Source of the DNA: a virus
IMG/VR virus record: IMGVR_UViG_3300048672_000883
Span: 1 to 39,596 of that record
Direction: 5' to 3' (one strand)
Length of the DNA stretch: 39,596 nucleotides
Shown here: positions 1-39,596 of the stretch, one piece after another
How positions within the stretch are numbered: the first letter of the stretch is position 1
Layout of the letters: every line of letters begins with the position of its first letter
Position numbers and translations under genes: made by a program
Notes under the pieces: generated by a model
Told to the model about the DNA's origin: nothing
What the model saw: the letters and a program-made list of their open reading frames with translations, nothing else
The model's database searches: none

Positions 1-114
1 GTGCTGGGGCGTGCTGGGGCGTGCTGGGGCGTGCTGGGGCGTGCTGGGGCGTGCTGGGGCGTGCTGGGGCGTGCTGGGGCGTGCTGGGGCGTGCTGGGGC
101 GTGCCGGGGCGTGC
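1..114. repeat. 10-bp tandem repeat array
   Basis: Ten perfect head-to-tail copies of GTGCTGGGGC are followed by one copy with a single change and a partial copy. The array is cut by the window edge. All three frames stay open through it, so the reading frames here are not evidence of a gene. Confidence 0.95.
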
Positions 115-133
115 ATTACATATAGGGGCCGCC

Positions 134-241
134 ATGTTACAAATTTTTACAATCCTTATCGCCACCTTACGCGCAAACCCCGAAAACATGGGCATAATTC
201 ATTCCATGCCAAGCGCAACAGCGCAAAGCATAAGCCCCTAG
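134..241 (+). CDS. possible 35-aa peptide
   Basis: ATG at 134 to TAG at 241 encodes a short peptide with a hydrophobic start (MLQIFTILIATL). The only upstream purine run is GGGG just before GCCGCC. I do not recognise it, and it may be chance. The remaining sequence to 333 shows nothing else I can name. Confidence 0.25.
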   Translation: MLQIFTILIATLRANPENMGIIHSMPSATAQSISP

Positions 242-333
242 GGTATCACTCCTAGTAGGGTTCGGATCATTAAAAATTTATAGACTTGGCACTTCTATGA
301 CATACCATGCGGCCAGCTAATGACTGGCAATAT

Positions 334-400
334 AGCCCCTTATTTAAGGGGCTAATAAATAAGCCTTGATCTAAGGCTTATTTATTAGGCGATTTTGCCT
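334..400 (+). promoter_or_regulatory. triple hairpin leader A
   Basis: Three adjacent perfect hairpins: 334-353 (8-bp stem), 354-386 (14-bp stem, 5-nt loop) and 387-400 (4-bp stem). The middle stem can grow by taking bases from its neighbours, making the folds mutually exclusive. The same plan recurs at 667-734 and 1133-1204. There is no T-run, so a classical terminator is not supported. Confidence 0.6.
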
Positions 401-418
401 GCACATGGAGAATCTAGA

Positions 419-475
419 ATGCTTGAAGTTATTGTTATTGGCGCGTCAATCGTAGCGTTTATTTTGTGGGGCTAA
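419..475 (+). CDS. 18-aa hydrophobic mini-protein
   Basis: ATG at 419 to TAA at 475 encodes an 18-residue, almost wholly hydrophobic peptide (MLEVIVIGASIVAFILWG), enough for one membrane span. GGAGAA lies 8-13 bases upstream as a possible ribosome site. The next gene starts 3 bases after its stop, so the two could be translationally coupled. Function unknown. Confidence 0.4.
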   Translation: MLEVIVIGASIVAFILWG

Positions 476-477
476 AA

Positions 478-660
478 ATGGATAGCAATATCGAAACGCT
501 GAAACTATATTATCCCAATGCGTATGAAATATGCTGGGAATTTGACAATCACTTTGCGGAAACTGGAAACCACGACCAATATTACAGTTTCAGACATAGG
601 GGTTGTATGGGGTATGCCCTATTCCGAAATGGGGCATATATAAATAGCTGGTTTGAATAG
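478..660 (+). CDS. small hypothetical protein (60 aa)
   Basis: The ATG at 478 is preferred over an in-frame GTG at 466, which would overlap the mini-protein at 419-475. The product is soluble, rich in aromatic residues, and contains Cys and His (YEICWEF, RHRGC). I do not recognise the family. It sits between two triple-hairpin leaders, suggesting a single-gene expression unit. Confidence 0.6.
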   Translation: MDSNIETLKLYYPNAYEICWEFDNHFAETGNHDQYYSFRHRGCMGYALFRNGAYINSWFE

Positions 661-666
661 TCTTAC

Positions 667-775
667 AAGCCCCTAATAATAGGGGCTTGAATTAAATAGT
701 TTTCCAAAACTATTTAATTCAAGCTATGTAGCTTGGGCGCGATTATCCGGCGCGTGAATCCGGTATATAGGAAAA
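667..775 (+). promoter_or_regulatory. triple hairpin leader B with conserved tail
   Basis: Hairpins at 667-688 (9-bp stem), 685-724 (19-bp stem, 2-nt turn) and 721-734 (6-bp stem). The second shares bases with both others, so it competes with them. The downstream tail at 738-775, containing GCGCGATTATCCGGCGC and TATATAGGAAAA, is repeated almost exactly at 1206-1240 and ends at the ribosome site of the next gene. Confidence 0.65.
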
Positions 776-779
776 CATC

Positions 780-1118
780 ATGAGCGAAGCAAAGAAAACC
801 GCCGCCGTTAACTATACGGCTGAACAAACCGCCGCCATCATCACGGCGTATCAGGCAGGCGAAACGGTCGAAGCACTAGCCGAGCAATTCCAAAAATCGG
901 TGCGCTCCATTGTGGCTAAACTTAGCCGAGAGGGAGTTTATAAAAAGAAAGAATACAAGACAAAAAACGGCGAATCCGTCGTAAAAAAAGACGCCCATGC
1001 CGACGCAATAGGCGCAATTCTCAAACTTCCTGAGAATGATATTGAATCACTTACAAAATGCAATAAAAATGCACTGCGGGCAATTTTTGAAGCCCTTGCA
1101 AATAGCCGACCCATCTAA
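780..1118 (+). CDS. HTH protein, YTAEQ/SVRSIVAKLS family
   Basis: 112 aa. Residues about 12-55 (YTAEQTAAIITAYQAGE...KSVRSIVAKLSREGVYKKK) look like a helix-turn-helix of the kind that reads DNA at phage promoters. The rest is a basic linker and a helical C-terminus. Close paralogs lie at 4853-5170, 6744-7064 (minus) and, more divergent, 38263-38631. I infer a DNA-binding regulator; the target is unknown. Its own leader carries hairpin element B. Confidence 0.8.
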   Translation: MSEAKKTAAVNYTAEQTAAIITAYQAGETVEALAEQFQKSVRSIVAKLSREGVYKKKEYKTKNGESVVKKDAHADAIGAILKLPENDIESLTKCNKNALRAIFEALANSRPI

Positions 1119-1132
1119 TAGATAACCGGCCA

Positions 1133-1240
1133 CAATCCCCTAGAATTAGGGGATTGTAATAAATAGTTTCTCAAAACTATTTATTACAATCTAAGGTTAG
1201 ATTGTGCGCGATTATCCGGCGCTTCCGGTATATAGGAAAA
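1133..1240 (+). promoter_or_regulatory. triple hairpin leader C with conserved tail
   Basis: Hairpins at 1133-1156 (10-bp stem), 1152-1191 (18-bp stem) and 1187-1204 (8-bp stem, GG turn) have the same interlocking order as element B. The stem sequences differ (CAATC/GATTG here, AAGC/GCTT in B), so pairing is kept by compensating changes. The conserved tail runs to the start codon region. Confidence 0.65.
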
Positions 1241-1247
1241 ATGCAAA

Positions 1248-1949
1248 ATGGCGAAAAAACATTATCTTGTGGTGGACACCGAAACAACCCGACAAGGTAC
1301 GGCGGCAGACTTCGGCGCTGCTATCGTGAACCTTAAAGGTGAAATTGTGGATCGTTTGGGCGTAATGGTAGCCGGTGAATTTGACCAGCGCGAGCTATGG
1401 TTCGATCCGCGCGCTACTGGTGCCGCGTTTTGGTCGGCTCAATCTTGCAAAACTAGGCGTGAGAACTATAATCTTATGCTTCGTAATGGTTCTCGCGTTA
1501 TGGCAACGCCTAACGCCATTAATCAATGGTTGACAAATGCGGCCATTAAATATAAGCCGACGTTAACGGCTTATAATATTAAATTCGACGTTGAAGTTTG
1601 CCAAAAAACGGGAATTAACCTCGACATTTTCCCCGATAGGTTTTGCTTGTGGCACGCAGCAGCCGGTAATTTGTGTCATAAAAAAGACTATAGAAAATTT
1701 GTCGTTGAGAATCACCTATTTAATGCGCGCACTGAATCAGGAAATATGACCTACAGCACGAATGCCGAGGCCGTGGCATCGTGGCTGGCCGGATCTTATG
1801 ACCTGGAGCCGCACACAGCCCTTGAGGATGTTGAAGAATGGGAAATTCCTATTCTGTTGAAAATCCTAAAAATCAAGGGTTGGCGAGAAAATACCCAAGC
1901 CTATAATTGGCGCAATTTCCAAGTTCGAGACTGGTTTATTGCAAAATAA
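1248..1949 (+). CDS. DEDDh 3'-5' exonuclease-like protein
   Basis: 233 aa with the DnaQ-fold exonuclease signature. Motif I is VVDTETT (D10, E12), motif II is AYNIKFDV (D114), and motif III is HTALEDV (H189, D194), which defines the DEDDh type. Such proteins remove nucleotides from 3' ends using two metal ions. There is no polymerase domain, so it is a stand-alone nuclease; DNA or RNA as substrate cannot be told. It is preceded by hairpin leader C and followed by a GCAA-loop hairpin. Confidence 0.85.
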   Translation: MAKKHYLVVDTETTRQGTAADFGAAIVNLKGEIVDRLGVMVAGEFDQRELWFDPRATGAAFWSAQSCKTRRENYNLMLRNGSRVMATPNAINQWLTNAAIKYKPTLTAYNIKFDVEVCQKTGINLDIFPDRFCLWHAAAGNLCHKKDYRKFVVENHLFNARTESGNMTYSTNAEAVASWLAGSYDLEPHTALEDVEEWEIPILLKILKIKGWRENTQAYNWRNFQVRDWFIAK

Positions 1950-1952
1950 GGG

Positions 1953-1972
1953 TAAGGGGCGCAAGCCCCTTA
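1953..1972 (+). terminator. GNRA-loop hairpin after exonuclease gene
   Basis: An 8-bp stem (TAAGGGGC/GCCCCTTA) with GCAA loop, starting 3 bases past the stop. The T-run is weak, so it may be an RNA 3'-end stabiliser or partial terminator. Confidence 0.5.
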
Positions 1973-1980
1973 TTTATAGA

Positions 1981-2181
1981 ATGGAAACAATCGGCACAAT
2001 GTACGGCATTTTAGGCGCTTTTTTGGTGGCGCTTAAAATGCCGCAATGGGGTTATCCGTTTTTTCTGATTAGCAGCATATGTTTGCTGGTATCCGCGATC
2101 AGGAAGAAACAAGGTAATTTTATTGCGCTGCAAGGCGTATTCCTTGCGGCCAATATAATCGGTTTTTGGAATTGGAATTAA
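1981..2181 (+). CDS. small membrane protein, two or three spans
   Basis: 66 aa from ATG 1981; an upstream in-frame TTG at 1939 lies inside the previous gene and hairpin. Hydrophobic stretches MYGILGAFLVAL, YPFFLISSICLLVSAI and ALQGVFLAANIIGF are separated by a basic loop RKKQG. The pattern resembles short YgjV/PnuC-like inner-membrane proteins, but that is only an impression. No clear ribosome site is visible; translation may follow from the hairpin context. Confidence 0.6.
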   Translation: METIGTMYGILGAFLVALKMPQWGYPFFLISSICLLVSAIRKKQGNFIALQGVFLAANIIGFWNWN

Positions 2182-2184
2182 ATC

Positions 2185-2664
2185 ATGAGCATCAATAGAG
2201 TTTCTATTTGGGATATGGACGGCGTATTAGCTTGCAGCTTGTGGCGATACCGTACTATTACAAATGAACAGGGGCAAGAAGTTATTGATCTAGCCCACTG
2301 GCGAGAGCATGAGCATCTTTGCGCATGGGATGACACTTTACCCCATGCCGTACAATATCGGGCTGATTTAGCTGATCCTCAATGCTATGTAATAATCGCC
2401 ACTGCACGCGAAGCAAAACAGCCGGATTTTGATTGGATTAAATCTAATCTAGGCTGGCCGGATTACATGATTTATAGGAAACGTGGTGATAATCAATCGG
2501 GCAAAACATTAAAGGGTAATGCATTGGCGCGTTTGCTTGCATTACGACAATTTCGGAATGTTCGGGACGTGACAATGTATGAAGACAATATTTCATACCT
2601 AAAATTTGTATGTGACAAGCTACAAATTAGGGGCGTGTACGTTCCCAGTAAACAAGGTCATTGA
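2185..2664 (+). CDS. HAD-superfamily phosphatase-like protein
   Basis: 159 aa. Motif I is WDMDGVL (D10 nucleophile, D12), motif II is IIATARE (T73), a later Lys-rich segment (KTLKGN) is followed by MYEDN (E133, D134), matching the HAD order D-T-K-DD. The family removes phosphate from small molecules or nucleic-acid ends. In a phage, a polynucleotide 3'-phosphatase or nucleotidase role is plausible but unproven. It starts 3 bases after the membrane-protein stop and ends one base before a UUCG hairpin. Confidence 0.75.
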   Translation: MSINRVSIWDMDGVLACSLWRYRTITNEQGQEVIDLAHWREHEHLCAWDDTLPHAVQYRADLADPQCYVIIATAREAKQPDFDWIKSNLGWPDYMIYRKRGDNQSGKTLKGNALARLLALRQFRNVRDVTMYEDNISYLKFVCDKLQIRGVYVPSKQGH

Positions 2665-2690
2665 TTGATAAGGGCTTCGGCCCTTATCAA
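2665..2690 (+). terminator. UUCG-loop hairpin
   Basis: A perfect 11-bp stem (TTGATAAGGGC) with a TTCG tetraloop directly after the HAD gene. No T-run follows, so it may stabilise or punctuate the message rather than fully terminate it. Confidence 0.55.
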
Positions 2691-2713
2691 TTCAAACTTC
2701 TAGGAAATTAAAA

Positions 2714-2950
2714 ATGATCGTTCAAATCAAGTTTTCGGAACTCATCCCGGCCCATGATTATGCGAATATGATTGTACAATCACCAGCAGTTATTATTAAT
2801 TGCGCGGTTGATTTTATGATGGATAATATGTTTCCAGAATTTAATGAATGGGATATTATCGACTCACATTGTAGCCTTATTTGTGATAAGGTATCGGAGC
2901 GGGTTTATATTGAAATTAGGCCGATATGGCTTGCTGGTTCTATTCACTGA
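2714..2950 (+). CDS. small hypothetical protein (78 aa)
   Basis: ATG 2714 follows TAGGAAATTAAAA. The acidic product shows no motif I know, with isolated Cys residues at ICDK and INCAV. It precedes a 50-aa gene by 12 bases, likely one transcript. Confidence 0.6.
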   Translation: MIVQIKFSELIPAHDYANMIVQSPAVIINCAVDFMMDNMFPEFNEWDIIDSHCSLICDKVSERVYIEIRPIWLAGSIH

Positions 2951-2962
2951 AAGGGTAAAGCA

Positions 2963-3115
2963 ATGAACACACTAGACTTGGTAGATGAAATGCAATGGGA
3001 AGACTGCGAGAAGGTGGAATTTATATCACTTGAGGCTGCAGGGCTTGAAGTTAGGGATTATGACACTATACCCTTCACGCAAAGACTATATTACACTGAC
3101 GAGGGCGAACAATAA
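2963..3115 (+). CDS. 50-aa acidic protein, paralog of 4393-4545
   Basis: ATG 2963 after AAAGGGTAAAGCA. The start MNTLDLVDEMQWEDCEKVEF is almost identical to that of the gene at 4393, including the upstream AAAG...AAAGCA site; the C-terminal halves diverge. No known domain. The two copies lie either side of the iteron array. Confidence 0.65.
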   Translation: MNTLDLVDEMQWEDCEKVEFISLEAAGLEVRDYDTIPFTQRLYYTDEGEQ

Positions 3116-3164
3116 ATATAAACCATTTTGGCTTTTTGGTTCTATTCACTGAAAGGAAAAAATC

Positions 3165-3368
3165 ATGTTGATAGGTAAGTTCTGGGACTCGGTTAATCAA
3201 AAGTACTTATGGGCCGAAGGCCAGGATTTTGAGGAACTAACTCAAACACTGAAAAATGAAATTGCCGACTATGGCGGAAATGATGAAATTGACCCGGCAA
3301 AGATCGAGGTGTATAAGGCTGTCAAAATGAAGGTCGTTGCCACTTACGAAATTCAGGCTGGTGATTGA
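3165..3368 (+). CDS. small hypothetical protein (67 aa)
   Basis: ATG 3165 is preceded by GAAAGGAAAAA. The protein (GKFWDSVNQKYLWAEGQDFEELTQTL...) is acidic and probably globular. I do not recognise it. A strong terminator follows 4 bases after the stop. Confidence 0.6.
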   Translation: MLIGKFWDSVNQKYLWAEGQDFEELTQTLKNEIADYGGNDEIDPAKIEVYKAVKMKVVATYEIQAGD

Positions 3369-3371
3369 TGG

Positions 3372-3403
3372 AAGCTATTAGCCCGAAAGGGCTAATAGCT
3401 TTT
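3372..3403 (+). terminator. intrinsic terminator
   Basis: A 13-bp perfect stem (AAGCTATTAGCCC) with GAAA loop and a short T-run. It ends the leftmost plus-strand gene group. The sequence to 4392 holds repeats and promoters but no gene I can support. Confidence 0.75.
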
Positions 3404-3536
3404 AACTATACCATTATTTTTAGCATCTGCGCCGAAATGCGAATCATTCTCACTTGTATTGTTATTCCCTTACAGTTGCCGTTTTGCATCATTGTATTTT
3501 TCTATGGCGAACAGGAAAGCACTAGCAAAATACAAT

Positions 3537-3565
3537 TTGACAAGCCGTTATTTTTATGTTATAAT
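3537..3565 (+). promoter_or_regulatory. sigma70-type promoter
   Basis: TTGACA, 17-bp spacer, TATAAT: a perfect consensus promoter in the first copy of the duplicated block. Confidence 0.8.
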
Positions 3566-3684
3566 AAATTGTGGCAGCGCCAAAAATTTATGATAAAAAT
3601 GATACTTAGCATTTTGCTGTTTATCGCCGTTTTGCATCATTGTATTTTTCTATAGCAAACAGGAAAGCACTAGCAAAATACAAT

Positions 3685-3713
3685 TGGACAACCCGCCGTT
3701 TTTGTGTTATAAT
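3685..3713 (+). promoter_or_regulatory. sigma70-type promoter (second copy)
   Basis: TGGACA, 17-bp spacer, TATAAT. It corresponds to 3537-3565 in the duplicated block and has a weakened -35 box. Confidence 0.6.
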
Positions 3714-3817
3714 AAATTGTGGCAGCGCCAAAAATTTATGATAAAAATGATACTTAGCAAATCGACCAGCACCGGGCGCTATAAATGCGAATCATTATCA
3801 TGTAGGTTCCGGAAAGT

Positions 3818-4127
3818 GAATGCGAATCATTCGTATTCAAAAACCCAAATGCGAATCATTCGTATTCAAAAACCCAAATGCGAATCATTCGTATTCAAAA
3901 ACCCAAATGCGAATCATTCGTATTCAAGAACCCAAATGCGAATCATTCGTATTCAAGAACCCAAATGCGAATCATTCGTATTCAAGAACCCAAATGCGAA
4001 TCATTCGTATTCAAGAACCCAAATGCGAATCATTCTTATTCAAGAACCCAAATGCGAATCATTCGTATTCAAGAACCCAAATGCGAATCATTCTTATTCA
4101 AGAACCCAAATGCGAATCATTCTTATT
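3818..4127 (+). repeat. 29-bp iteron array
   Basis: Ten full direct copies of a 29-bp unit (core GCGAATCATTCGTATTC) plus a 20-base partial copy run without spacers. The copies differ only at a few positions (AAAAACCC/AAGAACCC, CGTATT/CTTATT). Diverged single copies occur at about 3436 and 3784. Contiguous iterons like this often bind a replication or partition protein; that is inference here. Related AAGTGCAAATTCTT words continue to about 4260. Confidence 0.95.
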
Positions 4128-4334
4128 TAGCCCCCGGGGTCTCTGCGCCTGAGTGGGCAAGTGAAAATTCTACCATGTGCCGCGCCAATTAACTAGTGCT
4201 CAAGTGCAAATTCTTGAGTCTGCTGCGGGCACCCCCAACAAGTGCAAATTCTTATAGTGTAAAACAGAAATTGTGGCAGCCGGCGCCTATTATACACAGT
4301 GCAAAACCTTTGCGTCAAGAGCAAATTTTTAATC
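4128..4334. other. gene-free region with AAGTGCAAATTCTT words
   Basis: No gene is supported. Short related words (GTGAAAATTCT, AAGTGCAAATTCTT twice, GAGCAAATTTTT) recur and resemble half-sites of the neighbouring iteron. Similar words reappear at 6177-6210. Confidence 0.4.
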
Positions 4335-4363
4335 TTGCCCCAACCAACCCACTATTATATAAT
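4335..4363 (+). promoter_or_regulatory. sigma70-type promoter
   Basis: TTGCCC, 17-bp spacer, TATAAT, about 30 bases upstream of the gene at 4393. Confidence 0.7.
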
Positions 4364-4392
4364 GATTATATCAAGATATGAAAGGCAAAGCA

Positions 4393-4545
4393 ATGAACGC
4401 ACTAGACTTGGTTGATGAAATGCAGTGGGAAGACTCTGACAAGGTTGAGTGGGTTACACTAGAGGAAGCGGGCTTGGAAGAGGTGCAGCAAGTTGGGGTA
4501 TGTGCCGCACTTTACGACTACTGGACCGAGGAAGGTGGTTGTTAA
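4393..4545 (+). CDS. 50-aa acidic protein, paralog of 2963-3115
   Basis: ATG 4393 after AAAGGCAAAGCA. The N-terminus (MNALDLVDEMQWEDSDKVEW) nearly repeats that of 2963-3115; the end differs (YDYWTEEGG). It lies first behind its own promoter. Function unknown; the duplication suggests a dosage or divergence role. Confidence 0.65.
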   Translation: MNALDLVDEMQWEDSDKVEWVTLEEAGLEEVQQVGVCAALYDYWTEEGGC

Positions 4546-4586
4546 TCCCTTCCAGTGAGCTACGGTTTAGGGTCAGAAATATCCAC

Positions 4587-4615
4587 TTGCCATACCGATC
4601 CAGACGCTGTATAAT
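4587..4615 (+). promoter_or_regulatory. sigma70-type promoter
   Basis: TTGCCA, 17-bp spacer, TATAAT, in front of the gene at 4648. Confidence 0.7.
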
Positions 4616-4647
4616 AACTATATCAAGACGCAAAAAGGACTAAAGAG

Positions 4648-4812
4648 ATGACCATTCTGGAAAAGGTTGAAGTTTACGGTAAGTATTTCATGGACCTGGC
4701 CGAGGACTGGGAAGTTGAGGCGTACTGGGCAATGGTGGACGCGCAAGACACCTATGATGCCGAGCTGGCCGCCCAAGCAGCAGAAATCTCGTGTTGCGAA
4801 GCCACTGAATAA
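4648..4812 (+). CDS. 54-aa acidic protein
   Basis: ATG 4648 follows AAAAGGACTAAAGAG. The helical, strongly acidic product (MTILEKVEVYGKYFMDLAEDW...) has two adjacent Cys near the end. I do not recognise it. The promoter of the following HTH gene lies across its last codons. Confidence 0.6.
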   Translation: MTILEKVEVYGKYFMDLAEDWEVEAYWAMVDAQDTYDAELAAQAAEISCCEATE

Positions 4813-4822
4813 ACTGTATAAT
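4794..4822 (+). promoter_or_regulatory. sigma70-type promoter
   Basis: TTGCGA, 17-bp spacer, TATAAT. The -35 box lies inside the end of the preceding gene; the promoter serves the HTH gene at 4853. Confidence 0.7.
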
Positions 4823-4852
4823 AACTACATCAACAGCATACAAGGATACAAG

Positions 4853-5170
4853 ATGACCACCACCGCTAACATCAACTATACCGACGCTCAAACCGCCGAA
4901 CTGGTTCAAGCCTACCAAGCTGGCGAAGCCGTCGAGGCTCTGGCTGAACGCTTCCAAAAGTCGGTGCGCTCGATCGTAGCTAAGCTCTCCAACGAGGGAG
5001 TGTACAAAAAGAAGGAGGCTAAGGGCGCTGGTCGTGTTACCAAGGCCGCTCTGATTCAGTACGTGGAAGAACTCTTGCAGCTCGACCCTCAATCGTTGCA
5101 AACCTTGGAAAAGGCCAGCCTCCAAAACCTGCAGCAACTTGCCGCCGCCCTAACCACGAAGGTTAATTGA
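4853..5170 (+). CDS. HTH protein, YTDAQ/SVRSIVAKLS family
   Basis: 105 aa from ATG 4853 (AAGGATACAAG upstream); a longer in-frame extension to 4667 would overlap the previous gene. The core VQAYQAGEAVEALAERFQKSV...SIVAKLSNEGVYKKK is nearly identical to 780-1118, with the same basic linker and a different C-terminal helix. Probably a small DNA-binding regulator. It is followed directly by the gene at 5172. Confidence 0.8.
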   Translation: MTTTANINYTDAQTAELVQAYQAGEAVEALAERFQKSVRSIVAKLSNEGVYKKKEAKGAGRVTKAALIQYVEELLQLDPQSLQTLEKASLQNLQQLAAALTTKVN

Positions 5171-5171
5171 T

Positions 5172-5363
5172 ATGCGCTACTTTACCGTTTATGACTGCAC
5201 TCAATGCCCGGATGCGGATAATGAAGCAGGGGTATGCTACCGGCACGTCAATGACCAGTTTGGCATAACAGGTCACACTACTGTTGAGGACTATGCTCAG
5301 GCTATGCAGCTGTACAGGGATAATTGTATGGGGCTTGCCCCTACCTGTCCACGCCTGCTTTAG
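5172..5363 (+). CDS. small Cys-containing protein (63 aa)
   Basis: ATG 5172 is two bases after the previous stop, so the two are probably translationally coupled. Cys residues occur as CTQC, GVCYRH, DNC and PTC, which could hold a metal, but no known zinc-finger spacing is clear. A terminator follows. Confidence 0.65.
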   Translation: MRYFTVYDCTQCPDADNEAGVCYRHVNDQFGITGHTTVEDYAQAMQLYRDNCMGLAPTCPRLL

Positions 5364-5371
5364 TTTAGGGT

Positions 5372-5402
5372 CCCCGCAAGCGCAAGTTTGCGGGGCTTTT
5401 TT
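5372..5402 (+). terminator. intrinsic terminator
   Basis: CCCCGCAA pairs with TTGCGGGG around a short loop and is followed by CTTTTTT. It closes the 4853-5363 unit. Confidence 0.85.
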
Positions 5403-5481
5403 GCGCCAATTATACTAGTGGGGGAAGTGACAGGTCAAGAGATATTTTCGAAGCCTGGGGTGCAGTATAAAAATTTAGCAC

Positions 5482-5510
5482 TTGACCTTTGTACCAAAAA
5501 GTCGTATAAT
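5482..5510 (+). promoter_or_regulatory. sigma70-type promoter with AAATTTAG upstream
   Basis: TTGACC, 17-bp spacer, TATAAT. AAATTTAG sits just upstream of the -35 box, a word also found ahead of promoters at 27353, 30022 and 35117. Confidence 0.8.
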
Positions 5511-5539
5511 ATTATTAAGTGCTAAATTTTAGGAGTATT

Positions 5540-6151
5540 ATGACATACACAAAATGGACTAAAGAACATGATGAAATTGTAATATCTTGTGTTGGACTGG
5601 GATGGACAGCTCGGGAAATTGCTACTGAATTTGGGTTAAGTGAAGATACTATTAAGAAAAAGCGTGTATCGTTAGGACTATCTGGCATTAATCCACACAA
5701 TAAGAGTATCCCACACAATAGGCTAGACCTATCTAGGGAGGAGCTAATATCCATTTTACTAAAAGAGGAGAAGAGGACTTTTGAGCAATTTAGTAGTAGC
5801 TCTAATCTGCCGTCCCCCTCTGTGTATAGAAGAGTTTTTGGTAGTTGGGGTGCTGCATTAAAGGCAGCAGGGCTACCCCCTAATAAGTCAAGCATGCTTG
5901 AGGATTCTAAAACTATTGTCTACCTGGTTGAGTTTGATGGCTTCTATAAAATAGGTATAACCCAACAATTATTAAAATCTAGGTTAGCTAGTCACCCTAA
6001 ATATGAAGTTGTTATGGTACTAGAGTTTGATAACTTAAAAGATGCAAAGGCTAAGGAAAAAGAGTGGTTAAAAGCTATTGCAGCCAATAAGATTGTACCA
6101 GACAACTTTCCTAGTGAGGGTAGAGGTGCTACTGAGTGCTTTAAGCTCTAA
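5540..6151 (+). CDS. GIY-YIG homing endonuclease-like protein
   Basis: 203 aa from ATG 5540 with AGGAG 5 bases upstream. Residues 1-50 form an HTH; about 90-118 (SVYRRVFGSWGAALKAAGL) is a homing-endonuclease-associated repeat; the C-terminus from about 129 (VYLVEFDGFYKIGIT...) is a GIY-YIG nuclease of the T5orf172/Mug113 type with a conserved Glu-Lys-rich end. Such free-standing nucleases spread their own gene. It has its own promoter and sits alone between terminators. Confidence 0.8.
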   Translation: MTYTKWTKEHDEIVISCVGLGWTAREIATEFGLSEDTIKKKRVSLGLSGINPHNKSIPHNRLDLSREELISILLKEEKRTFEQFSSSSNLPSPSVYRRVFGSWGAALKAAGLPPNKSSMLEDSKTIVYLVEFDGFYKIGITQQLLKSRLASHPKYEVVMVLEFDNLKDAKAKEKEWLKAIAANKIVPDNFPSEGRGATECFKL

Positions 6152-6201
6152 TTACCGGCGCCAAATTATACCCCAGTGCGAATTCGACTGTCAAGTGCAA
6201 A

Positions 6202-6318
6202 TTTCGCAATGAGAATTCTCGATAATAATTATTGATAAGAAAATTCTCACTTGATAATTCTCAGTAAGAAAGTTATAATAAAAATTCTCGATAATAATTT
6301 TCTTATAGGAATTTTCTC
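6202..6318 (+). promoter_or_regulatory. promoter with repeated operator-like words
   Basis: TTGATA (6253-6258), 17-bp spacer, TATAAT (6276-6281). Around it, AATTCTC and GATAATAATT words repeat in direct and inverted order, and palindromic ATAATAATTAT words also follow the gene at 6640-6680. Probable binding sites for the HTH protein encoded at 6319; autoregulation is inference. Confidence 0.65.
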
Positions 6319-6633
6319 ATGCAGTATACCACAGAACTAAAAGACGACGCCCTACTAATGATGAGCCAAGGTACTAAAATTGCTGAGGTTTCCCAGATTT
6401 TAAATGTTCCGGCTAGTACCTTGTACCGCTGGCGTAGTGAACATAAGCCCGACCCTAAATCACAGCAGGCTGGCGAACTTCTGGAGCAGATGACGCAATT
6501 ACAGGAACGGCTTGCCCTGCTTGAGGGTCAGGTAGGGGAAATTTTGCCTTGGATTGAGCGCAAGCAGAAATCAGAGGCTAAGGAGCGGGAGGGGCGTGAA
6601 ACTTCCGGCCTGGTTTTTGGCAGCCGGCGATAA
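6319..6633 (+). CDS. HTH protein with coiled-coil tail
   Basis: 104 aa. Residues 1-40 (YTTELKDDALLMMSQGTKI...VPASTLYRWRSEH) are a transposase/terminase-type helix-turn-helix. Residues 50-80 (LLEQMTQLQERLALLEGQV) form a leucine-rich coiled coil, so it is probably a dimer. The AT-rich repeated words on both sides suggest that it regulates itself. No nuclease domain, so not a transposase. Confidence 0.75.
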   Translation: MQYTTELKDDALLMMSQGTKIAEVSQILNVPASTLYRWRSEHKPDPKSQQAGELLEQMTQLQERLALLEGQVGEILPWIERKQKSEAKEREGRETSGLVFGSRR

Positions 6634-6690
6634 TTCGTGATAATAATTATTATCAGTAATAATTATCAGTAATAAAATTCTCATCAACAA

Positions 6691-6726
6691 AAAACCCCCA
6701 TAACCTGTTACGGTTATGGGGGTTTT
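6691..6726. terminator. bidirectional terminator
   Basis: A 12-bp perfect stem (ACCCCCATAACC) is flanked by A-run and T-run. It separates the convergent genes ending at 6633 and 6744. Confidence 0.9.
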
Positions 6727-6743
6727 GTCCTATATGGTGGGGT

Positions 6744-7064
6744 TTACGCAGCCTGCGGTAGTTTAGGGTCAGATAAGCGGTCCTCAATGCGGCCTAGGAC
6801 GATTTTGTTGACTTTTTCGAGACTTTCGCACAATTCTAGGTCTAATTCGAGTAACTGGGCTATTTTTTCGATATAATCCGACTTCCTACGAGGAGGTTCG
6901 CCTGTTTTCGAGACATACTGCTTCCGCTTATAAACCCCTAGGGAGCTTAGCTTTGCGATTATACTGCGGCTCGGCACCTGCAGCTCTTGGGCGAGTTTTT
7001 CAACAGGTTGTCCTGCGGTGTATTCTTGTACCAGACGGTCAGTCAGTTCTTTAGTATAACGCAT
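6744..7064 (-). CDS. HTH protein, YTKEL/SRSIIAKLS family
   Basis: 106 aa. The core (RYTKELTDRLVQEYTAGQ...SRSIIAKLSSLGVYKRK) is the third copy of the family at 780 and 4853, followed by the shared VSKTGEPPRRK-type basic linker. The start ATG overlaps the stop of the upstream HNH gene by one base, so it is translated from that message. Confidence 0.8.
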   Translation of the reverse strand: MRYTKELTDRLVQEYTAGQPVEKLAQELQVPSRSIIAKLSSLGVYKRKQYVSKTGEPPRRKSDYIEKIAQLLELDLELCESLEKVNKIVLGRIEDRLSDPKLPQAA

Positions 7065-7603
7065 TATCTTCCTTCTTCCTGTTCTTTTCTATGTTGGCAA
7101 GCCATTGCCCATGCTTCTAAGATGCCGTATTTAGCGTAGCTAAAAGTTTTATTCTCTTGCTTACCTGTTGTTTTATCATACCATTGAGCCTGTGCCTGGT
7201 AGGTACCATGGCTAGATATGTGCTCTCGCACACCAGTGATTCCACTAGAATTTGAGCTGTTAAATCCGTTTCCGGTATGCGTCTTTTGGCGACGATTATT
7301 CTCTAACGAGGTACAAACCTCCAGATTAGCTATAGTATTATTACTGGGATTATTGTCTATATGGTTAATTACCAGGGTTCCTGGGTCGCCATGTAGCATG
7401 GCCCATATTACTCTGTGTGCGTAATACGTTTTGCCATCAAGCCGCACCTGCCAGTATCCGCGAGCATTTTTGCACCCAGCAAGCATATCTTTTTTGGCAT
7501 TAGTAGAACGCCTAACTGCCCAGCGAAGACCGCTGGGACTGGTCTCGTCTAAGTATAGGTACTTGCTGAAGTATACCCCGTCTAAACTCTTACTTATAAT
7601 CAT
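7064..7603 (-). CDS. HNH endonuclease with AP2 DNA-binding domain
   Basis: 179 aa. The HNH core spans about 58-108 (AHRVIWAMLHGD, VINHIDNNPSNNTIANLEV, ENNRRQ) with His-Asn-His order. The C-terminus (SGITGVREH...YQAQAQWYDK...) is an AP2-type DNA-binding domain. This is the standard plan of phage homing endonucleases. It starts 4 bases after the stop of 7607-8626. Confidence 0.85.
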   Translation of the reverse strand: MIISKSLDGVYFSKYLYLDETSPSGLRWAVRRSTNAKKDMLAGCKNARGYWQVRLDGKTYYAHRVIWAMLHGDPGTLVINHIDNNPSNNTIANLEVCTSLENNRRQKTHTGNGFNSSNSSGITGVREHISSHGTYQAQAQWYDKTTGKQENKTFSYAKYGILEAWAMACQHRKEQEEGR

Positions 7604-7606
7604 AGC

Positions 7607-8626
7607 TCACACCCAAGGCATATCTGCATAGGTCGTCGCCCCTGTTACAATTCTTTTACTAGGTTGGGATTCTGGAGGCAAAAACAAGTCTGTACCCTCT
7701 ACAAGGGGGTCTGGCACCTTGTCCCAGTTTTCGGGGTCAAGAATTGCATAAGGGTCTCGGTTCTGCGGATGAGCTGCCCAGGTTTGTAGGACCATATGTC
7801 TGGCGAGCTTTGGCAGGTGTCCAATAGCAGATTCTTGCAAGTGGTAGAGACTCGCGGTGGTTGCGGGGTTATTTGACTTGCCGGCGCGTGCTCCGGTTTT
7901 GGGTGTGAGGGCAGTATTGCGAATGGCTAAAATGTCCACATCACTCAGACTCGGCACCTTGCAACCTACGAGCAAAGCGATTTCGTCATCTACAATACTA
8001 GGAATCTCAGATTTGTCCCACGCCTCATAGGGGATATTCTGATACCGCTTAAATCCAGCCAACACGATAGGAACTAGCGGATTAATTGGGGACTTATACT
8101 GCTGGCTACCCTTTGGAGCACCTTTAAAGAAGTCACTACGAGGAGCCTTGGCAAGCATAAGTGCACCTAAAGCGTAGAGATCGTTGCGTTCTTGAGTATT
8201 GCGTTTAACTGTTAGAGCTGGGGAGTACACACCGTCTACACGAACCGCCTCCCAGCTGCCAAAGTAAGCCATCATCTGCTGTGGCAGCCACGATAGCTTT
8301 TGTGAGATGCCCTCGCGTTCCATCCAAGGCTGTAGAACTCCTATACGACTAGTAGTACGCAGCTTGGCAACGACTTCCGAGCTAATCGCAGGCTTAGGAG
8401 GTTTGCCGCAAAGTTCCATAGCTTCTTCGAGGAGGCCGTCGCTACCAGCCTCCGAATTATCATTAAGCTCCTGTAGCCTGGCTAGGGTCTGGTCGTACTT
8501 ACGTTGCCAGGCTGCCTGCAAGATTTTAGCCTCGTGTTCAAGTGCCTTGCTGTAAGCCTCCTGAAAGGTTTCTTGATACTCTCTAGCTAGATGCTGGAGT
8601 GGGAGAAGTTTGAAATCGTTTTTCAT
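7607..8626 (-). CDS. unrecognised 339-aa protein
   Basis: One of the largest genes here. A helical N-terminus (about 1-60, charged, possible coiled coil) is followed by a mixed middle and a Pro-rich end (DPLVEGTDLFLPPESQPS). No catalytic motif, membrane segment or signal peptide is seen. It might be a structural or nucleic-acid-binding protein, but nothing in the sequence decides. It is transcribed from the far side of the 47-bp repeats. Confidence 0.6.
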   Translation of the reverse strand: MKNDFKLLPLQHLAREYQETFQEAYSKALEHEAKILQAAWQRKYDQTLARLQELNDNSEAGSDGLLEEAMELCGKPPKPAISSEVVAKLRTTSRIGVLQPWMEREGISQKLSWLPQQMMAYFGSWEAVRVDGVYSPALTVKRNTQERNDLYALGALMLAKAPRSDFFKGAPKGSQQYKSPINPLVPIVLAGFKRYQNIPYEAWDKSEIPSIVDDEIALLVGCKVPSLSDVDILAIRNTALTPKTGARAGKSNNPATTASLYHLQESAIGHLPKLARHMVLQTWAAHPQNRDPYAILDPENWDKVPDPLVEGTDLFLPPESQPSKRIVTGATTYADMPWV

Positions 8627-8639
8627 TGGTTGCTGAGAT

Positions 8640-8780
8640 AAAGAAGCCTGACCCTAAACCGGGGCTGGCTAAAGCTAACTAAAGTTAAAGAAGCCTGACC
8701 CTAAACCGGGGCTGGCTAAAGCTAACTAAAGTTAAAGAAGCATGACCCTAAACCGGGGCTGGCTAAAGCTAACTAAAGTT
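8640..8780. repeat. three 47-bp direct repeats
   Basis: Three contiguous 47-bp units differ by one base. Each holds GACCCTAAACCGGGG and GGCTAAAGCTAACTAAAG. They lie just upstream of the start of the minus-strand gene 7607-8626, in its probable leader. GACCCTAAAC recurs elsewhere in the window. Confidence 0.9.
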
Positions 8781-8932
8781 AAAGAGCTAGTGTTTGATAA
8801 CTAGCGTTTGCTAAAATTCCCTAGAGTGGGGATTTGTGGAAAGCGGACCGCCTGCTATTATTAGCAATGCAATCCATATTTTAACTTAAAATATATAAAC
8901 ACAAATAGAAAACACTATCCCCATTTGAGCGT

Positions 8933-9046
8933 GCGGGGAACAAATTGACAAACTACATACATCTGTCTTATTTACAAATCATATCAATCGCCCAGGGGCT
9001 TACTCATGATTTTTAAAGACTGTATGTATTCGTCTTTGTTCCCCGC
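8933..9046. repeat. 12-bp inverted repeat enclosing about 90 bases
   Basis: GCGGGGAACAAA at 8933-8944 is matched by its exact complement at 9035-9046. Shorter complementary words (ACATACA/TGTATGT) lie inside, so a long hairpin or cruciform is possible. No gene lies in 8781-9091; the sequence nearer 8800-8920 also holds a TGGGGAT/ATCCCCA pair. Confidence 0.7.
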
Positions 9047-9070
9047 TATTTAATTCCTTACATTAGCTAT

Positions 9071-9099
9071 ATTATAGCATACGCATAGAAATTATGCAA
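9071..9099 (-). promoter_or_regulatory. sigma70-type promoter, minus strand
   Basis: TTGCAT, 17-bp spacer, TATAAT on the minus strand. It would transcribe the inverted repeat and the 47-bp repeats as a 430-base leader of the 339-aa gene. Confidence 0.6.
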
Positions 9100-9922
9100 C
9101 GCTATTTTTTTGTAACAGTTGAGGGTCAAGGAATTCCGCTTTCCAGCCTGTAGTTGTATTTTTACCCTGCAGTATATTGCGACGTTGAAAGGGGCTTATC
9201 TCACTATAAGTTTTTAGGAACTCATTAGCTCTGAACAAGGTAAGTTGCCAAGTCTCGCCGTCAGGGTCAGTTAGTAGTAGTTCTGGGTGTGGTTGGGTGG
9301 CAATACCTATAGCAGACTCACCTCCGTTAAGTACGTTAGTTATGTATTGAGGGTAGATTCCCAAGTGGGCGGCAAGTGCGCTAAGTGTACCAGACCACTC
9401 AATTAGGTTGTTATCAATATCCCATAGCCTATAAGTAGTCTTACGTCTCCGAGAGGCTGCCTCTAGTGTCTGCGGGGATATAACTTCCCAGAGCCAGGTA
9501 TGCTTACGTCGCTTTAGTACATCGTGTACAGTACTAATCTCTACTCTAGTTTCCTCACTGATCTCCGTATAGGAGAGGTTAGAGTTTAGGTACAGTGCAA
9601 CCACATTCTCAAGCTGTTCCTGTGTATACTTAGCTCTAGGGTGATTTAAACCTCGTAGCCCATTGCCTCCAGGTAAGGTATTCAGGGTCGGCTTTAGTTC
9701 CTCAATCCAGTACTGCTCCCTAGCGTCTAGTAGGTCTAGGGGGATATTGTCTTCTAAAATATCGTAGCCCACGTATTCCTGATACTGCCATGCTGTAAAT
9801 AGCAATGGGCACCCCTTGCCCCTTGTATGCCGGTGCTGGTTGATCCTGGCCTCGACTGGCTGCGAAGTTTGACCAATATAAGTATCGCCGCTTTTAAAGT
9901 TTAATTTGTAAATAGTACCCAT
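9092..9922 (-). CDS. GIY-YIG homing endonuclease
   Basis: 276 aa. The N-terminal GIY-YIG nuclease (IYKLNFKSGDTYIGQTS, catalytic Arg in EARINQHR, Glu in ...EQYWIEE) is followed by an HTH-rich middle (LENVVALYLNSNLSYTEIS...) and a C-terminal NUMOD-like unit (GTLSALAAHLGIYPQYITNVLNGG). It is related to the plus-strand gene 16872-17768. AAGGAG lies just upstream of the ATG and it has its own promoter. Confidence 0.85.
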   Translation of the reverse strand: MGTIYKLNFKSGDTYIGQTSQPVEARINQHRHTRGKGCPLLFTAWQYQEYVGYDILEDNIPLDLLDAREQYWIEELKPTLNTLPGGNGLRGLNHPRAKYTQEQLENVVALYLNSNLSYTEISEETRVEISTVHDVLKRRKHTWLWEVISPQTLEAASRRRKTTYRLWDIDNNLIEWSGTLSALAAHLGIYPQYITNVLNGGESAIGIATQPHPELLLTDPDGETWQLTLFRANEFLKTYSEISPFQRRNILQGKNTTTGWKAEFLDPQLLQKNSVA

Positions 9923-9944
9923 ACTTTTCTCCTTGTATGCTACT

Positions 9945-9974
9945 ATTATAATACATTTTATTATGGTTCGTCAA
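9945..9974 (-). promoter_or_regulatory. sigma70-type promoter, minus strand
   Basis: TTGACG, 18-bp spacer, TATAAT upstream of the GIY-YIG gene. Confidence 0.7.
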
Positions 9975-9977
9975 TGC

Positions 9978-10127
9978 TTATTTTTTCGTTGGGGTAGTGA
10001 GGTCGAGATGCTCTTCTAGGAGCTGAATTCGGGCCTCCAAGTACTGAAGTATGTTGGGCTGAGTTGGGTTTTGCTGCAACTTAAGTTGCAGGTTCTCTAG
10101 ACGTAGTTGGTAGGTTTGCTGATCCAT
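9978..10127 (-). CDS. 49-aa coiled-coil peptide
   Basis: ATG 10127 overlaps the stop of the upstream gene by one base (TAATG). The product (MDQQTYQLRLENLQLKLQQN...YLEARIQLLEEHLDL) has leucine heptads typical of a short coiled coil. Function unknown. Confidence 0.6.
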   Translation of the reverse strand: MDQQTYQLRLENLQLKLQQNPTQPNILQYLEARIQLLEEHLDLTTPTKK

Positions 10128-10330
10128 TACCAGAATACCTTTGTATAAGTGACGTCTTCTTCAACGGTGTAGCCTAGGGTTTTGAGCTTTGCTACGGTTT
10201 GGGGCCAGAGTACGGTGACTGTGGCATAGCTATAGCCTAGCGATGCCTGAGTTTTGATAAGGTCTAGGGTTCTAAGAATCTCCTTATCCCTAGCTTGCTT
10301 GGTTAGTTGTTGTGCTTGTTTTGCTTCCAT
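10127..10330 (-). CDS. small hypothetical protein (67 aa)
   Basis: The pattern YSYATVTVLWPQTVAKLKTLGYTVEED...YTKVFW resembles small phage proteins of unknown function with a helix followed by a C-terminal aromatic strand. It overlaps the MazG-like gene by 28 bases, which favours translational coupling. Confidence 0.6.
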   Translation of the reverse strand: MEAKQAQQLTKQARDKEILRTLDLIKTQASLGYSYATVTVLWPQTVAKLKTLGYTVEEDVTYTKVFW

Positions 10331-10977
10331 ACTGTGCTGTACTGTTTGAGTTTTACTATTTTGTTTTGGGTAGCTAGTGCGATGTTGGCCTGGTCCAAGT
10401 AGTTGTGCTCGACGAGAATCTGGATCATTGCCAGCAAGTCGCCCACTTCTTCCTCTAGCTCTTGTTTGTTAGTGGTTGTGCGGTCTGGGTGGTTGGCTTC
10501 TAACCCAAAGCGTCGCACTTTGGAGGTGGCTGCAATGACTTCTGCGGCTTCCTCTTGTAGGATGCAAAGCACCTCGCTGTAGTCGGGGACAGCCGGCTGA
10601 GACTTGATCCAAATAGTGTTAGTACCGCTAAGGTAGCAAGGTTGTGCTGTGACGTTAATCTCGCGACATAGCTCGCGGTTGTGCTGTGCTATGCAGCCCT
10701 CACACACCTCCTGACCCTCAACCGCAGCGCGCTGTAGCGTGCCGTGGCTGGTAGCGATCTCCTGCGTGTTGGGGTGCGGAGTATCGCGCATTGTAAATGG
10801 GCTAACCTTTTCGACCCAGATCACGCTGTGCTCTATACAGTAGTTAGCATTGCCGTTAGCCTGCCGTAGCCGATGACACAAGAGTCCGGTGTCATCGGCA
10901 ACGCGACCCTCGCAGCCCTCGCAGCCATTATACTCTGGGCGGGATTCGTAAGTAATGCCATCAATGGTGTTTTGCAT
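10303..10977 (-). CDS. Cys-rich protein with MazG-like pyrophosphohydrolase domain
   Basis: 224 aa from ATG 10977 (AAGGCAG upstream). The N-terminal half has two Cys modules (CEGCEGR...LLCHRL and CEGCIAQ...ELCREI...PCYL), each ending in an SVIWVEK/NTIWIK strand. The C-terminal half has the MazG helices: ILQEEAAEVIAATSK (EExxE) and ELEEEVGDLLAMIQ (ExxD), which bind Mg and cleave NTPs to NMPs. The fusion of Cys modules to MazG is unusual. Confidence 0.75.
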   Translation of the reverse strand: MQNTIDGITYESRPEYNGCEGCEGRVADDTGLLCHRLRQANGNANYCIEHSVIWVEKVSPFTMRDTPHPNTQEIATSHGTLQRAAVEGQEVCEGCIAQHNRELCREINVTAQPCYLSGTNTIWIKSQPAVPDYSEVLCILQEEAAEVIAATSKVRRFGLEANHPDRTTTNKQELEEEVGDLLAMIQILVEHNYLDQANIALATQNKIVKLKQYSTVWKQNKHNN

Positions 10978-11308
10978 ATTCTGCCTTGAGTGTGATGTTG
11001 TTGCGGGCAAGGGTTTCGAGCAGTCGAAGAACTTCTGGATGTTCTAGCAGTTCTACTGCCCCGCCTGCACACTGAATGGCCGCGGCCAGTTGACTGTAGT
11101 TACGTAGTCCCAGCTGTAGTGCGTCCCACTCTTTGGTAGTCTCGGTTCTGCGGGCGGTGGCTATTTGCCAAATGCTGCCATGGCAGCCTACGTTTAATTT
11201 TTTGCAAAGAGAGATGTTATTTTCACCCACACAGCCGTCGCAACTGTGTGGCGCACTGGGCATTTCACAAAATTGGTACACGGTACCGCCAGTAACTTTT
11301 GTTCGCAT
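10961..11308 (-). CDS. Cys-module protein (115 aa)
   Basis: ATG 11308 is preferred (GGAAC upstream) over earlier in-frame starts. It holds one module, CDGCVGENNISLCKKL...CHGSIWQ, like the two in the MazG-fused neighbour, then a helical C-terminus (LEHPEVLRLLETLARNNITLK). It overlaps that neighbour by 17 bases. Metal binding is inferred from the Cys spacing. Confidence 0.65.
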   Translation of the reverse strand: MRTKVTGGTVYQFCEMPSAPHSCDGCVGENNISLCKKLNVGCHGSIWQIATARRTETTKEWDALQLGLRNYSQLAAAIQCAGGAVELLEHPEVLRLLETLARNNITLKAEYAKHH

Positions 11309-11309
11309 A

Positions 11310-11513
11310 TTAGTTCCAGTATGGACGGAGGTCGTAGCGGGCGCACAGCTGAAAGTGTTTAACAAGGGCCTCACACGGGGTGTTATATACTCCTAGAACG
11401 CCTTGAGTGTTAGTTTTCAGATGCCAGGCACGCACTTCGTAGCGTGGGCCTGGGATCTCTTGGGTAATAACTTTGCCGTTATCGCCCTGTGCTTGTAAGA
11501 GTAGTTTATTCAT
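11310..11513 (-). CDS. small hypothetical protein (67 aa)
   Basis: ATG 11513. A beta-rich product (PRYEVRAWHLKTNTQGVLGVY...ARYDLRPYWN). One base separates it from the next gene. No family recognised. Confidence 0.55.
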   Translation of the reverse strand: MNKLLLQAQGDNGKVITQEIPGPRYEVRAWHLKTNTQGVLGVYNTPCEALVKHFQLCARYDLRPYWN

Positions 11514-11853
11514 AGTAGTGTGCAATAATTTCGAGGAACTCTTGGAGGCTAAGTACAGCCGTGTTATAGGTAATGCTGCCACCCATTTCATCCTCAAACT
11601 GGAACTCGTAGTCGCCACATCCCTCGCCTGCCTCATAGAGCCACCACTGGTACCAGTCCCACAGTTGGGGTTCTGCTTGGCCAAGCCTATCCTCCACTAG
11701 CTTTTGCCACGGAGTATCGAACAGGTAGCAGTTATTGTCAGGATGCAGAAGTTTGGCCAGATTGTCAAACGGAGCTTCATACTCGCGCCAAGCCGCATAT
11801 GCGCTGTAGTGTTCAAGAAACGGTTGGATACGGAGTTCAGTAGTTTTAAGCAT
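11506..11853 (-). CDS. hypothetical acidic, Trp-rich protein (115 aa)
   Basis: Strongly acidic with many Trp/Tyr (WDWYQWWLYEAGEGCGDYEF). No catalytic motif. It overlaps both neighbours by 8 bases, typical of this operon. Confidence 0.6.
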   Translation of the reverse strand: MLKTTELRIQPFLEHYSAYAAWREYEAPFDNLAKLLHPDNNCYLFDTPWQKLVEDRLGQAEPQLWDWYQWWLYEAGEGCGDYEFQFEDEMGGSITYNTAVLSLQEFLEIIAHYYE

Positions 11854-12049
11854 TTTGTTTGTAAGGATCGTAATAAGTGATAACCGGCTTTGCGTGTAGC
11901 TTACAGACCTGCAGGGAACGCTCTAGGGAAGGCTCGGTATTAGTTCCAAAACACTGGAACCATATGGGAGACCACCACGGCCTGAACTGAGCTTCGTAGC
12001 CGTTGTAACTATCTCGCACTACACGATACTTAGTCTTGCGCTGAAACAT
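11846..12049 (-). CDS. small hypothetical protein (67 aa)
   Basis: Basic N-terminus and aromatic core (RFRPWWSPIWFQCFG-like segment). No domain recognised. It overlaps the downstream gene by 8 bases and the upstream one by 20. Confidence 0.55.
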   Translation of the reverse strand: MFQRKTKYRVVRDSYNGYEAQFRPWWSPIWFQCFGTNTEPSLERSLQVCKLHAKPVITYYDPYKQNA

Positions 12050-12197
12050 TTTTGAGCCCCTCTAGTTGTTCGCGCAGTTGCAGGTTGCGCTCCTGATAGT
12101 TAGTAAGGTCAAGAGCACACATATCGAGCAGGTATTGGAGGCCAAACCTGTCGTGCATGTTTTGCAGCAGTTCTCGGCGCTGTTCATAAGTTAGCAT
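12030..12197 (-). CDS. 55-aa protein, paralog of next gene
   Basis: ATG 12197, GGACGA upstream. The start MLTYEQRRELLQNMHDRFGL aligns with MLTIEEREPLLHDWYNRFGV of 12191-12478, so the two arose by duplication. The C-terminus is a short coiled coil (YQERNLQLREQLEGL). Confidence 0.6.
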   Translation of the reverse strand: MLTYEQRRELLQNMHDRFGLQYLLDMCALDLTNYQERNLQLREQLEGLKNVSAQD

Positions 12198-12478
12198 GGT
12201 TCGTCCTCCCTGACGTTATTAATAGTTGCTTGCAGAAGCATCATAACCTCTTCAACAGCGTAAAAATCTTTAGCAGCTTGAAGCTGCTGCAAAGCAGATG
12301 CAGCAGCTTCAAGCAGGGCCTTTGTGCTGGCTTTGTAGCTATTTGCTTCTTGTCTATTTGCACGACAAAGTCGTGTGATGTAGTCGTCTTTGTTTGCACA
12401 GATATGGATTAGGCTGTCAACCCCAAACCTATTATACCAGTCGTGCAGCAGCGGCTCGCGTTCTTCTATTGTTAGCAT
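12191..12478 (-). CDS. 95-aa helical protein
   Basis: Paralog of 12030-12197 in its first 30 residues; the rest is Ala/Gln-rich helix (KALLEAAASALQQLQAAKDF). It overlaps neighbours by 7 bases on each side. Function unknown. Confidence 0.6.
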   Translation of the reverse strand: MLTIEEREPLLHDWYNRFGVDSLIHICANKDDYITRLCRANRQEANSYKASTKALLEAAASALQQLQAAKDFYAVEEVMMLLQATINNVREDEPC

Positions 12479-12693
12479 GGTTCATCCTCACCATACCACC
12501 AGTCCATATCAACATCGTCCCAAGCCCCACAAACACATTCCGCAGGCTCATAGGCGTAACAGATACACTGCGTGGCCGGGATGGGGTGGTCATCTTCATC
12601 GCGTACCAATCCCAGAACACCTGTAGGCTTACCATCTTCCCAAATTTCGCTGGCATGATACCAGACTCCATCTACTTCAAGTTTATCAATCAT
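12472..12693 (-). CDS. Cys-containing acidic protein (73 aa)
   Basis: ATG 12693 is chosen because it forms an ATGA overlap with the upstream stop; ATG 12705 is also possible. CICY and CVCG with acidic surroundings could bind metal. Unrecognised. Confidence 0.55.
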   Translation of the reverse strand: MIDKLEVDGVWYHASEIWEDGKPTGVLGLVRDEDDHPIPATQCICYAYEPAECVCGAWDDVDMDWWYGEDEPC

Positions 12694-13037
12694 TCGCCAA
12701 TCCATTCACAATTAAAGTGCCTGGTGTGCGGGTCGCAGTATTGCTCCCAGGCGATTTGAGCTGCCTCAACAGGGTTAGGTGCCCAACTGCCACGCATCTC
12801 GTAGAGTCCTGGCTCATACTCTGCACAGTCTTCGACTACCCTAAACTGAACAAAGCCGCGATAGTCGTCGCTGGCTTTGCTTTGCACAATGAGCTGTACA
12901 AAACGTATATTCATGTTTTTTACGTCAATACAAGCTTGTTCCAGTGCTACACAATTGACGTAAGCACACTCGTCAACCTGGCTTTTCTGGGTAGCTCCAC
13001 AAGGGCACTTTTTATTAAGCGAGTTAGATAGTTGCAT
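12690..13037 (-). CDS. hypothetical protein with CxC and CxxC pairs (115 aa)
   Basis: ATG 13037, just downstream of the previous stop. The N-terminal Cys cluster (CPCGA, ECAYVNCVALEQAC) suggests a small metal-binding domain; the C-terminal part is an alpha/beta region (IRFVQLIVQSK...GFVQFRVVEDC). An internal Met at about 56 could start a shorter form. Confidence 0.55.
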   Translation of the reverse strand: MQLSNSLNKKCPCGATQKSQVDECAYVNCVALEQACIDVKNMNIRFVQLIVQSKASDDYRGFVQFRVVEDCAEYEPGLYEMRGSWAPNPVEAAQIAWEQYCDPHTRHFNCEWIGE

Positions 13038-13039
13038 AC

Positions 13040-13201
13040 TTACTCCAGTTCGATAGGTTGGTAGATACGCCAGTCCCACTCAGTGGCAGGAACCTCTTCA
13101 GCCCACATCAGGGCATCTAGCTCATTTTTGAACACCTTATGAAGCCGACGAAACTCGTCACACCCATTATAGCGGCACTCAAATCCAGCGTATACTTGCA
13201 T
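13040..13201 (-). CDS. small hypothetical protein (53 aa)
   Basis: ATG 13201 (GGACTAAT upstream) is used rather than a longer reading into the previous gene. MQVYAGFECRYNGC...DWRIYQPIEL has no known domain. Confidence 0.55.
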   Translation of the reverse strand: MQVYAGFECRYNGCDEFRRLHKVFKNELDALMWAEEVPATEWDWRIYQPIELE

Positions 13202-13202
13202 A

Positions 13203-13412
13203 TTAGTCCTGTACTTGAATAAAGTAAGCCCACACTTCGGTGTCGGGAGCACCGTGTGCTAGCATCATAATAGCCTGCTCAGCACGATGCTGCACAATCT
13301 TTGCCTGGGTACGTTGTGCAACAGTAGCGGGATGCCCTCTACAGTCAAACAGCGCATCCTGACGGGCTTGATGAGCGTACTTTTCTAGTTTTCTAAGTAG
13401 TGTGTTGTTCAT
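13203..13412 (-). CDS. small helical protein (69 aa)
   Basis: ATG 13412 with AGGAG 8 bases upstream. A helical protein (LLRKLEKYAHQARQDALFDC...). It is the first gene after a strong promoter and probably heads the operon down to 9978. Confidence 0.65.
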   Translation of the reverse strand: MNNTLLRKLEKYAHQARQDALFDCRGHPATVAQRTQAKIVQHRAEQAIMMLAHGAPDTEVWAYFIQVQD

Positions 13413-13438
13413 GGCTTTTCTCCTCAAACTATACATAT

Positions 13439-13467
13439 ATTATACCGCAATCAGCTGTTGACTTCAA
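13439..13467 (-). promoter_or_regulatory. sigma70-type promoter, minus strand
   Basis: TTGAAG, 17-bp spacer, TATAAT. It would drive the compact operon 13412 to 9978. Confidence 0.75.
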
Positions 13468-13503
13468 GCGCAAATATTGTCTAGTAAACTTTTCAGTAAA
13501 CCC

Positions 13504-13695
13504 TCAAGCACAAACTAACCTGGGCACCCAGCAGTATTTTGGTACGTGAACTTTATCTTGTAAACGATCTCGTTGTGCCTGAATATCAAAAAGCCGACTC
13601 CAGACTAGCTGATGTGCTGTTGGCATCCACTTGAGAGCATATCCACCATTATCTCGAACTAAGCGGCGGGTTATGTGGTATTGTTGACGATTCAT
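13504..13695 (-). CDS. basic small protein (63 aa)
   Basis: Basic and aromatic (MNRQQYHITRRLVRDNGGYALKW...). Start ATG overlaps the preceding stop (ATGA). No domain recognised. Confidence 0.55.
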   Translation of the reverse strand: MNRQQYHITRRLVRDNGGYALKWMPTAHQLVWSRLFDIQAQRDRLQDKVHVPKYCWVPRLVCA

Positions 13696-13856
13696 GGCTT
13701 ACCAAAAAGTATTTCGTAAAGTACGATAGCATTAACTTGAAGCCAGATAAATTCCCCGGCAATACCCCAGTTGGGTTCTGTTTGTAGGTACTGGTATAGT
13801 AGATGACCCACAACCAGACCAAATACTGCACTAGATAATTTAAATATTCTACTCAC
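13692..13856 (-). CDS. 54-aa membrane protein with GTG start
   Basis: GTG 13856 follows GGGAGGAAGCT and overlaps the upstream stop as GTGA; its own stop overlaps the next start as ATGA. Hydrophobic segments SAVFGLVVGHLLYQYL and WLQVNAIVLYEILF suggest two membrane spans. A competing frame in the same strand is open but lacks this coupling. Confidence 0.6.
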   Translation of the reverse strand: MSRIFKLSSAVFGLVVGHLLYQYLQTEPNWGIAGEFIWLQVNAIVLYEILFGKP

Positions 13857-14047
13857 AGCTTCCTCCCGTATTTACCCCAAATCGCTTCAATCCTGTCCCA
13901 CACAGCATATCCTAGTGCCCAGGTGTTTACACCCCAGCTATAGGCTTCACGCTCTTGTGGAAAACCATCTCGCCATCTGACTTCACCACTATTCCATAGT
14001 TGCCACACTTCAAGGGCGGTTTGCTCAATAAACTCGTCGTAGGTCAT
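13853..14047 (-). CDS. small Trp-rich protein (64 aa)
   Basis: MTYDEFIEQTALEVWQLWN...; acidic with many Trp. ATGA overlap with the upstream gene. Unrecognised. Confidence 0.6.
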   Translation of the reverse strand: MTYDEFIEQTALEVWQLWNSGEVRWRDGFPQEREAYSWGVNTWALGYAVWDRIEAIWGKYGRKL

Positions 14048-14262
14048 TTTGGTTCCCAGTCTTTTGCGGCTTGCAGGTCGTTACCAATCAGCTCAACTCG
14101 TTGCTTAAAGTACGCATCCAAGTCTTGGTCGCCGCGTAGCAGGTCACACAGCATTTCCAGCACGTAGTCTTTAGCGTAGGTTTGGTGATCGGTTTGAGTG
14201 GGGAACTGTCTGGCGTCGCGTTCAGCTACAACGCGTAGCAGTCGGGTAATGGTGTCGTTCAT
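14044..14262 (-). CDS. 72-aa helical protein
   Basis: ATG 14262; longer in-frame readings run through the promoter-terminator and are rejected. MNDTITRLLRVVAERDARQF... is helical and charged. First gene behind the promoter at 14288-14316. Confidence 0.65.
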   Translation of the reverse strand: MNDTITRLLRVVAERDARQFPTQTDHQTYAKDYVLEMLCDLLRGDQDLDAYFKQRVELIGNDLQAAKDWEPK

Positions 14263-14287
14263 TGATTTTTTCCCTTTCAATACATAT

Positions 14288-14345
14288 ATTATACCGCGCA
14301 AAGCAAAAAGCCGCAAATGCATAAAAACGCATTTGCGGCTTTTTG
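14288..14345 (-). promoter_or_regulatory. fused terminator and promoter
   Basis: On the minus strand, TTGCGG (14311-14316), 17-bp spacer, TATAAT (14288-14293). The -35 box lies in the 3' arm of a 14-bp hairpin (arms AAAGCCGCAAATGC and its complement, 14307-14342) followed by a T-run. It ends the transcript of 14346-14687 and starts the next. Confidence 0.75.
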
Positions 14346-14687
14346 TTATACCCCCAAGGAACCTCCAATACTTTTAATGTATTTAGCCAGCTCAGCCTGC
14401 CTGGCCTCGGGAACTTTTACTAGCAGGGTTTTACCATCATCATTTCCCCGCCAAACCGCAAATAAGGCATCCATACTAAGTCCAGCCAGTTCCCAATCCA
14501 AGTCCTCACAGCACACGATGCCGCCAGTGATCCTAACTATGGCATCGTCAGGAATCTTATCAATACTTTTATCGCCCCAGTCGCGTCCATTGACTAGGAG
14601 TAGTTCACCTTCATGCCAGGCCTGGGAATTCCAGAACTTGCTATCACTGTAGAACTGCTTGTAAGTTTTGCCGTTGGTAAGTTGCAT
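14346..14687 (-). CDS. hypothetical protein (113 aa)
   Basis: ATG 14687 with AAGGG upstream. Beta-rich start (MQLTNGKTYKQFYSDSKFWN) and helical end (VPEARQAELAKYIKSIGG). A single-gene unit between two promoter-terminator elements. No family recognised. Confidence 0.6.
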   Translation of the reverse strand: MQLTNGKTYKQFYSDSKFWNSQAWHEGELLLVNGRDWGDKSIDKIPDDAIVRITGGIVCCEDLDWELAGLSMDALFAVWRGNDDGKTLLVKVPEARQAELAKYIKSIGGSLGV

Positions 14688-14709
14688 TATTTTCCCTTTC
14701 AATACATAT

Positions 14710-14763
14710 ATTATACCGCGCAAAGCAAAAAGCCACAACACTATAAAAAGTGTCGTGGCTTGG
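14710..14763 (-). promoter_or_regulatory. fused terminator and promoter (second copy)
   Basis: TTGTGG (14733-14738), 17-bp spacer, TATAAT (14710-14715) on the minus strand; the -35 box again sits in the 3' arm of a hairpin (AAGCCAC-type arms, 14730-14761). The promoter half is almost identical to that at 14288, while the hairpin sequence differs. Confidence 0.75.
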
Positions 14764-14764
14764 G

Positions 14765-14980
14765 TTAGTCATCGCTGTGAGCACTCATCCATGCATTTAG
14801 GAAGTTAGCAAACTCCTGGATCTGATCTGCATCCATTGCCCAGCGAGCTGTTTCGATTACCAAATACTTGCCGCCCCCGCTGTCAAGGCTTTGGAGTTTT
14901 AGTTCTTGAAACTCACCGGTGTCCCAAGTATCTGCCTCCTGAGTATAAATGGCAGTTGCTTCGCTAAGTTGGTATTTCAT
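14765..14980 (-). CDS. small hypothetical protein (71 aa)
   Basis: ATG 14980 (GGACTAAT upstream). MKYQLSEATAIYTQEADTW...; acidic, mixed structure. It directly precedes a hairpin terminator. Confidence 0.6.
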   Translation of the reverse strand: MKYQLSEATAIYTQEADTWDTGEFQELKLQSLDSGGGKYLVIETARWAMDADQIQEFANFLNAWMSAHSDD

Positions 14981-14981
14981 A

Positions 14982-15470
14982 TTAGTCCTCAAACCTAAGT
15001 ACCTCGGGATACTGATCAGCGAACCCCAAGTGTAGCGGGCGGTGAGGCTCCCCCAAATCATAGGTCCAGCCTAGTGCCCGCATCATTCTGTGCTTGACTA
15101 AGAGATTAGGGCTACGATAGACTTCTGGGTCTTGGAAGCCCATCATAACTCCAACCTCACACACAGCACCACTGCGACAAATGCCAGCAACGCAGTGCAC
15201 AACCACATTCATGTTATGCTGAAGTGCGTGTTGCAAAAGCCTAACTAGCTCGCCTGCCTGAGCCTCGCTACACTTAAACTCCTCCGCCCCAGGCAGGTCG
15301 TCGCGCTCCAAGTCAAGGAACTCAAACTGGTGTACTTCCCGAAACTGGTACTTAGGTGTGGGAAACTCCATACAAGGATCAACAATCTGAATCAGCATAG
15401 CATTCGGGCCAGGCTGAAAGTGCGTACCCTTACGAATATCATCCAGGCTAGTGTTTTGAATCCACGGCAT
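14982..15470 (-). CDS. tyrosine/dual-specificity phosphatase-like protein
   Basis: 162 aa with the Cys-based phosphatase loop VHCVAGICRSG (C93, R99; CX5R plus Ser). The DLPGAEEF region at about 58-65 could supply the general acid Asp. Such enzymes remove phosphate from proteins or nucleotides; the substrate here is unknown. It overlaps the upstream stop by one base. Confidence 0.75.
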   Translation of the reverse strand: MPWIQNTSLDDIRKGTHFQPGPNAMLIQIVDPCMEFPTPKYQFREVHQFEFLDLERDDLPGAEEFKCSEAQAGELVRLLQHALQHNMNVVVHCVAGICRSGAVCEVGVMMGFQDPEVYRSPNLLVKHRMMRALGWTYDLGEPHRPLHLGFADQYPEVLRFED

Positions 15471-15751
15471 TATTGCAAATATCCTTTCATGTGATTAAGG
15501 GTATGTACCCTGTACCAGCCGTGTTCGGGAACCCAGCCAGAGAAGCCTCGTCCGGGGCCGCCCCAAACCCTACCCCAAGACTCGTAGCGGAACTGGGCGG
15601 TGACTGGTGTGGTGTCATCGCTAGCCCACGGAGTGAAAGTAATCCACATCCGATACTTGCCGGCCTTAACCACAGTACCTAGCTGGCGGCGTCCCAGCTT
15701 GCCGTCATAGCATACCCACACCTTATCGCCGCGTTTTGCACGAAATCCCAT
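15470..15751 (-). CDS. hypothetical beta-rich protein (93 aa)
   Basis: MGFRAKRGDKVWVCYDGKLGRRQLGTV starts like an SH3-type or KOW-like barrel; the rest is rich in Trp and Gly. Possibly nucleic-acid or protein binding; not certain. Confidence 0.6.
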   Translation of the reverse strand: MGFRAKRGDKVWVCYDGKLGRRQLGTVVKAGKYRMWITFTPWASDDTTPVTAQFRYESWGRVWGGPGRGFSGWVPEHGWYRVHTLNHMKGYLQ

Positions 15752-15752
15752 A

Positions 15753-15947
15753 TTAATCTCCGTTAATCATATCTTCGAATATGAGTCGAATTGGTTCGCT
15801 AGTCCCGGTCTTGCCATCTTCGCTATACTTAGCTCGGCTATCAACCCGGATAACCGGAAGCCAGGTACCTTCTTCTGCAACCATCTCGGCATCGTACTTG
15901 CGTAGCAGTTCAATGAGTTCTTGCTTGAATTGTTCGTTGCGGGTCAT
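15753..15947 (-). CDS. small acidic protein (64 aa)
   Basis: MTRNEQFKQELIELLRKYDAEM...: a helix followed by strands (LPVIRVDSRAKY). AAGGAAAC upstream of ATG. Heads the unit with the phosphatase-like gene. Confidence 0.65.
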   Translation of the reverse strand: MTRNEQFKQELIELLRKYDAEMVAEEGTWLPVIRVDSRAKYSEDGKTGTSEPIRLIFEDMINGD

Positions 15948-15979
15948 TTTGTTTCCTTTGTTTGCCTTTGATAGAATCT

Positions 15980-16008
15980 ATTATACAGAAAACAATAAAG
16001 CGGGCCAA
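15980..16008 (-). promoter_or_regulatory. sigma70-type promoter, minus strand
   Basis: TTGGCC, 17-bp spacer, TATAAT. Nearly the same 45-base sequence recurs at 16283-16324, so this promoter cassette is duplicated. Confidence 0.75.
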
Positions 16009-16018
16009 GACTAAAATA

Positions 16019-16270
16019 TCAAACTTTAGTTTCCACAAACCAACCCGCGTCAATAAGTACGCCGTTAACCGGAATCTGCTTGCGCTTAACAGGGCTATAA
16101 AATTCCAGGGCCTGATAATGCTTCCAGAAATCGCCACAAGCAAAATAAGCCCGAGCAGTGCGCGTAATACGTAGGGCTAAAAAGTAACGGTCGTTCCCGG
16201 GATTGCTGGAACACTTGTTGATACTCCAATACCTACGCATGACTTCCGGCGCGGCAGTATATTTAAACAT
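16019..16270 (-). CDS. hypothetical protein (83 aa)
   Basis: ATG 16270 (AAGGGGAAACACA upstream). Basic, beta-rich (RYFLALRITRTARAYFACGDFWKHY). Unknown function; its stop lies 10 bases before the -35 region of the next promoter. Confidence 0.6.
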   Translation of the reverse strand: MFKYTAAPEVMRRYWSINKCSSNPGNDRYFLALRITRTARAYFACGDFWKHYQALEFYSPVKRKQIPVNGVLIDAGWFVETKV

Positions 16271-16295
16271 TGTGTTTCCCCTTTTGATAGAATCT

Positions 16296-16345
16296 ATTAT
16301 ACAGAAAACAAGAAAGCGGGCCAAGATAGAAATCTTAGACCCGCT
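16296..16345 (-). promoter_or_regulatory. fused terminator and promoter
   Basis: TTGGCC (16319-16324), 17-bp spacer, TATAAT (16296-16301), minus strand. The -35 box is in the 3' arm of a hairpin with outer AAGCGGG/CCCGCTT arms (about 16313-16345), followed by a T-rich stretch. Confidence 0.75.
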
Positions 16346-16350
16346 TTTGC

Positions 16351-16527
16351 TTATTCATGCTCGTTGAACTCAAACCACTCGCACAGTTCCTGCATAACTG
16401 CTGCTACTACTTCATTGATGATATCTTCATCTGTAGGTGCGTCATCATACTTAAATGCTCGGTTCAGGCCAAATGTGGCACCGTCTTCCACGCACTTCTC
16501 AATGAGCTTATAGGTATTAACTTTCAT
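16351..16527 (-). CDS. small acidic protein (58 aa)
   Basis: ATG 16527 overlaps the upstream stop as ATGA. MKVNTYKLIEKCVEDG...VMQELCEWFEFNEHE: helical and acidic, unrecognised. Confidence 0.6.
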   Translation of the reverse strand: MKVNTYKLIEKCVEDGATFGLNRAFKYDDAPTDEDIINEVVAAVMQELCEWFEFNEHE

Positions 16528-16805
16528 TTGGTATCCTTTAGGAGTTGGTTAAGGTAAATAGTAAGGTTGTCGTGAACTTCGTCAAACTTTTGTGTAGGAG
16601 TAATGTGCTCTGCCGGAAGCCCCGCACAAGCAGTGCCGTAGTCGCACAGGGTATCCAGAATATCGTGTGCCATCCACCGTGCAGCAGCTCGCCAGCACTC
16701 TCGCATGGTGCGATGATCTGCGTTGTGGGATTGCAGATATTGATCAAAGGCTCGGTCAAGGTCAGATATTTGCGGCATACAATTAAAAAATTTTTGGTTG
16801 GACAT
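16524..16805 (-). CDS. helical hypothetical protein (93 aa)
   Basis: MSNQKFFNCMPQISDLDRAF...; mostly helical with HNADHRTMRECW. No motif I can name. It has a promoter on its 5' side, divergent from the GIY-YIG gene. Confidence 0.6.
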   Translation of the reverse strand: MSNQKFFNCMPQISDLDRAFDQYLQSHNADHRTMRECWRAAARWMAHDILDTLCDYGTACAGLPAEHITPTQKFDEVHDNLTIYLNQLLKDTK

Positions 16806-16822
16806 TACTACGCTTTTGGAAT

Positions 16823-16852
16823 ATAATAAATATGTACCGATAAAAAAGTCAA
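16823..16852 (-). promoter_or_regulatory. sigma70-type promoter, minus strand
   Basis: TTGACT, 18-bp spacer, TATTAT, upstream of the gene starting at 16805. Confidence 0.5.
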
Positions 16853-16871
16853 CTTATAATATGGAGCATGT

Positions 16872-17768
16872 ATGATAGGTATATACAAAATGATTTTTAA
16901 CGAGCAGTTTGCATATATAGGCCAAAGCAGGAATATAGAGCGTAGAAAGCGCAGGCATCTAACAGATATGAGGGAGGGCACACATCACAATAAACACGTC
17001 CAATCTTGTTATATAAAATTTGGCATACCAGAGTTTATAACCCTTGAAAAGTGCTCTGTACCGGACCTAGATATTAGAGAGTCCTATCACGTAATAAATG
17101 AAAAATTAATAGTACTAAATATATCTCCCATTTTAGTTAAAAATGCTGTAAATTTTAACCTATTTGCAAACAAAAAATACTCCCAGCAAGAAGTACTAGA
17201 CGTACTATATATGTTAGCCAACCCGGCAGTAGAGTATGGTGAAATATGCGAGCTGACTGGGGTAGCTAAGCCTACTATAGAGGCAATTGCTTCCGGACAG
17301 CAGCATACCTGGCTTAGCTATATTGAGCCTGAAATATATGCTTCAATGCTTAAGCTTAAAGGTACGCGTTTGGTAGGTAGGTCCCACACACATTCGGAAG
17401 AAAAGATACTGGAAGTACTTACCCTATTAGGTAATAGTAAGCTATCCTGCCCACAGGTATCTAAGCTAGCAGGAGTATCGGAAGGCATAGTAAAGTCAAT
17501 CTTAGGGCAAGCGGCTTATACTTCTCTGGCGTTAAGTCACCCACTAGAGTATGCGAATATGTTAGCAAGTAAAAGTACTCGTAGAAGACTGGATCCTATT
17601 ACCATAATTTCTCCGGAAGGGGTAGAGCACACAGTTACAAATAGGTCGGCTTTTGCCAGGGAATTCAACTTACATAAGGCATTATTTTTGCAGCTTTGTA
17701 ACGGAAAACGGGCACAGTATAGGGGCTGGAAACTTAAGGAATCTGCTTGTTTAACTGTGCTAGAATAG
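16872..17768 (+). CDS. GIY-YIG homing endonuclease, inserted against the operon
   Basis: 298 aa. The N-terminal GIY-YIG domain (IYKMIFNEQFAYIGQSRNIERRKRRH, Glu in DIRESYHVINEKL) is followed by two HTH-like units (EVLDVLYMLANPAVEYGEI..., EKILEVLTLLGNSKLSC...) and a NUMOD-like end. Related to 9092-9922. It is the only plus-strand gene in the 6.7-20.5 kb minus block and AT-richer than its neighbours, so it was probably acquired. TATAAT at 16855 may be its -10 box. Confidence 0.85.
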   Translation: MIGIYKMIFNEQFAYIGQSRNIERRKRRHLTDMREGTHHNKHVQSCYIKFGIPEFITLEKCSVPDLDIRESYHVINEKLIVLNISPILVKNAVNFNLFANKKYSQQEVLDVLYMLANPAVEYGEICELTGVAKPTIEAIASGQQHTWLSYIEPEIYASMLKLKGTRLVGRSHTHSEEKILEVLTLLGNSKLSCPQVSKLAGVSEGIVKSILGQAAYTSLALSHPLEYANMLASKSTRRRLDPITIISPEGVEHTVTNRSAFAREFNLHKALFLQLCNGKRAQYRGWKLKESACLTVLE

Positions 17769-17943
17769 ACGTATCTTTAACCAAAATATAATTGGATTTA
17801 CTCATTGGGACTACGCAGTGCTTAACCTGCTTAGCAGACTTTTCCCCGCAGCGTAGGCAGGTATGAAAACCTAGTGCCCAGCGACGCGGATTAACATCAT
17901 CACTACAAACCACACAGTACTTATTAGTCACGGCGTTGTCCAA
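17734..17943 (-). CDS. zinc-ribbon-like small protein (69 aa)
   Basis: Two CxxC pairs (CVVC and CLRC, 17 residues between) look like a zinc ribbon. Its 3' end overlaps the convergent GIY-YIG gene by 35 bases. Start overlaps the upstream gene by 20 bases. Confidence 0.65.
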   Translation of the reverse strand: MDNAVTNKYCVVCSDDVNPRRWALGFHTCLRCGEKSAKQVKHCVVPMSKSNYILVKDTSILAQLNKQIP

Positions 17944-18244
17944 TTAGGTTTTTGATTTTGTTAAGGTAGTAGTTGAGCTGACCGCGTTGGCCTGGGAGCC
18001 AGCCCGGCTTAGCCAGCATAGCGGCAACCTCATCTTCAGTGGTCAGGGCACTTACAAAGTGCCCGTCACGTGTTAGCAGCTCCACATACTTTAGCGTGCA
18101 AGTTTGATCCTCACGATATCTGGTATTCTTAGCACGCACCCTCAGTTGTACTTGACCCTCAGTTGCAGCTTTATCTAGCACCTGCATGGGAAGGTCCAGT
18201 ACCGTGATAGGTTCCATGTCTTCGCTATAGATTACAACATTCAT
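17924..18244 (-). CDS. hypothetical protein (106 aa)
   Basis: ATG 18244 with AAAGGGG upstream; a longer frame would run through the promoter. MNVVIYSEDMEPITVLDLPM...QVQLRVRAK is beta-rich, with a basic C-terminus. Unrecognised. Confidence 0.6.
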   Translation of the reverse strand: MNVVIYSEDMEPITVLDLPMQVLDKAATEGQVQLRVRAKNTRYREDQTCTLKYVELLTRDGHFVSALTTEDEVAAMLAKPGWLPGQRGQLNYYLNKIKNLIGQRRD

Positions 18245-18271
18245 AAATCCCCTTTGATATATATATATATT

Positions 18272-18325
18272 ATTATATCGCAGATATGCAGAAAGGGCAA
18301 GCCCATAAATAGGCATGCCCTTTGA
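18272..18325 (-). promoter_or_regulatory. fused terminator and promoter
   Basis: TTGCCC (18295-18300), 17-bp spacer, TATAAT (18272-18277), minus strand. AAAGGGCA and TGCCCTTT form a hairpin (18292-18321) just after thyX, with the -35 box in its 3' arm. Confidence 0.75.
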
Positions 18326-18330
18326 GCTGC

Positions 18331-19287
18331 TTAAATAGATTCGGGTTCGTCCGGTACCGTAGGAATACGCCCCCACTGCGCTTCACCAGCTAGTGTTTTG
18401 CGATGCTGAATCCAGCCTTGCAGGTTACCGCTCCAGAAGCTGCCATCTTGGCATTGATGTGAAATACCCTTTGCCCACAGCTTGCGTTGTGTATCCTCGT
18501 GCCCAAGATATCGCAAGGGCATCGGTGTAGCTTGATGCTCGGTAGGGCTACTGTGTGCCGGCTTTGAGTTTATAAGCCTATCAAAGATCGCCTGAGCTTT
18601 GGCAAGGCTGTCATCATTCTTGCGATAGCTAACTTGAGCACAGCAGCTAGTACTAATAATCTTGGCCTCTTCTAGCGTGAGTTCGTTACCATTATTATCT
18701 CGGTAGTAGAGTGTACCCATAATATCTCGACTAGACCAAATATACGGTAAATGCCACTCGCCAGGCTCAAGCTGCTTGGGTTTACTCTCTACATGGGCTT
18801 TATACATAGCCGCGGCAAGTGCTTGAATTTCAGGTTGCGCGTCGCAATGATTTCGCAAGTAGTAGAAGTTGCTCCACTCTGTGCCCGTGATAACCGTTTT
18901 CATCATCATCCACGGCTCAGTAACCCTATTCGCTACTTCCTTAGCCAGCTGTAGCTCTGACATAGACGCAGCAAATCTGAGCGCCGCGTTTTTAGCCCCG
19001 TCCCAGTAGTATTTAACCAGGCCAAGATCATCACCACTAAGCTCTTCCCCAGCACTCATACCGGCCTTATTACGGCCCCAGTATACAGGAGTAGCCGGGT
19101 TAGTATTGATTTGTTCGTGCATCTTAGATACAGGAATGGCTCGGCTTGATGCGCTATTTTTTGAGAGCAGCCTATGTGTGTTTAGCTCTGCTAGAATAAA
19201 CCTTGGATATTCAATTTCAAAGCTAGTAATTCGAATACCTGTAGGGCCGATAGAGTCGGCAATGACTTTTGCTGAAATATTATTCAT
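18331..19287 (-). CDS. thyX: flavin-dependent thymidylate synthase (ThyX)
   Basis: 318 aa from ATG 19287; a longer frame extends into the previous gene and is not used. The ThyX signature is seen at residues 36-49 (NTHRLLSKNSASSR, form of the RHRxxSxxxxSxR motif). Later, STSCCAQVSYRKND and HSSPTEHQATPMPLR fit the family C-terminus. It makes dTMP from dUMP using methylene-tetrahydrofolate, FAD and NADPH. A transcript-ending hairpin follows. Its start overlaps the 60-aa gene upstream. Confidence 0.9.
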   Translation of the reverse strand: MNNISAKVIADSIGPTGIRITSFEIEYPRFILAELNTHRLLSKNSASSRAIPVSKMHEQINTNPATPVYWGRNKAGMSAGEELSGDDLGLVKYYWDGAKNAALRFAASMSELQLAKEVANRVTEPWMMMKTVITGTEWSNFYYLRNHCDAQPEIQALAAAMYKAHVESKPKQLEPGEWHLPYIWSSRDIMGTLYYRDNNGNELTLEEAKIISTSCCAQVSYRKNDDSLAKAQAIFDRLINSKPAHSSPTEHQATPMPLRYLGHEDTQRKLWAKGISHQCQDGSFWSGNLQGWIQHRKTLAGEAQWGRIPTVPDEPESI

Positions 19288-19462
19288 ATTGTGTATAGAT
19301 GGTATGGGGCAGGGTGCCCTGTTGGTGATTTGTGAAAAGTGCAGTGTACTTTTTATCAGTATCTTGCCAGTATTCTTTCCACACACTACCCTTGGCAGCA
19401 AACTCCTCGCGGTAATCGACGAGCTTACAAGTTTTTACTATTTCTAAATAGCTTTTGTTCAT
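19280..19462 (-). CDS. small hypothetical protein (60 aa)
   Basis: ATG 19462 overlaps the stop of the hydrolase gene (ATGA) and its end overlaps thyX by 8 bases. MNKSYLEIVKTCKLVDYREEF... has no known motif. Confidence 0.6.
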   Translation of the reverse strand: MNKSYLEIVKTCKLVDYREEFAAKGSVWKEYWQDTDKKYTALFTNHQQGTLPHTIYTQYE

Positions 19463-19902
19463 GCGTAAAACCGGTGTGCTCCAATCTTAGCTACTAGCTG
19501 ACCCTTCCAGTTCCAGGGCTTGCGGCCGCTATGGAAGTAGAGGGCGCTAAAGCCTCGTAACTCAGTTAGCCCAGTTCGCAAGGCGTCCCGAGCAATTTCC
19601 AAGCTCTCCTGCCAAGCCCGAGTATCTTTAATCTTGGTGTTACGTTTAGCTGTCCAAGAAAATTGACCCGGCTGGTATACTACTTTACAAATTGTGCTAG
19701 GAAAGTCCTCGTGCTTAGTACGATTAAGGGTTACCTTAGCAACAGCTAATTTGCCAGCTAAGCTCTCGCCCCTAGACTCCCAGTAGATATTTTTTGCAAG
19801 GCAGATAACTTCTTGTGAGTCCGCCTTAGCTATAACAGGAGGTGTGGCTAATGTGGCTAATGCAATAGCACTAGCAATTAGTAGTTTAGAAATTGTTCTC
19901 AT
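19459..19902 (-). CDS. SleB-type cell-wall hydrolase (Hydrolase_2)
   Basis: 147 aa. An N-terminal signal peptide (basic start, LLIASAIALATLATP, cleavage near AKA-D) sends it to the periplasm. The hydrolase core has the catalytic Glu in IYWESRGES, then AKVTLNRTKHEDFPSTICKVVYQPGQFSW and the C-terminal ALYFHSGRKPW. The family cleaves peptidoglycan. In a phage this could help lysis or block superinfection. AGGAG upstream of ATG. Confidence 0.88.
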   Translation of the reverse strand: MRTISKLLIASAIALATLATPPVIAKADSQEVICLAKNIYWESRGESLAGKLAVAKVTLNRTKHEDFPSTICKVVYQPGQFSWTAKRNTKIKDTRAWQESLEIARDALRTGLTELRGFSALYFHSGRKPWNWKGQLVAKIGAHRFYA

Positions 19903-19968
19903 TATGAGTACTCCTAGGTTTTAGTTAGTAAATACTCGACCCGCACTAGGGCTTGTGCCCCTATTATT

Positions 19969-20193
19969 TTAATAAGCTGGTTCTAATTTTTGTGGTTGCT
20001 TAGGGTAATCTTTGTTAACTTGTTTTAGGCGTGCGACCCGATTGGTAAGGTAATCAACATTAGCTTTTGCTCGTTCAAGATCGGCTAGGGCTGCCATTAA
20101 GGAGATTTCGCAGTCATAAAGTTCATTACGAGCTAATTCCTCAATAGTAGGTTTGCGACCAGTGAACATATCTTTAAACTTCAGTAGTGCCAT
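19969..20193 (-). CDS. 74-aa coiled-coil protein
   Basis: ATG 20193. The middle (DCEISLMAALADLERAKANVDYLTNRVARL) is a strong coiled coil. It overlaps the upstream gene by 20 bases. Unknown role. Confidence 0.6.
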   Translation of the reverse strand: MALLKFKDMFTGRKPTIEELARNELYDCEISLMAALADLERAKANVDYLTNRVARLKQVNKDYPKQPQKLEPAY

Positions 20194-20434
20194 TTTGTTG
20201 TGCTTTGGTTTGAAACAGGGTGAGCTGGTTTGCAATTTCGTCCCGGCTGGCCTGTACCTGCATAAGAACGTTTTGCTGGTGCTGTAATTGGGTTACTAGC
20301 TGCTCAATAACTTTTGCTGCTGCCAGCATATACTTATTGGGCGGGCGCGTAACTGTATAAGGCTCCGCTATACCGTCACTAACAGTATAGCTATCACCTA
20401 GTTTTAGGTTGTTGAGTAATATATCGTAATTGAT
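20174..20434 (-). CDS. 86-aa helical protein, start codon uncertain
   Basis: The frame is open from 20461, but a TTG there lies inside the -10 box. The only ribosome site is TTAGGAGAG at about 20440-20447, and the in-frame codon at the right distance is ATC (20434). A later ATG at 20329 lacks a site. The product has a Gln-rich coiled coil (VIEQLVTQLQHQQNVLMQV). Start left uncertain. Confidence 0.5.
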   Translation of the reverse strand: MNYDILLNNLKLGDSYTVSDGIAEPYTVTRPPNKYMLAAAKVIEQLVTQLQHQQNVLMQVQASRDEIANQLTLFQTKAQQNGTTEV

Positions 20435-20460
20435 AGTGGCTCTCCTAATGTTGAAAATCA

Positions 20461-20489
20461 ATTATACCCTAAACCGCAACAAATTGCAA
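20461..20489 (-). promoter_or_regulatory. sigma70-type promoter, minus strand
   Basis: TTGCAA, 17-bp spacer, TATAAT. Probably the main promoter of the SleB/ThyX group. Confidence 0.7.
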
Positions 20490-20547
20490 CACAAATTTTT
20501 TATGCCTGGACCCCTAGGGTCTGCGCCAACCACAAAAAATACCCCTC

Positions 20548-20576
20548 TTGTCTATAAGTACCGGGTATGTTATAAT
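20548..20576 (+). promoter_or_regulatory. sigma70-type promoter
   Basis: TTGTCT, 17-bp spacer, TATAAT, divergent from the previous promoter. Confidence 0.75.
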
Positions 20577-20598
20577 GTGTGGATAGCAGGAGAATTAT

Positions 20599-20799
20599 AT
20601 GTCTACTAATTTTACCCACAGTTACGTTGCTGAGCTAGAGCGTCTAATCCTAGACGAGCTACTGCCCGTATACGAACGTTGGCACACCGAGCAAGGTCTA
20701 GAAGTAAGCTATAAACAGGTACATCCAGATTTACTGCGTGAAATACGCCGCAAGAAAACTTTGCCAAAACTGTTTCAACCGCCGCAAAAGTGGAGTTGA
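20599..20799 (+). CDS. small basic protein (66 aa)
   Basis: ATG 20599 with AGGAG 7 bases upstream. A helical N-terminus and basic C-terminus (LLREIRRKKTLPKLF). Unknown function; first gene of the plus-strand block. Confidence 0.65.
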   Translation: MSTNFTHSYVAELERLILDELLPVYERWHTEQGLEVSYKQVHPDLLREIRRKKTLPKLFQPPQKWS

Positions 20800-20824
20800 T
20801 TGCATTGAGTAAAAGTAGTATAAT
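20796..20824 (+). promoter_or_regulatory. sigma70-type promoter
   Basis: TTGATT, 17-bp spacer, TATAAT. The -35 box overlaps the preceding stop codon. Confidence 0.7.
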
Positions 20825-20853
20825 ATAGTTTTCCGGCCACAAAACTACCCACA

Positions 20854-21039
20854 ATGATAGTCTTAAAATTACTGCTAACCATTATGGCACTTATTATAGT
20901 GCTACTACCCATACACCTAGCTACTGGCGAAAGGTTTAAGTGGCTTGACATAGTGCTTATGGGTCTGGTAGCCTCTCTACTTGGACTTGTAGGTGGCTTA
21001 GCGATATTTGGAACTTATGTAATTTGGACCCGCTTCTAA
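20854..21039 (+). CDS. two-span membrane protein (61 aa)
   Basis: Hydrophobic segments 1-24 (LKLLLTIMALIIVLLPIHLA) and about 32-58 (IVLMGLVASLLGLVGGLAIFG) with a short charged loop between. No strong ribosome site (CACAATG). It precedes the pyrophosphohydrolase-like gene by one base. Confidence 0.65.
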   Translation: MIVLKLLLTIMALIIVLLPIHLATGERFKWLDIVLMGLVASLLGLVGGLAIFGTYVIWTRF

Positions 21040-21040
21040 A

Positions 21041-21403
21041 ATGACTGAACAAGAAACCGCTTACTACAATCTTACTGCACAACAACGCACTGGTGCTGTT
21101 AAACATGACCAAGGCAAGGCTCCTATGAGCTTGCTCAGCCGTGAAGCTCTAGAGCAGATTGCTCTAGTCATGGAATTTGGGCGTCAAAAATACGCAGCAC
21201 ATAACTGGCGTCAGGGATTTACCTGGAGCCGACCCTTAAGCGCAGCACTGCGACACCTTATGGCGTTTAATGATGGCGAGGACAAAGACCCGGAATCGGG
21301 CCTCTCTCATCTGGCTCACGCTGCGTGCTGTATTATGTTTCTCTTAGAGTTTGAAAAGACTCACCCCGAACTCGATGACCGCTGGAAACCCACTACAAAA
21401 TAA
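21041..21403 (+). CDS. dATP/dGTP diphosphohydrolase N-terminal-domain protein (MazZ-like)
   Basis: 120 aa. TGAVKHDQGKAPMSLL, LALVMEFGRQKYAAHNWRQG-like segment and SAALRHLMAFNDGEDKDPESGLSHLAHAACCIMFL match the family once called DUF5664, an all-helical dNTP pyrophosphohydrolase related to MazZ. Metal ligands would be the Glu/Asp of EDKDPESG and nearby His. It would lower dATP/dGTP. The family is common in phages with ordinary DNA, so it does not prove base replacement. Confidence 0.8.
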   Translation: MTEQETAYYNLTAQQRTGAVKHDQGKAPMSLLSREALEQIALVMEFGRQKYAAHNWRQGFTWSRPLSAALRHLMAFNDGEDKDPESGLSHLAHAACCIMFLLEFEKTHPELDDRWKPTTK

Positions 21404-21605
21404 ACTAATTCGTGAACTAAACGGCACTCGCCGTAGCTTGCGAGAAGTTTGTGAAGACCTTGGACTAGACTACGAAGAACTAACAGAGACCGGAGATATC
21501 GGAATCGAAGCGTGTACCCACTGCAACTTGTGGAGCACACGTCTAGTGCCTGATCTTGACGGCAACCCGATCTGTCGTTTCTGCGTGGATCTTATTGGAA
21601 TGTAA
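21375..21605 (+). CDS. zinc-finger-like small protein (76 aa)
   Basis: ATG 21375 is chosen; an in-frame TTG at 21351 would extend it. It overlaps the previous gene by 29 bases. HTH-like SLREVCEDLGLDYEEL is followed by CTHC and CRFC pairs 20 residues apart, a zinc-ribbon arrangement. Probably nucleic-acid binding. Confidence 0.6.
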   Translation: MTAGNPLQNKLIRELNGTRRSLREVCEDLGLDYEELTETGDIGIEACTHCNLWSTRLVPDLDGNPICRFCVDLIGM

Positions 21606-21614
21606 ATTCCGCTC

Positions 21615-21655
21615 TTGATCTTTGCTATTACAGACTGTACAATATAGTCTGTAAT
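21615..21655 (+). promoter_or_regulatory. promoter inside a hairpin
   Basis: TTGATC, 17-bp spacer, TACAAT (21638-21643). Ten-base arms at 21627-21636 and 21646-21655 enclose the -10 box. It precedes tRNA-Arg. Confidence 0.7.
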
Positions 21656-21670
21656 GTCAAAGAAAAGAAA

Positions 21671-21761
21671 CCGCCTGTAGCTTAATGGATAAAGCAGCAG
21701 ACTTCTAATCTGTAAGCCATCGAAGGCGTTGATGGGGGTTCGAATCCCTCCAGGCGGGCCA
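21671..21761 (+). tRNA. tRNA-Arg (anticodon TCT)
   Basis: Acceptor CCGCCTG/CAGGCGG, discriminator G and encoded CCA. Anticodon loop CTTCTAA gives TCT. T-arm GGGGG-TTCGAAT. The variable region is about 21 bases, far longer than usual for tRNA-Arg. Confidence 0.9.
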
Positions 21762-21777
21762 CAGCACAAGGAGCACT

Positions 21778-21939
21778 ATGAAAGTTTATGTAGTAACAGG
21801 AGTGGAGTTGGGTTGGGATTGCGTAGTAGCAGTATATAGCTGCGAAAGTATACCTCTTGCAGAACTTGAACTAGAGTACCCGCAAGGCGACTTTGTAATC
21901 ACAGAAAGGGTTGTAGAGTTTGGTTTAGGGGTTAGCTGA
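21778..21939 (+). CDS. small hypothetical protein (53 aa)
   Basis: ATG 21778 with AAGGAG upstream. MKVYVVTGVELGWDCVVAVY... resembles a beta-hairpin protein common as phage orphan genes. Its stop overlaps the next start by one base (TGATG). Confidence 0.65.
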   Translation: MKVYVVTGVELGWDCVVAVYSCESIPLAELELEYPQGDFVITERVVEFGLGVS

Positions 21940-22745
21940 TGAAACTGCAAATTGCAAGCGATCTGCACTTAGAGTTTGCAGACGTTGAAATCAAGAACCA
22001 CGGGGCCGACGTGCTAGTACTAGCTGGCGACATTATGTGCGCTAAGTACGTTGATGGCAAGTCGCCCGACTCTACCAGCAAACAATACCAACGCTACCAC
22101 GAGTTCTTCTCCCGCATTAGCGGTGAGTTTGAAAACGTGGTATGGGTAGCAGGTAACCACGAGTTCTACGGCCACAAGTGGGTAAAAGGACTCGAAGTAC
22201 TAGACGAGTTCGCTTCACGTTATCGCGGAGTACACTTCCTAGAAAATCGTGCGGTTGAAATTGGTGGTGTTAAGTTCTGGGGCGCTACCATGTGGACTGG
22301 ACTTAACAACGGCGATCCGCTTACCATGCACCTTGTGCGCGACATGATGAACGACTACAAGGCTATCCTAGACGATAACCTTGGACATACAAAGCTCAAG
22401 CCACATACCACGGCACTGCGTCACCGAGCTTCGCTAGAACACCTACGTACTCAACTCGCCAACGGTGGTAAGTACGTAGTAGTCACTCACCACGCACCCA
22501 GCTTTCTTAGTGTGCCACAGTACTACAAAGATGCTGGTGAGATTAATCATGCGTACGCTAGTAACCTGTCGGAGTTCTTACTAGACCACGAAGACCAGAT
22601 CCAGTTATGGGTGCATGGACATATGCACGAGCCTGTTGACTACGAGATTGGTAATGTGCCTGTGCAGTCTAACCCACGGGGCTACTTAGGCTATGAGTCT
22701 CGCGCTGCTCGGTGGGACGGCTCAGAACTGATTGTAGAAATTTAA
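21939..22745 (+). CDS. calcineurin-like metallophosphoesterase
   Basis: 268 aa with all family motifs in order: SDLHLEF (D8, H10), LAGDI (D31), VAGNHEFYG, THHAPS and HGHMHEP. These bind two metals and hydrolyse phosphodiesters or phosphomonoesters. Substrate unknown; in phages, nucleotide or nucleic-acid ends are plausible. Coupled to the preceding small gene. Confidence 0.88.
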   Translation: MKLQIASDLHLEFADVEIKNHGADVLVLAGDIMCAKYVDGKSPDSTSKQYQRYHEFFSRISGEFENVVWVAGNHEFYGHKWVKGLEVLDEFASRYRGVHFLENRAVEIGGVKFWGATMWTGLNNGDPLTMHLVRDMMNDYKAILDDNLGHTKLKPHTTALRHRASLEHLRTQLANGGKYVVVTHHAPSFLSVPQYYKDAGEINHAYASNLSEFLLDHEDQIQLWVHGHMHEPVDYEIGNVPVQSNPRGYLGYESRAARWDGSELIVEI

Positions 22746-22747
22746 TA

Positions 22748-22776
22748 TTGATTTCCCTGGCTGTGCCTGTTATAAT
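22748..22776 (+). promoter_or_regulatory. sigma70-type promoter
   Basis: TTGATT, 17-bp spacer, TATAAT; GAAATTTAATA just upstream. Confidence 0.75.
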
Positions 22777-22802
22777 TATTCTAAATTGAAAGGAATTGTA
22801 AT

Positions 22803-23006
22803 ATGGCAGCAGGATATAGTCGCGAATTTTTGATTGACGCTTTTGTTAGCCGATACACTTCGCTTGGCCAAGACAAGCTGGTTGACTTGCAAAAGCTGGC
22901 AGAAACTTGCTATGATAATGTAGGCAAGGACGAGTTCCGCAAATACGCATCGCTTGATGCCGAAGCAATCCGAGTTTACAAAGCACAACTGAAAGCGAAA
23001 CGATGA
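22803..23006 (+). CDS. small helical protein (67 aa)
   Basis: ATG 22803 with AAAGGAA upstream. Helical and charged (FLIDAFVSRYTSLGQDKLVDL...). Overlaps the next gene as ATGA. Unknown. Confidence 0.65.
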   Translation: MAAGYSREFLIDAFVSRYTSLGQDKLVDLQKLAETCYDNVGKDEFRKYASLDAEAIRVYKAQLKAKR

Positions 23007-23299
23007 ATCTCGAAATTTTCCCAGACTACTGCTCCACAGGTATGTGGAATGCTGAAACTAGGGCGTCTGTTGATGAAGTAGAGCTCGACCCTACTGCCGG
23101 CGACGCTATTGCACAAGCCCTATTTGCAGGGCTGCGTCAGTGGCACTGGATGTGGGAGTATATGTTTACCCAATATAAGTTTTCAGACACGGCTGCTAGA
23201 ATCTGGGCTAGCGACGGTGCAGTGCTTACCACAGCCCTAAACAAGCACTATAACGGAGTCCACACTTTTGTTTACCGCGACGATTTACTGGAGGTTTAA
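23003..23299 (+). CDS. hypothetical protein (98 aa)
   Basis: Acidic, Trp-rich (LRQWHWMWEYMF). Ends one base before the next ATG. No family recognised. Confidence 0.6.
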   Translation: MNLEIFPDYCSTGMWNAETRASVDEVELDPTAGDAIAQALFAGLRQWHWMWEYMFTQYKFSDTAARIWASDGAVLTTALNKHYNGVHTFVYRDDLLEV

Positions 23300-23635
23300 A
23301 TGAGTAACTACACCCCTGATCGGTGGGAAGTCCTAAAGCTGACCCGAGGCGGCGACGTAACCTATAAAGTTCTAGCTGGCTGGTATGGTGGGTATCTTGG
23401 TGGCGATAGCTGGCAGCTCAACAGCGGCATTGTTAAAGTGCTAGATACTGGCGATGCCTACGAGTTCCACGGCCACAGCGGCAGTGTATATACCTGTCAT
23501 AAGGTATCTAAAGGAATGAGTGGCCTTATGCAGAGTATTTTTAACCGTATGGAGGCTCAGGCTTCAGAGCTGCCTGGCTACGGGGTTGAAATCGCCGCTG
23601 ACTGGCCACAACAATTTGAAGTGGAACCCATCTAA
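23300..23635 (+). CDS. hypothetical beta-rich protein (111 aa)
   Basis: Glycine-rich strands ([22 protein letters not shown], shown in part) and [16 protein letters not shown]. Its stop overlaps the RNase H start by one base. Unrecognised. Confidence 0.6.
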
Positions 23636-24075
23636 TGCCGCAAGTAACTATTTACACTGATGGTGCCTGCAAAGGTAACCCTGGGCGTGGAGGCTGGGGT
23701 GCTTTCTTGCAGTCCAAGATGCACACCAAAGAGCTTTTTGGTGGAGTGCTGAACACTACCAATAACCGTATGGAAATGCAAGCGGTTATTGAAGCACTTA
23801 AAGCCCTGAAGACTCACTGCGATGTTGACTTCTACCTAGATAGCCAATACGTGCGTAAGGGTCTAACTGAGTGGATGCCTAACTGGAAGCGTCGCGGCTG
23901 GCGTACTGCTAGTGGCGGCCCGGTTAAAAATCAAGACTTGTGGCAAGAGCTTGATGAGTTGCTGACTAACTCCGGACATAATATTAGCTGGCATTGGGTT
24001 AAGGGCCACGCAGGTGATCCTGGTAACGAGCGTGCAGACCAGCTTGCTAATCAAGGCGTTGAATCTTTATCTTGA
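23635..24075 (+). CDS. rnhA: ribonuclease HI
   Basis: 146 aa with the RNase HI catalytic set: [11 protein letters not shown] (D9), NNRMEMQAV (E47), LDSQYV (D69), [12 protein letters not shown] (H125, D135). It also has the basic handle region MPNWKRRGW. It removes the RNA strand of RNA:DNA hybrids, for example Okazaki primers. Length matches bacterial RNase HI. Confidence 0.95.
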
Positions 24076-24100
24076 AATGGCGGCCTTTGTGTTATATAAT
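24072..24100 (+). promoter_or_regulatory. sigma70-type promoter
   Basis: TTGAAA, 17-bp spacer, TATAAT. Overlaps the rnhA stop and serves the UvdE gene. Confidence 0.75.
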
Positions 24101-24107
24101 ATAATCT

Positions 24108-25133
24108 ATGTTTGATAATAAAGTAAAACGCATAGGCTTCGCCTGTAAAATACAAGACTCGCCCGGCAAAGCAGCTAAGGGTGTTAACACGCGCACTACT
24201 ACTATTACTTGGTTGAACAATCAGACTCGTGATGTAGCTGTGCAGCGGCTCTACGACATTGCTAAAGATAATCTGCAAGCAGTGCTAGCTCAAGTGCAGT
24301 GGCTGGCTAAACAGCCCAAACACTTGCGTATGATGCGCATTTCCAGCGACTTGCTGCCTGCGTATACTCACGAGCAGTGGGCATGGTTTTACTGGGAGTC
24401 CGATGTTGTGCGTATGCTAGAGTCGGGCTTTGCCAAGATCGGTGAGCTTGCTCGTCAGCAAGATGTGCGACTATCCTTCCATCCCGGCCAGTTTTGTGTA
24501 CTTGCTAGCGATAATCCTGGCATTGTAGAGAATAGCATTCACGAGTTCGAGTATCATGTTGACCTTATCCGCTACATGGGCTATGGTCGCGAATTTCAAG
24601 ACTTTAAATGCAATGTACACATCGGAGGCAAGCAAGGTCCGGATGGTATTAAGCGCGCACTTAAATTGCTTTCTCGTGAGGCCCGTAATACCCTCACTAT
24701 TGAGAATGCAGAGTTCACCTGGGGTCTGCAACACAGCTTGGAATTAGTAGACCACTGCGCGCTTGTACTAGACTTACACCATTTATGGATCGAAACTGGA
24801 GAATATATTGAAGCCAACGACCCTAAACTGGAGCGTATTCGAGATAGCTGGCGAGGAGTCAGACCAGTCGTACACTACAGCGTTAGCCGTGAAGAGCATC
24901 TCCAAGACCACTCAACACGCACTAGACCGGATCTCCGTAGCCTCAAAGCACAAGGTCTCACAAGTGCAAAGCTGCGCGCACACAGCGATTTTTACTGGAA
25001 TGACGCGTGCAACGAGTGGGCACTAGAGCACGTGCAGTGGGCTGACTTAATGTGTGAGAGCAAAGAGAAGAACTTGGCGAGCTTCCCGCTTGCTAAAACC
25101 GCCGAAAATCTTGGCTTGATTATTCCTAACTAA
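24108..25133 (+). CDS. uvsE: UV DNA damage endonuclease (UvdE/UvsE)
   Basis: 341 aa TIM-barrel enzyme. IGFACKIQD near the start, LRMMRISSDLLPA, RLSFHPGQFCVLAS, VHIGGKQG, TIENAEFTW, LVLDLHHLW and VVHYSVSREE carry the His/Asp/Glu ligands of the family's metals. It nicks DNA 5' of UV photoproducts to start excision repair. ATG 24108 lies only 8 bases after the -10 box, so the message may be nearly leaderless. Confidence 0.92.
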   Translation: MFDNKVKRIGFACKIQDSPGKAAKGVNTRTTTITWLNNQTRDVAVQRLYDIAKDNLQAVLAQVQWLAKQPKHLRMMRISSDLLPAYTHEQWAWFYWESDVVRMLESGFAKIGELARQQDVRLSFHPGQFCVLASDNPGIVENSIHEFEYHVDLIRYMGYGREFQDFKCNVHIGGKQGPDGIKRALKLLSREARNTLTIENAEFTWGLQHSLELVDHCALVLDLHHLWIETGEYIEANDPKLERIRDSWRGVRPVVHYSVSREEHLQDHSTRTRPDLRSLKAQGLTSAKLRAHSDFYWNDACNEWALEHVQWADLMCESKEKNLASFPLAKTAENLGLIIPN

Positions 25134-25144
25134 TCGAGTATAAT
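25116..25144 (+). promoter_or_regulatory. sigma70-type promoter
   Basis: TTGATT, 17-bp spacer, TATAAT; -35 box inside the uvsE end. Confidence 0.7.
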
Positions 25145-25155
25145 AGATGTTCTGA

Positions 25156-25227
25156 TGCAGTGAGAAGCGCAAGCAACCAACAGTTTAAAATTTAATCTTG
25201 CTTTGCGCTTCTCTACTGTGTTATAAT
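25156..25227 (+). promoter_or_regulatory. hairpin plus promoter
   Basis: CAGTGAGAAGCGCAAGC (from 25157) pairs with GCTTTGCGCTTCTC-TACTG (to 25219) with small bulges. TTGCTT (25198-25203), 18-bp spacer, TATAAT (25222-25227) overlaps its 3' arm. AAAATTTAAT precedes the -35 box. Confidence 0.65.
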
Positions 25228-25230
25228 TAA

Positions 25231-25346
25231 TATACAGACTAGAGACAATCTAGGAACTTGCGATGGCAATGCCCCTACCATAAGGTATCCAGGATCGCAA
25301 CACGGAAACGGCCCAGGGTTTCCGCCATAAGTAAGTAGTCTGTATA
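25231..25346 (+). ncRNA. multibranched structured RNA at a transcript start
   Basis: Eleven-base arms (TATACAGACTA at 25231-25241 and its complement at 25336-25346) close a region holding TTGCGAT/ATCGCAA and GGAAAC/GTTTCC hairpins. The outer stem begins about where transcription from the -10 box at 25222 would start. No open frame. Function unknown. Confidence 0.55.
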
Positions 25347-25463
25347 CGGTATCCCCAAGACCCTAGATGCTTCCCCGCAGGGAGTATCTGGAGAGTGCAA
25401 GGTTCTTTACCAATGTCTAGCAACATAAAAGCGGATAGTGTTAGACTCAGACTACTTTCTTAT
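25347..25463 (+). other. structured spacer before tRNA-Leu
   Basis: No gene. Two further hairpins are visible: AGATGCTTCCC/GGGAGTATCT and GTCTA...TAGAC (about 25418-25449). Probably part of the same precursor RNA as 25231-25346. Confidence 0.4.
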
Positions 25464-25548
25464 GGCCCTATGGAGAAATAGGCAGACTCGTGAGTTTTAG
25501 GTACTCATGCCGCAAGGCGTGTCCGTTCGAGTCGGACTAGGGCCACCA
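25464..25548 (+). tRNA. tRNA-Leu (anticodon TAG)
   Basis: Acceptor GGCCCTA/TAGGGCC, discriminator A, encoded CCA. Anticodon loop TTTAGGT; class II variable arm GCCGCAAGGC. Confidence 0.92.
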
Positions 25549-25811
25549 TAAACTGTCCCGCCACACCTGTTGCCACATTCCCTAGTGGTTAGCGGTGCAA
25601 AGACGGCGCAGTAGTCCGTAAGTGACTACTGGTAAAATGCACGCACTAGTAGCGAAGTGCGGCACGGACTTCTAAGCTTGAGGACCGTCGTCCAATATCA
25701 ACAAGACAATATGCTCCCGGTTTAGGGGCCGGGGTCATATTCAAACATACAGCGTCCCACGCCAGGCAACAGGAGCCGAAATGTCGTGCTGCAGTATGTT
25801 TGAATATGGTA
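25549..25811 (+). other. structured non-coding spacer
   Basis: No gene or canonical tRNA. Perfect hairpins are CAGTAGTC/GACTACTG and CGCACT/AGTGCG (25600-25665) and GGAC/GTCC. A 15-bp inverted repeat at 25736-25750 and 25794-25808 ends 3 bases before tRNA-Met, which may mark a processing site. Confidence 0.45.
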
Positions 25812-25886
25812 GGGCTTGTCGTCTAGCGGTAAGACTCGCAACTCATAATTGCGCAGACACCTGTTCGAATCAGGTCGGGCCCACCA
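25812..25886 (+). tRNA. tRNA with CAT anticodon (Met or Ile2)
   Basis: Acceptor GGGCTTG/CGGGCCC, discriminator A, encoded CCA, anticodon loop CTCATAA. Elongator Met and Ile (lysidine-modified CAT) cannot be told apart with certainty. Confidence 0.9.
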
Positions 25887-25909
25887 CTTAATCTTTAAAA
25901 GGAGCATAT

Positions 25910-25948
25910 ATGCAACATGAAGGAGGCGGCTATGCGAATGTAATTTAA
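25910..25948 (+). CDS. possible 12-aa leader peptide
   Basis: AGGAGCATATATG precedes MQHEGGGYANVI and a stop. The same AGGAGCATATATG precedes the real gene 50 bases later, so the initiation site is duplicated. It could be a leader or a remnant. Confidence 0.3.
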   Translation: MQHEGGGYANVI

Positions 25949-25959
25949 CAGGAGCATAT

Positions 25960-26349
25960 ATGAGCCGAACATACAAAGATCGTCCCTATCGTATTCGTCA
26001 CCCTTACGGGTGGGACTACGACAAGTCTCTTGAAAGGGTAACTCATTTAGTTACTCACGTTACCCGACTAGATTGGGGGACTATGGAATTTATTACTACT
26101 AAACTGGAGCAGCCTTATGAGCGTGGTGAGTATCGCTGGGTACACCTGCCGACAACTAAACCCAAGCAGCGTAAGCGCGTGGATACCGAAAATCACTGGA
26201 TGAGTACCCCGTCGTGGTGGACTCGTCTAATGATGAATAAGCCTCAGCGGCGTCGTGCCCATGTTTGGGAGCGTAAGGCCCTACTAGAAGACTTGGAAGA
26301 GACTGATCCGCCCGGCGTCAGCCACAAACCTCATTGGTACTACTATTAA
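25960..26349 (+). CDS. conserved phage protein, basic (129 aa)
   Basis: ATG 25960 with AGGAG upstream. MSRTYKDRPYRIRHP at the start and STPSWWTRLMMNKPQRRRAHVWER near the end resemble a conserved protein of unknown function in T4-like phages. Highly basic, so nucleic-acid contact is plausible. Confidence 0.7.
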   Translation: MSRTYKDRPYRIRHPYGWDYDKSLERVTHLVTHVTRLDWGTMEFITTKLEQPYERGEYRWVHLPTTKPKQRKRVDTENHWMSTPSWWTRLMMNKPQRRRAHVWERKALLEDLEETDPPGVSHKPHWYYY

Positions 26350-26351
26350 TC

Positions 26352-26492
26352 ATGACTAACGTATACGCTAAAATTGACGGCAAACTTGCCCACTGGGAAG
26401 TTGATGAAACCGACCATGCTAAGGCTATTCAAGCCGTACGCGAGTCACTCCCACAGGGTTTTGTGGAAACTATTCTGGCGAGAATTAAATGA
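26352..26492 (+). CDS. small hypothetical protein (46 aa)
   Basis: ATG 26352, two bases after the previous stop. MTNVYAKIDGKLAHWEVDE... Overlaps the next gene as ATGA. Unknown. Confidence 0.6.
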   Translation: MTNVYAKIDGKLAHWEVDETDHAKAIQAVRESLPQGFVETILARIK

Positions 26493-26731
26493 CTGTAGCT
26501 GAACTTATTAATGCACTTCAGTCATTTGACCCTAAACTGCGGGTAGTTACGCGAGGAGGCTATGAAGGCGGGTACGAGGACGCTGCCGAGCCAAACCAAC
26601 TATACATTGCATTAAATGTGCACGCACCTAGCCAGTGGTATTACGGCCCGCATGAGGACGTAGACGACTACTCGGTCACGAATAAGCCCCTAGGTACTTA
26701 CACCGTCGAAAATGCTGTCTTGATTGGCTAA
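26489..26731 (+). CDS. small hypothetical protein (80 aa)
   Basis: MTVAELINALQSFDPKLRVVTRGGYEGGYED is a pattern widespread in phage and bacterial small proteins (LIxxLxxxDPxxxVxxxGxEGGxxD) of unknown function. Translationally coupled. Confidence 0.65.
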   Translation: MTVAELINALQSFDPKLRVVTRGGYEGGYEDAAEPNQLYIALNVHAPSQWYYGPHEDVDDYSVTNKPLGTYTVENAVLIG

Positions 26732-26748
26732 GTTGCGCAGTGTATAAT
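26720..26748 (+). promoter_or_regulatory. sigma70-type promoter
   Basis: TTGATT, 17-bp spacer, TATAAT; -35 box in the end of the preceding gene. Confidence 0.7.
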
Positions 26749-26780
26749 AGAGTCTTACTAGGGCACAAAAGGACTTTGTA

Positions 26781-26924
26781 ATGAATCTGGAAATTTTGAA
26801 CGTTGGATATAGCTACGAAGTTTGGGATTACGACGGGCACCGAATGTTTGAGGGTACGCTGGCCGAGTGTGAGGACTTTGTTTACGAGGCGTCGATGGAC
26901 GACCAAGAATACGATCTTGATTAA
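26781..26924 (+). CDS. small acidic protein (47 aa)
   Basis: ATG 26781 with AAAGGAC upstream. MNLEILNVGYSYEVWDYDGHRMFEG... resembles single-domain acidic phage peptides. Unknown. Confidence 0.6.
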   Translation: MNLEILNVGYSYEVWDYDGHRMFEGTLAECEDFVYEASMDDQEYDLD

Positions 26925-26945
26925 GCCGTCTCACTAGTGTATAAT
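26917..26945 (+). promoter_or_regulatory. sigma70-type promoter
   Basis: TTGATT, 17-bp spacer, TATAAT. It transcribes the gene-free region that follows. Confidence 0.7.
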
Positions 26946-26949
26946 TAAT

Positions 26950-27327
26950 ATATAAATCGGGATAGATACCCGGATCGGTGGGAAGATTCCTTGTGTTTGG
27001 CAATATTAAGCAGTTACGGTTCCCTTAATCGAAGCTCACGAACTGCATGGGTGACTCCCTGAGCTATAAGCACATAAATCGGCCCTAACATCCGGTATCA
27101 ACAAGTATGTACAGCTAAGCCCTAGTCAGGTGGTGCCAAGGCAGCTTCCCAGCAGTTAGCCAGAATCTGTAAATATCTGGCCGCTTTACCTAGTTTAAGG
27201 AAACTAGTTGCTAGTTTACGATTTTGTACTGGCCTTAGCCGGGCTCCACCATAGTAGTGGATTTAAAATCGCGTAATTGGCTACGGTAGCAACGATATGC
27301 TACGCAGGAGAACGTAACCTGCCCCTG
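26950..27327 (+). ncRNA. gene-free transcribed region ending in paired hairpins
   Basis: No open frame of value in about 380 bases behind a promoter. Several short stems are visible (CGGG/CCCG, AGCAGTT/AACTGC). At 27286-27322 two abutting hairpins have arms GTAGC/GCTAC (loop AACGATAT) and GCAGG/CCTGC (loop AGAACGTAA). This pair recurs with compensating changes at 31763-31799. Confidence 0.5.
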
Positions 27328-27381
27328 TTATACAGGGTTTGAAAATTTAGACTTGTCTTGAGCTTTCAAACCCTGTATAAT
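27328..27381 (+). promoter_or_regulatory. promoter inside a 17-bp inverted repeat
   Basis: Perfect 17-base arms at 27328-27344 and 27364-27380. TTGTCT (27353-27358) is in the loop and TATAAT (27376-27381) ends the right arm, spacer 17. AAAATTTAG precedes the -35 box. It serves tRNA-Pro. Confidence 0.8.
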
Positions 27382-27413
27382 AGAGTCTTGTTTGGGAATA
27401 TCACCAAGCGTAG

Positions 27414-27477
27414 CGCAGTCTGGCAGCGCATCTACTTTGGGAGTAGAGGGTCGCAGGTTCAAATCCTGCCGCTTGGA
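27414..27477 (+). tRNA. tRNA-Pro (anticodon TGG)
   Basis: Acceptor CCAAGCG/CGCTTGG, anticodon loop TTTGGGA, T-arm GCAGG-TTCAAAT. Discriminator A; CCA is not encoded. The full cloverleaf fits these coordinates. Confidence 0.88.
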
Positions 27478-27485
27478 CACCGTTT

Positions 27486-27644
27486 ATGGTACAAAATTAC
27501 GCAGTTGTTCAAGCACGTACTATAGCTGAACTGGTGACAAAGGTTAATGCACTTATTAGTATGGGTTGGCAACCCCAGGGCAGTGTAGCCGCAGACCCTG
27601 TACATGGAGTATATTTACAAGCAATGTGGACGGATATGAAATGA
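27486..27644 (+). CDS. DUF1737-like small protein (52 aa)
   Basis: ATG 27486. MVQNYAVVQARTIAELVTKV, ALISMGWQPQGSV and YLQAMW match the short DUF1737 pattern (strand, helix, GWxPQG, strand). Function of the family unknown. Stop overlaps the next start. Confidence 0.65.
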   Translation: MVQNYAVVQARTIAELVTKVNALISMGWQPQGSVAADPVHGVYLQAMWTDMK

Positions 27645-27760
27645 AACACAAACCTAGAAATCATGTAGTCTTAGCACTTCGCAAACGTGGTGGTGCTGGT
27701 GCGCATAAGAAAACTCACAAGCAGCTTCGTGGTCGCTGGAAGCGTGAACTGGAGCAATAG
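27641..27760 (+). CDS. 39-aa basic protein
   Basis: ATG 27641 overlaps the previous stop (ATGA). MKHKPRNHVVLALRKRGGAG and HKKTHKQLRGRWKRELE are very basic and resemble a small conserved phage protein of unknown function. Confidence 0.65.
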   Translation: MKHKPRNHVVLALRKRGGAGAHKKTHKQLRGRWKRELEQ

Positions 27761-27804
27761 CTCCAGCATACTAAAACATATTCCCGCGAGTATGTTTTAG
27801 TATG
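27749..27804 (+). repeat. two stacked hairpins before tRNA-Ser
   Basis: CTGGAG/CTCCAG at 27749-27766 and a 14-bp stem (CATACTAAAACATA, 27767-27780, with 27791-27804). The last arm reaches the first base of tRNA-Ser. Probably a terminator for the upstream genes or a tRNA processing signal. Confidence 0.55.
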
Positions 27805-27900
27805 GAACATTGGCCGAGTTGGTCGAAGGCGCTTTCCTGCTAAGAAAGTAGTTCATGCAAACACATGGGCTCATTGGTTCGAATCCAATATGTTCCGCCA
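27804..27900 (+). tRNA. tRNA-Ser (anticodon GCT)
   Basis: Acceptor GGAACAT/ATGTTCC, discriminator G, CCA encoded. Anticodon loop CTGCTAA; long variable arm as expected for Ser. Confidence 0.93.
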
Positions 27901-27925
27901 GTTTTTATAAAAAGGACTCATCATG

Positions 27926-28201
27926 ATGAAAACTAAAGCAACCGATATGGGCAAAGTAGGCCCTAACCATCCTATTGGGGCGGTGGTTGGCGATACAAGT
28001 CGCCAGCGCGTTGGTGGTCAAATGCCTAGTACTGAAGCTCTGCCCACAATGGCAGATCAGTTTCCTTGGCTGACTGCCCAAGGTAGTGTTAATATGCCTA
28101 ATCCACAAGATAGTGCAACACTGCCGATCTTTTCTGCAACCCAAGGCAATACCGATACCGGCGTAGGCCATAGTGGTGATCTAGGTGGAGCAGGAGCTTA
28201 A
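27926..28201 (+). CDS. 91-aa protein with DTGVxHxGDLGGAG tail
   Basis: ATG 27926 (ATG 27923 also possible), AAAGGACT upstream. Low-complexity, Gly/Pro/Asn-rich sequence without Cys. The C-terminal TDTGVGHSGDLGGAGA nearly repeats in the next gene. I do not recognise the family; a secreted or virion-associated peptide is possible. Confidence 0.6.
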   Translation: MKTKATDMGKVGPNHPIGAVVGDTSRQRVGGQMPSTEALPTMADQFPWLTAQGSVNMPNPQDSATLPIFSATQGNTDTGVGHSGDLGGAGA

Positions 28202-28202
28202 T

Positions 28203-28397
28203 ATGGTAGCAGTAACTGGCGTTCAAAATCCTGTAACTGACGAAATCATGCGTACTCCCGCTTTTGTGGCTAATAATCCACAGGGCGCTTCGCTTGATTC
28301 TACCTCAAATGCCGGCCTCAGCATTTTTGCAAACCCTGTTCCCGGAAACGTGGATACTGGAGTTTCGCACGAAGGCGATCTAGGCGGCGCAGGCTAA
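28203..28397 (+). CDS. 64-aa protein with DTGVxHxGDLGGAG tail
   Basis: ATG 28203, one base after the previous stop, GGAGC upstream. It shares the C-terminal VDTGVSHEGDLGGAG and a similar SIFANP/PIFSAT segment with 27926-28201. The pair arose by duplication. Confidence 0.6.
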   Translation: MVAVTGVQNPVTDEIMRTPAFVANNPQGASLDSTSNAGLSIFANPVPGNVDTGVSHEGDLGGAG

Positions 28398-28420
28398 TAG
28401 CCTTAACAATCCCACACGGG

Positions 28421-28462
28421 GTTGTTAACCAAAGCGTTCTAGTGAATGTTTTGGTTAACAAC
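28421..28462 (+). terminator. 13-bp hairpin before tRNA-Glu
   Basis: GTTGTTAACCAAA and its complement enclose a 16-base loop, ending one base before tRNA-Glu. No T-run. Confidence 0.5.
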
Positions 28463-28463
28463 T

Positions 28464-28538
28464 GCTCGATTCGTCTAGTGGTGAGTACATGCCCCTTTCA
28501 CGGGCATAACAGGAGTTCGATTCTCCTATCGAGTACCA
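28464..28538 (+). tRNA. tRNA-Glu (anticodon TTC)
   Basis: Acceptor GCTCGAT/ATCGAGT (G-T at the end), discriminator A, CCA. Anticodon loop CTTTCAC. Confidence 0.92.
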
Positions 28539-28542
28539 TTAT

Positions 28543-28617
28543 ACCCAAGTAGCTCAGTGGTAGAGCAAACGCTTGATAAGCGTTAGGTCGGTGGATCGTT
28601 CCCACCTTTGGGTACCA
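28543..28617 (+). tRNA. tRNA-Ile (anticodon GAT)
   Basis: Acceptor ACCCAAG/TTTGGGT, discriminator A, CCA. Anticodon loop TTGATAA. T-loop is ATCGTTC rather than TTCGATT-like. Confidence 0.92.
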
Positions 28618-28808
28618 GATAGTTTCCACGTAGCTGTACTTGTAATTGAAACGTGGTAGAAGTCGCAGATACTTCTAGTGTCAGAATATGGCACATCGAC
28701 TGCCGTTATACCCGGCGACGATATAGCGGGCGCTGTAGCCATCTGTTAGAGCGAAATCTAACCCAGTACCAAGTAAGCTGGATTAATTTTAACACACTGG
28801 AGTCCACT
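28618..28808 (+). ncRNA. structured non-coding spacer
   Basis: No gene. It contains AGAAGT/ACTTCT, a CCCG/CGGG hairpin with GACGATAT in its loop (28711-28730) and GTTAG/CTAAC (about 28744-28762). These echo the hairpin pair at 27286-27322, but less exactly. Confidence 0.4.
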
Positions 28809-29057
28809 ATGGCAGAATACATGAAAACCAATCGTACCCCCTTTGAACTGCGTACTGACCTGCTGAAAATCGCACAAGATTATCTGCACAAGCAATATGT
28901 TGCAAATATGGAAATGTACAACTCCACGCTCAAGGTTATGCAGCAAGGCGCAGTAGAGCTGCAAAGCGACCTCCGTACTGAAATGCCTAAGTACTTTGAC
29001 TTTCAAGATATTCTCAGTAAAGCGCGCGAACTCTACGGCTTTATTAGCACCAAGTAA
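28809..29057 (+). CDS. conserved phage protein (82 aa)
   Basis: MAEYMKTNRTPFELRTDLLKIAQDYL... and PKYFDFQDILSKARELYGFIS resemble a small helical protein found in many T4-like phages, function unknown. No strong ribosome site (CTGGAGTCCACTATG). Confidence 0.7.
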   Translation: MAEYMKTNRTPFELRTDLLKIAQDYLHKQYVANMEMYNSTLKVMQQGAVELQSDLRTEMPKYFDFQDILSKARELYGFISTK

Positions 29058-29070
29058 AATTTTATCCTGC

Positions 29071-29116
29071 TTTTTGTCTCCCAACCTGCTATAATAGGTA
29101 TATTGGGAGACAAAAA
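29071..29116 (+). promoter_or_regulatory. promoter inside a 14-bp hairpin
   Basis: Arms 29071-29084 (TTTTTGTCTCCCAA) and 29103-29116 enclose TATAAT (29090-29095). The -35 (CTGCTT, 29067-29072) is weak. The right arm reaches the HNH start codon. Confidence 0.65.
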
Positions 29117-29808
29117 TGACTGAAAACGAGATAGTAAAAACTGTACTGATGGCAGCAGGATGGGCACCCGACGATGTGCTAAAGCCTGGTAGATCAAACT
29201 CGCCAGAACTACTTGCCGCACAGTTCATATCTGCTATTATATCAGAAGATACGATGCCTAAAGCAGCAAGACGTCTAGGCATGGGAAAACAGACTCTAAA
29301 TAGAGTAGTGGCTAAGTGGCTAATACCTGTATTCGGTCAGCTACACGGCGGTGGTGAAACCTGGAAGCGCGTATTACTGCATAATGCAGAATTAAAATAC
29401 TGCCCTCACTGTGACCGCATTCTACCCTACACGCAGTTTACTAAATCCGCCCAGAATATTGGTGGTGTTGACAGTATATGTAAATCTTGCAAAAGCAGCA
29501 AAAACGCTACTTACTATCAGGAAAATAAAGACACTTACCACAAGCCCTACATAGACGAGCACAGGGCAGAATATAATGCTAGAAACAGCTACAGGCGCGC
29601 TCGCAAACTAAAAGCAACTCCTAGTTGGGCAGATTTATCAAAAATAAAAGAGGTATATCGAACCTGTCCTCCTGAATGCCACGTAGACCATATTTATCCA
29701 TTAATTAGTGATTGGGTATGTGGTTTACATGTTCATGAAAACTTACAGCACTTATCCGCAGAAGAAAATCTGCGCAAAGGTAATAGAAACATTGCGACCG
29801 TGGCGTAA
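29116..29808 (+). CDS. HNH endonuclease (group 1) ending inside tRNA-Leu
   Basis: 230 aa. HTH-like middle (PKAARRLGMGKQTLNRVVAKW), then a zinc pair CPHC...CKSC at about 95-131 and the HNH core HVDHIYPLISDWVCGLHVHENLQHLSAEENL (quoted in part) near the end. Paralogs are at 30072 and 32943. Its last four codons and stop are the first 15 bases of tRNA-Leu. Free-standing homing enzyme; target site probably nearby. Confidence 0.85.
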   Translation: MTENEIVKTVLMAAGWAPDDVLKPGRSNSPELLAAQFISAIISEDTMPKAARRLGMGKQTLNRVVAKWLIPVFGQLHGGGETWKRVLLHNAELKYCPHCDRILPYTQFTKSAQNIGGVDSICKSCKSSKNATYYQENKDTYHKPYIDEHRAEYNARNSYRRARKLKATPSWADLSKIKEVYRTCPPECHVDHIYPLISDWVCGLHVHENLQHLSAEENLRKGNRNIATVA

Positions 29809-29879
29809 TTGGTAGCCGCAGCAGATTTAAGTCCTGCTATCTATATGGTGTGTGAGTTCGAGTCTCACCGGTCGTACCA
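29794..29879 (+). tRNA. tRNA-Leu (anticodon TAA)
   Basis: Acceptor GCGACCG/CGGTCGT, discriminator A, CCA. Anticodon loop TTTAAGT; class II variable arm. The 5' end overlaps the HNH coding sequence. Confidence 0.9.
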
Positions 29880-30001
29880 AACACTTTAGCACAACCCGTA
29901 GTTACGAGGGGCTAGAGGGAATCTAAGAAACGGGCAGCCCCAGGCTCTTAACAGAGTCAGGAAGATCTCGGGTATTGATCTCTAGTGTGCATTTTTATAT
30001 C
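29880..30001 (+). other. gene-free spacer
   Basis: About 120 bases with no open frame. Short stems only; the sequence leads into the promoter hairpin at 30002. Confidence 0.4.
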
Positions 30002-30050
30002 GTAGGTCTCAAAATTTAGTCTTGTGATTTTGAGACCTACATGCTATAAT
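30002..30050 (+). promoter_or_regulatory. promoter with 14-bp hairpin
   Basis: Arms GTAGGTCTCAAAAT (30002-30015) and complement (30027-30040). TTGTGA (30022-30027) starts in the loop; TATAAT (30045-30050) follows the right arm, spacer 17. AAAATTTAG precedes the -35 box. Confidence 0.75.
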
Positions 30051-30071
30051 TACACTATAAAAGGTGATATT

Positions 30072-30713
30072 ATGGCATATAAAAAACAAGAAATCATACC
30101 TAGTATTCTAGAAGAGCTAGATGCGGGCCTAGCGTTTGAGTATTACCTCGGTGCGCAGTACGTCAAGGTATACGAAAGTTTCGTATCGGTTATGTCTAGT
30201 CAATCCCCCGCACTTAAAAATGTGTTTGGATATAACAGATATTTATTTCCTAAAATATTAAATACCTTATTCGATAATACTGAATATTTAAACTATAGGG
30301 ATTTATCTAAATATCTATTGCATACAAGAGGCTTTAGGTACTGTGCTAAATGCGACACAGTATATAAGGAAAGCTGTTTTAGACCTAACTCTACTAGGTT
30401 GGACGGACTAAATTCATACTGCAAATATTGTCAGTTAGCGGGTACTAAACTTACTCAAGCTGCTAGACAGGCTAAGTATAAGTCTGTGCAGCTAAACTCT
30501 ATACCGAGTTGGGCAAACATGGAGTATATAGCTAAGGTGTATTCTAATTGCCCGGAGGGGTACCACGTAGACCACATTATCCCTTTACAGGGAACTGAAG
30601 TATGTGGGCTACACGTGGAAAATAATCTTCAGTATCTGCCTGCCTCGGAAAATATATCCAAAGGCAATAAATTAATCGCGGAGTACGTCAGTGGTAGACT
30701 AGCAGGCTCATAA
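30072..30713 (+). CDS. HNH endonuclease (group 1) ending in tRNA anticodon loop
   Basis: 213 aa from ATG 30072 (AAGGTGA upstream). Zinc pair CAKC...CKYC, then PSWANMEYIAKVY and the HNH core YHVDHIIPLQGTEVCGLHVE near the end. Paralog of 29116 and 32943. Its last 12 codons are the 5' half of the next tRNA, and its TAA stop is the TAA of that tRNA's CTCATAA anticodon loop. Confidence 0.85.
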   Translation: MAYKKQEIIPSILEELDAGLAFEYYLGAQYVKVYESFVSVMSSQSPALKNVFGYNRYLFPKILNTLFDNTEYLNYRDLSKYLLHTRGFRYCAKCDTVYKESCFRPNSTRLDGLNSYCKYCQLAGTKLTQAARQAKYKSVQLNSIPSWANMEYIAKVYSNCPEGYHVDHIIPLQGTEVCGLHVENNLQYLPASENISKGNKLIAEYVSGRLAGS

Positions 30714-30751
30714 CCTGAAAGGCGCTGGTTCAAATCCAGCCTCCGCAACCA
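30677..30751 (+). tRNA. tRNA-Met (CAT), initiator-like
   Basis: Acceptor CGCGGAG/CTCCGCA leaves C1 opposite A72 unpaired, the hallmark of bacterial initiator tRNA; discriminator A, CCA. Anticodon stem ends GG/CC around CTCATAA. The D stem (CGTC/GACT) is weaker. Overlaps the HNH gene by 37 bases. Confidence 0.85.
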
Positions 30752-30791
30752 ACACTTCTGCAACCAACACTTCTGCAACTAAAAGGAAACT

Positions 30792-30920
30792 ATGAGCTAT
30801 AATCGTGATCTGGAATCTGATCGTAATCTCAAGCGTGAGCATGATGCCATGCTTAAGAAGCTGGCTGCAGAACGACTTGCCCGCAACCGCGCTTGGAATC
30901 AAGCGCACAAGGCCAAATAA
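30792..30920 (+). CDS. 42-aa charged helical peptide
   Basis: ATG 30792 with AAAGGAA upstream. MSYNRDLESDRNLKREHDAM...: highly charged helix rich in Arg, Lys, Asp. Unknown. Confidence 0.6.
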   Translation: MSYNRDLESDRNLKREHDAMLKKLAAERLARNRAWNQAHKAK

Positions 30921-31045
30921 CCTACCTTAGGTCCGTTGGCGTCACGGTAAGCAACCTTCGAGTTCGCTTGGCGTCCGCGTAATTACACTAGCCCGCGTTA
31001 GTGGCTGCCGGATAAAGTAACCGGCCCTACCATCAGGGATATAAA
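30921..31045 (+). ncRNA. structured spacer with paired hairpins
   Basis: No gene. Hairpins CACTA/TAGTG (30986-31003) and GCCGG/CCGGC with loop ATAAAGTAA (31007-31025) abut like those at 27286 and 31763, and CCTACCA follows. A degenerate tRNA was considered; no cloverleaf fits. Confidence 0.45.
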
Positions 31046-31219
31046 ATGACTACGTTACTAGAGCAGGCAGAACAGCAGATCTTAGAATCGGCTGATACTA
31101 TGGCAGCAGCAGCAACCTCGTTTAGTGGTTACGGGTATGACGTGTTTATTCGTGCACGTGATGCCTTTCAAGAGCTAGTACACGAATGGCTGGCGAGGCT
31201 AGGCCCTAAACCAGCGTAA
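31046..31219 (+). CDS. small hypothetical protein (57 aa)
   Basis: ATG 31046, CAGGGATATAAA upstream. MTTLLEQAEQQILESADTMA...: helical, Ala-rich. Unknown. Confidence 0.6.
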   Translation: MTTLLEQAEQQILESADTMAAAATSFSGYGYDVFIRARDAFQELVHEWLARLGPKPA

Positions 31220-31226
31220 TCCTTGA

Positions 31227-31306
31227 TCTCTAGCAAACCAGAGAAAATTTTAGCTTGCTAGAGACTTTAATTATTGATATAATATAGTCTGTGTCAATAA
31301 TTAAAG
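31227..31306 (+). promoter_or_regulatory. double hairpin promoter
   Basis: Hairpin 1: TCTCTAGCAA (31227-31236) with 31255-31264, carrying the -35 box TTGCTA (31255-31260) in its right arm. Hairpin 2: 13-base arms 31265-31277 and 31294-31306 with TATAAT (31278-31283) in the loop; spacer 17. It serves tRNA-Asn/Gln. Confidence 0.8.
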
Positions 31307-31309
31307 TAT

Positions 31310-31385
31310 TCCGCTTAAGCAAACACGGTGTGGGCACGGGATTGTTAATCCCTGAAGCTTGGTTCGATTCCAAGAAGCGGAGCCA
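31310..31385 (+). tRNA. tRNA-Asn (anticodon GTT)
   Basis: Acceptor TCCGCTT/AAGCGGA, discriminator G, CCA. Anticodon loop TTGTTAA. Starts 3 bases after the promoter hairpin arm. Confidence 0.93.
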
Positions 31386-31392
31386 AGTTTAT

Positions 31393-31468
31393 TGGGGAGT
31401 AGCGTAATTGGTAGCGCAGCGGGTTTTGATCCCGCGGGTTATAGGTTCGAGTCCTATCTCCCCATCCA
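31393..31468 (+). tRNA. tRNA-Gln (anticodon TTG)
   Basis: Acceptor TGGGGAG/CTCCCCA, discriminator T, CCA. Anticodon loop TTTTGAT. Confidence 0.93.
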
Positions 31469-31486
31469 CACAATTAAGGATTTAGT

Positions 31487-31678
31487 ATGAGTGATGGTGG
31501 AAAAGGTTCAAAGCCGCGTCCAATCAGTGTAAGCGATGCTGAATATGCTGCACGCTGGGACGCTATTTTTGCCAAGCCAGATCAGCCTAGCGTTGAAGAT
31601 GTTGCTGAGGCAGCCGCCGAGCGAGCACTTCAGCAAATGGTAGATCTAAACGAGCGTTTAGGTCTATATAACGATTAA
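31487..31678 (+). CDS. small conserved-type phage protein (63 aa)
   Basis: MSDGGKGSKPRPISVSDAEY and ARWDAIF resemble short phage proteins with a basic start and acidic helical end, function unknown. No strong ribosome site (AAGGATTTAGT). Confidence 0.6.
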   Translation: MSDGGKGSKPRPISVSDAEYAARWDAIFAKPDQPSVEDVAEAAAERALQQMVDLNERLGLYND

Positions 31679-31803
31679 TCCCTGGGATGGGAATGACGAA
31701 GACCTGAAACGTCAATAAAGGTGGCGAGCCTTAAACGAAAACACAGGCGTGACACTAGAATGGTAGTAACGATATGACTACGCTGGAAGCATAACCAGCA
31801 CCT
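31679..31803 (+). ncRNA. structured spacer with paired hairpins
   Basis: No gene. At 31763-31799 two abutting hairpins have arms GTAGT/ACTAC (loop AACGATATG) and GCTGG/CCAGC (loop AAGCATAA). Compared with 27286-27322, base pairs change on both sides, so the folds are kept. tRNA-Thr begins 5 bases later. Confidence 0.55.
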
Positions 31804-31878
31804 GCCCTTGTAGCTCAGAGGAAGAGCACTCGCCTTGTAAGCGATAGGTCGTCTGTTCGATTCAGACCTGGGGCACCA
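31804..31878 (+). tRNA. tRNA-Thr (anticodon TGT)
   Basis: Acceptor GCCCTTG/CTGGGGC with one T-T mismatch, discriminator A, CCA. Anticodon loop CTTGTAA. Confidence 0.9.
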
Positions 31879-31956
31879 TATTTTAGCATATCCGCGTGTA
31901 CGGGACGCCGGTTAAGACTAGAGATAGCGCACGTTGTAGGGTATGCTAAAATATGG
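31876..31956 (+). repeat. 15-bp inverted repeat starting at tRNA-Thr CCA
   Basis: CCATATTTTAGCATA (31876-31890), beginning with the tRNA's CCA, pairs with 31942-31956 around a 51-base loop. A similar CCATACTAAAA arm starts at the CCA of tRNA-Ser at 34563. Confidence 0.65.
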
Positions 31957-32163
31957 AGCTATAACCAAAGCCACTAGCCACTTAATCGCCTATACATGCG
32001 GAGCAGTTCCGGATACGCCTTCCGCGGGCAGGGTAATGGGGAGCTCAAAGTCGTAAGCAGTAGGCCGCTGCTGGACTTCCTTAAAAGTGGCTTTAGTTAT
32101 GGTTGTATGAAACGATCAGAATCATGCTGTGGAAGCGGCTCTCGGATGCCGCCAAGTCCACCA
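31957..32163 (+). ncRNA. ssrA: candidate tmRNA acceptor piece
   Basis: The 3' end is tRNA-like: 5-bp stem GCGGC/GCCGC with an 8-base loop (32135-32152), then CAAGTCC, A and CCA (32153-32163). CAAGTCC pairs with GGA-(CAA)-CTTG at 32785-32794, just before a tmRNA tag piece, giving a 7-bp stem with a 3-base bulge. The order acceptor - intervening - coding is that of permuted tmRNA genes. The 5' limit and internal pseudoknots are not resolved. Confidence 0.45.
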
Positions 32164-32197
32164 TTAAGTAGTCTTAGAATTAACGTAGGAGTTAATT

Positions 32198-32767
32198 GTG
32201 TCAGAACAAAAACTAGTAGATCAGTTCAAGAGTTACGTACTAGAGGGTAAAACAATAAAAGAGCTCCAACAGTTGTATGGTTGGAGCAGAACAAAGGTAA
32301 CTGAGTTCAAAAAATTACACGGGCTAGTGGGGCTATCACCAAACTCGAAAAAGCTAGACCGCAGTACGGGTACTAAAACCTGTAACGCCTGCTGTCTTGA
32401 GTTACCGCTTAGTAGCTTTTATTCCAACGGTAAAACCTCCGCAGGAGTAGTTAAATATAAGCCTACTTGCATACCATGCGAAAACTCTAGCAGAAAGTCA
32501 AGCTTTGTAGACTTAATAGAGACTTACCTATCTATTAAGGGACAGACATATTCCTGCATTAGGTGCGGGTATACTGGAATATTTGGTTCTCTTGATTTTC
32601 ATCACCGTAATCCGGCGGAAAAGTCCTTTAATATAGGAGCTACTAAGAGTATATCTGAAGAAGCGTTCCTGGAGAGGTTAGTTCCAGAGTTGGATAAGTG
32701 CGATCTACTATGCCCAAACTGCCACAGACAAGAACACTTACTAATGGGCCTGAAAGGTTTCGATTAG
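32198..32767 (+). CDS. HNH endonuclease (group 2) between tmRNA pieces
   Basis: 189 aa from GTG 32198 with TAGGAG upstream. An HTH (KTIKELQQLYGWSRTKVTEF) precedes a zinc pair CNAC...CIPC and an HNH core YSCIRCG...LDFHHRNPAEK...CDLLCPNCHRQEH. It belongs to a different HNH subfamily from the three group-1 enzymes. It fills the segment between the CCA-ended piece and the tag-coding piece. Confidence 0.85.
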   Translation: MSEQKLVDQFKSYVLEGKTIKELQQLYGWSRTKVTEFKKLHGLVGLSPNSKKLDRSTGTKTCNACCLELPLSSFYSNGKTSAGVVKYKPTCIPCENSSRKSSFVDLIETYLSIKGQTYSCIRCGYTGIFGSLDFHHRNPAEKSFNIGATKSISEEAFLERLVPELDKCDLLCPNCHRQEHLLMGLKGFD

Positions 32768-32784
32768 GCTAATAGTATGCGAGT

Positions 32785-32895
32785 GGACAACTTGGCAATG
32801 CAGAAGCCAACAGGGTTGGGGGTTCCCGGCCAGAGACGCATAATAAGTAACTGCAAACGACAGTACATTTGCTCTAGCAGCTTAATGCAGGGCTA
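32785..32895 (+). ncRNA. ssrA: tmRNA tag-coding piece (tag ANDSTFALAA)
   Basis: GCAAACGAC...GCTCTAGCAGCTTAA at 32853-32885 encodes A-N-D-S-T-F-A-L-A-A-stop, the length and ends of beta/gammaproteobacterial tmRNA tags. CATAATAAGTAACT sits before the resume codon. Upstream stems CCAAC/GTTGG and GGG/CCC could form the first pseudoknot. No 3' acceptor half follows; a terminator and an opposing gene do, so a one-piece form is excluded. The usual GGATTCGACGG of the 5' tRNA-like part is not seen. Confidence 0.75.
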
Positions 32896-32905
32896 AGGTT
32901 TCTCC

Positions 32906-32944
32906 GGGTCTGACCTTATTATCAAACCAGACCCTATTCCTTTT
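32906..32944 (+). terminator. hairpin terminator after tag piece
   Basis: GGGTCTG/CAGACCC with a 15-base loop, then TATTCCTTTT. It separates the tmRNA piece from the convergent HNH gene. Confidence 0.65.
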
Positions 32945-33641
32945 ATATGGAGGTTCCGTAGAAAATATCTCCATCAGAAAAGAAATTGCTTTTAGCGATA
33001 TTATCTTTTGCCTCAATGTACTGTAAGTTATGCTCAACGTGTAGTCCGCATACTGAAGATCCTTGTAGAGGTGCCCAGTGGTCTACGTGATAACCCTCCG
33101 GACATTTAGCATATATTTCCTTAATCCTTTCTAAGTCGGCCCAGTTAGGTATTGCTTGTATTTTTGAAGCCCTATACTTTGCAGCTGTGGAGTTGACTTT
33201 ATCTCTATTCTCTCGCTGCCACTTTAGTTTAGTCTTTGCTACCATATCTTTATTTATAGCCCTGTACTCGCGCATACATTCTAAACACCAGCTATCTACG
33301 CCCGACGAAAGCATTGCTTTATTCTTAGAGAATAAAGCAATGTCCTTTATTTCCCCGCAAGAAGGACATTTTTTAAGTCCGTTAAGATTTAGTATATGTA
33401 AGTACCATTCTGTAGACCTAGAAGGTTTTGGTTTCTGATAGAACGTTAGACTAAATGCTTCCCGAACTTTGGTTTGATCGTGCCCCTTGAATAGCTCAAT
33501 AGCTTTTGTATTACCCCCGTCTAGAACAACTCTCTCTATAAGCTGTCTGGCGGTAATTTCCGGACTTTTTATAGTTTTGTTTTTAACCACAAAATCGGGG
33601 TCAACCTCGAGGACTTCTATCGTATTCTCAATTAAATTCAT
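32943..33641 (-). CDS. HNH endonuclease (group 1)
   Basis: 232 aa from ATG 33641; an in-frame TTG at 33665 lies at the predicted transcript start. Zinc pair CPSC...CLEC, PNWADLERIKEIYAKCPEG and the HNH core YHVDHWAPLQGSSVCGLHVE align with 29116 and 30072. It is the only minus-strand gene in this block and carries its own promoter hairpin. Confidence 0.85.
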   Translation of the reverse strand: MNLIENTIEVLEVDPDFVVKNKTIKSPEITARQLIERVVLDGGNTKAIELFKGHDQTKVREAFSLTFYQKPKPSRSTEWYLHILNLNGLKKCPSCGEIKDIALFSKNKAMLSSGVDSWCLECMREYRAINKDMVAKTKLKWQRENRDKVNSTAAKYRASKIQAIPNWADLERIKEIYAKCPEGYHVDHWAPLQGSSVCGLHVEHNLQYIEAKDNIAKSNFFSDGDIFYGTSI

Positions 33642-33651
33642 AGTTCTGTAA

Positions 33652-33697
33652 ACATTAACAAGCAATGATTAATTATACTACCATTGCTTGTTAATGT
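33652..33697 (-). promoter_or_regulatory. promoter inside a 16-bp hairpin, minus strand
   Basis: Perfect 16-base arms at 33652-33667 and 33682-33697. The minus-strand TATAAT (33672-33677) is in the loop; TAGACA lies 17 bases upstream within the outer arm region. Confidence 0.75.
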
Positions 33698-33725
33698 CTA
33701 CGCTAAATTTTATGGGGCCTAAATT

Positions 33726-34331
33726 TTGAATAATAAGCAGAATCCGTGCATTGCTAACCCTAAGCTATCCCAAGCTTTAGCAGGTAGTGAGGCTTCCTCG
33801 CATTTCACTAAATCTAAAGGCAACTTTTACGAGTTTTATCTGAGCGGAGAACTTCTAGAGCCAGAAAGCTATATTGGCTGGTTTGATGTAATTCGTAATG
33901 CAGGTCCACAAGATACTATAAAGATATTCATTAATAGTCCTGGAGGGGACCTTTATACTGCTATTCAGTTCTTGCGCGTCATGGGGGAGACTGAGGCTGA
34001 AATTATTTGCTCGGTTGAGGGTGCTTGCATGAGTGCTGCAACTATGATCTTTCTGCACGCGGACGTACACGAAGTAACGCCTAATTCTGCCTTTATGTTC
34101 CACGACTACTCAAGTGGTGTGTTTGGTAAGGGCGGAGAGCAGTACGACCAAATTCAATTTGAGCGCAAGTGGTCTGAAACATTTTTAAAAGATGTATACG
34201 CTGGATTTCTTAGTGTTCAGGAAATTGAGTCTGTGCTACACAATAAAGACCTGTGGATGACTTCTACAGAGGTTGTATCCAGGCTACAAGCACTTGCAGA
34301 GGCTAGTAGCCTGGAAGTTAAAGAAGAATAA
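33726..34331 (+). CDS. ClpP-like serine protease
   Basis: 201 aa from a TTG at 33726; no upstream ATG keeps the frame. IKIFINSPGGDLYTAIQFLR, VEGACMSAATMIFL (S103 nucleophile), FMFHDYSSG (H126) and NKDLWMTSTEV (D175) match the ClpP fold and triad. Phage ClpP-like proteins often process virion proteins or join host ClpX/A. Which applies here is open. Confidence 0.82.
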   Translation: MNNKQNPCIANPKLSQALAGSEASSHFTKSKGNFYEFYLSGELLEPESYIGWFDVIRNAGPQDTIKIFINSPGGDLYTAIQFLRVMGETEAEIICSVEGACMSAATMIFLHADVHEVTPNSAFMFHDYSSGVFGKGGEQYDQIQFERKWSETFLKDVYAGFLSVQEIESVLHNKDLWMTSTEVVSRLQALAEASSLEVKEE

Positions 34332-34377
34332 TCCAGTGTGTCACCCTTAACCAGGGTTGACGCCCCTGGCTGGACAT

Positions 34378-34470
34378 GGAACAGTTAGCCGAGTTGGACT
34401 AGCGGCATCGGCCTTGAAAACCGAAGGCTCTTAACGGGGTGTGTGGGTTCGAGGCCCACCTGTTCCGCCA
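34378..34470 (+). tRNA. tRNA-Ser (anticodon TGA)
   Basis: Acceptor GGAACAG/CTGTTCC, discriminator G, CCA. Anticodon loop CTTGAAA; long variable arm. Confidence 0.92.
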
Positions 34471-34476
34471 CAATAC

Positions 34477-34565
34477 AGCATGTACAGCAAAGTGGTCTTT
34501 GCAGGTGCCTGGAAAGCACCCGGTTGGTTTTACCGGCCTTGGTTCGACTCCAATACGTGCTGCCA
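34477..34565 (+). tRNA. tRNA-Ser (anticodon GGA)
   Basis: Acceptor AGCATGT/ACGTGCT, discriminator G, CCA. Anticodon stem GGTGC/GCACC with loop CTGGAAA; variable arm CCGGT/ACCGG. The T stem has one mismatch. Confidence 0.85.
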
Positions 34566-34597
34566 TACTAAAACGCATATGGTGTGTTTTAGTATGG
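34563..34597 (+). terminator. 15-bp hairpin joining tRNA CCA to a start codon
   Basis: CCATACTAAAACGCA begins with the CCA of tRNA-Ser and pairs with 34583-34597, whose end is the ATG of the next gene. The TTTTAG in the right arm gives a weak T-run. Confidence 0.6.
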
Positions 34598-34851
34598 CAA
34601 AAGCATTTACACAACTTAAAAATCCCAAACTCGCGCCAACCGACAAAATTCCATTCGGTAAATATAAAGGTTGCCGCGTATGTGACTGCTGGGATGATTA
34701 TGAATACTTTTTATGGCTCCATAAGGAGCACCCAGGTATGTTTACTCAGGGATGCATAGACGGCTTTAACAGTGCAAAAGCTTGCTATGATAAAGAACGC
34801 TATCAACGCGAAGAAGTAGATCCTTACTTATTCGACGATGTGCCATTTTAA
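34594..34851 (+). CDS. protein with PFGKYKG motif (85 aa)
   Basis: ATG 34594. KIPFGKYKGCRVCDCWDDYEYFLWL matches the small domain found at the C-terminus of exodeoxyribonuclease X and in DUF3820/QSregVF-type proteins; no nuclease domain is attached. The acidic tail ends VDPYLFDDVPF. tRNA-Gly begins at the very next base. Confidence 0.7.
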   Translation: MAKAFTQLKNPKLAPTDKIPFGKYKGCRVCDCWDDYEYFLWLHKEHPGMFTQGCIDGFNSAKACYDKERYQREEVDPYLFDDVPF

Positions 34852-34924
34852 GCGGGTAAAGTGTTTATGGATACACGCAAGTCTTCCAAACTTGAGTAGA
34901 CCAGATCGTTACTGGCTACCCGCT
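34852..34924 (+). tRNA. tRNA-Gly (anticodon TCC)
   Basis: Acceptor GCGGGTA/TACCCGC, discriminator T, CCA not encoded. Anticodon loop CTTCCAA. T-loop ATCGTTA is atypical. Confidence 0.88.
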
Positions 34925-34933
34925 CAAATTAAT

Positions 34934-35009
34934 ACCTCCTTAGTTCAGCGGTACGAACGTCACCATTACAAGGTGAATGTCGCTGGTTCGATCCCAGCAG
35001 GAGGTACCA
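34934..35009 (+). tRNA. tRNA-Val (anticodon TAC)
   Basis: Acceptor ACCTCCT/AGGAGGT, discriminator A, CCA. Anticodon loop ATTACAA. Confidence 0.93.
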
Positions 35010-35026
35010 CCTTACAATTTATTGAC

Positions 35027-35085
35027 TTGAACAATCCCCCGAATCTTGCTATAATTATAGTATTGATTCGGGGGATTTTGCTTTT
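35027..35085 (+). promoter_or_regulatory. promoter inside a terminator hairpin
   Basis: TTGAAC (35027-35032), 17-bp spacer, TATAAT (35050-35055). Arms 35033-35045 (AATCCCCCGAATC) and 35065-35077 enclose the -10 box, and TTTGCTTTT follows, so the same element can terminate the tRNA transcript. Confidence 0.75.
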
Positions 35086-35116
35086 AAGGCAGCGCTAAAA
35101 GTTTAAAAATTTAGTA

Positions 35117-35145
35117 TTGACCCTAAACCGCCGCAATGATATAAT
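35117..35145 (+). promoter_or_regulatory. sigma70-type promoter with AAATTTAG upstream
   Basis: TTGACC, 17-bp spacer, TATAAT; the spacer contains CTAAACCG. Confidence 0.8.
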
Positions 35146-35165
35146 TTATTTTTTAGGGAAATAAA

Positions 35166-35486
35166 ATGTCGGAAACTAAGCGTATTGTTATCGGAGTCTT
35201 CGTATTTGTTGGTGCTCAGGAGCTGCAAGCCTGGGAAGTGCCCGCAGACTGGGGCGAACCTGAGATTGATGCACTGGTCTGGGAGTCTGCTTGCGAGTAT
35301 GCTGAAAGCTACGGTGTATATAATCCCGGCGAGACTACGGATTGGGACGACTTGGACGCCTGGGAAAAAGCAGACTATGCTTGGTCTCAGGTAGAGGGGT
35401 GGTGGGCCCCGTACGATAGTGTCATACATGATGGACTCCTCCTGTGTGGCAACGATACTGAAGTTCAGTGGAATACTACGCACTAG
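35166..35486 (+). CDS. acidic hypothetical protein (106 aa)
   Basis: ATG 35166 with TAGGGAAATAAA upstream. Beta-strand start (RIVIGVFVFVGA) and a strongly acidic, Trp-rich body (TTDWDDLDAWEKADYAW). Unknown; a DNA-mimic role is only a guess from charge. Confidence 0.65.
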   Translation: MSETKRIVIGVFVFVGAQELQAWEVPADWGEPEIDALVWESACEYAESYGVYNPGETTDWDDLDAWEKADYAWSQVEGWWAPYDSVIHDGLLLCGNDTEVQWNTTH

Positions 35487-35493
35487 GGAAACA

Positions 35494-35952
35494 ATGGAAC
35501 GAGGAACTATGCTAGCCAAAATGTTGGTATTAGCTACCAACGCTCACGCAGGTCAATTTGATCGCGGCGGTGCTCCATATATTTTGCACCCGCTTAAGGT
35601 AATGCATTACCTTAAAACCTGCGACGAAGAGTTGCAATGCATCGCGCTAGGCCACGATATTATTGAAGATACTAGTATCACATATTCTGAGCTGTTGGCT
35701 GCAGGCATGAGTATGCGTGTAGTTGAGGGTATTCGTACTTTAACTAAACAGCCGGGCGAAGGGTACGACGAGTACAAGGCGCGCGTAATGCAGAGCCGTG
35801 ATGCCATGCTTGTTAAGCAGTGTGATCTGCGACATAATAGTGATATACGCAGGCTAAAGGGCGTAAGCGAAAAAGACTTATCGCGCATTGCCAAATACAG
35901 CCAGTTTTACCTGGAAATCCAAATAGCCCTTGACCAAGCACTGGAGAAGTAA
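35494..35952 (+). CDS. HD hydrolase, SpoT/MESH1-like
   Basis: 152 aa from ATG 35494; ATG 35509, with GAGGA upstream, is equally possible. The HD set is AGQFDRGGAPYILHP (H32), LGHDIIEDT (H54, D55, E58, D59) and CDLRHNSDI, in the order seen in Mn-dependent (p)ppGpp hydrolases. There is no synthetase, TGS or ACT domain. It could degrade the host alarmone or another nucleotide. Confidence 0.78.
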   Translation: MERGTMLAKMLVLATNAHAGQFDRGGAPYILHPLKVMHYLKTCDEELQCIALGHDIIEDTSITYSELLAAGMSMRVVEGIRTLTKQPGEGYDEYKARVMQSRDAMLVKQCDLRHNSDIRRLKGVSEKDLSRIAKYSQFYLEIQIALDQALEK

Positions 35953-35953
35953 T

Positions 35954-36172
35954 ATGCAACCATATCAACAACGAGTAGTAGACGAGTCTTTTGAGCTAAA
36001 TCTAAAGACCGCCAAACTAAATAATTTTATTGTAGCAGGTACAGTTTTCAACCGCCTGCCCTTAAGCCAACAACGCCTGCTGCGTGCACAACTGCGTGCT
36101 ATGCAGGCTTATGTTGAGATTCTCATGCTTCGCATCGAAGATTTTGATATTGATGCCCAAGCCGTTGAGTGA
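35954..36172 (+). CDS. small conserved phage protein (72 aa)
   Basis: ATG 35954. YQQRVVDESFELNLKTAKL, LPLSQQRLLRAQLRAM and YVEILMLRI form the helical pattern of a very common phage protein of unknown function (found near many replication genes). Confidence 0.7.
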   Translation: MQPYQQRVVDESFELNLKTAKLNNFIVAGTVFNRLPLSQQRLLRAQLRAMQAYVEILMLRIEDFDIDAQAVE

Positions 36173-36178
36173 TATAAT
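36150..36178 (+). promoter_or_regulatory. sigma70-type promoter
   Basis: TTGATG, 17-bp spacer, TATAAT; overlaps the end of the previous gene. Confidence 0.7.
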
Positions 36179-36204
36179 TTATTTTTTAACGCAGTAAACA
36201 AACC

Positions 36205-36576
36205 ATGAAAAACCAACTTAAGAAACTTTACGGTGAAATGCGGGATAACCTGCTAGACTTCAAAGTTTCGCATTTTGTGCGAGTCGTGCACTTGTTTGAT
36301 AAACACAACCCTCAAGGTGGGCTTACCATCGCCTACCGCCCTCAAATCTGCGACACTAATGGCTTTCCCAAAGGCCGGTTTGCAGACGTTGCCCTAGCTT
36401 GGTGTAACCCGCGAGATCGCTACGACCGTAAGCTAGGCGAGCTGATTGCTCTGCGTAAGCTAGAGCTTGGTGAGTGTGTGCTCATGCCTATTTACCAAAA
36501 TAACGCTCCGGTGCGTAACCTGCGTAATATGTTTGATGTATACCGTTGCAAAGACGGGTTCTCTTTTTGGGGCTAA
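36205..36576 (+). CDS. hypothetical protein (123 aa)
   Basis: Basic, mixed structure (FVRVVHLFDKHNPQGGLTIAY, KGRFADVALAWCNPRDRYDR). The start lies about 20 bases after the -10 box, without a strong ribosome site. Unrecognised. Confidence 0.65.
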   Translation: MKNQLKKLYGEMRDNLLDFKVSHFVRVVHLFDKHNPQGGLTIAYRPQICDTNGFPKGRFADVALAWCNPRDRYDRKLGELIALRKLELGECVLMPIYQNNAPVRNLRNMFDVYRCKDGFSFWG

Positions 36577-36577
36577 T

Positions 36578-36802
36578 ATGAAGACTTGGGTAGTTGCCTT
36601 CCTTAATTTAGGCCAGGGCGAACTTCTACAGTATCCAGTAGAAGCAGAGTCCAAACTTCTAGCCTATAAAGCCGTGCTAGATAGAAAGTTTGGGCGAGAC
36701 TACTGGCGTGAGTACGTATCAGACGTCCCTACAGAAGACGACATTGAAGAAATGGTTTTTAACTGTGATTGCTATATCTCAGCACTAGAAATTCCCACTT
36801 GA
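36578..36802 (+). CDS. hypothetical protein (74 aa)
   Basis: ATG 36578, one base after the previous stop. MKTWVVAFLNLGQGELLQYP... C-terminal acidic (EDDIEEMVFNCDCYI). Unknown. Confidence 0.6.
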   Translation: MKTWVVAFLNLGQGELLQYPVEAESKLLAYKAVLDRKFGRDYWREYVSDVPTEDDIEEMVFNCDCYISALEIPT

Positions 36803-36827
36803 ACTAGCAGCTAAAACGCTGTATAAT
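36799..36827 (+). promoter_or_regulatory. sigma70-type promoter
   Basis: TTGAAC, 17-bp spacer, TATAAT; the -35 box overlaps the previous stop codon. Spacer resembles that at 38203. Confidence 0.75.
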
Positions 36828-36862
36828 TATCTTTTAATCAGTAAACATACCACAAGGCCCTT

Positions 36863-37186
36863 ATGCAAATTTATTTCGGTGCAGTTCCCCAGGACGAGGT
36901 TTTCGATAGTGACGCAATGTTCGTTTCGGACAAAGACGATGATAACTATTTCTACTACGGCATTGAGTTTGGCTCCAACCCCGGTGGACGAGAGGAAGTC
37001 CTAGTTTACGACGGCCTTGATCGCTGTGTGCCGGTGGATATTGAAAGTGTGCCTGCCATGATTAAGGCACTGGAAACTGCGTATATGCTGCATACCGCAA
37101 CCATCAACGCACAAAACTTCCTTGAGAGTATGGACGCGCTCATGGAAGCTGATGACGAAACCGTTACTGTTAGCCCTGTTCTGTAA
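36863..37186 (+). CDS. acidic hypothetical protein (107 aa)
   Basis: Very acidic (VFDSDAMFVSDKDDDNYFYYG). Beta-rich first half, helical second. No known motif. Confidence 0.65.
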   Translation: MQIYFGAVPQDEVFDSDAMFVSDKDDDNYFYYGIEFGSNPGGREEVLVYDGLDRCVPVDIESVPAMIKALETAYMLHTATINAQNFLESMDALMEADDETVTVSPVL

Positions 37187-37197
37187 GGATATACCCA

Positions 37198-37581
37198 ATG
37201 GCATCTAAGACCCGCGAAAACTACTTTGCACAATACAAGAGCACTAATCGCTGGAAGTCTAATCGCGAGGCTCGACTTCTGCGTGCCCTTCAGCGCAACC
37301 CAGAAAATGCAGCTCAGATTGAGGCGGCTATTGGTAATATGGTATACCGTCGCCAGACTCCCACTACCCCGCAGTGGTCGCACACCATGATTCGTGAGGC
37401 CAAGCTGTTCAAAGAGTTCTGCGGCAGTGCCCCTATTCAGTGTTGGTCTAGCAACCCTAAAGTGCGAGAAGCTGCTCTTGCCAAGCTGGGACGCGATTGG
37501 ACGCAAGTTACCTTGCCTGAAGGAAAGGTTGACTTCTCGCTAATGTACCGCATCGCTAATCCAGCTGGGCCTCGCAAATGA
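37198..37581 (+). CDS. basic hypothetical protein (127 aa)
   Basis: ATG 37198 with AAGGATATACCC upstream. Basic N-terminus (YKSTNRWKSNREARLLRALQR) like small nucleic-acid-binding proteins. Overlaps the next gene as ATGA. Unrecognised. Confidence 0.65.
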   Translation: MASKTRENYFAQYKSTNRWKSNREARLLRALQRNPENAAQIEAAIGNMVYRRQTPTTPQWSHTMIREAKLFKEFCGSAPIQCWSSNPKVREAALAKLGRDWTQVTLPEGKVDFSLMYRIANPAGPRK

Positions 37582-37856
37582 GTTGGGACATTGTGGCTGC
37601 GTACCTAGCAGCGTGCATGACTATTGCCTGGCTAGTTATGCACTTAGTGTTTTTTCCGGCTCTGGGTCTGGCTCAGGAGCTTCTGGTAGATAATGAGTTT
37701 ACTCGGAACCCTAACTTAGCAGTAGTTACGCACTTCGTACTAAACACGTTGATAGCTCCACTATTCCTAGTGTTACTGGTAATTCCAGGCACCTGGGCAG
37801 CATATGTTAGCGGCACCGAGCGTGTGTTGCTTGAACCGCGAGAAATTCAATCTTGA
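37578..37856 (+). CDS. membrane protein, two or three spans (92 aa)
   Basis: Hydrophobic segments IVAAYLAACMTIAWLVMHLV and VLNTLIAPLFLVLLVIPGTW with an acidic loop between. Function unknown. Confidence 0.65.
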   Translation: MSWDIVAAYLAACMTIAWLVMHLVFFPALGLAQELLVDNEFTRNPNLAVVTHFVLNTLIAPLFLVLLVIPGTWAAYVSGTERVLLEPREIQS

Positions 37857-37881
37857 GCAACACTATTTGATATTGTATAAT
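37853..37881 (+). promoter_or_regulatory. sigma70-type promoter
   Basis: TTGAGC, 17-bp spacer, TATAAT; overlaps the previous stop. Confidence 0.75.
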
Positions 37882-37913
37882 ATATACATATCGCAACACA
37901 AAAGGCACAGCAT

Positions 37914-38186
37914 ATGAAGCTTACGGAATTTACCTATACTAAGAAGACTGGCGACGTTTCGCAGCGTGCGGTTATCGTGACGAGCGAACCCAACAAGTTC
38001 CTGCAGGGTATTGATGTGTCGGAACTAGATAATGACGATTTGGCTCAAGTTGTGTCCAAACTGCGAGCTATCGAAGATAGAGTTCAAGCAGAGCGCGCAG
38101 CTCTTATGGCAGACTACGACCTCACGTATAAATTTCGTCAGTTCGATCCCGCGCTGATTACCGAACAAACTACCGAATGGGTATGA
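37914..38186 (+). CDS. small conserved phage protein (90 aa)
   Basis: MKLTEFTYTKKTGDVSQRAV and NKFLQGIDVSEL resemble a protein seen in T4-like phages, beta-rich then helical (LAQVVSKLRAIEDRVQAER). Function unknown. Confidence 0.68.
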   Translation: MKLTEFTYTKKTGDVSQRAVIVTSEPNKFLQGIDVSELDNDDLAQVVSKLRAIEDRVQAERAALMADYDLTYKFRQFDPALITEQTTEWV

Positions 38187-38196
38187 AATTCTAGTG

Positions 38197-38225
38197 TTGA
38201 ACTAGCTGCCTAAACCCTGTATAAT
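38197..38225 (+). promoter_or_regulatory. sigma70-type promoter
   Basis: TTGAAC, 17-bp spacer, TATAAT. CTAGT/ACTAG forms a small hairpin around the -35 box. Confidence 0.75.
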
Positions 38226-38262
38226 AATACTTTAACGCAACAAATCATCAAAGGAAAATACT

Positions 38263-38631
38263 ATGTCGCAATGGACCCCCGAACTCAAAGAACAAGTCAC
38301 CAAGATGTACACCGAAGCCGAGCCGACGGCGGACACCAGCACTGAGATCATCAAAGACATTGCTGATGAGCTGGAGCTTTCGCCGAACGGCGTTCGCATG
38401 GTTCTGGTTCAAGCAGGCGTGTACGTTAAGAAAGAAGCCGGCGCTGCTAAAAAGGAATCTGGCGGCACGAAGAAAGCTGCTGGCGAAGGTACTAAGCGCG
38501 TATCCAAGGAATCTGCAATCGCCGATCTCCGCACTGCAATCGAAGAAAAGGGTGCCCCAGTTGATGACGACATTCTGTCGAAGCTGACTGGTAAGGCGGC
38601 TGTGTATTTCCTGAGCGTTCTTCAGGCTTAA
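38263..38631 (+). CDS. HTH protein, divergent fourth paralog
   Basis: 122 aa, AAAGGAAAATACT upstream. WTPELKEQVTKMYTEA and ELELSPNGVRMVLVQAGVYVKK keep the layout of the 780/4853/6744 family, with Lys/Ala-rich linker and helical end (SKLTGKAAVYFLSVLQA). GC-rich, optimised-looking codons suggest strong expression. Confidence 0.72.
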   Translation: MSQWTPELKEQVTKMYTEAEPTADTSTEIIKDIADELELSPNGVRMVLVQAGVYVKKEAGAAKKESGGTKKAAGEGTKRVSKESAIADLRTAIEEKGAPVDDDILSKLTGKAAVYFLSVLQA

Positions 38632-38635
38632 CTCA

Positions 38636-38656
38636 AAGGTAGCGAAAGCTACCTTT
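38636..38656 (+). terminator. hairpin terminator
   Basis: AAGGTAGC/GCTACCTT with GAAA loop and TTTT, between 38631 and the next start at 38665; probably only partial. Confidence 0.65.
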
Positions 38657-38664
38657 TCGCATTT

Positions 38665-38877
38665 ATGAGCATACTAGACTGGTTTGGTTGTCGTCATCGA
38701 GATCGTAAGCTAGTTAAAATCATTCACTATGATGATACTAGCTATAGTGGGTACTACAGAGCCAAGGCGGTTCCTAGTACCAAAACTATTTGGCGGTGTA
38801 CTAAGTGCGGCGAGCTAGTCAAACAGGTACACTTTGGCTTTGGCTATTTAACACAGAAGGAAATCAATGGCGACTAA
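38665..38877 (+). CDS. small zinc-binding-like protein (70 aa)
   Basis: CRHRD near the start and CTKCGELVKQVHFG later suggest one metal site. No clear ribosome site; it may depend on read-through from 38631. Overlaps the next gene by 11 bases. Confidence 0.62.
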   Translation: MSILDWFGCRHRDRKLVKIIHYDDTSYSGYYRAKAVPSTKTIWRCTKCGELVKQVHFGFGYLTQKEINGD

Positions 38878-39496
38878 AAAGCGAACCGGTCTAGAAGAGG
38901 AAAGAATGGTAGACAGTAACATTGCAAAGGTAATTGCTATGTTAGAGCCTACAGATACTGAGCAAAAACCTTGGACAAAAAAAGAGTGTTGTCAGTACTT
39001 GGGCATGACGTATAACACAAAACGTCTAGATCAGGTTATTCAGGAGTACAGTGAGCGCAAGGCAAAAGACAGGGAGCGTAGGGCTGCAAAGCGGGGCAAG
39101 CCTGCTACACCAGACGAAGTGCAGTACGTAATCGAGGACTACTTAAAGGGGGAAACTGTTGATAGCATCTCTAAATCGCTATACCGAAGCCAGCAATTTG
39201 TCAAAGGTATTCTTGAAAAGTATCATGTGCCGCTCCGTAGCCAAAAACATGACTACTTCAAGTCGTCGTTTATTCCTGACGGAGCAGTTCGGGAACGATT
39301 CAAGGTTGGCGAAGTTGTTTATAGTGCCCGTTACGACTCAACGGCCCGAATAGAGGCCGAAATTGAGAACAGCACAAAACATGGCTGGGTATATAGGATT
39401 TGGCTTTTAGCTGAAAAGTGGAGACAGCACGCATATCAAGAAGCTGCGGAATTGGCTTCCCTTGAACACTTGCGAGAACTAGGAGTTAGGGTATGA
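38867..39496 (+). CDS. HTH regulator-like protein (209 aa)
   Basis: AAGGAAATC upstream of ATG. Two HTH-like parts: KPWTKKECCQYLGMTYNTKRL (about 40-60) and VQYVIEDYLKGETVDSISKSLYRSQQFVKGIL (quoted in part, about 85-115). The C-terminus is an alpha/beta domain. It resembles proteins of T4-like cyanophages. Function unknown. Confidence 0.7.
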   Translation: MATKKRTGLEEERMVDSNIAKVIAMLEPTDTEQKPWTKKECCQYLGMTYNTKRLDQVIQEYSERKAKDRERRAAKRGKPATPDEVQYVIEDYLKGETVDSISKSLYRSQQFVKGILEKYHVPLRSQKHDYFKSSFIPDGAVRERFKVGEVVYSARYDSTARIEAEIENSTKHGWVYRIWLLAEKWRQHAYQEAAELASLEHLRELGVRV

Positions 39497-39596
39497 GGTA
39501 TTTTATGTACTGTGATCCGGCTGGTGCTAACAGCAGCGAACCTGTGTGGACTATTATTAGTGAAAAGGGAATTACAGAAGGCGCGTACTGGGACCA
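39493..39596 (+). CDS. hypothetical protein, cut by window end
   Basis: ATG 39493 overlaps the previous stop (ATGA). MRYFMYCDPAGANSSEPVWT then an acidic start of a small T4-like-phage protein. At least 34 codons, incomplete. Confidence 0.65.
   Translation, partial: MRYFMYCDPAGANSSEPVWTIISEKGITEGAYWD

Follow-up and report, generated by a model that had tools for sequence, protein, structure and literature searches.

The window, the whole stretch of 39,596 nt that we analysed (IMG/VR virus record IMGVR_UViG_3300048672_000883, positions 1-39,596), likely carries a tailed-phage permuted tmRNA gene with the gene of a homing-type HNH endonuclease, of the kind found at tRNA 5' ends, in its intervening segment. 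The core of this reading, a two-piece permuted tmRNA in a phage with the HNH gene within the segment predicted to be removed, is supported by Rfam, by the covarying acceptor stems of three other phages and by shuffle controls. Permuted tmRNAs in phages are already known. The HNH gene inside the intervening segment is new here, as is the evidence from other phages for interchangeable protein genes in this segment. A preliminary description of the window had proposed both a permuted two-piece tmRNA in a phage and an HNH gene in the normally removed segment. This arrangement stood, but the start of the coding piece had been set 39 nt too far downstream and was moved.

The tmRNA pieces and their neighbourhood

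The features of the locus were as follows.

31804-31878, + strand: tRNA-Thr(TGT), the last of the tRNA array upstream of the tmRNA (ARAGORN; Rfam tRNA, 62.3 bits)
31873-31959, + strand: hairpin with 21-nt arms between tRNA-Thr and the acceptor piece (inverted repeat)
about 32101-32163, + strand: tmRNA acceptor piece (RF04321 full-length alignment; pairing scan)
32102-32106, + strand: P2 3' strand GTTGT, in the acceptor piece
32135-32152, + strand: T-arm with 8-nt loop TCTCGGAT, in the acceptor piece
32153-32159, + strand: acceptor 3' strand CAAGTCC, in the acceptor piece
32160-32163, + strand: ACCA end, closing the acceptor piece
32164-32745, + strand: intervening segment of 582 nt between the CCA and the paired 5' acceptor strand, predicted to be removed in maturation
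32164-32197, + strand: leader with Shine-Dalgarno TAGGAG in a TTAAC..GTTAA repeat
32198-32767, + strand: HNH endonuclease ORF, GTG start, 189 aa (ORF list; PHROG_2255 match)
32746 to about 32934, + strand: tmRNA coding piece (RF04321 up to 32885, RF01850 at 32842-32933; inferred 3' end)
32746-32752, + strand: acceptor 5' strand GGGCCTG, the start of the coding piece
32756-32763, + strand: D-arm motif GGTTTCGA, inside the 3' end of the HNH gene
32787-32791, + strand: P2 5' strand ACAAC, pairing with GTTGT at 32102-32106
32853-32885, + strand: tag frame ANDSTFALAA with TAA stop (sequence; tag alignment to RF04321)
32906-32934, + strand: 3' hairpin GGGTCTG..CAGACCC, matching the structural hairpin of Rfam beta_tmRNA
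33726-34331, + strand: ClpP-like protease gene (PF00574, 1.2e-9; PHROG_1827, 1e-57)

The Rfam models for permuted tmRNA are RF04321 and the alpha (RF01849), beta (RF01850) and cyano (RF01851) models. The covariance search, which had been put forward earlier as a check, showed that tmRNA_permuted (RF04321) aligned in full (model positions 1-213 of 213) over 32101-32885, with E = 1.6e-6 and 42.8 bits, just below the gathering cutoff of 47 bits. The 582-nt segment probably depresses this score. The beta_tmRNA model matched 32842-32933, and the hairpin at 32906-32934, first taken for a terminator after the tag, aligned with a structural hairpin in that model; it probably belongs to the coding piece. 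The tag ANDSTFALAA at 32853-32885 was recovered both in the sequence and in the tag alignment to RF04321, with an intact frame, a resume codon and a hydrophobic Ala-Ala end.

The tRNA-like 3' half with its CCA finishing at 32163 and the acceptor strand CAAGTCC were found as first described. The partner of this strand had been placed in GGA(CAA)CTTG at 32785-32794. This pairing was dropped because Rfam and the relatives favour GGGCCTG at 32746-32752, and positions 32787-32791 belong to helix P2. The stem GGGCCTG x CAAGTCC has six of seven pairs and needs no bulge, G3.U70 and ACCA are present, and pair 5 is a C x A mismatch (C5 x A68). The 39-nt displacement of the 5' strand explains why the preliminary description assumed a 3-base bulge in the acceptor stem and reported no D-arm consensus; the motif is present as GGTTTCGA.

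A search with the HNH protein found three relatives in IMG/VR, namely L122 (3300021440_000035), L123 (3300039106_000514) and L134 (3300007177_000075), with HNH proteins 62%, 58% and 53% identical to that of the window, respectively. All four HNH-tmRNA cases are uncultivated metagenomic contigs. Each relative has an acceptor piece, an HNH-filled segment of 577-586 nt and a tag-bearing coding piece (tags ANDSEFRLAA, ANDEYFAIAA and ANDSEYRLAA), and the tag frame is open in all four phages. RF04321 aligned over the full model in L134 with 72.3 bits, above the cutoff, and the alignments in L122 (46.5 bits) and L123 (38.4 bits) stop short of the distant acceptor piece. None of these four loci was called as a tmRNA by ARAGORN. 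A longest-helix search recovered P2 in the window and L134; in L122 and L123 the helix was masked by other helices or missed. The mean P2 length was 5.5 bp for own pairs and 4.8 bp for swapped pairs. Searches of IMG/VR for the leader element or the HNH-tmRNA junction gave no phage beyond these same contigs, and the DNA of the locus showed no similarity to phage records.

The hairpin at 31873-31959 had a folding energy of -36.9 kcal/mol (z = -6.1). In L134, hairpins at about 2310-2378 and 3210-3300 flank the tmRNA, as judged by eye, and the arms of the latter (ATATTTTAGC..GCTAAAATAT) are similar to the window hairpin. Three endonuclease VII-like genes lie in or beside the tRNA array of the window, at 29116-29808, 30024-30713 and 32943-33665 (minus). 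A long hairpin at 33647-33702 (minus) overlaps the start of an endonuclease VII-like gene and matches several microRNA models, surely by chance. An additional tRNA at 34478-34561 scored 37.3 bits with Rfam and is absent from the ARAGORN list, and Rfam gave no glutamine riboswitch in the window.

A homolog of the ClpP-like protease (61% identity) lies directly downstream of the tmRNA in L134, at 3314-3892; the ClpP-like gene of L122 is elsewhere on its contig. Because the tmRNA tag is of the ClpXP type, the neighbourhood of a phage tmRNA and a ClpP-like gene is suggestive.

The HNH endonuclease and the intervening segment as a possible gene slot

The HNH ORF at 32198-32767 with its GTG start was confirmed. 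It fills the intervening segment, and its final 22 nt overlap the mature coding piece. The protein matched the PHROG_2255 HNH endonucleases at 9.7e-28 and the Pfam HNH model at 19.5 bits, slightly under the cutoff of 21.4. The LDFHHRNP and CPNCHRQ motifs and the CxxC pairs are conserved in the four HNH proteins. Substitution estimates were dN 0.35-0.54 and dS 1.6-2.4 (three pairs with an estimable dS; saturated for pairs including the window), by which the gene is under purifying selection among the relatives. The AlphaFold model was of moderate quality (pLDDT 72.8, pTM 0.40) and predicts an N-terminal three-helix part, a central region with the CxxC pairs and, at the end, a beta-beta-alpha part. 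Its top fold match in the PDB was the beta-beta-alpha-Me nuclease Hpy99I, a weak one (E 4.5e-3), and a PDB sequence search with the protein gave no usable match. Only two relatives were found in prokaryote genomes, both of them distant archaeal MAG hits. The leader at 32164-32197 is almost identical in L122 and L123, the only two contigs elsewhere in IMG/VR with this pattern, and the stability of the leader hairpin was not above that of shuffles.

Many distant relatives of the HNH gene are located 5' of a phage tRNA gene in which they terminate, and not every relative overlaps a tRNA. In the tRNA arrays of L126, L127, L128, L131, L180 and L203 the HNH stop codon occupies tRNA positions 8-10, as TAG in all but L180, which has TAA. 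In all four tmRNA cases the stop lies inside the mature tmRNA (positions 5-7, 11-13, 20-22 and 80-82), and the codon phase of G1 is the same in the six tRNA loci and the four tmRNA cases. In a maximum-likelihood tree the four tmRNA HNHs form one clade (100/99) beside the HNHs of T5-like and Vibrio phages. When T5-like phages with the HNH gene (SA001, Elw) and without it (T5, S131, DaisyDussoix) were aligned, the downstream boundary of the presence/absence site fell at the tRNA-Ala 5' end. Homing into the tmRNA is proposed by analogy with tRNA-Ala, as no HNH-less (empty-site) allele of the tmRNA lineage studied here turned up. A search for HNH-less homologs had been suggested in the preliminary description and succeeded in part: in Menderavirus isolates, Marzo among them, there is a related permuted tmRNA whose segment measures ~54 nt and contains no ORF, but these phages are not of the same close lineage, and no close-lineage homolog lacking the HNH gene was found.

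Two observations on individual loci stand apart. The HNH ORFs of L128 and L130, as annotated, also start inside or just past an upstream tRNA. In Stenotrophomonas phage Marzo (L224), an HNH ORF at 353-805 shares 24 nt with tRNA-Pro, immediately ahead of a permuted tmRNA.

The HNH protein is most likely a homing-type nuclease aimed at tRNA-like 5' ends. It would be free-standing and belong to a family whose genes settle at tRNA 5' ends and use tRNA sequence as their final codons and stop; in this case the 5' half of the tmRNA would serve as the "tRNA".

We surveyed the segments of at least 108 phage permuted tmRNAs, covering FALAA-type tags and the four HNH cases. Among the matches listed, the segment was mostly 20-120 nt long, with a median of about 80 nt, and an ORF filled eight of the nine non-HNH segments of at least 174 nt, against about 0.2 expected. 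Again among the matches listed, the cargo ORFs in those eight segments begin 9-23 nt past the CCA, and seven end 1-13 nt before the coding piece; the eighth (L078) extends beyond the coding-piece start and is ambiguous and doubtful. Pfam matched the L102 ORF to DUF2061 (3.5e-20) and the L088 ORF to CxxCxxCC (1e-5), and the other ORFs encode unknown proteins. Small unrelated segment ORFs were seen in L018, L033, L102, L088, L106, L104, L084 and L082, mostly with a Shine-Dalgarno sequence just after the CCA. A 628-nt segment in L074 was rejected, as it shrank to 98 nt once the GGCAGTG T-loop of its clade was allowed.

The HNH gene might itself be passive cargo, with any small gene tolerated in the slot and co-transcribed with the tmRNA, and with a nuclease that served some other purpose and did not home there. 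The unrelated ORFs (DUF2061, CxxCxxCC and unknown) in eight of the nine long segments among the matches listed fit this, as non-nuclease ORFs in the segments of other phages mean that residence there needs no homing. L033 and L102 fit it as well: they are about 90% identical around the locus (89-94%, with an identical 193-nt coding-side stretch) yet have different segment ORFs. However, the HNH ORFs cross the RNase P site in four of four cases, like many relatives that enter tRNAs, whereas seven of the eight cargo ORFs stop short of it, which points to a boundary-targeting nuclease. We regard passive cargo as unlikely.

Integrity of the tmRNA and its proposed maturation

The four acceptor stems were GGGCCUG/CAAGUCC in the window and GGGGCAG/CUGCUCC, GGGUUGG/CCAAUCC and GGGGUAG/CUACUCC in the relatives. 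Pairs 4, 5 and 6 vary on both sides between phages (covariation), and L122, L123 and L134 have seven of seven pairs each. G3.U70 was kept in all 40 distinct phage acceptor stems, and the C x A at pair 5 of the window was the sole mismatch among them; this set was chosen for at least six of seven pairs, so its pairing fraction is not independent evidence and the two-sided changes are the informative part. The 18-nt T-hairpin is identical in the window and L122, including the 8-nt T-loop, which had been listed as a weak point and is real. The T-loop of L123, GGCAGTA, is similar to GGCAGTG, which many other phage tmRNAs have as their loop.

The mismatch, the 8-nt T-loop and the sub-threshold score of the window could also come from a decaying tmRNA, broken by the HNH insertion or by drift, with the tag piece as a relic. 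Decay is hard to reconcile with the identical T-hairpin in L122, the intact tag frame and G3.U70, the complete acceptor stems of the other three phages and the tag frame open in all four, and we consider it improbable. That a tRNA-like fragment and a tag-like frame flank an ordinary HNH gene by chance, as the window's own Rfam score might allow, we judge refuted by the relatives, since four phages share the order and the covarying stems, one of them scores above the cutoff, the full signature (T-arm, CCA, acceptor pairing, D-arm motif and tag) appeared in none of 300 first-order Markov windows, and none of 2000 shuffles of the upstream region produced an acceptor piece matching the fixed coding piece.

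In permuted tmRNAs the intervening segment is removed by RNase P and 3' processing. From this known biology we infer the same removal for the HNH-bearing segment. The precursor RNA would be cut after the CCA (32163) and by RNase P before G1 (32746), and the product would be an alanine-charged two-piece tmRNA with the predicted tag ANDSTFALAA. The segment would tolerate cargo because it is discarded in maturation. The RNase P cut between 32745 and 32746 would fall within codon 183 and strip the stop codon from the HNH mRNA. Maturation would then leave a nonstop HNH mRNA, and hence a trans-translation substrate for the tmRNA itself. The tmRNA would limit HNH expression, and the truncated HNH protein would retain the HNH residues. 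We offer only tentatively the fuller picture of a self-limiting circuit, in which the mature tmRNA rescues and tags its own nonstop HNH message and only unprocessed precursor yields the full-length protein, and, more broadly, of phage permuted tmRNAs whose intervening segment would be an exchangeable gene slot. A stop codon within the RNA also occurs at ordinary tRNAs, so selection for regulation is not required.

Comparison with known systems

In the reading preferred here, a protein gene, probably of a mobile nuclease, inhabits the discarded part of a split tmRNA gene, and the last HNH codons double as tmRNA. This links the phage HNH endonucleases at tRNA 5' ends to tmRNA, and it offers a case, open to direct testing, of a ribosome-rescue RNA whose own maturation would produce a nonstop message for which it could act. 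Swappable genes in phage permuted tmRNA genes are suggested, and tmRNA finders can miss such loci, as ARAGORN did in all four.

Phage genomes have been counted to hold 53 two-piece tmRNAs, and methylophage Melnitz is one described phage case (PMC9004378). The window has the same order of acceptor piece, segment and coding piece, and it shares the CCA, the T-arm, the GGTTTCGA motif, G3.U70 and an AND..ALAA tag. In contrast, its segment is 582 nt long and holds an HNH gene that overlaps the coding piece, against the phage median of about 80 nt among the matches listed.

We found no report of a protein gene in a permuted tmRNA segment in the open-access literature, and the part of the 2025 tmRNA census considered here makes no mention of one (PMC11915505). 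That part describes group I intron forms with LAGLIDADG genes, a single permuted segment that contains a tRNA-Ala gene, and the longest permuted gene, which includes a repetitive element. The intron forms it describes resemble the window in having a homing endonuclease gene within the tmRNA gene and absent from the mature RNA. However, there it lies in a self-splicing group I intron in the T-loop, whereas in the window it lies in the permutation spacer and is HNH, not LAGLIDADG. An Rfam intron search of the window gave no match, and the HNH gene sits after the CCA, outside the T-loop, unlike the group I intron form.

The tRNA-associated HNHs of PHROG_2255, in T5-like phages, Mydovirus and other phages, are a related clade, also lie 5' of a tRNA-like RNA, and have their 3' end and stop within that RNA in the same codon phase. 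They precede ordinary tRNAs, whereas the window HNH lies between two tmRNA halves and carries an additional helical (HTH-like) part at its N-terminus.

For the proposed regulation the nearest likeness is arfA, whose message is shortened inside the ORF to a nonstop mRNA and repressed by tmRNA (PMC10107115). The repression proposed for the HNH gene would be of the same kind. The arfA stop is lost via RNase III or a terminator, whereas in the window it would be lost via the RNase P maturation of the tmRNA.
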